NCBI GenBank assembly: GCA_938010565.1
Contig: CALLUQ010000077.1
Location: forward strand, 1 to 39,847
Reading direction: 5' to 3'
Length of the DNA stretch: 39,847 nucleotides
From: an uncultured Flavobacteriales bacterium
GTDB lineage: Bacteria > Bacteroidota > Bacteroidia > Flavobacteriales_D > CALLUQ01
Below the pieces are notes generated by a model. That model worked only from the letters and a program-made list of their open reading frames with translations. It made no database searches and was not told where the DNA came from. Within the stretch, counting starts at the first letter, position 1. The number at the start of each line of letters is the position of its first letter. Positions 1 through 39,847 of this stretch are shown here, in pieces. The translations under genes and the position numbers were made by a program.

Positions 1-375
1 TATTTCATACCCACCCTATCCATCACCGCTTGGGTCGTGAAGCCACGCAATAGCACTAGTGGGTCGCCTCAACAGGTTCCGCCTTGATTTTTGGTTCTTT
101 TCATTAAGGAAAAGAACCAAAAATCACTGGTTTAGAGAAAGTTGCGTGATCCTGTGTAAGGTAGCTAAGGGATTATTTTTTCCTTAAACTAGCATCGGTA
201 TAAAATCAAAGAAGTCCGGGATAAAAAGATCAAAACTTGGTGCGGCTAAAGTAGGCTTGACTTAACATTAGGTGCTTAGTGTACAAAAGGAATCCGCCTT
301 GTCGGTTACCATCGCATGTCGTTTTCCGCTTTGCGGCTTTTTTGGAGGGCTTGATCTGAAGAACATCGTTTCCAT
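1..375. other. Noncoding stretch at left window edge
   Basis: No convincing coding frame is seen here. It holds a long perfect inverted repeat (listed separately) and, near position 326-343, a short CCGC-ttt-GCGG hairpin followed by a T run that could stop plus-strand transcripts. The epimerase gene on the minus strand ends at 376, so this is its downstream region. The left end may be the tail of something outside the window, but no homology is recognisable. Confidence 0.5.
86..125. repeat. Perfect 16-bp inverted repeat with 8-nt loop
   Basis: The arm GATTTTTGGTTCTTTT is followed after the loop CATTAAGG by its exact reverse complement. A transcript of either strand would fold into a long, AT-rich hairpin. 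There is no pure T-run, so it is not a textbook terminator. Similar AAAAGAACC-containing palindromes occur as dispersed intergenic repeats in some Bacteroidota genomes (recollection, not checked), so it may be a member of such a family. Confidence 0.75.
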
Positions 376-1383
376 TCAGTCTTCAGCCCGATAAAAAGCT
401 ACTGCATTGGCAATGGTGTCGGCCATGGGGGTAAACTCAAATCCGATGGTTTTTTTGATTTTTTCCGTAGAAAAAGTACTCACATTCCGAACATTCCGAG
501 CAACCTCTTTGCTAATGGGAGCTGGTTTTCCCGTAAAAAACCGGCGCAGAGACAAAAAGCGCCATGCCATTCCGACCATAAAAGAAGAAACGGCCTTTGA
601 AGGGGGAGGATGCCCCATCTCCGTGGCAACCATTGTAAAATAATCGCGAAAAGAGAGGTTTGCGCCAATGACTAAAAAACGTTCATTCAGAACAGTACTT
701 TGCATCAGCTGAATGATGGCCCGACTCACATCACGAACATCTACAAACCCGTTTGCACCTTGCGGATAATATTTCAGGCCTCGGGCTAAGGTTTTGAAAA
801 TGGTGTTGCTGGATCTGTTCCGGTTGCCAGGGCCCACCACAATGCCCGGGTTGATAATCACCGTATCCAGCCCCTCCTGAACACCCCGCCATACCTCTTG
901 TTCTGCGTTGTATTTGCTGATGGAATAATTAGAAATCGTTTTGCCGTTTTTCCAGAGAATGCTCTCGTCGGCCACCGCCCCGCCTACGGTTTGCCCGATG
1001 GTAGCGGTACTGCTGATGTGACCAAACTTGCGAATGTTGCGGTCGAGGGCTGCGTTTACCAGATTGGCTGTTCCCTCTCCGTTGATCTTCAGCAGTTGGT
1101 TACGGTCTTTTTTGAGAAAAGAAACCAAGGCAGCACAATGGTAAATGTCTTTTACTCCATCCAGGGCATCGAGCAGCGAGCAGATGTCAGTAAGGTCGCC
1201 ATCTACCCATTCGATGCGGTTAAAAAGGGCATCACCTTCAGGGTTGTAATGGAGAAAAACCTTGCGGACCGTTTCCGGATTGTGAGAACCTCGTTTGAGG
1301 GCACGTATGGTTTTATGCTGGCTTGCCAGATCGTACAACAGGTGTGTTCCGACCAATCCGGTCCCGCCGGTAACGAAAATCAT
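376..1383 (-). CDS. NAD-dependent epimerase/dehydratase (SDR family)
   Basis: An extended short-chain dehydrogenase of 335 residues. The N-terminus carries the Rossmann dinucleotide motif GGTGLVG (about residues 6-12), and the active-site pair appears as YSISK near residue 152 with serines (SSTA) upstream. In the family such proteins bind NAD(P) and act on sugar nucleotides, dihydroflavonol-like or sterol-like substrates; the substrate here cannot be told. The C-terminal part (GANLSFRDYF onward) resembles the substrate lobe of the dihydroflavonol-reductase-like group. It stands alone on the minus strand and is divergent from tyrS. The start codon lies 4 nt after a TACCTTTG promoter element, suggesting a leaderless transcript. 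Confidence 0.85.
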   Translation of the reverse strand: MIFVTGGTGLVGTHLLYDLASQHKTIRALKRGSHNPETVRKVFLHYNPEGDALFNRIEWVDGDLTDICSLLDALDGVKDIYHCAALVSFLKKDRNQLLKINGEGTANLVNAALDRNIRKFGHISSTATIGQTVGGAVADESILWKNGKTISNYSISKYNAEQEVWRGVQEGLDTVIINPGIVVGPGNRNRSSNTIFKTLARGLKYYPQGANGFVDVRDVSRAIIQLMQSTVLNERFLVIGANLSFRDYFTMVATEMGHPPPSKAVSSFMVGMAWRFLSLRRFFTGKPAPISKEVARNVRNVSTFSTEKIKKTIGFEFTPMADTIANAVAFYRAED

Positions 1384-1387
1384 TTAA

Positions 1388-1395
1388 CAAAGGTA
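1388..1395 (-). promoter_or_regulatory. Bacteroidota -7 element of the epimerase gene
   Basis: On the minus strand the sequence reads TACCTTTG-TTAA-ATG, a perfect match to the TAnnTTTG element of the Bacteroidota primary sigma factor. Only 4 nt separate it from the start codon, which would put transcription start at or next to the A of ATG. No good -33 TTTG was found at 19-21 bp. Confidence 0.5.
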
Positions 1396-1602
1396 ACAAT
1401 TGCAAAGGTTTTCCGGTTGGGAAACATTGCGGGTTGTTTTTTCCTATTGCTTACTCCGGGTCATTTGTTCTTGCTGTAAATGGTTTTCGTATCCCTCTGC
1501 CAACCCGCCGGCAGGCTTCGTTTTAATCTTCGTGTTTTATTCATTTATCTCCGGGTATCCCATCCGATCCGGCTTAATGGTGAAAATGATCGACCTGTAT
1601 TT

Positions 1603-1635
1603 TTTGAGTTATTTTGCCTCCTTATTCTATCTTTG
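1603..1635 (+). promoter_or_regulatory. Promoter of tyrS
   Basis: A TTTG (-33 element) is followed after 21 bp by TATCTTTG (-7 element, 1628-1635), matching the Bacteroidota consensus TTTG-N19-21-TAnnTTTG. The predicted transcript start is about 1640, giving a leader of roughly 23 nt before the ATG at 1663. This supports the short tyrS start over the longer ORF-track start at 1480, which lies upstream of the promoter. Confidence 0.65.
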
Positions 1636-1662
1636 GTTTCCGATATAAATGTACCAACAGCC

Positions 1663-2955
1663 ATGAAAAATTTTATCGAAGAATTGAAATGGAGAGGGAT
1701 GTACCACCAATCCGTTGACGGAATTGAAACAGAACTGAACAAAGGCATGGCTGTGGGCTATATTGGCTTTGATCCGACTGCCGACTCTCTTGGCATCGGA
1801 AACATGGTACAAATCATGACCTTGTTGCATTTTCAGAAATGCGGACACAAACCGATTGCGCTGGTAGGGGGCGCTACTGGCATGGTAGGCGATCCGTCTG
1901 GCAAATCGGCCGAGCGTAATTTGCTGGACGAAGAAACGTTGAATTATAACATTGCCTGCCAACGGGTGCAGCTGGAGCAGTTTTTAGATTTTGATTGTGG
2001 CGAAAATTCAGCCGAAATTGTAAACAACTACGATTGGTTCAAGGATTTTGGTTTTCTCGATTTTATCCGCGATGTAGGGAAACACATTACGGTAAACTAC
2101 ATGAAAGCGAAAGACTCTGTGAAAAAACGCATTGATGGCGATAACAAAGAAGGGATGTCGTTTACCGAGTTTACCTACCAGTTGGTACAGGGCTACGATT
2201 TTTACCATTTGTGGAAAAACCACAATTGTCTTTTGCAATTGGGCGGAAGCGACCAGTGGGGCAACATCACTACCGGAACCGAAATGATCAAACGTTTGGG
2301 TGGTGGAAAAGGGTACGCAGTAACGACCCCCTTGATTACCAAATCGGATGGAACCAAATTTGGCAAAACAGAGGAGGGCAACCTCTGGCTGGATGGCAAA
2401 AAAACCTCTCCTTATGCATTTTACCAGTTCTGGCTTGGTGCCAGCGATGATGATGCACCGGGGTATATCCGCATTTTTTCCACCCAAAGCAAAGAAGAAC
2501 TGGATGCCCTGGAAGCAACACATCAACAAGACCCGGCCCGGCGCATTTTACAAAATGCACTGGCCGATGAGATCACCGAAAGGGTACATGGTAAAACCGC
2601 TCTGGAACTGGCAAAGGAAGCCTCAGGCATTCTGTTTAAAAAGGAGGCCCGCAAAGCAGATTTTGAACGCTTGCCCGACGATCTGCTCGATGCCGTATTC
2701 AAAGATGTTCCTCAAACAACCATTCCGCGTGATGTGGTAACATCCGGAACTGCCATCATCGATTTTCTTTCGGACCATACCGGTTTTCTCCGATCGAAAG
2801 GAGAAGCCCGGCGTGCTTTAAAAGAAAATTCCGTGAGTTTGAACAAAAAGAAGGTAAACGACGGTTATACCGTAAGTGAAGAAGATCTGGTGAAAGGCCG
2901 TTTTGTATTTATTCAGCGGGGTAAAAAAAAGCAATTCATCGTAAATGTGGAGTAG
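1663..2955 (+). CDS. tyrS: Tyrosyl-tRNA synthetase
   Basis: A cytoplasmic class I aminoacyl-tRNA synthetase that charges tRNA-Tyr, 430 residues, normal for the bacterial TyrRS-S4 form. Landmarks are GFDPTADSL near residue 37, ALVGGATGMVGDPSGKSAERN around 65-88, GGSDQWGNITTG near 195, a KFGKT version of the KMSKS loop, and a C-terminal S4 RNA-binding domain (SKGEARRALKENSVSLN). Oddity: the class I HIGH signature reads GIGN, so the first histidine is glycine (codons CTT GGC ATC GGA AAC). This may be normal for its clade. The start MKNFIEELKWRG matches family N-termini and follows a good promoter; the ORF-track extension of 61 residues is not protein-like. Confidence 0.96.
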   Translation: MKNFIEELKWRGMYHQSVDGIETELNKGMAVGYIGFDPTADSLGIGNMVQIMTLLHFQKCGHKPIALVGGATGMVGDPSGKSAERNLLDEETLNYNIACQRVQLEQFLDFDCGENSAEIVNNYDWFKDFGFLDFIRDVGKHITVNYMKAKDSVKKRIDGDNKEGMSFTEFTYQLVQGYDFYHLWKNHNCLLQLGGSDQWGNITTGTEMIKRLGGGKGYAVTTPLITKSDGTKFGKTEEGNLWLDGKKTSPYAFYQFWLGASDDDAPGYIRIFSTQSKEELDALEATHQQDPARRILQNALADEITERVHGKTALELAKEASGILFKKEARKADFERLPDDLLDAVFKDVPQTTIPRDVVTSGTAIIDFLSDHTGFLRSKGEARRALKENSVSLNKKKVNDGYTVSEEDLVKGRFVFIQRGKKKQFIVNVE

Positions 2956-3119
2956 GTTGTTCGTGAGGTACGGAAATGCCTGTAAAAACATTCTTTGCCG
3001 GGGATCTTACTTGTATTTTATTAAGCGGACCCCGGAAAATTGATCGGTCCGGCTCTTTTATTATTTTCAATACCTCCTGTTCTCTCCCTTCTTTTCCCGT
3101 AAAACCCTATCCGATTTAG

Positions 3120-3153
3120 GAGCAACCTACACAAGTACTCCCGCATACGGCTC
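3120..3153 (-). other. Possible group II intron domain V relic
   Basis: Read on the minus strand, 34 nt begin with GAGCCGTATGCGGG and end with GTTGCTC. The length, the AGC near the 5' end and a tetraloop at positions 15-18 match the layout of group II intron domain V, and GAGCCGTATGCG is its typical 5' arm. The 3' arm pairs only partly (GAGC/GCTC, then several wobble pairs), so it is degenerate. No maturase gene is next to it, so if real it is a dead fragment. Confidence 0.3.
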
Positions 3154-3190
3154 AAGCACAGTTAAGGCTTGATAATTACTCATCTCACCC

Positions 3191-3223
3191 GGCTACTAGT
3201 TGAGCACCGCTCAACCAGTAGCC
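3191..3223. repeat. 15-bp stem hairpin, 3-nt loop
   Basis: GGCTACTAGTTGAGC and GCTCAACCAGTAGCC form a 15-bp stem with one non-complementary position (a wobble pair in one strand's RNA) around the loop ACC. It lies about 40 nt from the domain V-like element. No T-tract follows, so it is not a standard terminator. It could be a structured remnant of the same intron-like sequence. Confidence 0.6.
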
Positions 3224-3470
3224 TTTACGATCTGGGGTTGCAATACCCTCACCTTTTTTCTGGCCTTTTCCCAATACCTCTAATTTGTCAGATCAAGTCG
3301 AAACCATTACAAATTGGATAAACTAAAAAGAGAAGCCCTGATGGCCGGATCATTATAATTGCTAATGCCGGCTGAAATTCGGAACTTTACTTATTTCGTT
3401 CACGTACATAATCAGGTTGCCTGAAAACACGTTTAAAAAGAAAGAAGATAACGCTGCTAAGAGAATTGCA

Positions 3471-6400
3471 ATGGCCGGTTCAAATTATCATATTCTGGTA
3501 GACAAGCTTGATCGCTTTATTAGGAAGTATTACAAGAATCAACTTATTAAAGGTGCTATTCTCGGCATTTCGTTAACCTTACTGGCTTGGTTTGTGATGG
3601 TTACCCTGGAGTATTATGGGCATTTTGAGCCCTTTATCCGAACGGTACTTTTTTATGCTTTCCTCAGTGCTGCCAGCGTAATTATAGCCCGGTGGATCGC
3701 CACCCCATTGGTTCGGTTGTATAAATTGGGCAAACGTATTTCATACGAACAAGCAGCCGATATTATTGGGTTTCACTTTAAAGATGTGGAGGATAGATTG
3801 CTCAACACCTTGCAATTGCACAAGCAAATTACCGATTTACCCGATCATCAACACCAATTGCTTAACGCCAGTATTGATCAGCGTATCGAAGCCCTGGGAC
3901 CTGTTTCTTTTACCAAAGCGATTGACTTTACGGAAAATAAAAAATACCTCAAATTCGCTGTTCCACCACTTCTTTTTCTGGTGGTGGTCCTTTTTGTAAA
4001 TGCCGATATTCTTTCCGACGGAAGCCAACGACTACTCCATTACGGAACGCATTTTGAACGTGAACTACCCTTTGAATTTATCATCAGCGACAACCTTGAT
4101 GTGGTAGAGCAGGATGATTTCGAATTGGTCGTAAGGTTGAAAAGCAATGATGCTGTGCCGGAGCATGTTTATGTAGAAAAGGATGGTTTTCGATTTAAGC
4201 TCGACAAGGAAAGCAATGTGCGCTTTAAGTACCTTTTTCGCAATGTTCAGGAAAACATTACCTTCCGGTTGTATGCAGATGGCCTTCATTCCGAAGAGTT
4301 TGAACTCAACACCCTTCCCAATCCGCTTATTCTCAACTTCGATATCGGGTTGAGTTACCCCGGTTATACAGGGCTGCAGGATGAAGTGTTGCGCAATGCA
4401 GGAGACATGATGATTCCGGCAGGTACAAAAGTGGACTGGAAATTTCGCACAAAGGATACCGATAACCTCCGCATCCGTTTTCATGATTCGTTATATGCAT
4501 TGAAGGCCCACGTTGCCGATCAATATCGGTTTACTCAAACTTTTTTAAACAGCACCAGTTATACGGTTACCACCGAAAATCAATATGTTCATGGCCGCGA
4601 TTCGATCCTTTACCGGATCAATGTTGTATCCGACCTTTATCCTTCTGTTGAGGTAGAAGAAAAACAGGACTCCACCTCTGGGAAGCACTTTTATTTCCGT
4701 GGCGATGCAAAAGACGATTACGGTTTCCGCAAACTTACCTTCAACTACAAAAAACGGACAAGCCAGGATGCTTTGTCTGCTCCCGAGTGGATAAGCATAC
4801 CGTTAAATATTGACAAAAACACCAACCGTACGGAATTTTTTCATTTCTGGGATCTATCGGAAATGAATATCCGCCCGGGCGATGAAATGGAATACTATTT
4901 CGAGGTATGGGATAACGATGGTGTAAATGGCAGCAAAGCTGCACGAAGCAGGGTGCGAACATTTAAAGCGCCTACTCTTCAGGAAATTTCTCAGGAAACA
5001 GAAGCGAACCATGCCGAAATAAAAAAAGGCATGGAGGAAAACATCCGCGAAGCAAAAGACCTCCGAAAACAACTGGACGATATACAAAAAGAGCTCTTTA
5101 GTAAAAAGGCCATGAACTGGCAAGACCGCCAAAAAATTCAGGATATTCTCGACCGGCAGAAACAACTGAAAAAGCGTGTGGAGCAGTTGAAAGAAAAAAA
5201 CCGGCAGAACAATCAGAAAAAGCAAGCATACAACCCGATGGATGAAGAGTTGTTGAAGAAACAGCAGGAGATAGAGCAGTTATTTGAAGACCTTATGACC
5301 GAAGAAATGAAACAACTTTTCGAGGAACTGGAAAAACTGCTTGAAAAGATGGATAAGGACCCGGTGCAGCAAAAGCTGGATGAGATGAAGATGGATACAA
5401 AAGATCTGGAGAAAGAGATGGACCGTACGCTTGAACTTTTCAAACAACTGGAATGGGAGCAAAAGCTGGATGAGACTATTGACAAGCTGGACCAACTGGC
5501 ACAACAGCAAGAAAAACTTTCCGAAGAAACCCAAAAAGCAAAAAAGGAAGAAAACCCGGAGTTGGAAAAGCAGCAGAAGGAATTAAGCGAGGCGTTTGAA
5601 CAAGTAAAACAGGACCTTCGGGAATTGGAAAAGAAAAACAAGGCCCTCAACCGCCCGAACGATATGCAGGATACCAAAGAACAGGAAGAGTCCATTTCCG
5701 GAGCAATGGAAAAGAGTTCGGAGCAACTGGATCAGAATAAAAACAACAAAGCTTCCGATTCTCAAAAAAACGCTTCGGATCAGATGAAGGAACTCTCGCA
5801 GCAAATGCAACAAATGCAACAATCGAATCAGATGGAGCAGATGCAGGAAGACCTGGGTGCTCTCCGGGTTCTTCTCGAAAACCTCATCCAACTTTCGTTT
5901 GATCAGGAAAGATTGATGACAGACTTACAAAAAACAGATTCAAAAGACCCCCGATATATCGATTTGGGCCGCGATCAACACAAACTGAAAGACGATGCTA
6001 AAATGATCGAGGATTCGCTTTTTGCATTAAGTAAACGTGTTCCTCAGTTGGAGTCTGCTGTGAACCGTGAGATCACATCCATCAACGACAATATGGTCAG
6101 AGCACTCAAACAAATAGCCGGACGCCGAACCTACAAGGCCACCAGTCGCCAGCAATATGTAATGACCAGCTTAAATAACCTCGCTTTACTCCTCGATGAA
6201 GCGTTACAACAAATGCAAAACGCAATGGCCATGAAAATGCCTGGTACCGGCCAATGCCAGAAACCGGGAAGCGGTAGTTCGCCAAAGGCCGGAAAACCCA
6301 ATATGAGTGAGTTGCAAAAACAATTAAGCAAGCAAATTGAAGAGCTAAAGAAGCAAATGGAGGGGCAAGGTAAAAAACCGGGCGAACAAAAAGGCAACGG

Positions 6401-6905
6401 GCAAAAAGAGGGGAACGGGCAAAAAGAAGGGAACATGCCAATTCCGGGTCAGAAACCGGGAACAAGCGGCCAGCCCGGAATGAGCGAAAAATTAGCTAAA
6501 TTAGCGGCCCGGCAAGAGGCCATGAGGAGGGAGATGGAACGTATCGGACAAGATCTAAACAAAGATGGTTCGGGTGCGGGAGAAGGCTTTAAAAAGATTG
6601 CCAAAGAAATGGAAGAAAATGAAAAGGACCTCATAAACCGTAACCTTACTCCCGAAACCTTGATGCGTCAGCAAGAAATTATGACCCGCCTACTGGAGAG
6701 TGAAAAGGCCATTAGGGAACGTGAATTCAAAGAAGAAAGAGAATCGAATGAAGCAAAAAATGAAGATTATGGTAACCCTAAAGAGTTTTTCGAGTATAAC
6801 AGAAAAAAAGAACAGGAAGTTGAACTGCTGAAGACCGTTCCTCCTGCTCTTAAAACTTATTATAAAAATAAAGTGAACCAGTATTTTAACAGTTTCGAAG
6901 ATTAG
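3471..6905 (+). CDS. DUF4175 family membrane/coiled-coil protein
   Basis: A 1144-residue protein of the Bacteroidota DUF4175 family; its biochemical role is not known. The N-terminal 200 residues hold three hydrophobic segments (GISLTLLAWFVMVTLEY, then a second around 65-85, and PPLLFLVVVLFV near 165). A presumably extracytoplasmic beta-rich region follows, then a very long Gln/Lys/Glu-rich coiled coil (about 510-900), a low-complexity stretch of GNGQKEG repeats (about 980-1010) and a conserved charged C-terminus. The gene sits 3 bp before the HATPase gene and heads a block ending in ybeY and mnmG, an order I recall as common in Bacteroidota. The ORF track starts at TTG 3417; the ATG at 3471 (MAGSNYHILVDKLD) fits relatives better. 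Confidence 0.85.
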   Translation: MAGSNYHILVDKLDRFIRKYYKNQLIKGAILGISLTLLAWFVMVTLEYYGHFEPFIRTVLFYAFLSAASVIIARWIATPLVRLYKLGKRISYEQAADIIGFHFKDVEDRLLNTLQLHKQITDLPDHQHQLLNASIDQRIEALGPVSFTKAIDFTENKKYLKFAVPPLLFLVVVLFVNADILSDGSQRLLHYGTHFERELPFEFIISDNLDVVEQDDFELVVRLKSNDAVPEHVYVEKDGFRFKLDKESNVRFKYLFRNVQENITFRLYADGLHSEEFELNTLPNPLILNFDIGLSYPGYTGLQDEVLRNAGDMMIPAGTKVDWKFRTKDTDNLRIRFHDSLYALKAHVADQYRFTQTFLNSTSYTVTTENQYVHGRDSILYRINVVSDLYPSVEVEEKQDSTSGKHFYFRGDAKDDYGFRKLTFNYKKRTSQDALSAPEWISIPLNIDKNTNRTEFFHFWDLSEMNIRPGDEMEYYFEVWDNDGVNGSKAARSRVRTFKAPTLQEISQETEANHAEIKKGMEENIREAKDLRKQLDDIQKELFSKKAMNWQDRQKIQDILDRQKQLKKRVEQLKEKNRQNNQKKQAYNPMDEELLKKQQEIEQLFEDLMTEEMKQLFEELEKLLEKMDKDPVQQKLDEMKMDTKDLEKEMDRTLELFKQLEWEQKLDETIDKLDQLAQQQEKLSEETQKAKKEENPELEKQQKELSEAFEQVKQDLRELEKKNKALNRPNDMQDTKEQEESISGAMEKSSEQLDQNKNNKASDSQKNASDQMKELSQQMQQMQQSNQMEQMQEDLGALRVLLENLIQLSFDQERLMTDLQKTDSKDPRYIDLGRDQHKLKDDAKMIEDSLFALSKRVPQLESAVNREITSINDNMVRALKQIAGRRTYKATSRQQYVMTSLNNLALLLDEALQQMQNAMAMKMPGTGQCQKPGSGSSPKAGKPNMSELQKQLSKQIEELKKQMEGQGKKPGEQKGNGQKEGNGQKEGNMPIPGQKPGTSGQPGMSEKLAKLAARQEAMRREMERIGQDLNKDGSGAGEGFKKIAKEMEENEKDLINRNLTPETLMRQQEIMTRLLESEKAIREREFKEERESNEAKNEDYGNPKEFFEYNRKKEQEVELLKTVPPALKTYYKNKVNQYFNSFED

Positions 6906-6908
6906 CCA

Positions 6909-7343
6909 ATGATGACCATGGAGGAACAAATTCGAACACCTACCGAACACAAAATCGGCTTTCCTTCCAGGATGGAAAATATGACGCTCGTAGAGAAGTT
7001 TATCGATGACGTATGTGAGGATTATAATATCAATGAAGATTATTACGGAAATATCCTGATCGCTCTGACCGAGGCTGTCAACAATGCGATACGACACGGC
7101 AATAAACTTGACCCGGAAAAAAATATCACGGTAACGTTTGATAGCAGAGGCAACGTTCTTCTCTTTGCCGTGGAGGATGAGGGCTCCGGTTTTAATTTTG
7201 ATACATTGCCCGATCCAACCGATCCTGCGAATATAGAGAAGCCACATGGGCGTGGTGTCTTTCTGATGCGTAACCTTGCAGATGAGGTTACTTTCGACAA
7301 CAATGGCCGACGGGTTGAATTGCATTTTCGGTTGGCCGTCTGA
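6909..7343 (+). CDS. Anti-sigma-factor-like ATP-binding protein (RsbW/SpoIIAB-like HATPase)
   Basis: A stand-alone GHKL ATPase domain of 144 residues. The N box is seen in ALTEAVNNAIRHGN (about residues 52-65), the G1 box in EDEGSGFN and the G2 box in GRGVFLMRNLAD. In the family, such proteins are serine kinases that bind sigma factors or anti-anti-sigma proteins; the partner is not encoded nearby. It follows the DUF4175 gene by 3 bp and precedes ybeY by 30 bp, so the three are probably co-transcribed. The start is ambiguous between two adjacent ATGs (6909, 6912) and another at 6918. Confidence 0.88.
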   Translation: MMTMEEQIRTPTEHKIGFPSRMENMTLVEKFIDDVCEDYNINEDYYGNILIALTEAVNNAIRHGNKLDPEKNITVTFDSRGNVLLFAVEDEGSGFNFDTLPDPTDPANIEKPHGRGVFLMRNLADEVTFDNNGRRVELHFRLAV

Positions 7344-7373
7344 CCTTTTATTTGGAGGTCAGGACTCATTGGA

Positions 7374-7793
7374 ATGTCGGTAACTTTTCACAGCGAAGAG
7401 GTTAAATTTCGACTGCGCGATATTCGTGCAGTTCGCTATTGGTTGCAAGAAACGGTGGAGGTTGAAGGCTGCTCGGTTGGCGAACTTACATTTGTATTTT
7501 GCACGGATGATTATTTGCACAACATCAATAAGTCTTATCTCAACCACGACACCCTTACCGACATTATTACCTTCGATTATACGGAAAACAAAACCGTAGC
7601 AGGCGATGTTTTCATCAGCATTGAACGTACGCGTGAAAATGCAAAAACATTTGGCGTTTCTCACAAAGACGAGTTACATCGCATCATCATTCATGGCGTA
7701 CTTCATCTGTTGGGGTATAAAGACAAAAAACCTACCGAAAAGGCGCTCATGACCCGCAAAGAGGATTTTTACCTATCTTTGCGAAAATTCTGA
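7374..7793 (+). CDS. ybeY: Endoribonuclease YbeY (rRNA maturation)
   Basis: A single-domain zinc protein of 139 residues that in bacteria is needed for 16S rRNA 3'-end processing and 70S ribosome quality control. The signature reads HGVLHLLGYKD (about residues 105-115). The first two histidine ligands are present, but the third position, a histidine in E. coli (GYDH), is aspartate here, a change I recall as common in Bacteroidota. Upstream, LNHDTLTDIITFDY is the usual substrate-cleft motif. It sits 30 bp after the HATPase gene. Its tail contains a TATCTTTG sequence that may be a promoter for mnmG. Confidence 0.95.
   Translation: MSVTFHSEEVKFRLRDIRAVRYWLQETVEVEGCSVGELTFVFCTDDYLHNINKSYLNHDTLTDIITFDYTENKTVAGDVFISIERTRENAKTFGVSHKDELHRIIIHGVLHLLGYKDKKPTEKALMTRKEDFYLSLRKF
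7774..7781 (+). promoter_or_regulatory. Candidate -7 element for mnmG
   Basis: TATCTTTG, a perfect TAnnTTTG match, lies in the last codons of ybeY. A transcript from it would have a leader of about 64 nt containing the first parS site. No -33 TTTG at the right distance is seen, so it may be weak or fortuitous; mnmG could also be read from the upstream operon. Confidence 0.35.
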
Positions 7794-7825
7794 ACCGGTC
7801 CTAAAATTCTACCGGGCCGTTCTTT

Positions 7826-7841
7826 TGTTCCACGTGAAACT
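7826..7841. promoter_or_regulatory. parS site 1 (ParB-binding)
   Basis: TGTTCCACGTGAAACT matches the classical chromosomal parS sequence TGTTCCACGTGAAACA at 15 of 16 positions. It lies between ybeY and mnmG, ending 8 bp before the GTG start of mnmG, where it would occupy the ribosome-binding region. ParB loads and spreads from such sites to organise and segregate the origin region. Confidence 0.9.
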
Positions 7842-7849
7842 ATTGAGTT

Positions 7850-9721
7850 GTGCTTCCTGATTATGATGTAATAGTAGTAGGAGGAGGGCATGCAGGGTGT
7901 GAGGCCGCTGCTGCTGCTGCTAATCTCGGATCGAGGGTTTTGCTCGTTACCATGAACATGGAAACAATTGCACAAATGTCGTGCAACCCGGCCATGGGAG
8001 GCATCGCCAAAGGGCAGATCATTCGTGAAATTGATGCGCTCGGCGGTTACTCGGGAATGGTTACCGATCGCTCTGCCATTCAGTTCAAAATGCTGAATAA
8101 AAGCAAAGGGCCCGCCATGTGGAGCCCCAGAACACAAAACGACAGAATGCGGTTTCGCGAAGAATGGAGACGGATGTTGGAGCAAACGCCCAATGTTGAT
8201 TTCTGGCAGGATACCGTAACCTCAATTCAGACGACCGGACAACGAATTACAGGAGTAAAAACCAGTTTGGGAATTGCCATTTCCTGCAAAGCGATTGTTT
8301 TAACCAATGGTACATTTCTGAATGGTTTGATTCATTTGGGAGAGAAAAATTTTGGAGGAGGGAGAGCAGGAGAAAAAGCAGCCACCGGAATTACTGAACA
8401 ACTGATTGATCTGGGTTTTGAAAGCGGAAGAATGAAAACAGGTACGCCTCCGCGTGTAGACGGACGTTCGCTGGATTACAACAAAATGGAAGAACAGCCC
8501 GGAGATATAACCCCCGGACAATTCAGTTACCTGTATCCATCCCCGTTAAAAGCGCAACGTTCTTGTCATATTACCTATACCAACAGCAAGGTGCATGAGA
8601 TCCTGAGATCCGGCTTTGACAGGTCTCCCATGTTTGCCGGTCGGATCAAAAGCATCGGGCCACGTTATTGTCCTTCCATCGAAGATAAGGTCGATCGTTT
8701 TGCCGAACGGGAAAGGCACCAGATATTTGTGGAGCCCGAAGGGTGGAATACCGTTGAAATATATGTAAACGGATTTTCGACCTCCCTTCCCGAAGACGTT
8801 CAGGCAAAGGCCTTGAAAAGCATTCCGGGTTTTGAAAATGTGCGGATGTTCCGGCCCGGTTACGCCATCGAATACGATTATTTTCCTCCTACCCAATTGC
8901 AGCACACATTAGAGACCAAGTTGGTGCATAATTTATACTTTGCCGGTCAGATCAACGGCACTACGGGGTACGAAGAAGCCGCCTGTCAGGGGCTCATGGC
9001 CGGTATCAATGCCCATCTGAAGATCAACGAGTCGGAGCCTTTGGTTTTAAAGCGTTCCGAGGCCTATATCGGGGTGCTTATCGATGATCTGATCACAAAA
9101 GGGACAGAAGAGCCCTATCGGATGTTTACCTCGCGGGCAGAGTACCGAATTTTGCTCCGGCAGGATAATGCAGATATTCGGCTTACCCCACTTTCCTATA
9201 AAATAGGGTTGGCTTCCGAAGTGCGTATGAAACGCGTTAACCGCAAGATAAAAGGGACAATTAAAATAAAGGAGTTCTTCCGGGATACAAGCGTATCTCC
9301 GGAAGAGATCAATGCCCACTTAAAAGAAGCCGGTACGCCACCGTTAAAGCAAAAAGTAAAGCTTCACTCGGTGCTTTCCAGGCCGCAGGTTTCCATCGAA
9401 ATGCTTGAAAAAGCGATGCCTGCCGTGCGCGATGTTTTTGATCCGTTTGACGACATGGCCAAGGAGGTTCGGTCTCAATCAGAGATCCAGATGAAGTACG
9501 ATGGCTACATTGCAAAAGAGCAGGAGATGGCCGACAAGTTTGCAAAGATGGAAAACATTGTTTTGAGAAACGATCTTGATTATTATGCGTTGAAGTCTTT
9601 GTCTTCGGAAGGCAAGGAAAAGCTCTCCGCCATCAAACCCAGAACCCTTGGGCAAGCTTCGCGCATCAGCGGGGTTTCTTCTTCGGATATTTCAGTGTTG
9701 ATGGTTTATATCGGGAGGTAG
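7850..9721 (+). CDS. mnmG: tRNA uridine-5-carboxymethylaminomethyl modification enzyme MnmG (GidA)
   Basis: An FAD-dependent enzyme of 623 residues that with MnmE installs the cmnm5 modification at wobble U34 of several tRNAs. The N-terminal FAD motif is [10 protein letters not shown] (about 11-20). Family signatures follow: [39 protein letters not shown], and the C-terminal block with [27 protein letters not shown]. The start is GTG ([13 protein letters not shown]), which matches relatives starting MLPEYDV; no in-frame ATG fits. A parS site lies 8 bp upstream. mnmG is often close to the replication origin in bacteria. No mnmE or rsmG is in the window. Confidence 0.97.
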
Positions 9722-9749
9722 TGCTCCCTTTTTGGGGATGATTAAAAAG

Positions 9750-9790
9750 CAAAACCAAGCTTCGTTTGAAGTACCTGGCTTTTCTTTTCT
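9750..9790 (+). terminator. Possible terminator after mnmG
   Basis: An imperfect hairpin AAAACCAAGCTTC-gttt-GAAGTACCTGGCTTTT is followed by a T-rich run (TTTCTTTTCT) about 30 bp after the mnmG stop. The stem is interrupted by mismatches, so this is tentative. Confidence 0.3.
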
Positions 9791-9815
9791 CTGATTGTTT
9801 CTTCCGCGACTCAAA

Positions 9816-9831
9816 TGTTCCACGTGAAACG
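9816..9831. promoter_or_regulatory. parS site 2 (ParB-binding)
   Basis: TGTTCCACGTGAAACG matches the classical parS 16-mer at 15 of 16 positions. It lies in the gene-free stretch about 95 bp after mnmG and 1990 bp from site 1. Confidence 0.9.
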
Positions 9832-10562
9832 AAGCATGGCATATTCGTTTCACATTTCATCCGATGTATGAACTTATGTGTTCTTTGTCTTTCATCTTGG
9901 GGCAACATTACCGGAGCGAATGAAGGTCTTTAATTTTATTCTGCCAATGCCATTTCCCTTTTTCAGGCAGGGTTTGGCCTTTTTTCGGAGATAAGAAACG
10001 AGTGCTCATGTTCAGATCATTTTTGAAACAACTCCGGAAAATAAACAGGAAACCATTCGGATAAATTTAGTCTGCAAGAGATGTGAAGCAAAGACAACGT
10101 GTCGAAAGGAGTTTTTGAACCGATGTGTTTCCGGTAATTTTTCCCCTGTCAGTCCGTTCTGTGTTACACATTTCCTGTTACAGCAAACAACGCCTGGGGA
10201 AAGAAAGAGAGAAGCCCGGGTATGCATTAAAAGAGGCTATTCTTTTCTTTCAAGCACCTCCGCTCCGTGCATGATTTCAATCGGTCGGGCGAAAGGGTAA
10301 AGGTTTGCTCCGGCATGGCTCCCGGGGCTTACTTCAGAAGAATGCGATTGGGGTCTTCCTTTTCGCTTTATTTCGTTTTCTGTACAATCGGCGCTTGCAC
10401 TTGGAGTGTTCCCGTGTTTTTTAGCTGCAAGCAAAGAGTGTAAAGCAGCATTCATTTATTGGCTTCCAATGGTTGTGCCGGAGGGGCGTTTTGTGTTCGG
10501 CAAACCAATGTTCGGTGCTTTGGAGAATCCACTTGGGTGAGGCGTGTGGCCATACGTTCGCG

Positions 10563-10578
10563 TGTTCCACGTGAAACA
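10563..10578. promoter_or_regulatory. parS site 3 (ParB-binding), perfect match
   Basis: TGTTCCACGTGAAACA is identical to the 16-bp parS sequence known from Bacillus subtilis. It lies 747 bp from site 2 in the same gene-free region. Three near-identical copies within 2.8 kb argue strongly against chance. Confidence 0.95.
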
Positions 10579-11003
10579 TCCCCCAAAGACAATCTTTCGA
10601 AACATATAAACCATGCATTTATTCTATTTGTATTCCCAGGCAACAATGGAGTTTGGGTTTGCACTTGCCCCATTGGAGTGCTGCTGCTTTATCCACCCTC
10701 ACCATAGCCTGACCCCGGGCGATGAGGCGAAAAGGGCGCCCTGTCGCCAACCGACCTGCTTTCATTCAACCTTGGGTCTGTGTAAATGGAGAAAACATGC
10801 TTTTAAGGCGATTTAAGGCGTGTTTTTAGGAGGGGTGGGGTTGACGGTTCAAAAAATTGTGAAACGAGCTGAAAAAGGCCTTGAAATAAAGGGCTTTTGT
10901 CTGTTTCTATGTGATCTGCTTTCAAGGGGTTAAGTGTATTTTGGAGGGCTTTTTACCCGAAAAGGGGGTATGCCTGAATTTACCGCTCCCTGTGGGTGTC
11001 GAA

Positions 11004-12017
11004 TTAACAAAATAAAAAATAGTCCCGGGATTGCACCCAACCCATTCCTTTAAGTTGGTGTGTAATTTTTGCTTTGTCATCTGCATTTGCAACGGCTACA
11101 ATGATCTGAGGTTTCTCCAAGCATTTAAGGATTTGCGTTTCTTCCATCTTCACCCCGTGAATAACATGTCCGATTTTCGACGGGGTTTCGCACACCCAGT
11201 GAAAAGGCTGCTTAAAATCCTGAAGCAAACGGGCAATCACTTTCCCTTTTTTACCTGCCCCCCACAAAACCAATGGCCGGCCATTTTCTCTATCGAGGCG
11301 AAGAAACCACCAGGTTTTAAGGTTTAAAAAACGGTTGTCTGCATACACCTCGCTGTTTCGGGATGTGCGCTCACCATAATCCCGCCAGGAGTGGATCACT
11401 TCTTTTACCGGGGCAATGTTTAATGCGGCTTCGTAAAACCGAAAAGCCATGTCGTAGTCTTCCGGGTACCGGTTGGGCTCGAAAGCACCTGCTTTTTCAA
11501 AATCATTGCGATGCACCATCCAGCAAATCGAAGGGATGACACATTCTTTATACCGGTCGAGGTAATTGGCCCCTGTTTCTGTGAGCCGGTTCAACCAGTT
11601 GGCATATTTGCGGTAGCCTTCGCCTACAAGGCCATTTTCCGTAAAATAGGCGACCTGGCCTACGGCCACATGACCTAGCCCCGACTGCTGTAGAGCACCA
11701 AGCAACCGTTCCAGCTTTTTCGGGTGAGCCAGGTCGTCGCCATCCATCCGGGTGAGGTAGGGACCGCAACTGTATGCATAGGCTTTTCGCAAGCCATCGA
11801 TGATGCCTTTTCCGTGCGGCTTTAATGCGATGATCCTTGGGTCTTTTTGTGCGAATTGATGGAGAATACATCCGGTATCGTCGGTGCTGTGGTCGTCTAC
11901 CACACAAAGTTCCCATCGGGTTTCCGTTTGTTGGATCAGGCTCCGGAGACAGGCCGCGATCCAATGCTCGGTGTTGCGGACAGTCATGAGGACAGAAACC
12001 ACGGGAGGGTGTTGCAT
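11004..12017 (-). CDS. Family 2 glycosyltransferase with C-terminal Rossmann-like extension
   Basis: A 337-residue GT-A fold transferase, probably acting in the cytoplasm on cell-surface polysaccharide or lipid glycosylation; no transmembrane segment is seen. The N-terminus VSVLMTVRNTEHWI and CVVDDHSTDDT (about 35-45) are the nucleotide-sugar binding elements, and the DxD-like motif is RMDGDDLAH (about 92-100). After about residue 240 a separate segment starts with VLWGAGKKGKV, which resembles the nucleotide-binding glycine loop of a small Rossmann-like domain; such tails occur on some glycosyltransferases. It is isolated from other polysaccharide genes. The gene is convergent with mnmG across the parS region. 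Confidence 0.88.
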   Translation of the reverse strand: MQHPPVVSVLMTVRNTEHWIAACLRSLIQQTETRWELCVVDDHSTDDTGCILHQFAQKDPRIIALKPHGKGIIDGLRKAYAYSCGPYLTRMDGDDLAHPKKLERLLGALQQSGLGHVAVGQVAYFTENGLVGEGYRKYANWLNRLTETGANYLDRYKECVIPSICWMVHRNDFEKAGAFEPNRYPEDYDMAFRFYEAALNIAPVKEVIHSWRDYGERTSRNSEVYADNRFLNLKTWWFLRLDRENGRPLVLWGAGKKGKVIARLLQDFKQPFHWVCETPSKIGHVIHGVKMEETQILKCLEKPQIIVAVANADDKAKITHQLKGMGWVQSRDYFLFC

Positions 12018-12285
12018 GCTTTACGGGTTTGAAACGGTCGAAGGGGTGAAAAATAGTTATACTCCGGCAATTCCCGAAAAGGTTTTCGGGATGGTTTCTT
12101 CGCTATTGCATGGTTCAAAAAGAAGTTTTCTTGTGTGAAAGTGGACAAAAACATTTTGTTTTCCGCTCCGAAGAATCACCTCACGCAACATGCTTACCGA
12201 GCCTATTAAAACAATCATTTTCAGTGTGTTGGGGTTTTGTCGCCTTCTTTTGGTCTGCATTCCATGAGCCAATGGCAGGCATTGC

Positions 12286-13767
12286 TTAATTGACATCCGG
12301 TTTTTGTGATTTTTCCATTTCGGACGATAAAAGGTCGATCACTTCGGGCAATTGTTCAATTCCCAGTTTTTTGGCTTTGATGATGTTGTTTTTATCCAGA
12401 ATGAAAATTTGGGGGGTATTGTACACATCGTATACTTCGCGGAAATTATTGAGAAACGGGTCAACCGGGTTGTCGGTAACATTCAGCCAGGGAAGCTCAT
12501 TTTCTTTGATGAAATCACGCCATTCTTTGGTGTCTTGAGTGGTTCCGATGCCCCACATCTTAATCCCCTTTGTGCGATACTTTTGGTAAAACTCCTTCAT
12601 TGCAGGCATTGATTTTTTACAATGGCCACAACCCGGATCCCAGAAAAAAAGTACCATCAGATCGTGCTTTGATTGGCTGAGCTCATGCCATCGGCCAAGG
12701 GTATCTTTCAAACGCATATTGGGAGAAACGGCCCCACAAACGCACGGAGCCAACTCGGCCCCGCGGCTTCGGATGTTGTTCAGTTGGTTTTCCGATGCCC
12801 ACCATGCTTTTTCTTTGGTATAATAATTCAGTGTCAGATGCACAAAAACCTTATCGATGCAAAGCAATTTGGAGTTGTTGTATCGGGTATACAGATAAAC
12901 AAAAAGGTACTTATAGTATTCTTGGTTTCCGCCTGCCTTTTCAACCAGGTCAAATACACGATCGATATCCCGGATGATAGAATCTGGCATCTGTGGAACC
13001 AGATTATCAAAGTAAAAAGCCAGTTTTCTGTGGAAGATCGGGGTGCGTATTAACCGGTCGTCTCTGAAGTTGATGTGATCGAAATAGTGTTTTTTGAACC
13101 ACAGGTATTCAAGGTTGATGCTTTCGTCCTTTTTATTATTCTCCTTGACTTCCTGAGGAACGATCGGGTCGGATTGTGCTTCCAGCATTAAGGCCAACAT
13201 GGTTCCCGGGTTTTCATTTTGGAGTTTTTTCCGGTAAGCAACGGTTTCATCATTGAGGGCTTTCAGCAGCTTTGCCAATTCTTTCGCCCTTTCACTGTCT
13301 TTTTCTACTTGTGTTTGTTCGGTGATCAGTTTCTGGCGCTCCTGGCCTTTGTCCATCATGTAGTTTTGGAACTTCAAGAACAAGTTGTTTTCCGCAGACC
13401 CTTTAAAAGAAAGGTTTTTGAGGTAATTAAGGGTATCGCTTTTGATGCTGAGTTTTTGCTCGTGAATGAGGAATTCAAGCATGTAAGTTTTTTGGGAAGA
13501 AATCAGGGTATAAATACCGCTATCCAGGCTGTCGGATCCGCTGAAAACAAATTTTTCTTCTTTTACTTTGGCCGTATCTACCAAGTATTGCTGGTCGCCA
13601 TAGCGGAAAGCCAGGTATACAATGCTGTCGGTATAATTTTTAATTTCACAGGAGATATTATACCCTTGAGCCCGAACAGAAGATCCGTTCATTCCGGCCG
13701 TTATAACCATTATAAAAAGACCGGCCATTACCATTTTAAACGCTTGCTGAATCAACATGCCTTGCAT
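12286..13767 (-). CDS. Exported TlpA-like thiol-disulfide protein (DUF4369/thioredoxin)
   Basis: A thioredoxin-fold protein probably anchored or free in the periplasm, 493 residues from the chosen start. The N-terminus (MQGMLIQQAFKMVMAGLFIM...) is a signal peptide with likely cleavage after VRA. Next comes a DUF4369-like domain (about 36-130; YNISCEIKNYTDSIVYLAF), a helical middle of about 200 residues, and a C-terminal redoxin domain with the redox motif CGHC in DPGCGHCKKSMPA. Family members reduce or isomerise disulfides in envelope proteins. The ORF track starts 37 residues earlier at 13878; M at 13767 or 13758 gives a standard signal peptide. No electron-donor partner such as DsbD is nearby. 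Confidence 0.85.
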   Translation of the reverse strand: MQGMLIQQAFKMVMAGLFIMVITAGMNGSSVRAQGYNISCEIKNYTDSIVYLAFRYGDQQYLVDTAKVKEEKFVFSGSDSLDSGIYTLISSQKTYMLEFLIHEQKLSIKSDTLNYLKNLSFKGSAENNLFLKFQNYMMDKGQERQKLITEQTQVEKDSERAKELAKLLKALNDETVAYRKKLQNENPGTMLALMLEAQSDPIVPQEVKENNKKDESINLEYLWFKKHYFDHINFRDDRLIRTPIFHRKLAFYFDNLVPQMPDSIIRDIDRVFDLVEKAGGNQEYYKYLFVYLYTRYNNSKLLCIDKVFVHLTLNYYTKEKAWWASENQLNNIRSRGAELAPCVCGAVSPNMRLKDTLGRWHELSQSKHDLMVLFFWDPGCGHCKKSMPAMKEFYQKYRTKGIKMWGIGTTQDTKEWRDFIKENELPWLNVTDNPVDPFLNNFREVYDVYNTPQIFILDKNNIIKAKKLGIEQLPEVIDLLSSEMEKSQKPDVN

Positions 13768-14106
13768 CACTTTTTGTTTGGACAAACTTTCACAAATACG
13801 AAAGTTAAGAAACATTACGGGAGTTTTTTTCTCGGAAGCATTAAAGCTTTTCGATCGATAGACGCTCCGAAAGAACACTTGGTTGCCGAACAGTAGGAAA
13901 AAGGAAAACGATATCCTGAAATTTACAAGAAACCTGCCCCCCTTTTATGTTACCGATGGATATTACAGCCCCGTTGCAGGCATTGTTATGCTTAAGGATA
14001 AGCTCCGAATGAAATCGGCACTTTTACGGCAAACCAATGTACTCCGGAGAGCAATTTCGGATGAACCGGTCGAAAACGCCATTGAAACCTGTTGCAACAA
14101 TCGGGT

Positions 14107-14847
14107 TTAAATGGTCATGGCCTGTGCGGTATTCTGTACTTTGTGACGAAACCGCAGCGATGCGCGTACAAACTGCGTAATCAATGGGTGAGGCAAAGCA
14201 CCTGCAGAAGTGATTTGCGGATGGAACAAGGTTCCTACAAAAAAGGTGTTATGCTTGTATTCGAATATACGGATATCTCCTGCTTCATCCATTCCTCCCG
14301 GGTGCAACTCTTTCTGAACCAGATGATCCAGCAATTCGTCGGCAATGTTCAACCTCCAGGCAGATGCTTCACGGGCTATTTCCTGCGGATAGCACTGATG
14401 TGCAATGGAACCGTTCAGAAGATAGATTTTTTCCAGTTCGATCTTGGGAGTTCCTGAGGCACTTTTTCGGGTAATGCCCCTCTGATCTTTTGCCGTAAAG
14501 AAATGAGTTGCTCCCTGAACGCCCAATACATTTTTTGTGAATTCGAGAATAGCAAACTGACATCCGGAGCTGGTGCCCAAAAACGGAATGTTTTTTTCTC
14601 GTGCATAACGAACGGCTTCTATGATGCCCCGCGCATTGGCATAAGGTCCGGCGGTAAGAAAAATACCGTCGAACCGGCTCAGTTCTGCTCTGGGATCATT
14701 GGCTATGCTTTGGGAGTCAACCCACCAGTAATTGATGTCGGTTTCGAGTATGTTTGCGCTGTCTTCAATGGCACGATTGGTGGACAGATGTGATGTCTGT
14801 TCCCGATTAAAATCACCAACAATAGCAATGTCGAGATAATGATCCAT
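14107..14847 (-). CDS. CTP synthase C-terminal-like class I glutamine amidotransferase, triad degenerate
   Basis: A 246-residue stand-alone protein resembling the glutaminase half of CTP synthase. The start IAIVGDFNREQTSH matches the family whose members are named CTP synthase C-terminal region-related (seleno)proteins; some carry selenocysteine at the nucleophile. Here the nucleophile elbow reads LGTSSGCQ where CTP synthase has LGICLGMQ, so serine replaces the catalytic cysteine. The later LFHPQITS replaces the usual FHPE, so the glutamate is glutamine. The expected Cys-His-Glu triad is therefore Ser-His-Gln, and glutaminase activity is doubtful. No TGA codon is involved. Function unknown. 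ATG at 14847 is chosen over the TTG at 14874. Confidence 0.8.
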   Translation of the reverse strand: MDHYLDIAIVGDFNREQTSHLSTNRAIEDSANILETDINYWWVDSQSIANDPRAELSRFDGIFLTAGPYANARGIIEAVRYAREKNIPFLGTSSGCQFAILEFTKNVLGVQGATHFFTAKDQRGITRKSASGTPKIELEKIYLLNGSIAHQCYPQEIAREASAWRLNIADELLDHLVQKELHPGGMDEAGDIRIFEYKHNTFFVGTLFHPQITSAGALPHPLITQFVRASLRFRHKVQNTAQAMTI

Positions 14848-15056
14848 GGTTTTAAATTGATTTGCCCGGGGCAAAATATGATCTCTTTATAACGTCCATA
14901 CGAACAAAATGTTACCCCAATCTGATCAAGGTGCCGCCCCTGTGATTTAGGTGTTCAGGAGTTGTTTCGGATTACAAGGGTCACGTTGGCCGGATGGGTC
15001 TAAAAACAATCCCAAAAGAGTTCCGACACATCACCACCCGGACCACAACCTTTCCT

Positions 15057-15064
15057 TATCTTTG
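15057..15064 (+). promoter_or_regulatory. -7 element of the alkC-like gene
   Basis: TATCTTTG is a perfect Bacteroidota -7 element and is separated from the ATG at 15069 by only TGTT. Transcription would start at about the A of ATG, giving a leaderless mRNA. No -33 TTG is seen at the usual distance. Confidence 0.5.
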
Positions 15065-15068
15065 TGTT

Positions 15069-16157
15069 ATGGAGCTTCTCAAAAACCGCTACAACGATGC
15101 ATTTTTTGTTTTTCTCAATGCCAATCTGAAAAAAGCATTTCCTGCTTGGAACAAAAGGGCTTTCCTTCAAAAAATATATGACACCGGATGGGAAAACCGT
15201 GGACTTAAAGACCGAATGCGACACATTACGCTTGTTTTGGGAGACCATCTCCCGGGTTCTTTCCCCGAACAACTGAGCATACTGAAAAAGGCCATCGGAG
15301 AGGGGCATGCCCTCGAGCAATTGTTTTTCCCGGATTTTGTGGAATGTTTTGGCATGCACCCCGAACACGAAGAAGAGGCCCTGAATGCATTGCATTTTTT
15401 TACCCCATACGCCACCGCCGAATTTGCCATCCGGCCTTTTATCCTACGGAGCCCGGAAAAAATAATGGCCCAACTGCAAGAATGGGCGGATTCGGAAAAC
15501 CACCATGTCCGCCGCCTAGCCAGCGAGGGTTGCCGCCCGCGTTTGCCTTGGGGCATGGCACTCAAACCGTTTCGAAATGATCCTTCTTTGGTGTTTCCTA
15601 TATTGGAAAAACTGAAAACCGACCCCTCGGAATATGTCAGAAGAAGTGTAGCCAATAACCTCAACGACATTTCCAAAGACCACCCCGGTCTGATACTCGA
15701 TATCGCCCGGAAGTGGCAAGGCAAACAAGCCCGTACGGATAAATTGCTCAAACACGCCTGTCGTACTTTATTAAAGCAAGGAAACCCGATGGCGATGCAG
15801 TTGTTCGGATTCAACGATCCTGCGGAAATCAAGGTAAAACACCTCTCGGCAACTCCCGATCCCATTCACCTTGGCGAAAGCCTGGAGTTTTCATTCGAAT
15901 TGGAGTCGGCAAAAGCACTGGGAAAGGTCCGGCTGGAATTTGCTGTCGATTTTATGAAAAACAATGGAAAAACTTCCCGAAAAGTATTTTTCATCTCTGA
16001 AAACCAGCTGAACAAAAAACACCTTGATGTGGTAAAAAAACAGGCTTTTATCGATCGTACTACGCGCAAGCATTATGCTGGCAAACATGGTTTGGCCATT
16101 TTGGTAAACGGAATGGAAAAAGCGGGATTAAATTTTAACCTTATCCTTTCGGAATGA
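15069..16157 (+). CDS. AlkC-type DNA alkylation-repair glycosylase
   Basis: A 362-residue base-excision DNA glycosylase of the AlkC/AlkD superfamily, which removes alkylated bases such as 3-methyladenine. Residues 1 to about 250 are HEAT-like helical repeats; WENRGLKDRMRHIT (about 40-53), HHVRRLASEGCRPRLPW (about 147-163) and EYVRRSVANNLNDISKDHP (about 187-205) are family signatures. The last roughly 100 residues (IKVKHLSATPDPIHLGESLEFSFE onward) are beta-rich and correspond to the Ig-like DNA-binding domain that separates AlkC from AlkD. The start MELLKNRYNDAFF matches relatives. It overlaps the esterase gene by 4 bp (ATGA), so the two are translationally coupled. Confidence 0.88.
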   Translation: MELLKNRYNDAFFVFLNANLKKAFPAWNKRAFLQKIYDTGWENRGLKDRMRHITLVLGDHLPGSFPEQLSILKKAIGEGHALEQLFFPDFVECFGMHPEHEEEALNALHFFTPYATAEFAIRPFILRSPEKIMAQLQEWADSENHHVRRLASEGCRPRLPWGMALKPFRNDPSLVFPILEKLKTDPSEYVRRSVANNLNDISKDHPGLILDIARKWQGKQARTDKLLKHACRTLLKQGNPMAMQLFGFNDPAEIKVKHLSATPDPIHLGESLEFSFELESAKALGKVRLEFAVDFMKNNGKTSRKVFFISENQLNKKHLDVVKKQAFIDRTTRKHYAGKHGLAILVNGMEKAGLNFNLILSE

Positions 16158-16822
16158 TTCGAGAGCATCACCTTTCCGTAGCCCGCACCGCGCGTTATTT
16201 CACCAACGGAGTAAGCTCCGCCGAAACCACCCATATTTGGTTTGTTTTGCACGGTTACGGCCAGTTGGCATCGGGCATGTTAAGGTGGTTTTCAGGCCTT
16301 GATCCCGTAAAACATCGGATAGTGGCACCGGAAGGCTTGCATCGGTTTTATACCAAAGGTTTCAGTGGGAAAGTAGGGGCTTCGTGGATGACCAGAGAAG
16401 ATCGGCTCTCCGATATCAACGATTATATTCATTACCTTAATTCGGTTTACGATTGTATTAGATCGGAAACGGAACACGAAGTGAAAACGGTAGTGCTTGG
16501 TTTTTCTCAAGGTGCAGCCACCGCCACCCGTTGGATTTGCAACGGGCATGCAAAGGCAGATCATTTTGTATTGTGGGCGGGGGTTTTTCCTCCCGATGTA
16601 AGCTTTGATCTGAAAAAGCCTGTTTTCGATCGCATGCAAACCTGGTTGGTTTGTGGCGATAAGGATGAATTTATCGACAAAAAAAGGTTGGCAGAACAGG
16701 AAGAAGCACTGGCTGTGCATCATCTCAGGTGGGAAACCATACCTTTTGAGGGAACCCACAAGGTAGCACCCGAACCCCTGGCCATACTTTGTGAAAAAAT
16801 CGTTCAGGATAAGTCTAAATAG
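16154..16822 (+). CDS. Alpha/beta-hydrolase, phospholipase/carboxylesterase-like
   Basis: A cytoplasmic serine hydrolase of 222 residues with the fold of the acyl-protein thioesterase/carboxylesterase group. The oxyanion region is FVLHGYGQ (about 31-38), the nucleophile elbow is GFSQGAA (about 116-122), the acid is in CGDKDEF (about 172) and the histidine in EGTHKV (about 203). The substrate is unknown. It starts in a 4-bp overlap with the alkC-like gene. Its stop TAG is formed at the left end of the insertion sequence (TA plus the first G of the element), although a TAG would also have existed before insertion if the target was TA. Confidence 0.85.
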   Translation: MIREHHLSVARTARYFTNGVSSAETTHIWFVLHGYGQLASGMLRWFSGLDPVKHRIVAPEGLHRFYTKGFSGKVGASWMTREDRLSDINDYIHYLNSVYDCIRSETEHEVKTVVLGFSQGAATATRWICNGHAKADHFVLWAGVFPPDVSFDLKKPVFDRMQTWLVCGDKDEFIDKKRLAEQEEALAVHHLRWETIPFEGTHKVAPEPLAILCEKIVQDKSK

Positions 16823-18456
16823 AGCCTATCGATGAGTTGTTAAAATAATAGTGATCAACAAATTGCAGGATTTTTTGATCATTTATCTTGAATAAAAAAA
16901 GAAGACAGATGAAGTTGTTGAATGACCTGACATTAAAATTTGAACGCTCTGATTGGTCAAGAAATCCCGAACTAGGTTTGATTGACACCATATTGGAGAA
17001 AAGACCAGATTTGATCCACTTGTTAAGTGGTGATATTATGTCTGGTAACAAGGAAAGTCATTTTGGTTGCAAAGACACCCCTACTGTGGAGCAAATTGTA
17101 AGAGCAGCCATCTACAAAGAATTCAAGTCCTTTACTTACCAGGAACTGGAATACGCACAATCAGATTCAAGAATTTGCGCCACGTTTATCCAGCTTGATG
17201 AGCGTAAGCCTTACGGTTTTCAGGTATGGCAGGAATATATTTCTAAGATAAAAGAAGAGTCTTTGCATGCATTTTGGGTAGCCTTGAACCGAATAGCGAT
17301 CAAAGAAGGGTTGGAAGATGTAAGTGCTATCCGTATGGATAGCAAAGCGGTAGAAACCAACATCCATTATCCTACGAATAATTCATTGGTATGGGATTGC
17401 ATAAAAGAAGCACAAAGATTGTTGGGCCATTTAGCCCGAAAAGAAAACATTAAGGTCATCAATTACACTTCAGAAGCCAAATCCAACCATTTCCTGATCA
17501 ACAACCCCAAAACCAACAAGCAAGTGGCCCTGTTTAAAAAACAGTTGGTGTTGTTTACCAGGAGCATCAATCAGGTGAATAAATTGGTTAAAAAAAGATT
17601 ATAGTTCACCGCAAAGTTGGGTTTTAGTGGAAAAGCTTCGGCCACTTCTTCCTTTGGTGAAGCAAGCTTATTCGATGACTTATCGGACCGGAAACAAATC
17701 AAAAGAGAACAAGTTCCCAACGATCAAAAGTTGTTTTCCATTTACGAATTGCATACTGACATGATCGTGAAAGGTAGCCGAGAAGTGCTTTTTGGTGGTC
17801 ATAAAGTCAACCTTGCTGATGGAAAAAGTAAGCTGATATTAGACTGCCAGGTATTAACAGGAAACATCTCCGACACGCATTTATTCAACAGCACCATAGA
17901 AAGGATAAAAGAAAATTACGGACATATTCCTAAAAGTGTGGCCGCAGACGGTGGGTATGCCAGCAAAGACAATCAAAAACAGGCTGTTAAACAGGGGTTG
18001 GTCAACGTAGTGTTCAACAAGGTAGTGGGCAGTCTGAAGAATTTGACCAGCAGCAAGAATATGCAAACCCGACCGAAGAGGTGGTGTAGTGGGATAGAGT
18101 CGACCATTTCAAACCTGAAACGAGGGTTTCATATATTCGTTGTAACCGGAAAGGATGGATGAGCTTGCCAACCAGGGGGGTATGGTCGGTGATTGCTTAC
18201 AATGTTCGGGTGATGACCGGCTTGGTTATTGCTAAAATATAGACAAAAAGCCTTCCAACAAACACACTCAGGGGATAGCCATGTCTGATCGGTAGAAAAA
18301 AGACTGATCTTTATGTTTTGGCGACACTATAGCGACTGGAATATCCACTTTAGTGTAAAAAAGTAAGAAGAGAATGGTATGAATGAGATACTAAATTTAG
18401 TAGGGGTAGCCTTCCTGAAATTTAAAAGCAAATTTCTGTCTTTATAAGACAGGCTC
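16822..18456 (+). mobile_element. Decayed insertion sequence, ISNCY-like
   Basis: An element of about 1635 bp bounded by imperfect terminal inverted repeats: GAGCCTATC on the left and GACAGGCTC on the right, each flanked by TA on the outside. It encodes one broken transposase. About 200 bp between the transposase end and the right repeat hold no gene. The TA flanks may be a 2-bp target duplication or part of the repeat. The element sits exactly between two convergent genes and forms the stop codon of both. The family assignment rests on the transposase sequence. Confidence 0.75.
16909..18242 (+). pseudogene. Broken DDE transposase of the ISNCY-like element
   Basis: The reading frame starts MKLLNDLTLKFERSDW and carries LIDTILEKRPDLIHLL, YQELEYAQSDSRICATFI and the first catalytic aspartate in RMDSKAVETNIHYPTNNS. 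An in-frame TAG at 17602-17604 interrupts it; the same frame continues with the second aspartate (VAADGGYAS) and the glutamate (GIESTISNLKRGF). Near 18130-18160 a frameshift moves the conserved tail (WSVIAYNVRVMTGL) into another frame, ending at TAG 18240-18242. Two independent lesions make it inactive. The ORF track shows it as two pieces (16888-17604 and 17617-18162). Confidence 0.85.
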
Positions 18457-18809
18457 TAGTTCTTGGCATCTGCGGTTTTAGGCTTGTTCTTGGTCATGCC
18501 GCTTTCGCCAAGGTCTTCGCTATCGGAAATTCCCGACTTGTAGGTTCCGTTGCCGGTGCCATCGTTGCCGGATTTTAATAAGTGAGCGGGCGGATCAAAC
18601 GCATTGCTTTTGTTGTGAAAGCCATTGAAGCCGACACCCTCCGGATCTCCGGAAAACGCACCCCTTCTGGAATCAACCGTTTCAAAACCGGCCATTGGCT
18701 TGTTGTTTTGTCTCACGTCATTAAATTCCACTTTACCGCATGAAACCAATGCAATACCGGCGATAAAAAATCCAACTCCAGGAAGTATATACTTTTTGTT
18801 ACGCATCAT
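18456..18809 (-). CDS. Small lipoprotein, unknown function
   Basis: A 117-residue putative lipoprotein. The signal peptide ends in the lipobox LVSC (cysteine near residue 24). The mature part is polar, Gly/Asn/Asp-rich and without recognised domain. Its stop codon is at the right boundary of the insertion sequence: without the element (assuming a TA target) the frame would run five residues further (YLDLS) before a stop. It lies 45 bp downstream of the sensor kinase gene, but a TATTTTCG sequence just upstream could be its own promoter. Confidence 0.65.
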   Translation of the reverse strand: MMRNKKYILPGVGFFIAGIALVSCGKVEFNDVRQNNKPMAGFETVDSRRGAFSGDPEGVGFNGFHNKSNAFDPPAHLLKSGNDGTGNGTYKSGISDSEDLGESGMTKNKPKTADAKN

Positions 18810-18854
18810 AATAAAAAATTAAAAGACTCCACCCCAACAACGAAAATAGGGAAT

Positions 18855-21800
18855 TTATTGCAACGATGCCAGTGTTGGGGTATTCTTTTCATACATCAAC
18901 TCCTCGTAATGCACCGGTAAAACAATTTCAACCCGTGTTCCGGCAGCTTTTCCGTCGCTGTCTTTTAATTCACAGGGGCCTTTTACATGCAAGGTTTCGC
19001 GGGTCATTTGTTTCATCAGCCTGAGGCGGCTTGTGGTAATGGCCATGCCTTGCGAAATGTGGTCTTTTTTTCCCTTCTTCTTTTTCAGGCTGGTTTCAAT
19101 TCCGATCCCATTGTCTTCGATAATAAAAACGAGGCTGTTTTTTTTTCGCATCACCTCAATGGTAATGGTACCGCCATTTTTGCGGGGCAACAAGCCATGC
19201 CAGATGCTGTTTTCTACAAAAGGCTGCAACAACATGGCCGGTATTTTCAAAGCTTCGGCATCAATTTGCGGATCCACCTTGATCCGGTATTCGAACTTAT
19301 CATGGAAACGCATGTGTTCCAGTGTAAGGTACAATTCCAGGCGTTCCATTTCGTCCGAGAGGGAAACCACGTTGGTTTGCGAACTGTCCAGGTTTTTACG
19401 AACCAGCCGGGCAAAACTCGACAGGTATTTATTAGCGGCAAGCCGGTCTTGCCTGTTGATGTAAAACTGAATGGAATTCAGAGCATTGAAAATAAAGTGG
19501 CGGTTCATGCTGGCATTGAGCGTTTGTTGTTCCAGTGCCAGCATTTTGGATTGGTTGATAAGGTACTCGCGTTCTTTTTCTTTACGCAGCACGTTTCGCC
19601 TCCACCGGTAAATGCGATACGTGATGATGCCCAGGCAAACCACAGCTAACGCCAGAAACCACCAACGCGCCCAGAAAGGGGGAATGATGGTGAAGGAAAA
19701 AGCAGCCGGATCGGAGGTCCAGGCTCCATCTTTGTTTTGGGCTCTTACCAAAAAAGTATACGCCCCATAGTCCAGGTTGGCATAAGTGGCAAAGGTAGCC
19801 TGGGTAAGGGGCCTCCAAGTGTCTTCAAAACCTTTGAGGTAAAACCGGTAGTGTATTTTTTTGGGGTTGGTGTGGCCGATGCCCCGATAATAAAAAGTAA
19901 GGTAGTTGTGGTTGTGTTTCAGGGCGAGGTTTTGAGGCAGTCCGGTCAGACCAATGGAATCGGTATGACATTCCCAGTCGGTTTTCTCAAGGAAAAGTCG
20001 GATCTGGCTGATGTTGATGTAGGGTTTCACGTTGCCGGAGGTGATCTTTTCTTTTTGCGGGTCAAACTCCATGGTGCCCTCGCTGGTGCCCATCCATACA
20101 TGTCCGCGTTTATCGCAGTAGGCGGCATTGAGGTTGGTTTCGGGACTGTTGATCCCATCGTGGTCGGTAAAGAGTTTAAAATCCGTTTTCCTTGTTCTGT
20201 AAAATTCTTCCAGATTGAGCCGGATCAAACCGTTGTTGGTGCCGATCCACAGTCGGTTTTTATGGTCGGTGACTAAAAAATTGATCTTGTCGGAGCCAAA
20301 AAGGCGGCTCGTTTCGGAAAGCTTAAAAGTTTGGAACGTTTTTCTGTCGTAAAAACCCAGGCCGTTATCGGTGCCGATCCACAAGTTGCTTTTATGGTCT
20401 TCCAGAATGTTCCATATAAGGTTGTCGCTTAAGCCATCTTCCTGGGTGAAAAGGCGATATTCCTCGTTTTCTGATCGGGTAAGCCCGTTAGATCCGGCAA
20501 ACCAAAAAACCCCTTCCGAATCTTTCAGAATGCTTCGGATCCTTACCCCCGGAAAACCGTTAGCCTTTGTATAAGTAGTCAATTGTTTACCGTCCCACCG
20601 GACAACGCCTTCCCGGTTGCCCAACCATAAATCCCCATTTTCGTTTTCAAACAGCGCAGTAATTTTCTTATCACTTAAACTATCTAAGAGGCTGTTAATG
20701 GATTTAACGGGCTTCAGGAGACCATCTTTGTAAGCGTTAATGCCTCCAGTGGTTCCAAACCAGATGGCCTGGTCTTTTGCTGCCATACTACACCAGACTT
20801 TATTGTTAGACAACCCTTCGCCGGTGCTGTAGTTTTCGTAGCGGCCTTTTCTGTCGTATTTGCAGATGCCATTTCCGTAGGTCGAAAACCAGATGTTGTT
20901 TTCGTGGTCCTCCACCACCGACATCACAAAATTGCTGCAAATGCCATCGGCCGTGGTGTAGTTCACAAATGCTTCGCCGGTAAACTTACAGATGCCTCCG
21001 CCATCGGAAGACAACCACAGGTTGCCTTCGTTGTCTTGGGTCATGGATTTGATCCTCTCAAAAGGAAGGCCTTCTTTTTCGCCAAAATGGGTGAATGTTG
21101 CCCCGTCGTACTTTACGATGCCGGATAACGTGGAAAGCCAGATGTTGCCCTCGCTGTCGCTGAAAATGGATTCGATGGAGTTGTCTTTTAAGCCATTTTG
21201 GGTGGTGAAACGATCAAACTTTTTCAGGTTAGCATCAAAGCGGTACAAGCCACTATTTGCCGTGCTGACCCAGATATGGCCCTTTGGGTCTTCGTGCAAA
21301 TCGGAAATGTTGTAACCGTTGAGGGTGTCTATAATGCTTTTTGTAAAGGTGTTTGCAAAGGTACCGTTTTGATAAGCGGAAAGCCCTCCTACAATGCAAA
21401 ACCAAACGGTTCCGTTCCGGGTGGTCCGGATGCTTCGAACGGATTTGTCAGACAAACCCGAGTCGCCCGTAAAATGGGTAAAGCTTTGACCATCAAATCG
21501 AAATGCGCCTCCGCGATCGGTGCCCAGCCAAAGGTGGCCTTCCCGGTCTTCTGCCATTGTTATAATAAAATTGTCCCGAAGAGGGGTGTCTACCATGTAG
21601 TTTTCGAATGTACTGCCTTTAAACTTGCTGATGCCGCCTCTTGATCCGATCCAAACCTGACCTTTGCTATCGAGAAATACCACATCGTTCCGGTTGTTGA
21701 TCAAACCATCATCTACCGAATAGTTGGTAAACGAATTGCCATCGAAACGGCTCACTCCTCCAAGGGTTGCAATCCACAAATACCCTTGCCGATCCTGACA

Positions 21801-21920
21801 CATGGAACGCGCCTGAGTGGCTGCAAGGCCATCGCGAACGCTGTAATTGATGAATTTGTATTGTTGGGCCTGCACTGAAAAATTCAGCAAACACAACAAG
21901 GCGAAATAGATCCTGATCAT
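18855..21920 (-). CDS. Propeller-type sensor histidine kinase (LytS family)
   Basis: A 1021-residue membrane sensor. A signal peptide ends near SVQAQ. Residues about 25-630 are two-component-regulator propeller repeats (recurrent D..G.lWigT..GG...FDG units) that form a periplasmic beta-propeller sensor. A Y_Y_Y-type domain follows (YRFYLKGFEDTWRPL, about 690-750), then one transmembrane helix (WWFLALAVVCLGIITYRIY). The cytoplasmic part is a LytS-type kinase with the phospho-accepting histidine in MNRHFIFNALNS, and a C-terminal HATPase (PFVENSIWHGLL; EDNGIGIE). There is no fused receiver or DNA-binding domain. The LytTR regulator gene ends 37 bp upstream, so the two are probably an operon. The ligand is unknown; in Bacteroidota such propellers often sense glycans. 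Confidence 0.92.
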   Translation of the reverse strand: MIRIYFALLCLLNFSVQAQQYKFINYSVRDGLAATQARSMCQDRQGYLWIATLGGVSRFDGNSFTNYSVDDGLINNRNDVVFLDSKGQVWIGSRGGISKFKGSTFENYMVDTPLRDNFIITMAEDREGHLWLGTDRGGAFRFDGQSFTHFTGDSGLSDKSVRSIRTTRNGTVWFCIVGGLSAYQNGTFANTFTKSIIDTLNGYNISDLHEDPKGHIWVSTANSGLYRFDANLKKFDRFTTQNGLKDNSIESIFSDSEGNIWLSTLSGIVKYDGATFTHFGEKEGLPFERIKSMTQDNEGNLWLSSDGGGICKFTGEAFVNYTTADGICSNFVMSVVEDHENNIWFSTYGNGICKYDRKGRYENYSTGEGLSNNKVWCSMAAKDQAIWFGTTGGINAYKDGLLKPVKSINSLLDSLSDKKITALFENENGDLWLGNREGVVRWDGKQLTTYTKANGFPGVRIRSILKDSEGVFWFAGSNGLTRSENEEYRLFTQEDGLSDNLIWNILEDHKSNLWIGTDNGLGFYDRKTFQTFKLSETSRLFGSDKINFLVTDHKNRLWIGTNNGLIRLNLEEFYRTRKTDFKLFTDHDGINSPETNLNAAYCDKRGHVWMGTSEGTMEFDPQKEKITSGNVKPYINISQIRLFLEKTDWECHTDSIGLTGLPQNLALKHNHNYLTFYYRGIGHTNPKKIHYRFYLKGFEDTWRPLTQATFATYANLDYGAYTFLVRAQNKDGAWTSDPAAFSFTIIPPFWARWWFLALAVVCLGIITYRIYRWRRNVLRKEKEREYLINQSKMLALEQQTLNASMNRHFIFNALNSIQFYINRQDRLAANKYLSSFARLVRKNLDSSQTNVVSLSDEMERLELYLTLEHMRFHDKFEYRIKVDPQIDAEALKIPAMLLQPFVENSIWHGLLPRKNGGTITIEVMRKKNSLVFIIEDNGIGIETSLKKKKGKKDHISQGMAITTSRLRLMKQMTRETLHVKGPCELKDSDGKAAGTRVEIVLPVHYEELMYEKNTPTLASLQ

Positions 21921-21957
21921 GGTTTTTTATCGGTATTTGTGCTCCGGAAGATCAGGA

Positions 21958-22728
21958 TCACATGGCCGCCGCGCGTTTGATGAACTCATTCAGTTTACGG
22001 CGGGCAATAGGGATCATGGAGGCATTGCTCATTACGGCCATGTTTCCTTCAGAACGGCTAAACTCTTTGAGGTGGTACAGCATATTGATGATGTGTGATT
22101 TATGGGTGCGGAAAAAGATCCGTGGGTTGAGGCTTTCTTCGTAAACTTTGATGTTTTTACAGCTGATGTATTTGCGACCATCGGCAAGGTGGATGGTCGT
22201 ATAACAATCGCTGGCTACCAGGTTTACAATGTCCATGCTCTTTACTACGGCAAAACCATCGCGGGTTGGAATGGTCGTTTTATCAATCTCTTTAAAGTGA
22301 ACGGCATTCTCAAGCAATTCTTGCAAATGTCCGATACGCAAACTGCCGGTCATTTCTTCTTGGTTCCGGAAACGCTTCACTTTCTCCACAGCTGCCTGTA
22401 GTTCTTCAATGTTAATAGGCTTTTCAAGGTAGTCAACGGCACTTTCGCGAAATGCTTTGAATGCAAACTCATCGTGAGCAGTGGTAAAAACCACGGAAAA
22501 ACGACGCTTCGGAAGGGAACGAAGCAATGAAAATCCGTCCTCCTGTGGCATTTTTATGTCGAGAAAAACCAAATCGGGGTCATGTTGGGCAATGCATTCG
22601 CGGGCTTGTTCCGCAGAGTCGGCCAAGGTTGCTACTTCAACATCAGGGCAATATTCTTCCAGAAACATTTGAAGGTTGCAACGAGCATTTAATTCATCAT
22701 CAACGATCAGCGCTTTGAGATTTTTCAT
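21958..22728 (-). CDS. LytTR-family response regulator, partner of the propeller kinase
   Basis: A 256-residue cytoplasmic transcription factor. The receiver domain (about 1-125) has the acidic pair VDDE, the phospho-acceptor aspartate in VFLDIKMP and the lysine in YLEKPI. The C-terminal LytTR DNA-binding domain (about 155-250) includes RTHKSHIIN and PIARRKLNEF. It lies directly upstream of the sensor kinase (37 bp), so it is the likely phosphate acceptor. A close paralog is 270 bp upstream. LytTR proteins bind paired direct repeats, which were not identified here. Confidence 0.93.
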   Translation of the reverse strand: MKNLKALIVDDELNARCNLQMFLEEYCPDVEVATLADSAEQARECIAQHDPDLVFLDIKMPQEDGFSLLRSLPKRRFSVVFTTAHDEFAFKAFRESAVDYLEKPINIEELQAAVEKVKRFRNQEEMTGSLRIGHLQELLENAVHFKEIDKTTIPTRDGFAVVKSMDIVNLVASDCYTTIHLADGRKYISCKNIKVYEESLNPRIFFRTHKSHIINMLYHLKEFSRSEGNMAVMSNASMIPIARRKLNEFIKRAAAM

Positions 22729-22998
22729 AGATATAATGCTTTAGAATAACGTCAGGATCTGTTACCGGTTGATCCTTGCCATACTGGTATTCAGTCCGGC
22801 TACAAAACACATGGTGTAAGCTACAAAAGATGCAACACGCCGGAAAACCAAAAATGGTGAAATGTAACGATGGTTGATCCTACGGTTGTGATTTTTGACT
22901 GTATGGGAAAAAGAAGGTGGGGCAGACGATGCAAATTCCGGTTCAAAATGCCCGAACGGATGTATTCCGGAACCTGCGTTGCCGGCGCCATATTCCCG

Positions 22999-23781
22999 TT
23001 ACAGGTTCCGAACGATCGCTAAAAACGCCTGCAACCGACCCCTTGCTATCGGCACCACCGACCGGTCTTTCAAAATGGCCTGGTGCCCATTTTCTTCATG
23101 CAGGTATTCTTTTAAAAAACGGAGGTTGATGATATGCGACTTGTGGGTTCTGAAAAAACGGGAAGGATCGAGGATATCTTCGTAAACCCTGAGGGTTCGG
23201 GTGTCGAGGAACTTGTTCCCATCCGAAAAATAGATCCGAGTGCAATTGCCGTCGCCCTCCAAACGAAGAATTTCTTCCGGATCTACAACATGGAGCCCTT
23301 TGCTGTGGCTGATGGTGATGCGTTGGTAAGGTTTTTCGCTTTGTAGGCTGACCGACAAATGTTCCAGCGTTTCCAGATAATTGGAAAACTGACCCGGTTG
23401 CTGCCGGATCATCCGGTGGTTTTTCAGTAACTTAGAAACGGCCGTCTGCAATTCTTCAATGTCGATGGGCTTTAATACATAATGAATGGCATTGGCATTA
23501 AATGCGCGGATGGCATAGTCTTTAAAAGCAGTAACAAAAACCACCATAAATTGCTCTTCCTGTACATCTTCCAATATCTGAAAGCCTTCCGAACCCGAAG
23601 GCATACGAATATCAAGAAAAACAACCTGAGGTTTTAGTTCGCGGATCTTTTCCTTCGCTTCGTTTGCCGATCCGGCAGTATCCAATACTTGAATTTCAGG
23701 ACAATAATCGCCCAACATCATCTGCAGGTTTCCCCGGGCATGCACTTCATCATCAACAATCAGAGCGGTTAACGTATCCAT
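22999..23781 (-). CDS. LytTR-family response regulator, second paralog
   Basis: A 260-residue response regulator with receiver (VDDE; VFLDIRMP; YVLKPIDIEEL) and LytTR domain (DGNCTRIYFSDG; FFRTHKSHIIN; VVPIARGRLQAFL). It clearly resembles the adjacent regulator in domain order and motifs, as from a tandem duplication. It has no kinase of its own; it may share the propeller kinase or receive signals from a kinase elsewhere. ATG 23781 (MDTLTALIVDDE) is chosen over the ORF-track start at 23835, because the extra 18 residues are not part of the receiver fold. A weak promoter-like TACATTTA lies 14 nt upstream of this ATG. Confidence 0.92.
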   Translation of the reverse strand: MDTLTALIVDDEVHARGNLQMMLGDYCPEIQVLDTAGSANEAKEKIRELKPQVVFLDIRMPSGSEGFQILEDVQEEQFMVVFVTAFKDYAIRAFNANAIHYVLKPIDIEELQTAVSKLLKNHRMIRQQPGQFSNYLETLEHLSVSLQSEKPYQRITISHSKGLHVVDPEEILRLEGDGNCTRIYFSDGNKFLDTRTLRVYEDILDPSRFFRTHKSHIINLRFLKEYLHEENGHQAILKDRSVVPIARGRLQAFLAIVRNL

Positions 23782-23888
23782 ACTACAGCGCAACCTAAAT
23801 GTATTAAAATTACAGCAACTCAAAATGAGCGGCAACTATTTCACAAAGTCCGTCAAAAGGTTTACGCATGCCCGCCGGTTGGCTGAAA

Positions 23889-25079
23889 TCAGCTGATCAC
23901 CTCCAGATCGCGGCCTACTTTCACAAAAGCGGCAAGCGCTTTATCCAGGTGTTCTTTGGTATGTGCGGCTGAAACCTGAACACGGATGCGTGCGGCTCCT
24001 TCGGGAACGACCGGATAGAAGAAACCGATGGCATACACCCCTTCGGCCAGGAGTTTGTCGGCAAACTTTTGTGACAATGCTGCATCGTACAACATCACAG
24101 GAACAATGGGCGAGTTCCCTTTTACAATATCAAACCCTGCAGCTACCATTTTTTCTTTGAAGTAGGAAGTATTCGCTTCCAGCTTATCGCGTAGTGCTGT
24201 GGTGGATGAAAGAATTTCGAATACTTTATTTGCTGCTCCTACAATAGAAGGGGCCAAAGAGTTGGAAAACAGATACGGACGGGAACGCTGACGCAACATT
24301 TCAATCACTTCTTTTCGTCCGGTGGTATATCCTCCCATAGCTCCTCCAAGCGCTTTGCCCAATGTACCGGTAATGATATCGACCCGGTCCGTCACATTGC
24401 AATATTCGGCTGTTCCCCGACCTGTTTTTCCAATGAAACCGGCTGCATGGCATTCGTCTACCATGACCATGGCATCGTATTTTTCGGCCAGATCGCAGAT
24501 CCGATCCAATTTGGCAATGTCGCCATCCATGGAAAATACCCCATCCGTAACAATGATTCTGTGCCGTTGTGCCTGAGCCGCCTTTAGTTGTTTTTCCAGG
24601 TCGTTCATATCGCTGTGTGCATAGCGGTAACGGGCCGCTTTACACAAACGTACCCCATCAATAATGGAAGCGTGGTTCAAAGCATCGGAAATGATCGCAT
24701 CTTCACTTGAAAGAAGGGGTTCGAAAGCGCCTCCGTTTGCATCAAAAGCAGCGGCATATAAAATGGTATCCTCGGTTCCGTAAAAAGTGGCAATGCGTTC
24801 TTCCAACTCTTTATGGATATTTTGTGTTCCGCAAATAAACCGAACCGACGACATCCCAAAGCCATGGGTATCCAAAGCATTTTTAGCTGCGGCAATAACC
24901 TCCGGATGAGAAGACAGACCAAGGTAGTTGTTGGCACACATGATGATGACTTCATCGCCAGTACTCACTTTTACTTCAGCGCCCTGAGGGGTGGTAATGA
25001 TGCGTTCGCGTTTATACAAACCTGCTGATGCAATTTCAGCCAATTCTTTACTCAGGTGGTCCTTGATTTTTCCGTACAT
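23889..25079 (-). CDS. kbl: Glycine C-acetyltransferase (2-amino-3-ketobutyrate CoA ligase)
   Basis: A PLP enzyme of the alpha-oxoamine synthase family, 396 residues, normal length. It cleaves 2-amino-3-oxobutyrate with CoA into glycine and acetyl-CoA in threonine breakdown. Seen: [15 protein letters not shown] near residue 48, [14 protein letters not shown] near 75-88, the VDECHAAG motif near 210, and the PLP lysine in [10 protein letters not shown] near 243. The threonine dehydrogenase gene tdh, its usual partner, is not in the window. The related 8-amino-7-oxononanoate synthase is less likely given the [10 protein letters not shown] sequence and the N-terminus. Confidence 0.94.
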
Positions 25080-25351
25080 GGCAATGGGTTATGAAATTTA
25101 AAGTTGAGAACGGAAGTAAAGGTAGAAATATGAAAAGAAAAACGGGAAGGAAAATGGAAAGTAGCAGCCCAAAACCGGATTTACCGGCGGCATATCGCCG
25201 GAATGTGCACAACGGCCTAAATCATTGTATTTGTTCAGGTTTGATTATTGGAAATACAATTCTCAACCCTTTTTATTAAAGCCAAGGAGAGCCGTGAAGG
25301 TATATCACTTTTGGGTTTTACCGGAATAAGTGCCACCTATGGCTAAATTCT

Positions 25352-25359
25352 TACCTTTC
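25352..25359 (+). promoter_or_regulatory. -7-like element of the TauE/SafE gene
   Basis: TACCTTTC matches TAnnTTTG at 7 of 8 positions and is separated from the ATG at 25364 by only TGCT. This is the same 4-nt spacing as at the epimerase and alkC-like genes, suggesting a leaderless transcript. Confidence 0.4.
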
Positions 25360-25363
25360 TGCT

Positions 25364-26128
25364 ATGGAAGCATGGTGGGCTTATCCTCTTTTTTTTGTTG
25401 GGGCTTTTGTTTCTACCTGCATTGGTGCACTTGTGGGCGGAGGAAGTTTTGTGATCACTTCCATTCTTTTGCTGTTGGGAGTGCCGCCCAATGTGATGGT
25501 TGGATCAAGACGTACAGCAGCAATAGGAGGCAACCTCGGTGCACTTATCCAATATCACAAAGCCGGAAAAGTAGATTATAAACTGGGGTTGATCTTAAGT
25601 CCGTTTATGGCCGTTGGGCTGGTGTTGGGCTGGCTCACATTGGAGGTGCTAAAAGAGTATGACCTCAATCGCATTATCGCCATTGTATTGTTGGGGCTAC
25701 TGGCCATCAAAATATGGAAAGACCGATTTGTAGAAGAAGAGAAAAGCGACCGAAAGCCATGGCACCGCATTGCAGTAGGTGGTTTGGGAGCGCTTATTTC
25801 AGGTTGGATAAATAACCTTACAGGGGCAGGCGGTGGAATGCTATTGGTTTTTTCCCTTTTGCTAGGGTTTGGTAGAAATGTGTTAAACACCGCCGGAACA
25901 GCCAAATTTATGCTGATGTTAAACAATTTCAGTTCGGCCGCATTGTTCCTTTGGCTGGGATATGTGGATGTGCCAATGACAGGGACCATGCTTGCCGGAC
26001 ATTTTATCGGAGGAATGGTTGGTGCCCGCTTTTTCCTTCAACGGAAAACCCCGTTTTTAAAACATTTTTTCTACGCGATCGTTGTGGTTATGATTGCTGT
26101 GATTTTACTGAAAGAGGAACTTACCTGA
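25364..26128 (+). CDS. TauE/SafE-type membrane transporter
   Basis: An inner-membrane protein of 254 residues with about eight hydrophobic segments. Members of the family export sulfite or organosulfur anions, but substrates are known for few. Seen: the glycine-rich FVSTCIGALVGGGSFV (about 13-28) and its internal repeat SGWINNLTGAGGGMLLV in the second half, the pseudo-twofold motif of the family. The start MEAWWAYPLFF is an ATG placed 4 nt after a promoter-like element. It ends 8 bp inside the convergent GIY-YIG-like gene (positions 26121-26128 are shared). Confidence 0.9.
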   Translation: MEAWWAYPLFFVGAFVSTCIGALVGGGSFVITSILLLLGVPPNVMVGSRRTAAIGGNLGALIQYHKAGKVDYKLGLILSPFMAVGLVLGWLTLEVLKEYDLNRIIAIVLLGLLAIKIWKDRFVEEEKSDRKPWHRIAVGGLGALISGWINNLTGAGGGMLLVFSLLLGFGRNVLNTAGTAKFMLMLNNFSSAALFLWLGYVDVPMTGTMLAGHFIGGMVGARFFLQRKTPFLKHFFYAIVVVMIAVILLKEELT

Positions 26129-26702
26129 GCCCATCCGGCAATCCGCCGAACAATGGTTTGAGTTCCAACCAGAACCCTCTTTCAATGATGGAGAGCAGGT
26201 TGGATTCGTTTGTGGGAAAATAATACCAGTTGATTACGATATCGTTGTTGAAATGCGGACTGAACCAATTGTTGAGTTTCAGTGAAAAAGAACGTTCGGC
26301 ACCAAAGCCAAAATGTTGCATTAACCCATTGCGCAGGTTGTTTCTCCGGGCTCCGACATAAAGGTAATCCGAAATGTTGCGTTTATTCCTTTGGGAAAGT
26401 GCCACTTTTTGCTTTTTCAGAAGAGATTTAGATTCCTCGTAAATGGTATCGATTTCTTTGATATCCAATTTCTGTAAGGAACGAATAGTATAGATCAGTG
26501 CTTGTGTGTGTTTGGGGATGTGGGTATTCGCCCAGTTTCGGGTAAAATCACGCGAAAGCATTTTCCGGGTGGTGATGCGGGCTTCACCCACTGCTTCGGG
26601 TTTCAGGTTGCGCAATGCCATTTCGATATCGAGTAACTTGTGGCGTTGTTTATCAATTACCACATCCCAAATGACCTCATCGTTATTTATCCGCTTATTC
26701 AC
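26121..26702 (-). CDS. GIY-YIG-nuclease-like protein, putative
   Basis: A 193-residue protein. The second half has the layout of a GIY-YIG domain: YLYVGARRNNLRNGLMQHFG (about 110-130) resembles the family's YIG-x-LRxRLxxH segment, and ESNLLSIIERGFWLELKPLFG supplies a glutamate and the P-x-(F/N) end. The N-terminal half is helical and unassigned. The first GIY tyrosine is represented by DYLYVG, so catalytic competence is uncertain. The start is GTG, 5 nt after a perfect -7 element. It overlaps the TauE/SafE gene tail-to-tail. It could act in DNA repair or restriction, but this is inference. Confidence 0.6.
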   Translation of the reverse strand: MNKRINNDEVIWDVVIDKQRHKLLDIEMALRNLKPEAVGEARITTRKMLSRDFTRNWANTHIPKHTQALIYTIRSLQKLDIKEIDTIYEESKSLLKKQKVALSQRNKRNISDYLYVGARRNNLRNGLMQHFGFGAERSFSLKLNNWFSPHFNNDIVINWYYFPTNESNLLSIIERGFWLELKPLFGGLPDGLR

Positions 26703-26707
26703 TAACT

Positions 26708-26715
26708 CAAATGTA
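26708..26715 (-). promoter_or_regulatory. -7 element of the GIY-YIG-like gene
   Basis: On the minus strand TACATTTG is followed by AGTTA and the GTG start codon. It matches TAnnTTTG perfectly and again implies a leaderless or nearly leaderless mRNA. Confidence 0.45.
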
Positions 26716-26886
26716 ACGGAAAGTCAGGTTCTATCGGCCTCTGATATTTTCTAAGTTCTACTGATTTCAGCTATTTTAGTCCGGTGCGTACCAAAGTCCC
26801 GGATTTTGCATGCGCAGGCATCAAAAAATGAAACGTTTTGAAAGAAGTATCGGTTATTTATACCCCTTTTTGATCGGCAATAACGA

Positions 26887-28038
26887 TCAATTGTTTATGT
26901 AACTGATCTCGCTTTGGTACATCGGAACTTCCGCATCAGGCTTACTGAGGTGCTTGAGCATCGTGATGTGTTTTTTCAACGCTTTGTAAAACGTGGTGTT
27001 CTCCTGATAGCGGATGCCAAATTCATCGGCTGTTTCTTTCAAAATTTGGGTCAACTCCGGATAATGGATATGGCAAACCTTAGGCAATACATGATGAATG
27101 ACATGGATGTTGATGCAACCCATCCACCAATTTGAAATCGCGTTTTTACGGGAAAAATCTGCTGTGGTTTCCAACACGTGAATCGCATAATTGTTCTCAA
27201 TAGAGCCATCTTTGGCAGGAACCGGATAACAGGTTCCATCAAACACGTGGGTAACCTGAAACATCAAAGCAAAGGTTAAACCGGGAAGAAGGTGCAGGTT
27301 GATCCATGCCAGTACAACAATCCACCAGGGAGTGCTGAGAAAAATAAGCGGAAAGCCAAGGGTGACCATGTAATAAAAGGCCTTCGAAACAAACAGGATG
27401 ATATACTCCGAACGAGGGTGCCTGATGTTTTTATTGTTGCCAATACTGGTTTCGGCAAACATCCATTTAAAATCCTTAACCACTACCCAGTGCAACATGG
27501 CCAAAGAATAAACGATTGGCGTATAAATGTGTTGAAACCGGTGTATTTTTTTGAACGGCTCGGCAGGTGTAAACCGAAAAAGGCCATGGGTTTCCAGGGT
27601 TACATCCACTCCGCGAATGTTCACGAAAGCATGATGGGCGTTGTGCATCATGGAAAACAAATAGCTGTTACCCCCTATAAAATTCATACTGTAACTCAGT
27701 ATTTTATTTGCTTTGGGGTTGGATGAATAGGCACCATGACAGGCATCGTGTACAATATTAAAAGCAATGAGAATGTTGACCATTCCCAAAAGAAAAAAAG
27801 CACCAAAAACAGCCATTGGATAAGCACTCAATACATCCGACATGATCAATGTATACAAGCCCGCCCAAGAAGTAAGAATAACGATCGTTTTTATGATCAT
27901 TTTTCTGTTGGCAAATCTCGAAATTCCACGCTCTGTAAAATATGCATTGATGCGTTTTGTAAGCGTCTTCATAAATTCATCCTTACCCGATGTACTCTTG
28001 AAGCGAATGCGTTGATTGCTGGTTGTTTTTTTCAGCAT
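26887..28038 (-). CDS. Membrane fatty-acid desaturase (acyl-CoA/acyl-lipid type)
   Basis: A di-iron integral membrane desaturase of 383 residues that introduces a double bond into fatty acyl chains. The three histidine boxes are HDACHG (about 97-102), HNAHH (about 132-136) and HVIHHVLP (about 310-317). Two hydrophobic pairs flank them (TIVILTSWAGLYTLIM and FGAFFLLGMVNILIAF; then VTLGFPLIFL and WIVVLAWINLHLL). It resembles the linoleoyl-CoA/delta-6-like group of Bacteroidota, but the position specificity cannot be read from sequence. An ATG at 27972 is an alternative start. A good promoter lies upstream. Confidence 0.92.
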   Translation of the reverse strand: MLKKTTSNQRIRFKSTSGKDEFMKTLTKRINAYFTERGISRFANRKMIIKTIVILTSWAGLYTLIMSDVLSAYPMAVFGAFFLLGMVNILIAFNIVHDACHGAYSSNPKANKILSYSMNFIGGNSYLFSMMHNAHHAFVNIRGVDVTLETHGLFRFTPAEPFKKIHRFQHIYTPIVYSLAMLHWVVVKDFKWMFAETSIGNNKNIRHPRSEYIILFVSKAFYYMVTLGFPLIFLSTPWWIVVLAWINLHLLPGLTFALMFQVTHVFDGTCYPVPAKDGSIENNYAIHVLETTADFSRKNAISNWWMGCINIHVIHHVLPKVCHIHYPELTQILKETADEFGIRYQENTTFYKALKKHITMLKHLSKPDAEVPMYQSEISYINN

Positions 28039-28093
28039 ATTTTCATTCGTTTGTTAAAATCCAATTTGAGTGATTGCGACATAAATTATCGTG

Positions 28094-28125
28094 CAAAAAT
28101 AAGCAATAACAATAACATGGAACAA
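28094..28125 (-). promoter_or_regulatory. Promoter of the desaturase gene
   Basis: On the minus strand TTG (-33) is followed after 21 bp by TATTTTTG, a perfect TAnnTTTG. The transcript would start near 28089, giving a leader of about 50 nt. Confidence 0.5.
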
Positions 28126-28553
28126 CGTCTTCCCGCATAAATTAAGGTAATCACATAAATATCAACGAATTATTCTTATAAAAGCGGTGTATGTTCTCAA
28201 GGCAGAAAATAAGGTAAAACCAACGTTGTATCCCTTTTCTTCTTACATATTACACGCATCGTTTGCCAGAGTGAGCAAAAAACGTTTCGAGATGCCTTTT
28301 CATCCGGCTAACGGTTTTCACGATCAAAAATACATCCGGAACTTTCATTCTATGGTTCATTACCTCTGATCCCTTCCGGATCGATCAGGCGCGTAGTATT
28401 TTTTCGCAGCAGCGAACTCAAAATAGTGACCCCATCCGTTACATCGAGCAGTGAAACAAAGCAAGCGTTCCTCCATGAATACGAACCCGGTTTTACGGGC
28501 GAGTTGTTTTGACGTTTGGCACAAGGGTGCCAGGGCCAACCGCAAAAACGGAA
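28126..28553. other. Noncoding stretch between desaturase and ankyrin gene
   Basis: About 0.43 kb upstream of the desaturase promoter and downstream of the ankyrin gene. ORF-track frames here are short and overlap the end of the ankyrin gene in other frames. No RNA gene, repeat or homology was seen. Confidence 0.45.
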
Positions 28554-31157
28554 TTACTTTTTGTACTTCCGCCCGCCGTTTCGTTTTATAAACTTTCTCA
28601 ACTTCGCACCTTTCGCAAGCATAAGCGGCGTACACCCATCATTGTTTACTGCATTAACATTGCACCCATGATCCAGCAACATTTCGGCCAGTGAAATATG
28701 GTTTCTGTGCCGCATTGCAAAATGCAAAGCAGTATAACCATTGGTTGCCTTTGCGTTCGGATCAAGACCTGCACCCAGCAATACCTTAGCCGTTTCGACC
28801 GAGCCCGTTTTGCTGGCCATATGCAGCAACGTTTTTCCGTCGGCAGCAACGTACGAAACAGGAGCACCGGCTTTGATCAAACGGTTTAAAACGGAACCGT
28901 TCTTATACTTTATAGCTGTAATTACATGTGCTTCTTTGGTTTGATCGGCCCCGTACTTTACCAGCAGATCCAACATTGGTATATTGCCGTTTACAATGGC
29001 CGGGTGCATGCCATTCTCAGCCACAGCACCTTTTTGCAAAAGCAGCTCGGCATTTCCGATATCGTTGGCAAACGATGCGGCCTGTAGGTATTTGGCATTG
29101 GCATAGTCTACCCCATGTTCGATCAGGGTTCTGGCGGTCGTTCTTTTTTTGTTTTTTAAGGCAGGAACCAACCCGTAATTTGCATCTGCACCGGAATCCA
29201 ACAACAAGCCCACCACCTTGTCGTTTCCTTTTCCGGCCGCAGCCGCAATAAATGCAGGTTGAGTGCCATCGGCGCCACGCATCATTAAGATTTCTACAAC
29301 AGGCGTTTGATGGGCATAAATGGCCGGTTCCATTCCGGGGTTGGCATCCGCCCCCCCGTCAAGCAACAACCGAACAATTTCGGTATTGCCCCTTCCGGCT
29401 GCAGTTGCCATGTACTCCGGCTGGTTTACCTGTGCACCATAGGCAACCAGCTGCCGAACCACAACCGTGTGGTTGTTTTGAATCGCCGGGCCCATGCCTG
29501 CGTTGGGGTTGGCTTCGTACGACAATAGCAGATCCACCATATCGGGCCAGCCATATCCGCTCATTTCGGCCAACACCAGGTTAGGGTCGGCACCGTTGGC
29601 TAGTGCAATGGCAGCCAGGTTGTTTTTTTTCTCTCTTGCAGCAATTGCCAACGCCTCGTTGGCATTGCCACCATAATGCGCCAACGTAACATCCAACAAC
29701 TGCTCGTGGTTTTTTTGAACCGCATACGGTATCACTTTTAACGGCTGGGCTCCTTGTTGCAAGCACATTTGAACAATATGAGCACGGTTTTTTGAGATGG
29801 CCATATCGATCGCTTTTTCGGCGTCTGTTCCATTGGCGAGTGCCATTTGTACGATCTCATCATTGTTTTTGAGCATGGCAATGTCGAAAGGTCGGTTGTT
29901 TTTACACCGGGCACCCTTTTCGATCAATGTTTTGAAAATGATAACGTTGTTTTGGTTGGCAGCCTCTTCCAACCCATTGCCCGGATCGGCATACCGGTTC
30001 AACAATGCGGTAACCATAGCGATATTATTGGCTTTGATCGCCGCGTTTAATGGGTTTCCGTCGTTGGCATCTGCTCCCCGATCAAGCAATATCTGAGCAC
30101 TGGCAATGTCGTTTTGTTCCACTGCAACCACCAATACCGTTTTTCCGGCATTGTTTTTCAAAGAAAGGTCGGCGCCTTTATCAAGCAAAAGCTGTGTTAC
30201 GTATGTTTTTCGGGTTCTTACGCCATCAAAAAGGGGAGTTTCTCCTTTGTTGTTTTTAGCATTTATATCGATGCCTTCATCGAAAAGCTTAACCATTTCG
30301 GAAGTATTTCCGGCCCGGGCTGCTTTATGCAGGTCAGTATCGCCATTGGGGTCGGCTGTTTTGGGATGATCCGTAGCGGAACGGTTGATCTGTTGTTCTT
30401 TTCCGGCCGCAGCAGAATACCAGAGCGTACCGTCGTTTTTCAGCACATAAAGCCTCGAATTTACTTTTCCGGAAGTCGCCATTTTGCCCGTAAATCCAGT
30501 TTTTTGTAAGGAAGTACCATGGATGCGATAAAGCATCGGTTCACCAGTAGAGGTGCGGTTCGAAGAAACCAGATATACCTGCCCGTCGCCACCCCGTTTA
30601 AGGCCGGACCCTCTGGCATTTGAAACGACTTTTGAAGCTCCTTTGATGTACGACCAGACAGTACCGTCGGGCCGGATATAGTAAATGGTTCCGTTGTTCG
30701 CAACAGCAACCGCTTTTGCCTGATGGTTCAAACCTGAAACGCGCAACCATTTACCGGAAGAGAAAAAATAGATCTTCCGGTCGGTTTTGTTGACCATATA
30801 ATACCGGCCATCGGTACCGCTGGTCGAAACATCGATGGCTTTACCGTTGATGCCTGACCATTGTGTACCGTTCCACTGGAAAATGCTTCCTTGATGGTCG
30901 CGAACCAGCAAACGGGTATTGCCGTTGGGGTTGTATTCCACATCCACCAGGCCAATTTTTGGGCTCAGACGCGACCAAACGCCGGTTTGGTATTGAAAAA
31001 TCCCTTCTCCGGTTGGGGTTTTTCCGGCAACCACCAAAGCAGACGTAGCAGGGTTGAAACAAAGATCGTGAATTACGTAAGGTGCTTGCACCGTTTGAGC
31101 CTGTGTACTCAAAGCACAACAAAAGAATAAAGAAAAAAGCCAGGTAGATGTTTTCAT
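28554..31157 (-). CDS. Exported tectonin-propeller and ankyrin-repeat protein
   Basis: An 867-residue exported protein. A signal peptide ends near ALSTQAQT. Residues about 25-265 contain tectonin/TECPR-like beta-propeller units of about 36-40 residues (for example GRYYMVNKTDRKIYFFSSGKW, then GTIYYIRPDGTVWSY and RLYVLKNDGTLWY). From about residue 270 to the end there are some 17 ankyrin repeats, the first and last canonical (GDTDLHKAARAGN; NGYTALHFAMRHRNH) and the middle ones shortened or diverged. There is no T9SS sorting domain or transmembrane helix, so it is probably periplasmic or outer-membrane associated. Function unknown; both parts bind ligands or proteins in other families. Two TATTTTTG elements lie upstream. 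Confidence 0.87.
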   Translation of the reverse strand: MKTSTWLFSLFFCCALSTQAQTVQAPYVIHDLCFNPATSALVVAGKTPTGEGIFQYQTGVWSRLSPKIGLVDVEYNPNGNTRLLVRDHQGSIFQWNGTQWSGINGKAIDVSTSGTDGRYYMVNKTDRKIYFFSSGKWLRVSGLNHQAKAVAVANNGTIYYIRPDGTVWSYIKGASKVVSNARGSGLKRGGDGQVYLVSSNRTSTGEPMLYRIHGTSLQKTGFTGKMATSGKVNSRLYVLKNDGTLWYSAAAGKEQQINRSATDHPKTADPNGDTDLHKAARAGNTSEMVKLFDEGIDINAKNNKGETPLFDGVRTRKTYVTQLLLDKGADLSLKNNAGKTVLVVAVEQNDIASAQILLDRGADANDGNPLNAAIKANNIAMVTALLNRYADPGNGLEEAANQNNVIIFKTLIEKGARCKNNRPFDIAMLKNNDEIVQMALANGTDAEKAIDMAISKNRAHIVQMCLQQGAQPLKVIPYAVQKNHEQLLDVTLAHYGGNANEALAIAAREKKNNLAAIALANGADPNLVLAEMSGYGWPDMVDLLLSYEANPNAGMGPAIQNNHTVVVRQLVAYGAQVNQPEYMATAAGRGNTEIVRLLLDGGADANPGMEPAIYAHQTPVVEILMMRGADGTQPAFIAAAAGKGNDKVVGLLLDSGADANYGLVPALKNKKRTTARTLIEHGVDYANAKYLQAASFANDIGNAELLLQKGAVAENGMHPAIVNGNIPMLDLLVKYGADQTKEAHVITAIKYKNGSVLNRLIKAGAPVSYVAADGKTLLHMASKTGSVETAKVLLGAGLDPNAKATNGYTALHFAMRHRNHISLAEMLLDHGCNVNAVNNDGCTPLMLAKGAKLRKFIKRNGGRKYKK

Positions 31158-31174
31158 AGAGGTTTAGTTGAACT

Positions 31175-31192
31175 CAAAAATAGGCAAAAATA
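31175..31192 (-). promoter_or_regulatory. Tandem -7 elements upstream of the ankyrin gene
   Basis: On the minus strand TATTTTTG occurs twice, 10 bp apart, each a perfect TAnnTTTG match, 18 and 28 nt before the start codon. The duplicated CCTATTTTTG unit may give two transcript starts. No -33 TTG at the ideal spacing was found. Confidence 0.45.
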
Positions 31193-31379
31193 GGCCGGAA
31201 AAAACAGCCTGTACACCCTCAAGCAAACCCTGTGCCACCGGTGGCTTCGGCACAAGTTGATGGGTTAACGATATATTTACAGGCCGTATCCTTCGGAGGA
31301 AAAAGATGAAAGGAGTGAAAAGAGATGCAAAAGAAACATTTTTGTTCTTACGGTTTTATGTTTATAACCCCCCATTTTA

Positions 31380-32438
31380 ATGATTGAGGTAGATGCCATT
31401 ATCATAGGGCAGGGCCTGGCAGGTTCGGCGGTTGCGGCAACCTGGCTGCGTTATCATAAAAAGATCATTGTTATCGATAACCACCGTCCCGACAGTGCAT
31501 CCGGGGTGGCTACCGGGTTGTGGAACCCTGTGGCATTCCGTTCCACCGGAATGGCATGGAAAGCACCTGTTTTTTTCCCTTTTGCGCAAACGTTTTATCA
31601 AAAACTAGAAATCGAACTGGGCGAAACATTCTGGCACAAAACAGGCATTCTGCGGATGTTCATGTCAGAAAAAGAAGCCCGAAAGTGGGAAAAAAGATCA
31701 ACGAAAGAACCTTTTCGTAAATGGATGAGTGAAATGCGGCCTGATATGACCCACCTATCCGTCAAAGCTCCGAATGGATCCGGCTTTTTGGGCCATGCCG
31801 GCTATATGGAAACGTCAAAATACATCGATGCTTTCCGAAAAAAACTGCATGAAATCGGATGTTTGATCCATGCTGATCTCGATTATGAAGCGATAAAAAC
31901 AGTGGGAGATCAGCAGGTGCAATATCAAAATTATACCGCACCGCATGTTATTTTTTGCGAAGGCCCCCAGGTGAAACATAACCCTTGGTTTAAGAACTTA
32001 CCCTTTCGGGCGAAAAAAGGGGAGATCCTAACACTGGAAAACCCGGGAGTAGAACTGCCGTGTATTCTCAGCAAAGGTGCTTTTCTTTTGCCGCATGCAG
32101 ATGGAACCTTGCGCTTAGGTGCGACTTATAATTGGAATGAAGAGGATACCCAACCTACCCAATGGGCAGTGGAACAGTTGTTTGAAAAACTAGCACAATT
32201 CTTTCCGCTTGAAGCTAAAGTGGTCCGACATCAGGCCGGTTTGCGGCCTACTACTATGGATAAAAAACCCATCATTGGAGCACATCCGGATCATCCGGCA
32301 TTGATCGTTTTTAACGGAATGGGTTCGCGGGGCGTAACCCAATCCCCTTGGTTGGCGCAGCATTTGTTCGAATACGTGTACAAGCATCGGGACCTGGATA
32401 CCGAGGTAGCCGTTGACCGGTACGCAGATCATTTTTAA
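31380..32438 (+). CDS. FAD-dependent oxidoreductase (DAO/glycine oxidase family)
   Basis: A 352-residue flavoprotein of the D-amino-acid-oxidase fold. The N-terminal motif IIGQGLAGSAVA (about 8-19) binds the FAD ADP moiety; GVATGLWNPV (about 42-51) follows. The C-terminal part holds RLGATYNW, the RPTTMDKKPIIGAHP segment and the second flavin motif NGMGSRGVTQSPW. Family members oxidise amines or deaminate amino acids; the substrate here is unknown. No membrane segment is seen. It is a single gene with the tectonin-ankyrin gene divergent upstream (222 bp between starts). Confidence 0.88.
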   Translation: MIEVDAIIIGQGLAGSAVAATWLRYHKKIIVIDNHRPDSASGVATGLWNPVAFRSTGMAWKAPVFFPFAQTFYQKLEIELGETFWHKTGILRMFMSEKEARKWEKRSTKEPFRKWMSEMRPDMTHLSVKAPNGSGFLGHAGYMETSKYIDAFRKKLHEIGCLIHADLDYEAIKTVGDQQVQYQNYTAPHVIFCEGPQVKHNPWFKNLPFRAKKGEILTLENPGVELPCILSKGAFLLPHADGTLRLGATYNWNEEDTQPTQWAVEQLFEKLAQFFPLEAKVVRHQAGLRPTTMDKKPIIGAHPDHPALIVFNGMGSRGVTQSPWLAQHLFEYVYKHRDLDTEVAVDRYADHF

Positions 32439-32772
32439 TTAACGGCCAATACCGGCACTTACCCGGTATCAATTGGAATATACGTAACGGGATAAAAAAG
32501 ATCCCCATTGAGATGGGCAACAAAAACGAAGTGTGTTGGATCCGGGACCGCTTCAATTCCGGCGAAATCACGGATATTCAACGCTATCCGGATGCCACAC
32601 CCGAGGCCAGCTATGGCGTTGATGCAACACCAGCCAAGTGGGGGTCGGGCTGGTTGCAGAATGCGGAGTTTGTGCTGGAAATGAGGTTTTTATGTTGTGA
32701 TCCCCCTCTTGGTTTTCAGGCCTCTGCCAATTCCTAACCTCACAAAATTTTGTTCTATCGCGCAATAAAAAC
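32439..32772. other. Noncoding stretch upstream of the FMN reductase promoter
   Basis: About 0.33 kb. A 74-codon plus frame (32513-32737, MGNKNEVCWIRDRF) is present but resembles nothing recognised and lacks a promoter or clear ribosome-binding site, so it is not called a gene. An AAATTTTGTTC at 32745-32755 is the inverted copy of GAACAAAATTT at 32822-32832 beside the reductase start. Confidence 0.4.
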
Positions 32773-32803
32773 TTTGGATTCAAAAAAAATACAATTATGT
32801 TTG
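32773..32803 (+). promoter_or_regulatory. Promoter of the FMN reductase gene
   Basis: TTTG, a 19-bp spacer and TATGTTTG (32796-32803) match the Bacteroidota consensus exactly. Transcription should start near 32808, about 26 nt before the ATG at 32834. The -7 element shares its last bases with an operator-like palindrome. Confidence 0.7.
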
Positions 32804-32827
32804 TTTAAACAAATATTGTCCGAACAA
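32800..32827. promoter_or_regulatory. Operator-like palindromes overlapping the FMN reductase promoter
   Basis: TTTGTTTAAACAAA (32800-32813) is a perfect 14-bp palindrome covering the end of the -7 element and the predicted transcript start. A second copy of the TTGT-N4-ACAA pattern, TTGTCCGAACAA (32816-32827), lies 15 bp further along. Such a placement is typical for repressor binding; the regulator is not encoded next to it. Confidence 0.55.
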
Positions 32828-32833
32828 AATTTA

Positions 32834-33394
32834 ATGGCTATGAAAAAAGTATTGGCATTTTCAGGAAGCAACAGCTCCGCATCCATCAACCAGAAGTTGA
32901 TTCGTTTTGCAGCAGAAAAAGTGCAAAAAGCCGAAGTAACCGTGGTAGATCTGCGCGATTACAACGCCCCTATTTACAGCATGGACCTTGAAACCGAAAG
33001 CGGCATTGCCGAACCGGTTAAAAATTTGCTTGAAACCATGAGCGGTTACGATGGGTTTCTCATTTCATCCCCGGAGCACAATGGGTCAACCCCTGCCTTT
33101 TTCAAAAACATCATCGACTGGCTTTCTCGTGCTGATCGTCGCTTTTTTAATGGCAAACCAATCATGGTTATGGGAGCTTCGCCCGGCGGAAGCGGTGCGG
33201 GAAGTGCCCGGGCGCAGGTTTCGAAAATGTTTGGGCATTTTGGCGGAAAGGTTGTAGCAGAGTTTGGCCTGGCTAATTTTCATAAACACCTGGCTGAAAA
33301 CGATGAACTTTCCATTACCGATGCAGATACCCGTGCAGCTTTGGATGCCGCATTAAAAAACTTTGAAGCTGCTCTGACGACCGTTGAGGCTTAA
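32834..33394 (+). CDS. NAD(P)H-dependent FMN reductase-like flavoprotein
   Basis: A flavodoxin-fold protein of 186 residues. The phosphate-binding loop is SGSNSSASIN (about 10-19), DLRDYNAPIYSMD (about 43-55) follows, and SSPEHNGSTPAFFKNIIDW (about 77-95) is the flavin and dimer motif of the NADPH-dependent FMN reductase family. Members reduce FMN, quinones, azo dyes or chromate. The ORF-track start at 32750 lies upstream of the promoter and is rejected; M at 32834 or 32840 is used. A palindromic operator suggests that it is inducible, perhaps by an electrophile or quinone (inference). Confidence 0.9.
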   Translation: MAMKKVLAFSGSNSSASINQKLIRFAAEKVQKAEVTVVDLRDYNAPIYSMDLETESGIAEPVKNLLETMSGYDGFLISSPEHNGSTPAFFKNIIDWLSRADRRFFNGKPIMVMGASPGGSGAGSARAQVSKMFGHFGGKVVAEFGLANFHKHLAENDELSITDADTRAALDAALKNFEAALTTVEA

Positions 33395-33486
33395 GGTTTG
33401 AAATGTGTTATGAGAACCGAATGGAAGATCCCTTGCGATTCTCAGACTAAAATTTGTACCTTCCATTTTCCGAAACACCCGACATT

Positions 33487-33900
33487 ATGGCGAAAAAAAC
33501 GATAAAAGAATATGCTAAAGGGGATCTCACTGTTCTTTGGGAACCAAAAACCTGCATTCATGCCGCACTATGTGTAAAAAACCTGGGCGAAGTTTTCAAT
33601 CCCAAAGCCAGCCCTTGGGTCAACATGGATGGTGCTTCGCTTGATCGGATCCGGAAACAAGTACATGCATGTCCTTCCGGGGCTTTATCCATCAAAGGCG
33701 AAACGGCTTCCGTACCATCGGCAACCCGTGTGCAGGTGAGGCCTGACGGACCCGTACTGATCCATGGAGATCTTATCGTTGAAAACGCGGACGGTAGCCA
33801 GGTGAACAAAGGTCCGGTTACGGCTTTGTGCCGGTGTGGTGCTTCTGCAAACAAGCCGTATTGCGACGGCGCTCACGCTAAGACCGGTTTTCAGGCTTAG
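33487..33900 (+). CDS. 4Fe-4S mono-cluster plus CDGSH iron-sulfur protein
   Basis: A small cytoplasmic iron-sulfur protein of 137 residues with two domains. The first (about 1-65) is the divergent 4Fe-4S mono-cluster type, with cysteines in CIHAALC and HACPSGAL. The second (about 70-137) is a CDGSH domain with the 2Fe-2S signature CRCGASANKPYCDGAH; alanine takes the serine position, a tolerated change. Family members transfer electrons or clusters; partners are not known. The start ATG 33487 (MAKKTIKEY) is preferred over the ORF-track 33454. It follows the FMN reductase gene by 92 bp and may be co-regulated. Confidence 0.9.
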   Translation: MAKKTIKEYAKGDLTVLWEPKTCIHAALCVKNLGEVFNPKASPWVNMDGASLDRIRKQVHACPSGALSIKGETASVPSATRVQVRPDGPVLIHGDLIVENADGSQVNKGPVTALCRCGASANKPYCDGAHAKTGFQA

Positions 33901-34229
33901 CCCTTTGGGAGGCAGCTCCATAAGGTACCCGTAACAAGGCCTGACATCTACGGTACTCCGGAGATGGCGTATGAAATAAAACGTTTGGGAGGAAACCGCT
34001 CTGCCGGAGTTCCGGCTGCTGGTTATGGCCGGTCATGAAAATGGGATCATTGCCTTTGGCTCTTTGTTGAAAGAACGATTGGAATGATCGTTGAAAAAAT
34101 GGTGGTAAACACCCCAGCACGTATAAATAAAATGCTGATAATCAAACATAAATAGATGACATCTACTGAGGTTGTAGCACTTGTTGCGATGTTCCGTATT
34201 TGTTCATGATCTAAAAACTCCGGTACTCC
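33901..34229. other. Noncoding stretch
   Basis: About 0.33 kb between the CDGSH gene and a lipoprotein gene. Only shadow frames are present. No repeat, RNA or promoter of high quality was recognised; a CGTATTTG about 36 nt before the next gene lacks the standard spacing of the -7 element. Confidence 0.4.
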
Positions 34230-34763
34230 ATGAAAAAGGTGCTTTTGCTCTCATGCTTCTTTATATCCGTTGGTTTTAACCTCACTTCCTGTAACAACGA
34301 TCCCGAAACACCTGCTGAAAACACCATGGATCTTGAGGGTTATGTACCCTTTGATATGAGCGGATCCGGTCTGAATATCACACTTATGGTACCGGGAAAA
34401 GGTAAAACCGGGGTAGAGCCAAGTTCTGCAACTCATGAAAATCAACTGACATACACCGTAAATGCCGGACCTTATTTTTCCCTTGTATTCCAAGATGAGG
34501 AACCGGACCTGGAATTGTTTAAAACAGATCTGTCTGGCGATCTCACGTTTTCAAATACCATTATTTCTGAAAAAGAGGGTGTTATCGTTTACAGATCCAA
34601 GGCGAAAGACATCGACCGTTTTTATTATCATTTTCGGATGGTGAAAGAGATTGACGGCATGCAATATGTGGTTTACGACAACAAGTTCGGAGAATACACC
34701 GAAGAACACATTGAAGAAATGATCAAATCGATCAGTACCATTCAGGTGCAACAGCCTCTGTAA
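34230..34763 (+). CDS. Putative lipoprotein, unknown function
   Basis: A 177-residue exported protein. The N-terminus MKKVLLLSCFFISVGFN leads to a lipobox-like LTSC (cysteine near 21), followed by an acidic NNDPE linker typical of Bacteroidota surface or periplasmic lipoproteins. The mature domain is a mixed alpha/beta sequence with no recognised motif; the C-terminal helix (EEHIEEMIKSISTIQ) resembles small beta-sandwich lipoproteins only in a general way. It stands alone, with a decayed rhuM gene convergent downstream. Confidence 0.75.
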   Translation: MKKVLLLSCFFISVGFNLTSCNNDPETPAENTMDLEGYVPFDMSGSGLNITLMVPGKGKTGVEPSSATHENQLTYTVNAGPYFSLVFQDEEPDLELFKTDLSGDLTFSNTIISEKEGVIVYRSKAKDIDRFYYHFRMVKEIDGMQYVVYDNKFGEYTEEHIEEMIKSISTIQVQQPL

Positions 34764-34812
34764 GGTTTTTTGTTGCCATTCGATCATCGGGGGGTGCATT
34801 TTTTATCCTTTT

Positions 34813-35388
34813 TCAGGGCTTTTTTCGCTTGATTTTTTCTTCTAATTGACGCAGTTCTTCTGCATCTAACCGGTCCGCTTCTTTGGCTTCTACGGTTTTT
34901 CGTCTTTGATCAAAGGCAGCATAGATTTTACGTGTCCGGGCTTCCATTTGTGTTTGTGTTATGCTTCTGGCATCTTGTAGCACTTTCTTATCCTGAAAGG
35001 TGAGGGTTTTTGAGTCGTTCATCGTCCATAACAAAACCCTTCACCATGTAGGATTTTAGGTTTTTATTGACCCAAACCCGGAGCGGTGTGCCACGCTTAC
35101 TTCTGGTCCTAAAACCGACAGCCAGAACCATGTCCGGCGAGTAAAAGAGGACCTCATATTCTTTGCCATCAGTGGCAGTTGTAAAGGGTTTCTTTACAAC
35201 TGAAACCTCGTTTAATTCCCCTTCTTTCAGTATGTTGTTTATATGTTGATCGATGTTTTGTTTGGAGGTGGTAAAAGTTCTGCGAGTTCATTTTGATTCA
35301 TTCAAACAGAGCCACCTTTGGCCATCAGACGCACGGCTGCTTTGCCGTCATCGGTGTTGTAAATGAGGATGTTTTTTTCGTGATCCAT
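34813..35388 (-). pseudogene. Decayed rhuM-like gene
   Basis: Minus-strand pieces in three frames rebuild the N-terminal RhuM domain: MDHEKNILIYNTDDGKAAV, an in-frame TGA (35302-35304) where relatives have tryptophan, NELAELF-like sequence, a frameshift, then QNIDQHINNILKEGELNEVS, TATDGKEYEVLFYSPDM, AVGFRTRSKRGTPLRVW and KGFVMDDERLKNP. The middle of the protein is missing and the frame shifts into the 73-residue ORF DKKVLQDARSITQTQ...RRKTVEAKEAD, which looks like the tail. RhuM proteins often lie inside type I restriction-modification loci; their function is unclear. Normal length is over 300 residues, so this is a dead remnant. Confidence 0.75.
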
Positions 35389-35746
35389 TCGTTCGGTACG
35401 TTTTTAATTCCGTCATGTGTTTTTTCTTCCAAAGCCAAAGCATCCGCCCTGATTGCTTTTAATGAGCGTAGTGGCTTGTACCCATAGAAATCGGGTAAAG
35501 TTTGATTTCATACCTGTGAGGGTCTTGGGCTCATCTATCCGGGCATCCGCTTGCCGTTCAAAAACACTTTGATTTTTTCTTATCATAAGGGGCTTTTAAC
35601 CGTTCTTGTTCTCTATCGGATCTCAAATTTAAAACGGCGAATCTTGTATTCTTAGCCTTTTTGCCCTTGACTGAAAAAGCCAACCATTGGGAGATAAAAA
35701 ATATCTTATGGTTGATATTGATTATTTTAGCGCAAATTTTTTGATC
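35389..35746. other. Noncoding stretch with possible restriction-gene relic
   Basis: About 0.36 kb upstream of the rhuM remnant and of the DUF1684 gene. On the minus strand around 35385-35510 an open stretch reads FYGYKPLRSLKAIRADALALEEKTHDGI, whose IRADxLALE pattern recalls the C-terminal end of type I restriction HsdM subunits. This is weak and only suggestive, but would agree with a lost restriction-modification locus. No other feature is seen. Confidence 0.25.
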
Positions 35747-36403
35747 ATGAAATGGATGGTTTTCGCCCTCTTTTCCTTTGGGCTATTTGCTTGTTCCGAA
35801 GAACCGGCTCCCACAGCACTCACCGGAACAAGAATTGCTCCGGAAACCCATACTGCTTTTGAAGATAAAGTAGCCGAACACCGCCTGCATCAGCAACAGC
35901 TTTTTCGGGATTCGGTGCATTCTCCACTTCTGGCAAAAGACCGCAAAAACTTCACAGGGATCGATTATTGGTCGCCCAATGCCCGTTACTGTGTACAAGG
36001 GGTTTTCACAAAAAGCACCCATCCGGATACTTTTGAAATGGAAACGACTACCGATCGTCGGCCTGTTTATGTGGTGTATGGCTCGGTTGTGTTTGAACTG
36101 AACGGGCGGGCCTTGGTTTTGCAGCTTTATCAACGGTTAAAATATGCACAGTCGGCAGACCACAGCAGCTCTTTATTCCTGCCTTTTACAGATGCCACCA
36201 ATGGCCATGCCAGCTATGGCGGAGGGCGTTACCTCGATGTGCCCGTTCCGGCCAACGATGGCGATGAAATGGAAATCGATTTCAACTTGGCTTACAATCC
36301 GTATTGCGCCTATAACCCCCAATATTCCTGTCCGGTTCCTCCTGCCGCCAACCGCCTGGAAGTAGCGATAAAAGCGGGTGCAAAAGCGTGGACATATCGT
36401 TGA
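35747..36403 (+). CDS. DUF1684 family lipoprotein
   Basis: A 218-residue exported protein. The start MKWMVFALFSFGLFACSEE gives a signal peptide with lipobox LFAC (cysteine at about 16). The mature part has the DUF1684 signature: a DSVHSPLL helix early, FTGIDYW in the middle, and the C-terminal FNLAYNPYCAYNPQYSCPVPPAANRLEVAIKAG. The family function is unknown. The ORF track starts at 35687, 20 residues earlier; the shorter start gives a normal signal peptide. No neighbours suggest a pathway. Confidence 0.88.
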   Translation: MKWMVFALFSFGLFACSEEPAPTALTGTRIAPETHTAFEDKVAEHRLHQQQLFRDSVHSPLLAKDRKNFTGIDYWSPNARYCVQGVFTKSTHPDTFEMETTTDRRPVYVVYGSVVFELNGRALVLQLYQRLKYAQSADHSSSLFLPFTDATNGHASYGGGRYLDVPVPANDGDEMEIDFNLAYNPYCAYNPQYSCPVPPAANRLEVAIKAGAKAWTYR

Positions 36404-36938
36404 GGTAAGCTTCGGAGTTAAAAGAAAAGCCAAAAAAAGCAAGCACCGGCATTTTTAACCGTTTGTTTTATTCTTCCAAAGAAGGTATTCACAATCAGGG
36501 GATTACAGGTGGCCGCGATTTTCGTGGTTTTTATCTGGATGGAACAAATGGTTGGAAAAAATGTAAAAAGCTACGTTGGTTAGTCATAAAAAACATTTTT
36601 TCGTTTTTTTATGCATTAAAACCCATTCAATATGTTCCCCCACTCAACCGTAACTCCGGTAGATTGGAAAATCCGGCCAATCAAGGAAAAGGAAGATCCA
36701 AAGGCTGTTTTCTTTTGGTCGTCTGGTAACGGTTGCGTTTAAGGGAAAGACTAAGCAACTCGTTATCCGCAATGCGGATGCGGTCTTCCCTTTTTTGCAG
36801 TTCGGGATTATTTATTTGACCGCCATTGGCAAATCGAATGCATTTGTGCCTGCGGAAATACAATCAAATTCGCAATGCTTGCCTCAAAAAAACTCCACCA
36901 CCGGCCCGGAACGGTTGTAAAACAGTGAAATGCCCGGT
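36404..36938. other. Noncoding stretch
   Basis: About 0.53 kb. The two ORF-track frames (36463-36729 plus, 36681-36863 minus) resemble no known protein and overlap. Nothing else is recognised; it may hold decayed sequence. Confidence 0.4.
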
Positions 36939-37472
36939 TTAATTGGTGAAACGATCATCTACCTCCATAACATGCCCACAGGTAGAACACGTTCTTTTTT
37001 CTTTGGAGTTGTAAAACGCTTTAAAGCGGGGCAAGAAATCGTTTTCAATGTTCGTGAGTTTAAAATAAGTTTCGTGCAATTTGCTGTTGCATTGATCGCA
37101 ATACCATAATAAACCATCTTGCATTTCGGTACCTTCACGAATGCGTTCGATTACCAGTCCGATCGTGTTTTCACCACGCATGGGTGAGTGGGGAACTTTC
37201 CCTGGCAACAGAAACATTTCGCCTTCTTTTATGGGCACATCTACCGCTTTTCCATCTTCCTGGATCCGTACGTTCATGTCGCCTTCCAATTGGTAGAATA
37301 ACTCTTCCGATTCGTTGTAGTGGTAATCTTTTCTGGAGTTGGGGCCTCCCACTACCATTACAAAGTAGTCGCCGCTTTGCGTATAAAGGTTTTTGTTACC
37401 TACCGGAGGTTTTAGCAGATCCCGATTTTCATCGATCCACTTCTGAATGTTAAAAGGGCGTTGTATGGCCAT
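36939..37472 (-). CDS. 3-hydroxyanthranilate 3,4-dioxygenase
   Basis: A cupin-fold iron dioxygenase of 177 residues (bacterial enzymes are 174-180) that opens the ring of 3-hydroxyanthranilate in the kynurenine route to quinolinate/NAD or to pyruvate. Iron ligands are seen as His in DYHYNESEE with Glu in EELFYQLEG (about 47-58) and His in GKVPHSPMRG (about 92). The C-terminal rubredoxin-like second metal site has CDQC and CSTCGH, the bacterial form of the enzyme. Other kynurenine genes are not in the window. MAIQRPFNIQ (37472) is chosen over the ORF-track start at 37496. Confidence 0.95.
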   Translation of the reverse strand: MAIQRPFNIQKWIDENRDLLKPPVGNKNLYTQSGDYFVMVVGGPNSRKDYHYNESEELFYQLEGDMNVRIQEDGKAVDVPIKEGEMFLLPGKVPHSPMRGENTIGLVIERIREGTEMQDGLLWYCDQCNSKLHETYFKLTNIENDFLPRFKAFYNSKEKRTCSTCGHVMEVDDRFTN

Positions 37473-38186
37473 CTTTGAAAAATTTAAATGATGCATCTAA
37501 AGTAAAAAGAGATTGGAGAAAAATAAAATCTCCGGATGAAAATCAGGATTTAAACCTGTTGGGTCAAAAGCCTATTGTTTTTCAGGCCGCTATTTTTCGC
37601 CATTAGAATCATTTGATGATGCTCGTTTATAATGCTCCGCACTGTGGTCTTGTTTGAGTACAATAAGTTTTCAGTTGGAGCCATTGCAAACCCGGGTTCG
37701 GTGCTAAAAACGCCATTGCTTGGTCAGATGCAGCTGGTTTGTGTCTGTTGGCCAGCTTCTTTCGGGAAAACAATCATGCAATTAAAGCAGCAAGGCACTT
37801 GGACCCAATGTGCAGACCTTCTGTTCCGCGCTGATTTCCGAAGATTTGTATCCATTTTGCACGGATGCGGTTGGATGTTATTCGGTTTGCAGACTGGTTG
37901 GCTCCATGCAAAGCAAGGTGCAGACAAATGCCTGTTTCATCCGGAGTAAGTTTCAAGCAACTTTTTGTTCGTATGGAGCACTGCCTGTTTTTTTTCTGCC
38001 TGATTGTATCCGGTAAGGGGCAACCACAGGCATTTTAACCGTAAATATCGGAGAACGAGCTTACGGGCTGTTCATTCCATAACATAAACAGGTGTTATAC
38101 GTATAAACACGCATTTATTAAAAATACGCTTTTTTACCCTTGCATTAAAGATTAATTATTACTTCATTTGTTGCATAACTACAAGC

Positions 38187-38230
38187 AAATCCATTTATAA
38201 TGCAAACACAAAATCCCTAAATCCATTTAT
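38187..38230. repeat. 12-bp direct repeat, 32-bp period
   Basis: AAATCCATTTAT occurs at 38187-38198 and 38219-38230, a 32-bp period, close to three helical turns. Both copies are near TGCA. It may be a binding site pair or chance in AT-rich DNA. Confidence 0.5.
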
Positions 38231-38490
38231 GCAGAGATAACGGACCAGATCTCCTTTTTGCCGTGTTTATAAAGTTTTCGATTTTACAGCGATGCAATAA
38301 GCCGGCAATGTTAAGTGCCTGTGGGTGGCTCTTTAAATAATTTGAATTGTTTTTTCATGCAAAATGCTTGCTTTTTCCTATCTATTGATAGCATAAACGT
38401 TGCTTGGCGTTAAAAGGCATTGAAGTAGACGCATTAGCCACCCGGGTATCCAATTGCACCAAAGCACAAATTAAATTATTGATTTACATT

Positions 38491-38504
38491 TTGTTGATCA
38501 ACAA
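38491..38504. repeat. 14-bp perfect palindrome
   Basis: TTGTTGATCAACAA is its own reverse complement. It lies in the long noncoding region with no gene start nearby, so a regulatory role is only possible. Confidence 0.5.
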
Positions 38505-38877
38505 TTGTTCGGCTGCAACATTATATAGAACATAAAATAATACTCTACAACGGATGAAAAATTTACTACAAACACAAAACCCTCGTGAGGTGATCATCAT
38601 TGTTAGCACTTTAGCCATTGAAAATCAGTCCTAAACCCAGTTGCTGAATTGAGAAGCATTTTGCCCGGGTGATTCGGTTAAGATCAGAATAACGGTAAAT
38701 GGAAAACCTCCTTATTCCACATCTTCGGAATGGAAAGCTTCAGGAAGATCGGAATATCCATGCCCCCTGCCGTATATTCACCGATACATTCCGCTTATCC
38801 GTTTTTCACCCGGGGAATGCCGCGATAATTGTATTTTAGGGGCCAATTTTATGGTTCCGGATTTAATTTTAACGGTT

Positions 38878-39150
38878 ATGAAAAATGCTTCTTTTCTTCT
38901 TCTAATGTTGGCCCTTTCATTTTTTATGGCAGCATGCGGAACGCATTTCGATCCGGCCGGGATAACGGACGGCATGTCGGAAGGTGAGATTACGGCAAAA
39001 TTTGGTGAGCCGGATATGTGGATGTCTTCCGGCGACGAAAAAACCCTCGTATACGGCGAACATACCATCGTTCTTTTGGATGGTAAAGTAAAGTTGGATG
39101 CTAACGTTGACGATGCCTTGAACCTGATTAACGAGCAGGACGGAAAGTAG
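38878..39150 (+). CDS. Small lipoprotein with SmpA/BamE-like motif
   Basis: A 90-residue lipoprotein. The start MKNASFLLLMLALSFFMAACG has a standard lipobox (MAAC, cysteine near 20). Right after it, ITDGMSEGEITAKFGEPD resembles the first helix and turn of the SmpA/OmlA (BamE) fold (G-M-x-x-x-E-V-x-x-x-x-G-x-P), and the rest (VYGEHTIVLLDGKV) gives the two expected strands. BamE assists outer-membrane protein assembly, but many small lipoproteins share the fold, so the exact role is open. The ORF track starts 9 residues earlier at 38851; a TATTTTAG about 40 nt upstream may be the promoter. Confidence 0.72.
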   Translation: MKNASFLLLMLALSFFMAACGTHFDPAGITDGMSEGEITAKFGEPDMWMSSGDEKTLVYGEHTIVLLDGKVKLDANVDDALNLINEQDGK

Positions 39151-39159
39151 TTGATTTCA

Positions 39160-39489
39160 AAAACGGAAACCGCATTGGAAAAGATCTTTCGGGCTTTTTT
39201 TATTCCATACCGGAATGCCCGCCTCGTTTTTCCCGTTGCCCGAACAAAACCGGATAAAGTTGACCATTGGCCGTACCCATTGGAAGTTTGGTCGTATGGA
39301 TATCCACGCCTTCCTGTTTGGGGTGGTTTACCGGGGAGTGGCTTTACCGGTGCTCTTTACCATGTTGAATAAGAAGGGTAATTTCAATGGTGCGGAACGG
39401 GTGGTTTGATCAATCGCTTGATTAAACGCTTTGTATCCATCCGTCCGTTTAACTACAAATCACCTTTATTTTATGCGGATCGTTTTTAG
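39160..39489 (+). pseudogene. IS4-like transposase remnant
   Basis: Pieces in different frames match the middle of an IS4-type transposase. TALEKIFRAFF is followed by NRIKLTIGRTHWKFGRMDI and LFGVVYRGVALPVLFTMLNKKGN (frame 39215-39409). A frameshift near 39400 moves on to LINRLIKRFV, and the remnant ends at TAG 39487-39489 after YADRF. In relatives the segment reads DRTxWKFG; here the catalytic aspartate is glycine. Nothing of the N- or C-terminal halves is seen, so it is a small dead fragment. Confidence 0.7.
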
Positions 39490-39561
39490 GTCTCCAATTC
39501 ATTCCGGAAGAGGCAGGCATTACGGTTATGTCTTAATGCATGAACTGGGCCCATATACCCG

Positions 39562-39847
39562 CTACCCCGCCTTTATCAGCTGATCGTCCGGAACAAAGTG
39601 CAGTGCTACCGATATGCTTTGGTCTTTCATTCTTTTTGCTTCCGAAGAGTCGATTTTAAACAGGGTGCCCGCAGTAACCAGCCATTCCAGCAGGCCGGCA
39701 TCCGAGAGGTGCATGGCATACCTCCCCGAGGGTTCGAGCCCCCACCACTCGCTTTGGCCGGAAGAAGGCGGATCTACCAATTCCATTTTTTCCAGTTCTT
39801 TATACATTAAAAAAGTGCGATACCGGAAATTAAACGAAGGCCGGGCA
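39562..39847 (-). CDS. Hypothetical protein, 5' end outside window
   Basis: An open minus-strand frame that ends at 39562. The ORF track starts at the ATG 39807 (MYKELEKMELVD), but the frame stays open to the window edge (upstream codons read SFNFRYRTFL), so the real gene may start beyond it. Seen: EWWGLEPSGRYAMHLSDAGLLEWLVTAG and an acidic C-terminus. No family is recognised. Confidence 0.4.
   Translation of the reverse strand, partial: ARPSFNFRYRTFLMYKELEKMELVDPPSSGQSEWWGLEPSGRYAMHLSDAGLLEWLVTAGTLFKIDSSEAKRMKDQSISVALHFVPDDQLIKAG

Follow-up and report, generated by a model that had tools for sequence, protein, structure and literature searches.

Why should a short palindrome recur three times around a single gene, mnmG, in a Bacteroidota bacterium? 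The 15-mer TGTTCCACGTGAAAC is found in exact copies, all on the plus strand, at positions 7826, 9816 and 10563 of the window, by which we mean the whole stretch of 39,847 nucleotides analysed here; it is the entire contig C77 of a draft genome (3.02 Mb in 211 contigs, 91.6% complete). An earlier note on this DNA had proposed that the locus is the ParB-loading centre of the chromosome. At the level of sequence this proposal is supported by the uniqueness of the sites, by a single parA/parB pair, by the specificity residues of ParB and by conservation throughout the phylum, and we consider it very probable that the three copies are parS sites forming the ParB-loading chromosomal centromere of this bacterium, with the replication origin nearby.

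The three sites and their surroundings

The first site (7826..7841, plus strand, TGTTCCACGTGAAACT) departs from the 16-bp parS palindrome TGTTNCACGTGAAACA in its last base and lies 8 bp 5′ of the mnmG start codon. The second (9816..9831, plus strand, TGTTCCACGTGAAACG) has one mismatch, again in the last base, and lies about 0.1 kb 3′ of mnmG, and the third (10563..10578, plus strand, TGTTCCACGTGAAACA), about 0.84 kb 3′ of the gene, is a perfect 16-mer. The reading of these positions as three parS matches, of which the third is the full 16-bp form, is therefore borne out, and the palindrome is present in the few clustered copies that characterize chromosomal ParABS systems, with three sites in 2.75 kb. 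The earlier note had also proposed a whole-genome search at one mismatch, in which many scattered copies would have spoken against a centromere; when all contigs of the draft genome (3.02 Mb) were scanned at up to one mismatch, only the three window sites matched. Coincidental matches have a negligible probability as an explanation, because shuffling the window predicts 0.11 matches at up to two mismatches against the six site-strand matches observed, none of 100 dinucleotide shuffles attained six, and the address of the sites is conserved across relatives.

The gene that the sites flank, mnmG (gidA; 7850..9721, plus strand), is assigned by TIGR00136 (825 bits, cut-off 525) and PF01134. Upstream of it lie ybeY (7374..7793, plus strand; PF02130), a conserved upstream neighbor of the parS-mnmG arrangement, an anti-sigma-type HATPase gene (6909..7343, plus strand; PF13581) that is found in the upstream block of some relatives, and a DUF4175 gene (3417..6905, plus strand; PF13779) belonging to the conserved upstream block and present in 53 of the 84 loci scanned. 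The AT skew reaches +0.39 at 5001-7000, in the 3′ part of the DUF4175 gene, and is far lower in the rest of the window. Downstream of mnmG, a gap of 1.28 kb (9722..11003) without a convincing open reading frame contains the second and third sites, and a search of this gap gave no Rfam match. The flanking genes converge on the cluster, as had been remarked earlier, with those on the left on the plus strand from tyrS on and those on the right on the minus strand (11004-14874). Farther along the window, a sensor with Reg_prop propeller and histidine kinase domains adjoins a LytTR response regulator (18855-22728), the two forming a two-component pair, and an ankyrin-repeat-rich protein of 867 aa is encoded at 28554-31157.

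ParB, ParA and the search for an SMC

The genome contains one ParB_N match, and it adjoins a parA gene. The only parA-parB operon (C3:7935-9699) is on a contig other than the window and consists of parA (C3:7935-8786) and parB (C3:8776-9699; TIGR00180, parB_part, 178 bits against a cut-off of 58), which disposes of the possibility, raised in the earlier note, that no parB gene exists. The single copy of dnaA lies on a third contig, neither that of the window nor that of parAB. The GERRxR motif, part of the CTP pocket of ParB, is present in this protein as GERRFR. Its DNA-reading helix aligns without gaps to the Caulobacter ParB numbering, in which it retains Q162, G170, K171, R173, N178, G201 and R204 and further carries K172, Y179 and K184; R173 and G201 are the residues of parS-type ParB (PMC7383237). 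We also considered a Noc protein acting at NBS sites, since this ParB scores 246 bits with the Noc model, short of the cut-off of 315, and has K184, but in place of the Noc residues Q173 and R201 it has R173 and G201, and the DNA sites are parS rather than NBS; this identity was rejected.

The SMC_prok_B profile run over the genome (91.6% complete) reached at best 30 bits against a cut-off of 567, and no SMC protein above the family cut-off was found there, so that the SMC-loading role known from B. subtilis may be missing here, a point that counts against the sites being a centromere. Loading of SMC-ScpAB at parS is widespread without being universal. A different condensin may exist in this genome, and a study of two gut Bacteroidetes likewise found no known condensin in them (PMC10197239).

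Constraint on the motif and its address across the phylum

Among 152 sites near mnmG, gathered at up to three mismatches, motif positions 2-4, 6-11 and 13-15 are near-invariant, including a nearly invariant CACGTG core, and the variable positions are 1, 16 and the Y/R pair 5/12; the site flanks contain no conserved letters beyond A+T richness. The numbers of sites with zero, one, two and three mismatches are 90, 51, 9 and 2, followed by 25 at four mismatches, so that true sites can be separated from background. This degeneracy is that of parS, unlike an RNA stem, in which the loop is the freest part: CACGTG, mostly loop in such a hairpin, is nearly invariant here and the outer positions vary, and the hairpin reading was rejected on these grounds.

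At up to one mismatch, 182 of 198 genomes from across the phylum contain the parS pattern, as do 37 of 40 nearer relatives. For the position of the sites we used two sets of genomes. The first comprises 64 Bacteroidia genomes with listed matches, our own included, and was selected by having matches; here 125 of 155 sites are near mnmG, a site lies within 2.5 kb of the gene in 57 of the 64 genomes, and 28 have sites on both sides. The second comprises the best-scoring 80 named mnmG loci (Flavobacteriaceae, Cyclobacteriaceae, Pedobacter, Mucilaginibacter, Chitinophaga and others), picked regardless of parS, though not a random draw. Sixty of these 80 loci carry parS no more than 500 bp from mnmG (upstream 58, downstream 38, both 36). 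The 228 kb that lie up to 500 bp from the gene hold 141 sites and the 1,345 kb beyond hold 18, a 46-fold difference in density. The remaining 20 of the 80 have no parS at mnmG, which counts against a centromere at this address; the loci of Saprospiraceae, Lewinellaceae, Dyadobacter and Larkinella in the set are all without a site. Two Dyadobacter loci (L284 and L293) contain both ybeY and mnmG, yet no parS at up to one mismatch, and their sites may have diverged or relocated. The address reaches beyond the class: in the other classes of the phylum perfect sites were found in 27 of 32 genomes, and in 23 of these 27 a perfect site lies within 1 kb of mnmG, with MnmG identity as low as 45%. ParB was located in all 32 of these genomes, never right beside a perfect parS site, the nearest distance seen being 54 kb (G109).

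So close an association with one gene invites the thought that the palindromes are operators, mRNA hairpins or terminators that regulate mnmG and have been retained for its sake rather than for segregation. Nearest-site distances in the 64 Bacteroidia genomes do cluster: in many genomes just 3-30 bp separate the upstream site from the start codon of mnmG, and a spacing of 1-15 bp between the stop codon and the downstream site is frequent. In addition, parS and the ybeY-mnmG adjacency tend to be present or lost together. Against this, many genomes have several sites hundreds of base pairs from mnmG, 20 of the best-scoring 80 mnmG genes are without a site, and the sequence is that of classical parS in a genome whose ParB has the matching residues, in addition to the invariance of CACGTG described above. 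In two genomes of one family (G166 and G072, both family-f10), parS and mnmG share a contig but are 25-27 kb apart, a possible case of a site shifted within the origin region and a further point against an mnmG operator. We regard regulation of mnmG as the sole reason for these sites as very unlikely, though it is possible that the upstream site also acts as an mnmG operator as a side effect of its position.

The ybeY gene is present in 55 of the 60 loci with parS at mnmG against 4 of the 20 without, so an mnmG gene outside its usual neighborhood is usually without a site; this hints, but does not prove, that the address goes with the chromosomal region rather than with mnmG itself. Since the sites sit within a conserved gene block, they might also be former parS sites, now relics that travel with the ybeY-mnmG pair while segregation uses other sites. 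This is less probable still, because a non-coding motif of 14-16 bp is conserved near-perfectly across classes between flanks that are not, and because this genome has no other sites at up to one mismatch.

The replication origin and the proposed centromere

Chromosomal parS sites lie near the replication origin, and this location was examined in relatives with complete chromosomes, our own genome being a draft. In single-contig relatives parS-mnmG, parB and dnaA are far apart, for example at 3.64, 1.97 and 1.98 Mb, respectively, in G214 (4.10 Mb) and at 1.38, 0.21 and 0.00 Mb in G118 (4.09 Mb). GC skew was determined in twenty 20-kb samples round each of four chromosomes (G214, G199, G118 and G057, in which order all values follow), with distances in twentieths of the chromosome and parS at zero. 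The boundary of the skew that marks the origin fell at 0, 1, 19 and 1, and the terminus near 7-11, that is, opposite, so that the near-origin location of the sites is given by GC skew in four complete relatives. By comparison dnaA was at 11.9, 2.2, 13.3 and 15.7 and parB at 11.9, 14.4, 14.3 and 14.9. Shuffled samples matched the observed skew contrast in 0, 1, 16 and 10 of 500 trials, and the chance that randomly placed origins would fall within ±1 step in all four is about 0.0005 (0.15 to the fourth power). In a continuous stretch of 400 kb from G214, which belongs to the same order, the skew reaches its minimum at 3,647,125, where one gene of a diverging pair begins; this point is 6.3 kb away from the mnmG start, on its upstream side. 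In G199 the minimum coincides with the contig junction and is separated from parS by 17 kb, provided the contig is closed. The suggestion of the earlier note that the origin itself may lie some distance off needs softening accordingly, to within about 5% of the chromosome in these four relatives and about 6 kb in G214. Its proposal to use dnaA and parAB as origin markers is misleading, as neither marks the skew origin in these bacteria.

Closer to mnmG the picture is less sharp. Averaged over ±10 kb in the named loci of 49 relatives, the skew has no clear switch beside mnmG, which counts against the centromere; the distance from origin to mnmG probably differs among relatives, given that no common switch occurs within this range. 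Also counting against it, the window contains no perfect TTATNCACA box, as an oriC would, and no cluster of more than three one-mismatch TTATNCACA boxes in 600 bp. DnaA-box clusters, weak and scattered in G214 and G199, were set aside as an origin marker, as were coding-strand bias and AT skew, which mostly performed no better than shuffles. GC skew in the window is mostly positive from about 4 kb onward, which, as a matter of speculation, would fit an origin at or beyond its left end, and a diverging gene pair lies at 1384-1479.

Taking these lines together, we infer ParB binding, its spreading, segregation and a position for the origin as follows. ParB, whose only gene adjoins parA on a different contig, would be loaded at the three parS sites of 16 bp that surround mnmG, would form a CTP-gated clamp there and would spread onto the adjoining DNA. 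ParA would then move the ParB-parS complex, so that segregation begins with the newly copied origin region, as in the established ParABS mechanism (PMC7333895). The origin would lie near these sites, probably no more than tens of kilobases away and perhaps on the upstream side of mnmG, with dnaA and parAB elsewhere. The classical systems of Bacillus subtilis and Caulobacter crescentus (PMC7333895) have in common with this one the 16-bp site in few clustered copies near the origin, the single ParA/ParB pair, the parS-type residues of ParB and the GERRxR motif. They differ in that here parAB and dnaA are not beside the sites, that parS has a fixed place at one end of mnmG or at both, and that no SMC is found above the cut-off. 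In the gut Bacteroidetes Bacteroides caecimuris and Muribaculum intestinale, studied by Hi-C, a parS cluster and GC skew likewise mark the origin, and dnaA is not always located there; mnmG is not mentioned in the available part of that work, and the comparison made here extends over Bacteroidota far beyond two gut strains (PMC10197239). The element is thus essentially of a known kind, with an unusually fixed address. Our literature search found no paper linking parS to mnmG in Bacteroidota; the parS survey of Livny (2007) may list such positions, and the novelty of a phylum-wide parS-mnmG address is uncertain.

The ancestral origin gene cluster includes dnaA, gidA, gidB, parA, parB and others (Ogasawara & Yoshikawa, 1992, cited in PMC2099444). 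That gidA, which is mnmG, is among these genes is shared with the locus described here, whereas parAB and dnaA are now elsewhere and mnmG with parS is at the skew origin; the simplest history is therefore that mnmG and parS remained at the origin while dnaA and parAB relocated. It can be proposed, tentatively and as a generalization that may well fail, that the origin-proximal centromere of Bacteroidota has a fixed ancestral address, with parS adjoining mnmG on one side or on both and frequently preceded by ybeY, that dnaA and parAB have moved far off, and that in such lineages as this one it operates with no canonical SMC condensin. This raises the question of how ParB-parS organizes a chromosome with distant parAB and no SMC seen.

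Bacteroidota are major bacteria of the gut, the soil and the sea. If the proposal is true, mnmG-parS would mark the origin within the sequence better than dnaA does in this phylum. As dnaA is off the skew origin in the relatives checked, origins would be misplaced when genomes are rotated to dnaA or growth rates are estimated from sequencing coverage, and a short mnmG-linked motif that follows the skew origin would offer a landmark that can be checked.

Follow-up and report, generated by a model that had tools for sequence, protein, structure and literature searches.

Stand-alone relatives of the CTP synthase glutaminase domain

The CTP synthase PyrG joins an N-terminal synthase domain to a class I glutamine amidotransferase (GATase) domain (PF00117) with a Cys379-His515-Glu517 triad (CTP synthase residues are given here in E. 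coli numbering, by our own count). Proteins that consist of a CTP-synthase-type glutaminase domain alone are gathered by the NCBIfam model NF004836 (PRK06186, "CTP synthase C-terminal region-related (seleno)protein"), and in annotation they are labelled either "CTP synthase" or "(seleno)protein". Selenocysteine (Sec) in this family has been reported before (PMC12013277, 2025; PMC13188914), and the first of these papers names a Desulfobacterota example. Our literature search turned up neither an assigned function for the family nor any paper that deals with PRK06186 or with the Crocinitomicaceae operon described below.

An alignment-based scan of the genome collection, together with plasmid searches, gave 42 usable stand-alone members with Cys or Sec. 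Their hosts are Acidobacteriota, Chloroflexota, Bacillota, Pseudomonadota, Actinomycetota and others, and searches of plasmid and phage proteins returned Cys-type members of the family and CTP synthases. Three Cys/Sec positions are strongly conserved; in the numbering of the protein analyzed below these are 93, which is the nucleophile elbow (C/U in 41 of 42), 132 (40 of 42) and 164 (40 of 42). The catalytic His has been replaced by Gln, Val, Ile or Leu in 41 of the 42, and Gln is the usual residue (31 of 42) in the column of the catalytic Glu, so the NF004836 family as a whole does not resemble a classical glutaminase.

Ten members (L161, L164, L166, L169, L170, L171, L173, L175, L208 and L220) have an in-frame UGA at the elbow, which reads GTUGGFQ, or ATUGGFQ in one case; they come from Acidobacteriota, Chloroflexota and Rokubacteria, and so add phyla to the Desulfobacterota example of PMC12013277. 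These ten and the two published reports bear out the statement of the original prediction that the wider family includes selenoproteins. A match to selB above cut-off is present in the genomes of nine of the ten UGA members (the locus that has none sits in a 2.5-Mb MAG), in one of five Cys-type genomes and in neither of two Crocinitomicaceae genomes. A hairpin of the sequence type CTCTGKTAGAG follows the UGA in most Sec members, and when the hairpins were folded singly two of four were no better than shuffles, so that they are convincing for some sequences only.

The neighbouring genes of the Cys/Sec members include no common partner, apart from pyrG at two loci, where the Sec-type gene (6001-6684 in L171 and 6001-6705 in L173) lies directly downstream of it. 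In L173 a kdsA-like gene follows the Sec-type gene (compare the pyrG-kdsA arrangement in L084). In a Streptomyces locus (L083, 477-4702) the Cys-type member is the last of a series of genes that includes aroA-like and gpmI-like ones, which suggests a role for it in a biosynthetic cluster.

The window gene and its predicted fold

The gene studied here lies in a stretch of 39,847 nucleotides, the whole of which we call the window, and its features are collected in Table 1. The reading frame is real and encodes a stand-alone CTP-synthase-type glutaminase domain with its own start codon and no synthase open reading frame upstream. Its product matches PF00117 with 42.2 bits (the Pfam cut-off is 22.8), and its best NCBIfam model is NF004836 (E 1.5e-54), on which it scores 184.6 bits, below the curated cut-off of 260 bits; judged by its sequence, it is a distant member of that "(seleno)protein" family. 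The PyrG model fits less well and is covered only from position 289 to 531 of 534, and by this coverage the N-terminal synthase domain is absent. An AF2 model built with 43 family sequences in the alignment has a pLDDT of 92 and a pTM of 0.91 (a low-confidence loop, 118-122, adjoins Phe117), and all of the best matches to it in the PDB are glutaminase domains of CTP synthases, the top ones with TM scores of about 0.80-0.86. The assignment as a CTP-synthase-like amidotransferase, made originally from the letters of the sequence, thus agrees with both profile matches and with the predicted fold. The window protein has in common with NF004836 its stand-alone form, the SHxxTN and GPY motifs, His20, Arg193, the PQ of the His loop and the fold, and many residues outside the active site that are common to the whole family have been kept in it. 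It differs from NF004836 in having Ser at the elbow and Phe in place of Glu117, in lacking Cys132 and Cys164, and in having His209.

Upstream of the window gene is a divergent HEAT/AlkD-like gene and downstream is a gene for a TlpA-like thioredoxin protein. A transposase-like sequence elsewhere in the window (16888-18162) is divided between two frames of 238 and 181 aa and is probably a frameshifted insertion sequence.

Table 1. Positions of the window gene, of its active-site residues, and of the Crocinitomicaceae loci
Feature	Position	Strand	Basis
Putative pseudo-amidotransferase gene, stand-alone, CTP-synthase-GATase-like	14107..14847	-	246 aa plus stop (ATG at 14847, stop at 14107-14109); profile matches, AF2 model, fold match
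Nucleophile elbow L90-GTSSG-C96 (LGTSSGC)	14560..14580	-	translation; strand 89-92 then helix 94-107 in model
Ser93 (AGC), at catalytic Cys/Sec position, CTPS Cys379	14569..14571	-	alignments
Cys96 (TGT), put forward as substitute nucleophile; Cys not conserved in this column	14560..14562	-	alignment
Phe117, at CTPS Glu403 position; Glu in 39/42 Cys/Sec members	14497..14499	-	alignment
Gly132; conserved Cys in 40/42 Cys/Sec members	14452..14454	-	alignment
Trp164 (CTPS His469); conserved Cys in 40/42 Cys/Sec members	14356..14358	-	alignment
Arg165, CTPS Arg470 equivalent, kept; also 78/78 in Crocinitomicaceae	14353..14355	-	alignment
His209-Pro210-Gln211, CTPS His515-Pro-Glu517	14215..14223	-	alignments
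His20, residue of the stand-alone family; Tyr in CTPS	14788..14790	-	alignment
Lipoprotein + pseudo-GATase loci (Crocinitomicaceae)	L036, L039, L044, L045, L117-L127, L131-L156		

The active site

Alignment to solved CTP synthases places Ser93 on Cys379 and His209 and Gln211 on His515 and Glu517, as expected if Ser-His-Gln stands in place of Cys-His-Glu. The elbow reads FLGTSSGCQ (codons GGC ACC AGC TCC GGA TGT CAG for GTSSGCQ), and in the AF2 model Ser93 is at the turn between strand 89-92 and helix 94-107, which is the nucleophile-elbow position; the His loop reads LFHPQ, with the His kept and Glu changed to Gln. This is not ordinary CTP synthase variation, since in a motif scan of loci L001-L078 Cys is present in every one of the 62 CTP-synthase elbows and Glu comes next in every one of the 52 HP motifs that matched. 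The change of Glu to Gln that the original prediction pointed out is not special to the window protein: as noted above, it is the rule among the Cys/Sec members, and the oddity is instead that the His is present.

Compared with PyrG, the window protein thus has the elbow and the equivalents of His515, Arg470 (Arg165) and Gln383 (Gln97) on the same fold, and also the family residue His20, but it has no synthase domain and has replaced Cys379 by Ser, Glu517 by Gln and Glu403 by Phe. It has the fold and the Pfam match of an active class I glutamine amidotransferase and lacks the Cys nucleophile and the HPE motif, and all three Cys/Sec positions of the stand-alone family (93, 132 and 164) have been lost. 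Because the nucleophile, the acid and the Glu403 equivalent are gone, glutamine hydrolysis is very unlikely; the residue losses indicate that the protein very probably has no glutaminase activity, in line with the original prediction, which had proposed a sensor or a non-glutaminase enzyme.

A cysteine in the elbow had been put forward as a substitute nucleophile, which would make the protein an active glutaminase or thiol enzyme after all. This residue, Cys96, is three residues past the normal nucleophile position, not two as first stated, and in the AF2 model it belongs to the helix that follows the turn. In this column 37 of the 42 Cys/Sec members have Phe, and the sister clades have Phe, Tyr or other residues; among the Cys/Sec members only L214 has a Cys here too, and its elbow Cys is intact. 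Because the column is not conserved as Cys, Cys96 is not a substitute nucleophile, and we would give the idea almost no credence.

A remnant of a Sec site in the window gene was also considered and rejected. The Ser codon is AGC, and there is no SECIS-like hairpin (the fold has -2.8 kcal/mol and z +1.24, compared with the CTCTGKTAGAG hairpin of the Sec members); selA and selB were not found above cut-off in the window genome, which is 92% complete. All of this speaks against Sec in the window protein.

A clade without the elbow cysteine

Stand-alone copies were found in the window's order, among 399 genomes searched, in three places: they are very widespread in family f8, which is Crocinitomicaceae/Fluviicola, and occur in addition in genus g19 of family f3 and in the window genome (examples are contigs NVXU02000043.1 of a Fluviicola sp. 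and CAJWDP010000010.1 of an uncultured Flavobacteriales of g19). The Crocinitomicaceae stand-alone pseudo-GATases are a group defined in the present analysis. Samples of the class and the phylum yielded no stand-alone copies beyond the order. Single-protein scans of genome contigs and viral contigs gave no relative, and a strict-E search of the class and an NF004836 search of the phylum returned, besides the window gene, only CTP synthases. Crocinitomicaceae-type copies are also present on contigs labelled Planktophila (L172) and Sphingomonadales (L232), which are probably mislabelled or mis-binned assemblies.

The elbow residue is Gly in all 78 distinct Crocinitomicaceae-type sequences, Asp in all three from g19 and Ser in the window protein, and cysteines 132 and 164 have been lost across all three groups as well. 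The loss of Cys is common to a whole clade of aquatic Bacteroidota: the 19 Cys-less rows form a single clade with support of 98/97 in a tree of all columns and of 99/93 with the active-site columns removed, and this clade is also recovered when either of the long-branched partner groups is left out (SH-aLRT 92 and 89). Within it the window protein branches first, on a long branch of 1.71 changes per site. Since the Cys-less forms make one clade, a single loss of Cys/Sec is the simplest history, with the long branches as a caveat. The window protein shares with its sister group in Crocinitomicaceae the loss of Cys/Sec and of both extra cysteines, and has in common with it PQ, Arg165, His20, Thr23 and Asn24. 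The Crocinitomicaceae forms differ at the elbow, where Gly is accompanied by Asp/Glu and Lys/Arg (T-G-[ED]-x-[FY]-[KR] in most sequences), and they have a Cys instead of the catalytic His, a deletion of the post-elbow loop and a lipoprotein neighbour.

These comparisons bear on whether, in the window lineage, a Cys/Sec protein might have given way to a peptidase or amidase that uses Ser, with Ser93 and His209 as an active dyad. The peptidase S51/cyanophycinase group has a related fold, in which the nucleophile is the Ser of a GTSxG-type elbow and the catalytic His and acid are elsewhere in the sequence. The GTSSG of the window protein fits GxSxG and occupies the elbow in the AF2 model, and His209 has been kept, though nearly all Cys/Sec members, and every Gly or Asp form, have lost it. 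On the other hand, none of the 43 aligned family members matches peptidase S51 in Pfam at E up to 0.01, the best fold matches are all to CTP-synthase glutaminase, and the third residue of the triad is Gln. Ser chemistry would moreover be limited to one lineage, as the sister clades carry Gly or Asp, and for that lineage the searches found no close relative. A Ser hydrolase of this kind is the main alternative reading and seems unlikely to us.

Constraint and a lipoprotein neighbour in Crocinitomicaceae

The Crocinitomicaceae gene is under strong purifying selection: dN/dS is 0.021-0.054 in seven close pairs, six from Crocinitomicaceae and one from g19 (these values are for relatives, the window genome being the sole one of its family in the genome set). 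Within the Crocinitomicaceae protein the old active site ranks with the better-conserved regions: mean entropy is 0.43 bits in the (F)CPQ His loop and 1.29 bits when all columns are averaged. The Crocinitomicaceae form is predicted to have an intact fold (pLDDT 88.5) whose best match is CTP synthase. Directly upstream, on the same strand, all 41 Crocinitomicaceae loci have a lipoprotein gene, with a gap nearly always within 90 bases. After the lipobox the lipoprotein begins C-x-x-H-E-[IV]-[IV]-P-[AP]-P with few exceptions (motif SCxxHE[IV][IV]P[AP]P), and in 26 of the 41 loci its gene is preceded by one for a small protein of about 107-125 aa; Pfam gave no match for two lipoproteins tested or for the small upstream protein. 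The lipoprotein neighbour is absent from the Asp-type g19 loci, and in the window genome there is no homologue of the lipoprotein and no such neighbour beside the gene.

The window gene might simply be decaying and functionless, and its long terminal branch and lack of conserved neighbours would be expected of such a gene. The 246-codon frame is nevertheless intact, the fold is predicted with high confidence, many family-wide residues beyond the active site persist, and the relatives evolve at dN/dS of 0.02-0.05; decay is thus a highly improbable explanation.

The neighbouring genes also bear on whether the protein regulates CTP synthase, by docking on, or competing at, the glutaminase or filament interface of PyrG, which would be a special case of a binding function. 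Its fold is that of the PyrG glutaminase domain, and the two Sec-type relatives just downstream of pyrG point in the same direction, but that adjacency may only reflect tandem duplication. The fixed neighbour in Crocinitomicaceae is a lipoprotein gene and not pyrG, and in the window genome the full CTP synthase (with GICLGMQ and FHPE) is encoded on another contig (G000:C126). Such a regulator is a distinctly poor candidate in our estimation.

A probable binding function

We consider it probable that the window gene encodes a stand-alone, conserved pseudo-amidotransferase that works by binding, as a binding or regulatory protein, and not by glutamine hydrolysis. Strong selection maintains the gene in the relatives, and in Crocinitomicaceae a gene for the same lipoprotein always stands beside it; the product is therefore probably a "dead enzyme" that is conserved and has taken on a new job, and a non-catalytic binding role appears fairly likely for the window protein as well. 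In such a history a CTP-synthase-type GATase domain would have become a separate family with Cys/Sec at the elbow and mostly without the His-Glu pair (NF004836); the lineage of the window genome, g19 and Crocinitomicaceae would then have lost three conserved residues, namely the Cys/Sec of the elbow and both further cysteines of the family; and the Cys-less protein would have been retained as a non-glutaminase, which may bind a partner protein, or else a small ligand at the old active site in its remodelled form. Some observations run against this reading: His209 and a GxSxG-like elbow, more than a dead site would require, persist in the window protein, its branch is long, and the lipoprotein neighbour is missing both in its genome and in the Asp genus. 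That the window protein is a sensor, as had been suggested, is a guess. More tentatively, the Sec/Cys chemistry may have been lost once and the emptied site rebuilt into a conserved new site with a new role in signalling or linked to the envelope, which in Crocinitomicaceae would be shared with the lipoprotein; the rebuilt site might then, equally tentatively, consist of Gly-Asp/Glu-x-Phe/Tyr-Lys with Cys-Pro-Gln in Crocinitomicaceae and of Ser with His in the window genome.

The label "CTP synthase" on such short proteins is wrong. The Cys-less clade amounts to a natural experiment, in which fold and ancestry are the same, three reactive Cys/Sec positions are gone, purifying selection is strong and, in Crocinitomicaceae, the partner is fixed. 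A comparison of the ligands of the Cys/Sec forms with those of the dead forms would indicate which part of the function needs the reactive residue.
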